A stretch of DNA of 5,517 bases. Origin: a bacterium. GTDB lineage: Bacteria; Bacillota; Bacilli; Lactobacillales; Streptococcaceae. The notes under the pieces were generated by a model. The model ran no database searches, was not told the DNA's origin, and worked only from the letters and a program-made list of their open reading frames with translations. The position numbers were made by a program, and so were the translations under genes. Each line of letters begins with the position of its first letter. Positions within the stretch are counted from its first letter, which is position 1. This document shows, piece after piece, positions 1 through 5,517 of this stretch. The stretch covers positions 1-5,517 of the forward strand of contig CAJNBW010000017.1 of the NCBI GenBank assembly GCA_905221105.1. The letters are read 5' to 3'.

Positions 1-77
1 AGGTTTAACTATTAATTTAGCTGATAGGCCTCACATTATAGCATGGGGAAAGTCGGGTTCTGGGAAAAGCAGCCTTA
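1..77. repeat. Terminal direct repeat, left copy (circular overlap)
   Basis: Bases 1-77 match 5441-5517 with no mismatch, and the reading frame entering at 5517 continues in phase when 5440 is joined to 1. This is the signature of a circular molecule reported with an overlap; 77 is a common assembler k-mer length. The unique circle is 5440 bp. A true 77-bp duplication is possible but would not explain the reconstituted gene. Confidence 0.95.
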
Positions 78-739
78 TTTTTAGTCTAATCTTACAGCTG
101 TTTTTAAGTGGTTCTGAAATGTATTTTATAGATCCTAAAAATGAATTTTCAGCATTTAAAGAGTTTTATCCAGCTAATCGAATAGCAGAGGATACAGAGC
201 CTATTTTGACGATTTTAAGGCATGTTTGCGAAGAGTTAAAAGAAAGACAAAGGATAGTAGCTAAAGCTGTAAGAGAGCGTCAAGAGATAGGTTTGAGAGG
301 ATATGATATCGGATTAAATCCTGTCGTCTTAATTGCTGATGAAATTGGTTCAGCTGTTGCAGGTATGGACAGTAAGCAGAAAAAAGAATTTTTAGCTTTA
401 CTTACTCAGATTGTTCAAAAAGGTCGCTCAGTATCTGTATTTTGCATTATTGCAACTCAAAGCCCTAAGACAGATACAACTTTATCAAGTGACATCAGAA
501 GCCAGTTTGCGACTAAAATTTTACTTGGGTCTGCAAGTGGAGAAACTCAAAGAATGGCATTTGATGGGGAGGTTGCAACAAAAGGCGGTGTGGACCGATT
601 TAAAGGATTTTATATCTCGGATGGTAAAACAGATGAGACACCACTTTCTTTTGCAGTTACTGACTTACATAAGTACAATTTGAATCGGTTAGAGTGCTTT
701 AAAAGAGCTTATGAAATTGGTTTAGAGTCAGATGAATAA
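1..739 (+). CDS. FtsK/TcpA-type coupling ATPase, C-terminal part (residues 208-453)
   Basis: This is the motor domain of the gene that starts at 4818; joined across the circle it is 453 residues. Seen here: Walker A GKSGSGKSS (residues 224-232, bases 47-73), a YFIDPKNEF strand typical of FtsK ATPases (249-257), Walker B VVLIADE (316-322), ATQSP (359-363) and an IRSQFATKILLG segment around Arg374 matching the family's conserved late motif. There is no C-terminal winged-helix gamma domain, so this is not a chromosome-segregating FtsK. Size and motif order fit conjugation coupling proteins of the Tn916 Orf21/ICEBs1 ConQ group, which pump the nicked strand to a secretion channel at the membrane. 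Translation continues from upstream, so the internal Met at 119 is not a start. The stop TAA (737-739) is followed by a small hairpin and a convergent gene. Confidence 0.93.
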   Translation, partial: GLTINLADRPHIIAWGKSGSGKSSLIFSLILQLFLSGSEMYFIDPKNEFSAFKEFYPANRIAEDTEPILTILRHVCEELKERQRIVAKAVRERQEIGLRGYDIGLNPVVLIADEIGSAVAGMDSKQKKEFLALLTQIVQKGRSVSVFCIIATQSPKTDTTLSSDIRSQFATKILLGSASGETQRMAFDGEVATKGGVDRFKGFYISDGKTDETPLSFAVTDLHKYNLNRLECFKRAYEIGLESDE

Positions 740-744
740 AATCG

Positions 745-760
745 CTATCCGATAGGATAG
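745..760 (+). other. Short hairpin after the ATPase gene
   Basis: CTATCC-GATA-GGATAG forms a perfect 6-bp stem with a GATA tetraloop five bases past the ATPase stop. On the + strand it is followed by A residues, not T, so it is not a canonical + strand terminator; it may protect the mRNA 3' end or slow polymerase at the convergent junction. Confidence 0.5.
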
Positions 761-796
761 AAAAAAGAAAAAAGCACCAAATTTTATTTGATGCTT
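760..796 (-). terminator. Intrinsic terminator of the lipoprotein gene
   Basis: Read on the - strand, AAGCATCAAAT-AAA-ATTTGGTGCTT forms an 11-bp stem (one G-U pair) followed by a T-rich tract (TTTTTTCTTTTTT, running from the stem base to about 761). It lies just after the lipoprotein stop at 804. On the + strand the same stem has a C-A mismatch and only a weak T stretch after it, so it works mainly for the - strand. Confidence 0.85.
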
Positions 797-803
797 AATT
801 TGT

Positions 804-1424
804 TTATTTGTCTTCTTTTATATTTTTACCATCTGCTTTATCAAAGTTTATTACATCTCCTTTAGAAACTTCGGTAATGAGGAAATAGTCAGAAGAGGCG
901 CTGTGAGAGGGTGAAAGATATCCGGCATAGTATTTATCACGAATTTGTCCACTAGCTAGAGATTCGTAAGTATTATATCCTAGTTCATTATTTTCGCGAA
1001 CAAATAATGTTATTTCTTCTTTTGTAGTGTTATTCCCTGATGAATCTGTTTTTACCTTGGCTGTAACTTTATCGATTTCAAAAGTTTCTTCGGATCTTTC
1101 TTCAGCTAATTTTCTAACTTCATTGATGTTTTTGCCTACAACTTCATCCATATGAAGCTCTACGGCTGCACCAACAGTTCCTCCACCTATTTTGTATCCT
1201 TTCAGTTTTCCGCCTTTTGTGATGTAGACGTGGTGTATCCTTTCATCTTTTCCAGGTAGACCATCATCATTAACATCTTGAAGATCATAGAAAACTCTCT
1301 CTTGATTGTCGTTCATTAACTGAGCGATACCTTTTCCTTTTGTATTCATAGATGATGAACAAGCTACTAAGCTAGTGCTAGCAAGTAGTACACCTAATAA
1401 TAACAATCCATTTCTTTTTTTCAT
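804..1424 (-). CDS. Plasmid-encoded lipoprotein with an EF-hand-like loop, unknown function
   Basis: This 206-residue protein has a clear lipoprotein signal: MKKRNG, a hydrophobic stretch (about 7-20) and lipobox LVAC with Cys22 as the lipidated residue. The mature part is hydrophilic and should sit on the outer face of the membrane. Residues 50-61 (DVNDDGLPGKDE) match a 12-residue calcium loop, with D1, N3, D5, G6 and E12 in place. The rest is not recognised. The start is supported by AGGAG (1431-1435) six bases upstream of ATG. It lies 87 bp after the RHH gene on the same strand but has its own extended -10 elements, so it may be transcribed both ways. A lipoprotein on a plasmid with a coupling ATPase could act in surface exclusion, mating contact or host fitness; that is inference from context only. 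Confidence 0.88.
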   Translation of the reverse strand: MKKRNGLLLLGVLLASTSLVACSSSMNTKGKGIAQLMNDNQERVFYDLQDVNDDGLPGKDERIHHVYITKGGKLKGYKIGGGTVGAAVELHMDEVVGKNINEVRKLAEERSEETFEIDKVTAKVKTDSSGNNTTKEEITLFVRENNELGYNTYESLASGQIRDKYYAGYLSPSHSASSDYFLITEVSKGDVINFDKADGKNIKEDK

Positions 1425-1442
1425 AAGAAACTCCTAAATATT

Positions 1443-1468
1443 ATTTATTTTATCAATTTATTTTATCA
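1443..1468 (-). promoter_or_regulatory. Tandem 13-bp repeat carrying two extended -10 boxes
   Basis: ATTTATTTTATCA occurs twice with no gap (1443-1455 and 1456-1468). On the - strand each copy reads TGATAAAATAAAT, which contains an extended -10 (TG-A-TAAAAT). The upstream copy sits at a suitable distance for transcription of the lipoprotein gene. A matching -35 is poor: CCAACA 17 bp upstream of the first copy gives 3 of 6 matches. The exact repeat may be a duplicated promoter core or paired sites for a regulator. Confidence 0.55.
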
Positions 1469-1511
1469 CATAAACATAGAATTGTTGGGAAAATAATGTT
1501 ATAAGTTTTTA

Positions 1512-1799
1512 TTATTTCCAAAACTTCCACCATTTTTTATTAGATGTTTCGATTAGCTTAGTATCACGATTATAGATGATTTGCTGAAGATTTGATATCT
1601 GCATATCTTTAGTTTTTAGCTGTTCTCTTAAAATATCGATGATATCGTTATTGATATCATTAATGATATCATCGTTTAAAACTCTTCTTTTGATAAACTC
1701 AGTCATAGATAAGTTTTCTTTATCTGCTTTTTCTGAGATAATATTTTTTTCCTCTGGTGTAACTCGCAACAAAAAACTTACTTGCTTGATTTTAGACAT
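1512..1799 (-). CDS. Ribbon-helix-helix DNA-binding protein with coiled coil and KWWKFWK tail
   Basis: This is a 95-residue basic protein. Residues 5-41 fit an Arc/CopG/MobC-type ribbon-helix-helix: a short strand (KQVSFLLRV), then TPEEKNIISEKADKENLSMTEFIKRRVL. Then comes an Asn/Asp/Ile repeat (42-56), a coiled-coil-like stretch (about 55-85) and a C-terminal NKKWWKFWK. Similar aromatic-basic tails end other small plasmid proteins of Gram-positive bacteria with a DNA-binding head and coiled coil (recalled, not checked). ATG at 1799 is preceded by AGAGGAG (1807-1813). Likely roles are a relaxosome accessory factor next to Rep, a partition or copy-control protein, or a repressor of this module; the family fold alone cannot decide. 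Confidence 0.85.
   Translation of the reverse strand: MSKIKQVSFLLRVTPEEKNIISEKADKENLSMTEFIKRRVLNDDIINDINNDIIDILREQLKTKDMQISNLQQIIYNRDTKLIETSNKKWWKFWK
1637..1676. repeat. 12-bp tandem repeat, each unit starting GATATC, inside the RHH gene
   Basis: GATATC recurs at 1641, 1653 and 1665, exactly 12 bp apart, so the units are 1641-1652, 1653-1664 and 1665-1676. The array contains a perfect 20-bp palindrome (1652-1671), and its ends CGATGATATC (1637-1646) and GATATCATCG (1665-1674) are exact inverted copies. It is in frame and encodes the degenerate four-residue repeat N/D-D-I-I/N. It may be simply a coding repeat or also a protein-binding site. Confidence 0.8.
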
Positions 1800-1831
1800 G
1801 ATATACTCCTCTATATCTTAATGCTATCTAG

Positions 1832-1860
1832 ATTATATCATTTTATAAAGGATAGGACAG
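1832..1860 (-). promoter_or_regulatory. Extended -10 promoter for the RHH gene
   Basis: On the - strand TGATATAAT (consensus -10 TATAAT at 1832-1837 with the TG extension) lies 32 bp upstream of the ATG. The -35 position 17 bp away reads CTGTCC, only 3 of 6 matches, so activity would rest on the extended -10. Confidence 0.6.
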
Positions 1861-1878
1861 GGTTTTATGCCGTGAAAG

Positions 1879-1993
1879 TTTCTTGATGACAAGCTAGACC
1901 AATTTATACTGAGGAGGTAGAGTCGGCAGGCTGAAAAGCTTGCTGACCTACACGACAGTATAAAAACGGTCTAGGTTTCTTGTCGTCAAGAAA
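1879..1993. other. Long multi-segment hairpin, candidate single-strand origin
   Basis: These 115 bases fold into one long imperfect stem. Helices, outside in: 1879-1893 with 1979-1993 (15 bp, one G-T), 1894-1900 with 1968-1974 (7 bp), 1903-1911 with 1956-1964 (9 bp), 1917-1920 with 1948-1951 (4 bp), 1922-1931 with 1938-1947 (10 bp, two G-T) and a TGAAAA loop. The unpaired bits are small, including GTTT at 1975-1978. It fills the only sizeable gap between the - strand genes. Rolling-circle plasmids need such a non-coding foldable region for lagging-strand priming, so a single-strand origin is the leading reading. I did not find a convincing ssoA CS-6 box in it. A structured RNA or transfer site remains possible. 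Confidence 0.5.
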
Positions 1994-2018
1994 ACCATGG
2001 AATAAATCTATAAAATGC

Positions 2019-2630
2019 TTACTCTTTTTCTTTTACTTGATAATAAGCTTTTCCGTTTTCTTGATTAAGATTTTGTTTAGCCTGAATATATCTTAGATCA
2101 TTGAGTGTTTCTATGTTATTTTCAAGTTCAGCATGATATACAATGTTTTTATCTTCTTCCCATCTTTTAATGTCCAATGGGGTAAAGAATTGTTCAAATA
2201 TAGCTTTTAACATTACGTTATTTTGTTCTTCAAGACTTATTCTTATATGTTTGTTGAAGAGTTCGTTTTGCTCTTGAAAAATTTCTTGATATTTTTTAAA
2301 TTCTTCTTCTGTAACAATATCAGTTTGAGTATTGTTCATCCATTCGTTGAATTGTTTTTGATGTTCTACTTCGTCAGAATTTAATTTTAATATCTGAGAT
2401 AAATAATTTTCGTTCAACTTATAAGCATTATCTAAAACTGAAATTGGAAATACCTTAGCAAATGTTTTTTTTACTTTGATTTTTTTAGCATTATCCCAAG
2501 TCTGTAAATCATCTTTTAGAGTGCGCTCAAATTTCTTTAAAATTTTTTTTTGAATTTTTTCTGTAGTGGGTAGATGTAGAATTGTATTTAGATAGTTTAT
2601 GTATTCTCTTAGTGTCATTTCGTTTTTCAT
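2019..2630 (-). CDS. Helical protein of 203 residues, unknown function
   Basis: I do not recognise this protein. It is highly charged and predicted mostly alpha-helical, with no signal peptide or membrane segment. The N-terminal third is Lys-rich (around KIQKKILKKFERTLKDD and NAKKIKVKKTF); the middle and C-terminus are Glu/Gln/Asn-rich (EEEFKKYQEIFQEQNE). This basic-to-acidic layout suits a cytoplasmic nucleic-acid-associated or regulatory protein, but that is only a hint. An upstream GTG at 2636 is in frame but overlaps the ribosome site; ATG at 2630 has GAGGTG (2636-2641) at good spacing and is preferred. It is transcribed from a strong promoter (2666-2694) divergent from the 69-residue gene. 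The long hairpin at 1879-1993 lies 25 bp after its stop. Confidence 0.8.
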   Translation of the reverse strand: MKNEMTLREYINYLNTILHLPTTEKIQKKILKKFERTLKDDLQTWDNAKKIKVKKTFAKVFPISVLDNAYKLNENYLSQILKLNSDEVEHQKQFNEWMNNTQTDIVTEEEFKKYQEIFQEQNELFNKHIRISLEEQNNVMLKAIFEQFFTPLDIKRWEEDKNIVYHAELENNIETLNDLRYIQAKQNLNQENGKAYYQVKEKE

Positions 2631-2665
2631 GGTCACACCTCATTTTTGTATTTTGATTTATATAA

Positions 2666-2694
2666 ATTGTATCACGTTAAAAGAATAAAGTCAA
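2666..2694 (-). promoter_or_regulatory. Promoter for the 203-residue gene
   Basis: On the - strand TTGACT (2689-2694), a 17-bp spacer ending TGA, and TACAAT (2666-2671) form a near-consensus housekeeping promoter. Transcription would start near 2659, leaving a leader of about 28 nt. Confidence 0.85.
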
Positions 2695-2720
2695 CAAATA
2701 AAGTAAAAATAACTGTTGAC
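2690..2720. promoter_or_regulatory. Inverted repeat joining the two divergent -35 boxes (candidate operator)
   Basis: GTCAACA (2690-2696) and TGTTGAC (2714-2720) are exact inverted copies 17 bp apart. Each covers most of the -35 box of one divergent promoter. Since both are near-consensus -35 boxes facing apart, symmetry partly follows from promoter consensus, yet a dimeric regulator bound here would control both sides at once. Confidence 0.4.
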
Positions 2721-2743
2721 ATTTTATTTTGTTGTGATATAAT
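2716..2743 (+). promoter_or_regulatory. Consensus promoter for the 69-residue gene
   Basis: TTGACA (2716-2721) and TATAAT (2738-2743) are both perfect hexamers, separated by 16 bp, with a TG extension before the -10. This is the strongest promoter seen in the window. It is 32 bp upstream of the ATG at 2775 and could read on into the rep operon. Confidence 0.92.
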
Positions 2744-2774
2744 AGACTCAAGAAAAGAAGAAGGAGGAGAGAGA

Positions 2775-2984
2775 ATGAAGAAATTTATTCTTGATTTGTT
2801 AGATAATGATGCAATTTCGGTTGTAGAATTAGAAAACTCAATCAGAGAAGTTCGTTATTCTGATGATAAAGAGATTTATTCAAATCTAACTGTTGAAGAT
2901 ATGAATTTAGCTGATGAAGTTTTAGATTATATATCTAATGCAAAAGATATTGATTTTATTAAACAAAGAATGAATGGTCATTGA
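2775..2984 (+). CDS. Small acidic protein of 69 residues, unknown function
   Basis: The true start is ATG 2775, directly after AAGGAGGAGAGAGA (2761-2774), a very strong ribosome site. The reading frame is open back to 2646, but that part lies over the promoter and is not coding. The product begins MKKFILDLLDNDAISVVELE and is acidic and probably helical, with no membrane segment. I do not recognise it. A perfect promoter and ribosome site driving a tiny acidic protein just upstream of the replication control region suggest a regulator of copy number or of the divergent gene, or an antitoxin-like partner, but no motif proves any of these. Confidence 0.78.
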   Translation: MKKFILDLLDNDAISVVELENSIREVRYSDDKEIYSNLTVEDMNLADEVLDYISNAKDIDFIKQRMNGH

Positions 2985-3002
2985 TTCTTTGTGGGTAAGA
3001 GC

Positions 3003-3031
3003 TTTACATACTTCTTAGAATGATGTAAAAT
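3003..3031 (+). promoter_or_regulatory. Candidate promoter of the rep operon
   Basis: TTTACA (3003-3008), a 17-bp spacer and TAAAAT (3026-3031) make a good promoter. Its start would fall near 3038, exactly at the base of a strong hairpin, which gives the mRNA a protected 5' end. TTTACAT (3003-3009) and ATGTAAA (3023-3029) are inverted copies overlapping both boxes, so the promoter may also be an operator. Confidence 0.55.
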
Positions 3032-3036
3032 AAAAA

Positions 3037-3067
3037 CATCTGCTGATCTTCGAACAATCAGCAGATG
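3037..3067. other. 11-bp hairpin at the 5' end of the rep leader; terminator-like on the - strand
   Basis: CATCTGCTGAT (3037-3047) pairs perfectly with ATCAGCAGATG (3057-3067) around the loop CTTCGAACA. On the + strand it would be the first structure of the rep mRNA. On the - strand it is followed by TTTTTATTTTA and would act as a second terminator behind the antisense RNA. Its loop holds TTCGAAC (3049-3055), repeated at 3120-3126. Confidence 0.75.
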
Positions 3068-3070
3068 AAT

Positions 3071-3108
3071 AAAAAAAGTCTTACTACGCCGCCAAGCACT
3101 CGTAAGAC
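3071..3108 (-). terminator. Intrinsic terminator of the antisense RNA
   Basis: On the - strand the stem GTCTTAC/GTAAGAC is followed at once by TTTTTTT (3077-3071). On the + strand the same hairpin is followed, seven bases later, by T6 (3116-3121), so it could also act as a weak attenuator of rep mRNA. Confidence 0.75.
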
Positions 3109-3127
3109 CCCAATATTTTTTCGAACT
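3071..3127 (-). ncRNA. Predicted antisense (counter-transcript) RNA controlling plasmid copy number
   Basis: A - strand promoter (3134-3162) places the start near A3127, and a hairpin followed by seven T residues ends it at about 3071, giving about 57 nt. The RNA has a single-stranded 5' tail containing GTTCGAA. Its hairpin has outer stem GTCTTAC/GTAAGAC (3078-3084 with 3102-3108), a small internal loop, inner stem GTGC/GCGT and a six-base loop TTGGCG (complement of 3090-3095). TTGG fits the YUNR U-turn found in fast-pairing antisense RNAs, and UUGGCG is the hexaloop I recall for IncB/IncI-alpha-type control RNAs. It is fully complementary to the leader made from 3003-3031 and lies upstream of rep, the usual place for copy control. 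The role is inferred; no transcript data were available. Confidence 0.75.
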
Positions 3128-3133
3128 AAGAAC

Positions 3134-3162
3134 AGTATATCACAATAGTACTAAGAGTGCAA
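3134..3162 (-). promoter_or_regulatory. Promoter of the antisense RNA
   Basis: On the - strand TTGCAC (3157-3162), a 17-bp spacer ending TGTGA and TATACT (3134-3139) give a strong promoter with an extended -10. No coding gene lies downstream on this strand before the terminator at 3071-3108. Confidence 0.8.
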
Positions 3163-3191
3163 TAGATGTAACTGTCATAAATATATTGGAG

Positions 3192-3249
3192 TGTCTTTTC
3201 TATAGTGTTTTGGTGTCGTAGTAGATAACAAAATATTATAGAAAGGACA
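3192..3249 (+). promoter_or_regulatory. Hairpin that buries the ribosome site of the 124-residue gene
   Basis: TGTCTTTTCTATA (3192-3204) pairs with TATAGAAAGGACA (3237-3249): 13 bp with one G-U, extendable outward by wobble pairs. The strand on the right holds GAAAGGA (3241-3247), the only ribosome site before ATG 3264. The 32-nt loop contains TTGGTGTCGTAGTA (3210-3223), which can pair with the leader hairpin at 3082-3095. This suggests translation is off unless the loop is engaged. Confidence 0.65.
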
Positions 3250-3263
3250 TTTTTTAATTTAAT

Positions 3264-3638
3264 ATGTCACAATTACAAAAACTCCAACAACTTGCAGAAA
3301 TGCAAAAGAACAAAAAAACTAGTAGTTTAACACTTTTTAAAGATTTAGTTTGTATCAATGTAGGAATTCCAGCGAAGCCTTATTTTTCTAAACTGAAGGA
3401 TGAATACGGAAATAAATTAAAGGATGATAAAGGAAATGATTTGCGTTCAGAACGAGCAACAGGAACACAAATTTCTCTTATTGAGTTTGGAACTGGAAAA
3501 AAAGTAACTGCGGTATTTACAAAGAATTTTGATTTAGAGTTATTGAAAGCTTACAAAATCAGTGGAGCAGGATATGATATCAAGAGCGGAAACATGTACT
3601 TTTTAGAAAAAGATTGTACGATTGCAAACTATGAATAA
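3264..3638 (+). CDS. 124-residue protein, first gene of the rep operon, unknown function
   Basis: I do not recognise this soluble protein. It begins with a Gln/Lys-rich helix (MSQLQKLQQLAEMQKNKK), followed by a compact, probably beta-rich domain with DEYGNKLKDDKGNDLRSERA in the middle and ISLIEFGTGKKVTAVFT as likely paired strands. There is no signal or membrane segment. Its place before the initiator and the coupling ATPase resembles the small DUF961-type genes ahead of orf21/orf20 in Tn916, but I see no clear sequence match. A single-strand-binding or replication-accessory role is plausible only from context. An in-frame TAA at 3255 fixes ATG 3264 as the first start. The ribosome site AAGGA (3243-3247) lies an unusual 16 bases away and inside a stable hairpin, so expression is probably weak or conditional. 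Confidence 0.85.
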   Translation: MSQLQKLQQLAEMQKNKKTSSLTLFKDLVCINVGIPAKPYFSKLKDEYGNKLKDDKGNDLRSERATGTQISLIEFGTGKKVTAVFTKNFDLELLKAYKISGAGYDIKSGNMYFLEKDCTIANYE

Positions 3639-3662
3639 GTACATAAATAAATAGGAATTAAG

Positions 3663-3706
3663 CCCCCGAAAGGGGGTAGATGTCCTGCACTAGTTAGGAC
3701 GTCTAC
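3663..3706 (+). other. Double hairpin upstream of rep: candidate double-strand origin / nick site
   Basis: Two hairpins share base 3676. The first is CCCCC-GAAA-GGGGG (3663-3676). The second pairs GTAGATGTCCT (3676-3686) with AGGACGTCTAC (3696-3706), 11 bp with one G-T, and exposes loop GCACTAGTT (3687-3695). Rep_trans enzymes nick in a hairpin loop; the pT181 site CTCT/AATA and, as I recall it, the ICEBs1 site CGCT/AACA share a CnCT/A pattern that CACT/AGTT here also fits, predicting a nick after T3691. It sits 25 bp before rep. No T-run follows, so it is not a terminator. Confidence 0.6.
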
Positions 3707-3741
3707 AAATACAAGAATTGGAGGTGTAGAATGTCTACAAA
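3701..3741 (+). repeat. GTCTACAAA direct repeats and an inverted repeat over the rep start
   Basis: GTCTACAAA occurs at 3701-3709 (right arm of the origin hairpin) and 3733-3741 (codons 1-4 of rep), 32 bp apart. TGTAGA (3725-3730) and TCTACA (3734-3739) are exact inverted copies flanking the rep ATG. These could be Rep binding sites that also let Rep limit its own synthesis. GGAGG (3720-3724) is the rep ribosome site. Confidence 0.5.
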
Positions 3742-4825
3742 CCTTTATAAATCAATGGTTTACAAGGTCGATTGGTTGGCTATAACTATATCAGATTCTA
3801 TCGACCAAAATTCTGAAGAATTTGAGCTGTTACTTTTGGAAAATTTAGGTTATAAGATAAAAGAATTTGAGTCAATTCCTGGGCGATATTTTTATAATTC
3901 TGGTTTAAGTTTGGGTGGTTATGTAAATGTCTATTACAACGATATAAAAAAAGATGTTCATTGTAATTCATCGATGTCTAGGAATTATGTTTGGACAGGT
4001 CAGGGATGTACAGATTTAGCTCAAAAGATTGATAGTGATTGGAATAGTTTTTTTAAATTGTTGTTAGATTTAAAAGCTAAAATAACTCGTTTGGATTTGG
4101 CATTGGATGATTATAATGCTGTTGTTGATTTTGAAAAGATAGAACGTAAATTAAAAGCTGGCGACTATCGTTCATCTAAGAAAAGCTATAATGTTATCAA
4201 AGAAGCAGATGTCAATGGGGAAGTGAAAGGTCATACAATCTATTTGGGTTCTCGCTCGCGTTCGGCAAAAGGTTGCTATTTTATGCGTTGTTACGATAAG
4301 TACGCACAATACAAAAGTAAGGCTCAGATACCACCAGAGGAGGCGATAAAGACAGGCAAGTGGCAACGTTATGAAATATCTTATACAAAGAAAAAGGCAC
4401 ATAAAGTTGTAGAGGGCTTAGCTCTATATGGGCAATCAATTAGTTCAGTTTTTCAAGAGACAGCAAGAGATATTGTAGAATTTTTGCAACGTGATAAAAA
4501 TCAAAAAAATAAATCTCGTTGGAAAACGTGCAAATGGTGGGAAGATTTTCTTGATGGAGCTGAAAAAGCTAAATTGGGAGATCCCGAAAAAGATTTAGAT
4601 TTAGGTAGGATGTTGAGATGGATTCGTACTTCTGTTTTGCCTGCTATTCATTTGATGGATGATATTTTGCATGAAAAAGGATTTAATTTTTATGAATTGA
4701 TGAAAGAAACAGAAATAGGTGATTATTCTAAAAAACAAAAGAGATTGAAAAATAATGTTAAAGAAGTTAGTAAGGCGGATTTAATAAAACATCTTGAAAG
4801 ATTCAAGGAGGGGTATTATGGCTAA
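3731..4825 (+). CDS. rep: Rep_trans-family rolling-circle initiator / MobT-like relaxase
   Basis: This 364-residue protein belongs to the replication initiation factor (Rep_trans) family of pT181 RepC, Tn916 Orf20/MobT and ICEBs1 NicK, which cut one DNA strand at an origin and stay bound through a tyrosine. Visible motifs: an N-terminal strand VDWLAITI (13-20), ITRLDLALDD (118-127) with Asp122 and Asp126 as likely metal ligands, YLGSRSRS (171-178), RCYDK (186-190) with Tyr188 the best nucleophile candidate, and RYEI (213-216) with Glu215. The C-terminal third is basic and helical. I see no helix-turn-helix domain before the catalytic part, so it is closer to the short RepC-like layout. ATG 3731 follows GGAGG at 6 bp. 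The stop overlaps the ATPase start by 8 bp (ATGGCTAA), implying coupled translation. It probably serves vegetative replication and, with the ATPase, transfer. Confidence 0.93.
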   Translation: MSTNLYKSMVYKVDWLAITISDSIDQNSEEFELLLLENLGYKIKEFESIPGRYFYNSGLSLGGYVNVYYNDIKKDVHCNSSMSRNYVWTGQGCTDLAQKIDSDWNSFFKLLLDLKAKITRLDLALDDYNAVVDFEKIERKLKAGDYRSSKKSYNVIKEADVNGEVKGHTIYLGSRSRSAKGCYFMRCYDKYAQYKSKAQIPPEEAIKTGKWQRYEISYTKKKAHKVVEGLALYGQSISSVFQETARDIVEFLQRDKNQKNKSRWKTCKWWEDFLDGAEKAKLGDPEKDLDLGRMLRWIRTSVLPAIHLMDDILHEKGFNFYELMKETEIGDYSKKQKRLKNNVKEVSKADLIKHLERFKEGYYG

Positions 4826-5517
4826 AACGTATAAGAAAAATGCTCGAAATGTTTTTGCTATTCCTCTCTATGCTCGTATTTGGTTTTGGGAGCTTACTTT
4901 AATATTTTTAGCTAGTTTAACAACTAGCGGTTTTATTGTTGTATCGGTTTATTTAAAATCACCGATTTGGTTATTTTTGGCTTGTATAGTTTTATGGTTG
5001 CTGGTCGTTATCTTGTTCTCTATTCATGCTTATCTGCTGTTTCGAGGTATTTCAAAATCTGGAAGTTTGAAGACATATTTTGTAGAAAGTAGTTCTGAAA
5101 AGTCAGTGACGAAGTCTTTGCTTGCAACTATGTCTGTTAATCGTCTACAAGATACCCCGTATATTTCTGTTCCAGCCGTGAGGGTGGGCGTTAGCCTGCC
5201 CTCACATATAACGGTTGAAGTAGAGAAATTAGCTGGGATGTATGATATAGATAAATTGACAGAAGATATTGATTCAAGTTTTAGAGGTAAGTTAGGAGCC
5301 TATGCGGTTACGTCTAGTAGAATTACAGATGATGGTTTATTTTATAAATTTGTTTTAGAAGATAAGGGAACTGATAAAACTTGGCGACCAGCAACAGTTG
5401 AACTTATGAAGCAGAAATGTCATGAAATAAAGCTACAAAAAGGTTTAACTATTAATTTAGCTGATAGGCCTCACATTATAGCATGGGGAAAGTCGGGTTC
5501 TGGGAAAAGCAGCCTTA
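4818..5517 (+). CDS. FtsK/TcpA-type coupling ATPase, N-terminal part (continues at base 1)
   Basis: ATG 4818 lies five bases after AAGGAGGGG (4805-4813) and overlaps the end of rep. The frame is open to the window end and continues at base 1, where 5441-5517 repeats 1-77. Residues 1-24 are basic/aromatic and cytoplasmic. Two adjacent membrane helices follow (about 25-46, LTLIFLASLTTSGFIVVSVY; and 49-75, IWLFLACIVLWLLVVILFS), then a soluble linker domain (76-215) and Walker A at 224 (GKSGSGKSS, present here near 5487-5513). Two N-terminal helices, a linker and an FtsK motor are the layout of Tn916 Orf21-type coupling proteins. Linked directly to Rep, it probably receives the Rep-DNA complex and delivers it to a secretion channel. 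No channel genes are on the circle, so a resident conjugative element would have to supply one. A role in plasmid segregation cannot be excluded. Confidence 0.92.
   Translation, partial: MAKTYKKNARNVFAIPLYARIWFWELTLIFLASLTTSGFIVVSVYLKSPIWLFLACIVLWLLVVILFSIHAYLLFRGISKSGSLKTYFVESSSEKSVTKSLLATMSVNRLQDTPYISVPAVRVGVSLPSHITVEVEKLAGMYDIDKLTEDIDSSFRGKLGAYAVTSSRITDDGLFYKFVLEDKGTDKTWRPATVELMKQKCHEIKLQKGLTINLADRPHIIAWGKSGSGKSSL
5178..5205. other. GC-rich 12-bp hairpin inside the coupling ATPase gene
   Basis: GTGAGGGTGGGC (5178-5189) pairs with GCCTGCCCTCAC (5194-5205) through 12 bp (two G-T) around a GTTA loop. It stands out in AT-rich coding DNA. On the - strand the tip reads GGC-TAAC-GCC; CTAAC also appears, as I recall it, at the nick of ICEBs1-type oriT. 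It may be a second origin (oriT or single-strand origin) embedded in the gene, or a chance stem. Confidence 0.45.
5441..5517. repeat. Terminal direct repeat, right copy
   Basis: Identical to bases 1-77. It should be counted once when the circle is closed between 5440 and 1. Confidence 0.95.

Follow-up and report, generated by a model that had tools for sequence, protein, structure and literature searches.

Gene content of the plasmid

The window, by which we mean the whole 5,517-nt stretch of DNA analyzed here, is a circular contig in which bases 1-77 are the same as bases 5441-5517, giving a plasmid of 5,440 bp. Its operon on the plus strand starts with a gene at 3264-3638 (start ATG at 3264), encoding a protein of 124 amino acids, followed by a MobT-like Rep_trans initiator gene at 3731-4825 (PF02486; E of 1.1e-40), which has its own ribosome site, GGAGG, at 3720-3724. 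The family match of the initiator is to Rep_trans only and not to RepA_N, and its score against the NF041493 MobT model was far below the model cut-off. Among the other genes are an FtsK-like gene spanning the contig junction, a gene for a NikA-like protein, and further genes; we take this gene set to resemble the helP-conQ-nicK module of ICEBs1. The 124-aa protein had no match in Pfam at E 0.001 and no sequence match in PDB. Structure prediction gave a mostly beta fold (mean pLDDT of 89.7) whose fold matches were weak (none with E ≤0.001) and included OB-fold single-strand DNA-binding proteins, and the modeled protein may be a replication helper.

Leader anatomy and the predicted antisense RNA

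Upstream of the first gene, a predicted promoter of the leader RNA lies on the plus strand at 3003-3031 (TTTACA-17-TAAAAT, start near 3037). It scored 10 of 12 in a consensus scan that returned six promoters overall, with no excess over the shuffle mean of 5.9. The 5' end of the leader forms a hairpin (3037-3067) that is terminator-like on the minus strand; it was the single match of a terminator scan (shuffle mean of 0.1) and is probably the back-up terminator of a predicted antisense RNA. This RNA, about 57 nt long, would be read from the minus strand across 3071-3127 and would comprise a 5' tail, a hairpin (GTCTTAC..GTAAGAC), and an end of seven T residues. Its putative promoter has an extended -10 element, TGATATACT, at 3142-3134 (minus strand), with a weak -35 element, TTGCAC (three of six positions); TGn before a -10-like hexamer was present at this position in 11 of 13 leaders. 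The consensus scan did not list the antisense promoter, and its -35 criterion excludes such sites. The evidence for antisense transcription against the leader consists of promoter-like and terminator-like sites in the sequence.

On the plus strand, the leader is predicted to form a sensing hairpin (hairpin I, 3078-3108) in which GTCTTAC (3078-3084) pairs with GTAAGAC (3102-3108). Farther downstream, a long hairpin followed by a run of six T residues at 3250-3255 (hairpin II with its U run, 3190-3255) folds in all 14 leaders that we examined. A Shine-Dalgarno-like sequence, AGAAAGGA, is found at 3240-3247, 16 nt before the ATG at 3264; this spacing (3247-3264) is several nucleotides longer in the window than in its relatives.

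An earlier, sequence-only reading of this DNA proposed that a leader segment, 3082-3095 (TACTACGCCGCCAA), pairs with 3210-3223 (TTGGTGTCGTAGTA) in a long-range pseudoknot. The complementarity (pairing A) is exactly as described: in antiparallel orientation, it comprises 12 Watson-Crick pairs, one G-U pair (3091), and one C-T mismatch (3089). The leader segment does lie in and beside the loop, but 3082-3084 are part of the 5' arm of hairpin I, so that the pairing breaks the top of this hairpin; similarly, its partner occupies the loop of the ribosome-site hairpin, as claimed, and the upper stem as well. The earlier reading lacked two elements, the six T residues after the hairpin and a second pairing (pairing B) between 3104-3116 (AAGACCCCAATAT, the 3' arm of hairpin I plus its flank) and 3183-3197. 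With B included, the stretch 3181-3223 is an imperfect copy of the greater part of the predicted antisense RNA. We refer to it hereafter as the cis copy; it aligns with the leader's antisense strand across the tail (flank), stem arm, and loop, and the notion that the downstream segment mimics the antisense loop is thereby borne out and extended. Since A and B are nested, they make up one long duplex once hairpin I opens, and no pseudoknot is required.

Relatives of the leader

Relatives of the 124-aa gene were found in 20 of 72,556 plasmid records; 13 of these were read, and the other 7, which are lactococcal, were left out. A profile search returned 189 proteins, at least 120 of which sit on short contigs, many of 4 to 6 kb. 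We examined the leaders of the window and of 13 relatives: pSK11B, pUC047A, pUCCL635C, the Streptococcus suis 7617 plasmid, pQA518, pER1-2, pSMQ173b, Lactobacillus crispatus pLc4, contigs of S. infantis, S. pseudopneumoniae, and a Lachnoanaerobaculum, an L. kefiranofaciens plasmid, and G276 (S. infantis family). Thirteen leaders (the window and 12 relatives) were counted; pER1-2 (L006) was excluded from all pairing counts, as the 5' half of its hairpin I is replaced. In this plasmid, the sequence upstream of about position 729 (the middle of hairpin I) has been replaced, apparently by inversion, and half of its antisense target is lost; the basis for inversion is that the neighboring stretch lies on the opposite strand relative to pSMQ173b. 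One leader loop is common to the three lactococcal members and another to S. infantis and S. pseudopneumoniae; the swap tests described below used 11 representatives, with two of the three lactococcal leaders dropped. L009 and L016-L019 duplicate counted leaders, and L015 has no leader.

A genome scan with a single protein gave no match, and a scan with an alignment gave four loci, one of which (L013) was discarded. Matches to the first gene in whole genomes numbered 5 of 335, 1 of 397, and 3 of 395, with G276 as the only new and usable one; 3 of the 335 genomes matched in a Rep search at E 1e-40. Further searches of plasmid records found no additional record, and a search of viral contigs found no relatives. 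Six viral-contig hairpins were judged unrelated by eye, Rep matches in phage records (at most 27% identity) were set aside, and so were two weak chromosomal matches (L024 and L025). A second S. infantis family genome, G145 (L034), carries a rearranged remnant in which pieces matching window positions 780-1610, 1959-2021, and 3964-4204 lie close together, without a leader. In lactococci (L016), the module is found on plasmids of 9 to 62 kb, some with a second replicon, of the RepB type, and IS1216.

Hairpin II as a probable terminator and ribosome-site lock

Twelve of the 13 leaders preserve all of the outer 11 pairs of hairpin II, and pUC047A preserves 10 of them; two-sided changes are seen at three pairs. 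At least five T residues lie shortly upstream of the start codon in 12 of 13 leaders, compared to 1 of 23 control genes, the latter being plus-strand genes picked from the annotation of seven of these plasmids and not all of their genes. The terminator scan did not list hairpin II and found no plus-strand terminator; its loop limit excludes such hairpins. AGAAAGG or AGAGAGG lies within the hairpin II stem in 12 of 13 leaders, and in the Lachnoanaerobaculum leader the GGA is lost (AGAAAAG) and the stem and U run are retained. The ribosome site thus sits within the 3' half of a terminator-like hairpin before the start codon, an arrangement of the pT181 type. Judged from sequence and predicted folds, hairpin II likely doubles as an intrinsic terminator and a lock on the ribosome site.

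Could the same nested duplex instead serve a switch of translation only, in which the cis copy frees and the antisense RNA hides the ribosome site while transcription continues? Terminator stems are usually shorter than that of hairpin II, and the near-constant presence of the AGAAAGG/AGAGAGG motif in the stem would suit such a switch. pSK41 is described in these terms: its antisense RNA acts on the leader to induce a hairpin that hides the ribosome site, as we propose here, but transcription is described as not ending, and the initiator is of the RepA_N and not the Rep_trans family (PMC5703833). The contrast in U runs between leaders and control genes argues against control of translation only, as does the Lachnoanaerobaculum leader, which gave up its ribosome-site motif and kept the elements of a terminator. 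Furthermore, rep is the second gene and has its own ribosome site, so that hiding the first site alone would not directly control rep. Together with the absence of a conserved leader frame, these points make the translation-only control envisaged in the sequence-only reading doubtful, and we regard this alternative as unlikely, including in its pSK41-like form.

Complementarity between the leader and the cis copy

Pairing A alone is not rare, because 33 of 300 dinucleotide shuffles of 3037-3263 (227 nt) contained a 14-mer with at least 12 Watson-Crick pairs anywhere; an equally good 14-mer between the leader hairpin and the downstream loop was found in 0 of 2,000 shuffles. The energy of the leader:copy duplex was below that of all 1,000 shuffles in 11 of 13 leaders, the exceptions being L. 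kefiranofaciens (as low in 2 of 1,000) and Lachnoanaerobaculum (16 of 1,000). Loop-only pairing was equaled in at most 11 of 1,000 shuffles in 8 of 13 leaders and in 27 to 128 of 1,000 in the other five. RNAalifold applied to a MAFFT alignment of 12 leaders recovered hairpin I as the sole helix and did not recover the long duplex, support for which rests on alignment-free tests.

In such tests, leaders and copies were swapped among the 11 representatives, with kinship ignored in all permutations. The whole duplex reached -33.1 kcal/mol with its own partner and -21.8 kcal/mol with swapped ones (0 of 100,000 permutations, kinship ignored), and the own partner ranked first in eight rows and eight columns of the 11-by-11 matrix. 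With kinship likewise ignored, own and swapped partners gave -11.9 versus -7.4 kcal/mol for arms plus flanks (0 of 100,000) and -3.8 versus -2.6 for flanks only (334 of 100,000). For the loop segments only, the mean was -17.9 kcal/mol for own and -12.7 kcal/mol for swapped partners (1 of 100,000 permutations, kinship ignored), so that 3082-3095 and 3210-3223 change together, as the sequence-only reading would predict; counting against this, the own partner was best in just five rows and six columns of the matrix. Also counting against it is S. infantis, which has a leader loop in common with S. pseudopneumoniae and a poorer fit of the downstream loop (-14.0 versus -20.0). Arm sequences have changed in pLc4 and L. 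kefiranofaciens, on the 3' side of hairpin I as well as on the 5' side of hairpin II, and the match is retained. At the level of sequence, the complementarity is supported by the comparison of 13 leaders, the window and 12 relatives.

In plasmids of the IncI-alpha, IncB, and IncL/M groups, the leader and downstream loops are complementary and an antisense RNA competes for the contact; in such switches, translation of a leader reading frame opens the hairpin. The complementary loops are found here as well, and the sequence-only reading accordingly held that hairpin I stays closed while a loop-loop pseudoknot with hairpin II opens the ribosome site and controls translation only. The co-variation of the loop segments is consistent with this view, and the antisense loop of the window has UUGGCG, a motif named for ColIb-P9 in the title of a published paper; such a pseudoknot could also be a passing intermediate, since the folding programs used cannot score pseudoknots. 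However, the nesting of A and B makes it unnecessary, and if hairpin I remained closed, its 3' arm would not be expected to co-vary, as it does, with the 5' arm of the presumed terminator, hairpin II. In contrast to the Inc systems, this family has Gram-positive hosts, a possible nested duplex, and a U run after the hairpin (12 of 13 leaders), and a conserved leader frame is absent: no frame of at least four codons with a Shine-Dalgarno-like 4-mer was found in 11 of 13 leaders, with one each in pQA518 and L. kefiranofaciens. We therefore consider the pseudoknot model improbable. That the complementarity arose by chance or as a by-product of AT-rich inverted repeats, as the 12-of-14 matches in shuffled leaders might suggest, is scarcely credible given the whole-duplex permutations and the 11 leaders whose duplex no shuffle equaled.

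Folding course and decision point

Transcript folding was restricted to nested structures. When the window transcript was folded stepwise, the flank was paired and hairpin I intact at 3196, and hairpin I was open at 3209; the long duplex dominated from 3216 to 3244, and hairpins II and I won from 3248. As long as hairpin II lacked its 3' arm, the predicted structure was the leader:copy duplex in every one of the 13 leaders, with hairpin I open and 30.6 to 39.0 expected pairs. In full-length RNA, the duplex was outweighed by hairpin II in 12 of 13 leaders; pLc4 was mixed (18.6 duplex pairs and 10.7 hairpin II pairs). Shuffling of the downstream sequence shows that the pair number is specific and the opening of hairpin I is not, because the observed pair number was reached in 0 to 2 of 200 shuffles and hairpin I opened in 10 to 82 of 200.

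For 12 of 13 leaders, the changeover from the duplex to hairpin II came when 6 to 11 nt remained to the end of the U run, compared to 7 nt in both pT181 and pC221. This is approximately where RNA exits the polymerase hybrid. With 8, 9, 10, 11, and 12 nt of RNA hidden in the polymerase, the duplex was ahead in 7, 8, 10, 12, and 13 of 13 leaders, respectively, and in the window from 9 nt upward; at 10 nt, the S. suis, Lachnoanaerobaculum, and G276 leaders favored the terminator, and the S. infantis leader was level. When the leader was blocked, as it would be by antisense RNA, and 10 nt was hidden, hairpin II had at least 8 expected pairs in 12 of 13 leaders. The worst fit was pLc4, in which the changeover came 5 nt beyond the U run and just 2 terminator pairs formed under the same blocked condition. 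The energy of the terminated minus the antiterminated state ranged from -2.9 to -16.2 in this family, as against -5.9 in pT181 and -2.8 in pC221. Since hairpin II is thermodynamically favored at full length, the ON state must be kinetic. The predicted antisense RNA matches the leader perfectly, with a predicted energy of -92.8 kcal/mol, compared to -38.0 kcal/mol for the cis copy.

Comparison with pT181 and pC221

Work on pT181, a Rep_trans plasmid, describes control by an antisense RNA together with a pre-emptor; the terminator carries a likely ribosome site in its 3' half, at a distance of 12 nt from the start codon, and dual control was demonstrated with reporters (PMC5703833, PMC5435934, PMC4878617). 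The sequence-only reading had set ribosome-site hiding apart from the transcription attenuation of Rep_trans plasmids; this contrast falls away, as the pT181 terminator is itself said to hold the ribosome site (PMC5703833, PMC5435934). The plasmids studied here share with pT181 and pC221 the Rep_trans initiator, a sensing hairpin that would here be read by the predicted antisense RNA, the pre-emptor logic, a similar energy balance and changeover, a ribosome site in the 3' half of a terminator-like hairpin, and a T run just before the start codon.

The differences concern the parts that pair. The terminator of pT181 and pC221 is shorter, and its 5' arm and flank form pairs with the sensing hairpin's 5' arm and edges; of the antisense RNA, it is mainly the 3' arm that is copied, although a local alignment for pC221 runs weakly over the 5' half too. 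In contrast, the parts of the sensing hairpin predicted to pair in this family are the loop, the 3' arm, and the 3' flank, with the copy extending into the loop and upper stem of a longer, probable terminator. Prediction and co-variation point to a pre-emptor for the 5' arm of hairpin II that lies on the 3' side and in the loop of hairpin I. Given the possible weak antisense-like extension in pC221, the difference is one of degree and side. The attenuator also does not lie directly before rep, and since the 124-aa gene (3264-3638) intervenes, we describe the system as working like that of pT181 and do not assign it to the pT181 family. Control of this mode is already known, and what varies is the wiring, in which the antisense RNA has a nearly complete counterpart in cis.

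Sensing loops contain runs in common with these plasmids: AACCGACCAAAGTT (14 nt) is found in the S. suis plasmid (L004:5532-5564) and pC221 (L036:1029-1067), and CTGACCAAAGTT (12 nt) is found in L. kefiranofaciens and pT181. Shuffling the ten loops 500 times produced a single run of 12 and none of 14. The shared runs may reflect common descent or convergence among antisense loops, and cross-talk is possible.

Proposed mechanism and implications

We think it probable that the cis copy (3181-3223) serves as the antiterminator partner of an attenuator of the pT181 type, in which hiding of the ribosome site provides a second lock. Starting from the anatomy, co-variation, and fold energies described above, we infer antisense expression, termination, and the following order of steps. 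As RNA polymerase makes the leader in the absence of antisense RNA, the cis copy would first pair with the flank (3109-3116), then open hairpin I via its 3' arm, and finally take the loop (3082-3095), yielding one nested duplex. This duplex would occupy the 5' half of hairpin II as the polymerase crosses the U run, and thus, in this proposal, transcription would continue and the ribosome site would be free. Antisense RNA bound to the leader would leave the cis copy partnerless, hairpin II would form, and transcription would stop at 3250-3255; in any RNA that reads through under these conditions, the ribosome site would be hidden. The likely logic of the switch, already put forward by the sequence-only reading, is that antisense RNA and cis copy compete for the leader. 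Expression of the first gene would decrease along with that of rep and the FtsK-like gene, and we infer from this that the antisense level may set copy number.

More tentatively, this may be a widespread self-antisense attenuator in small Rep_trans plasmids of Streptococcaceae, Lactobacillaceae, and a Lachnoanaerobaculum, although we would not yet lean toward so broad a reading. The mRNA would carry a degenerate inverted copy of the antisense tail, arm, and loop, the copy's own terminator hairpin would have become the rep terminator and ribosome-site lock, and the cis copy and the trans original would race for one target; a possible origin is an inverted duplication of the end of the antisense gene.

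We found no study or description of control in this plasmid family in the open-licence papers searched. The pT181 attenuator is a staple of RNA engineering, and, if true, the model would extend it to another plasmid family, with a second way of wiring. Its natural members supply eleven distinct pairs for orthogonality tests, and the cis copy predicts that incompatibility and copy number would be readable from two co-varying segments.
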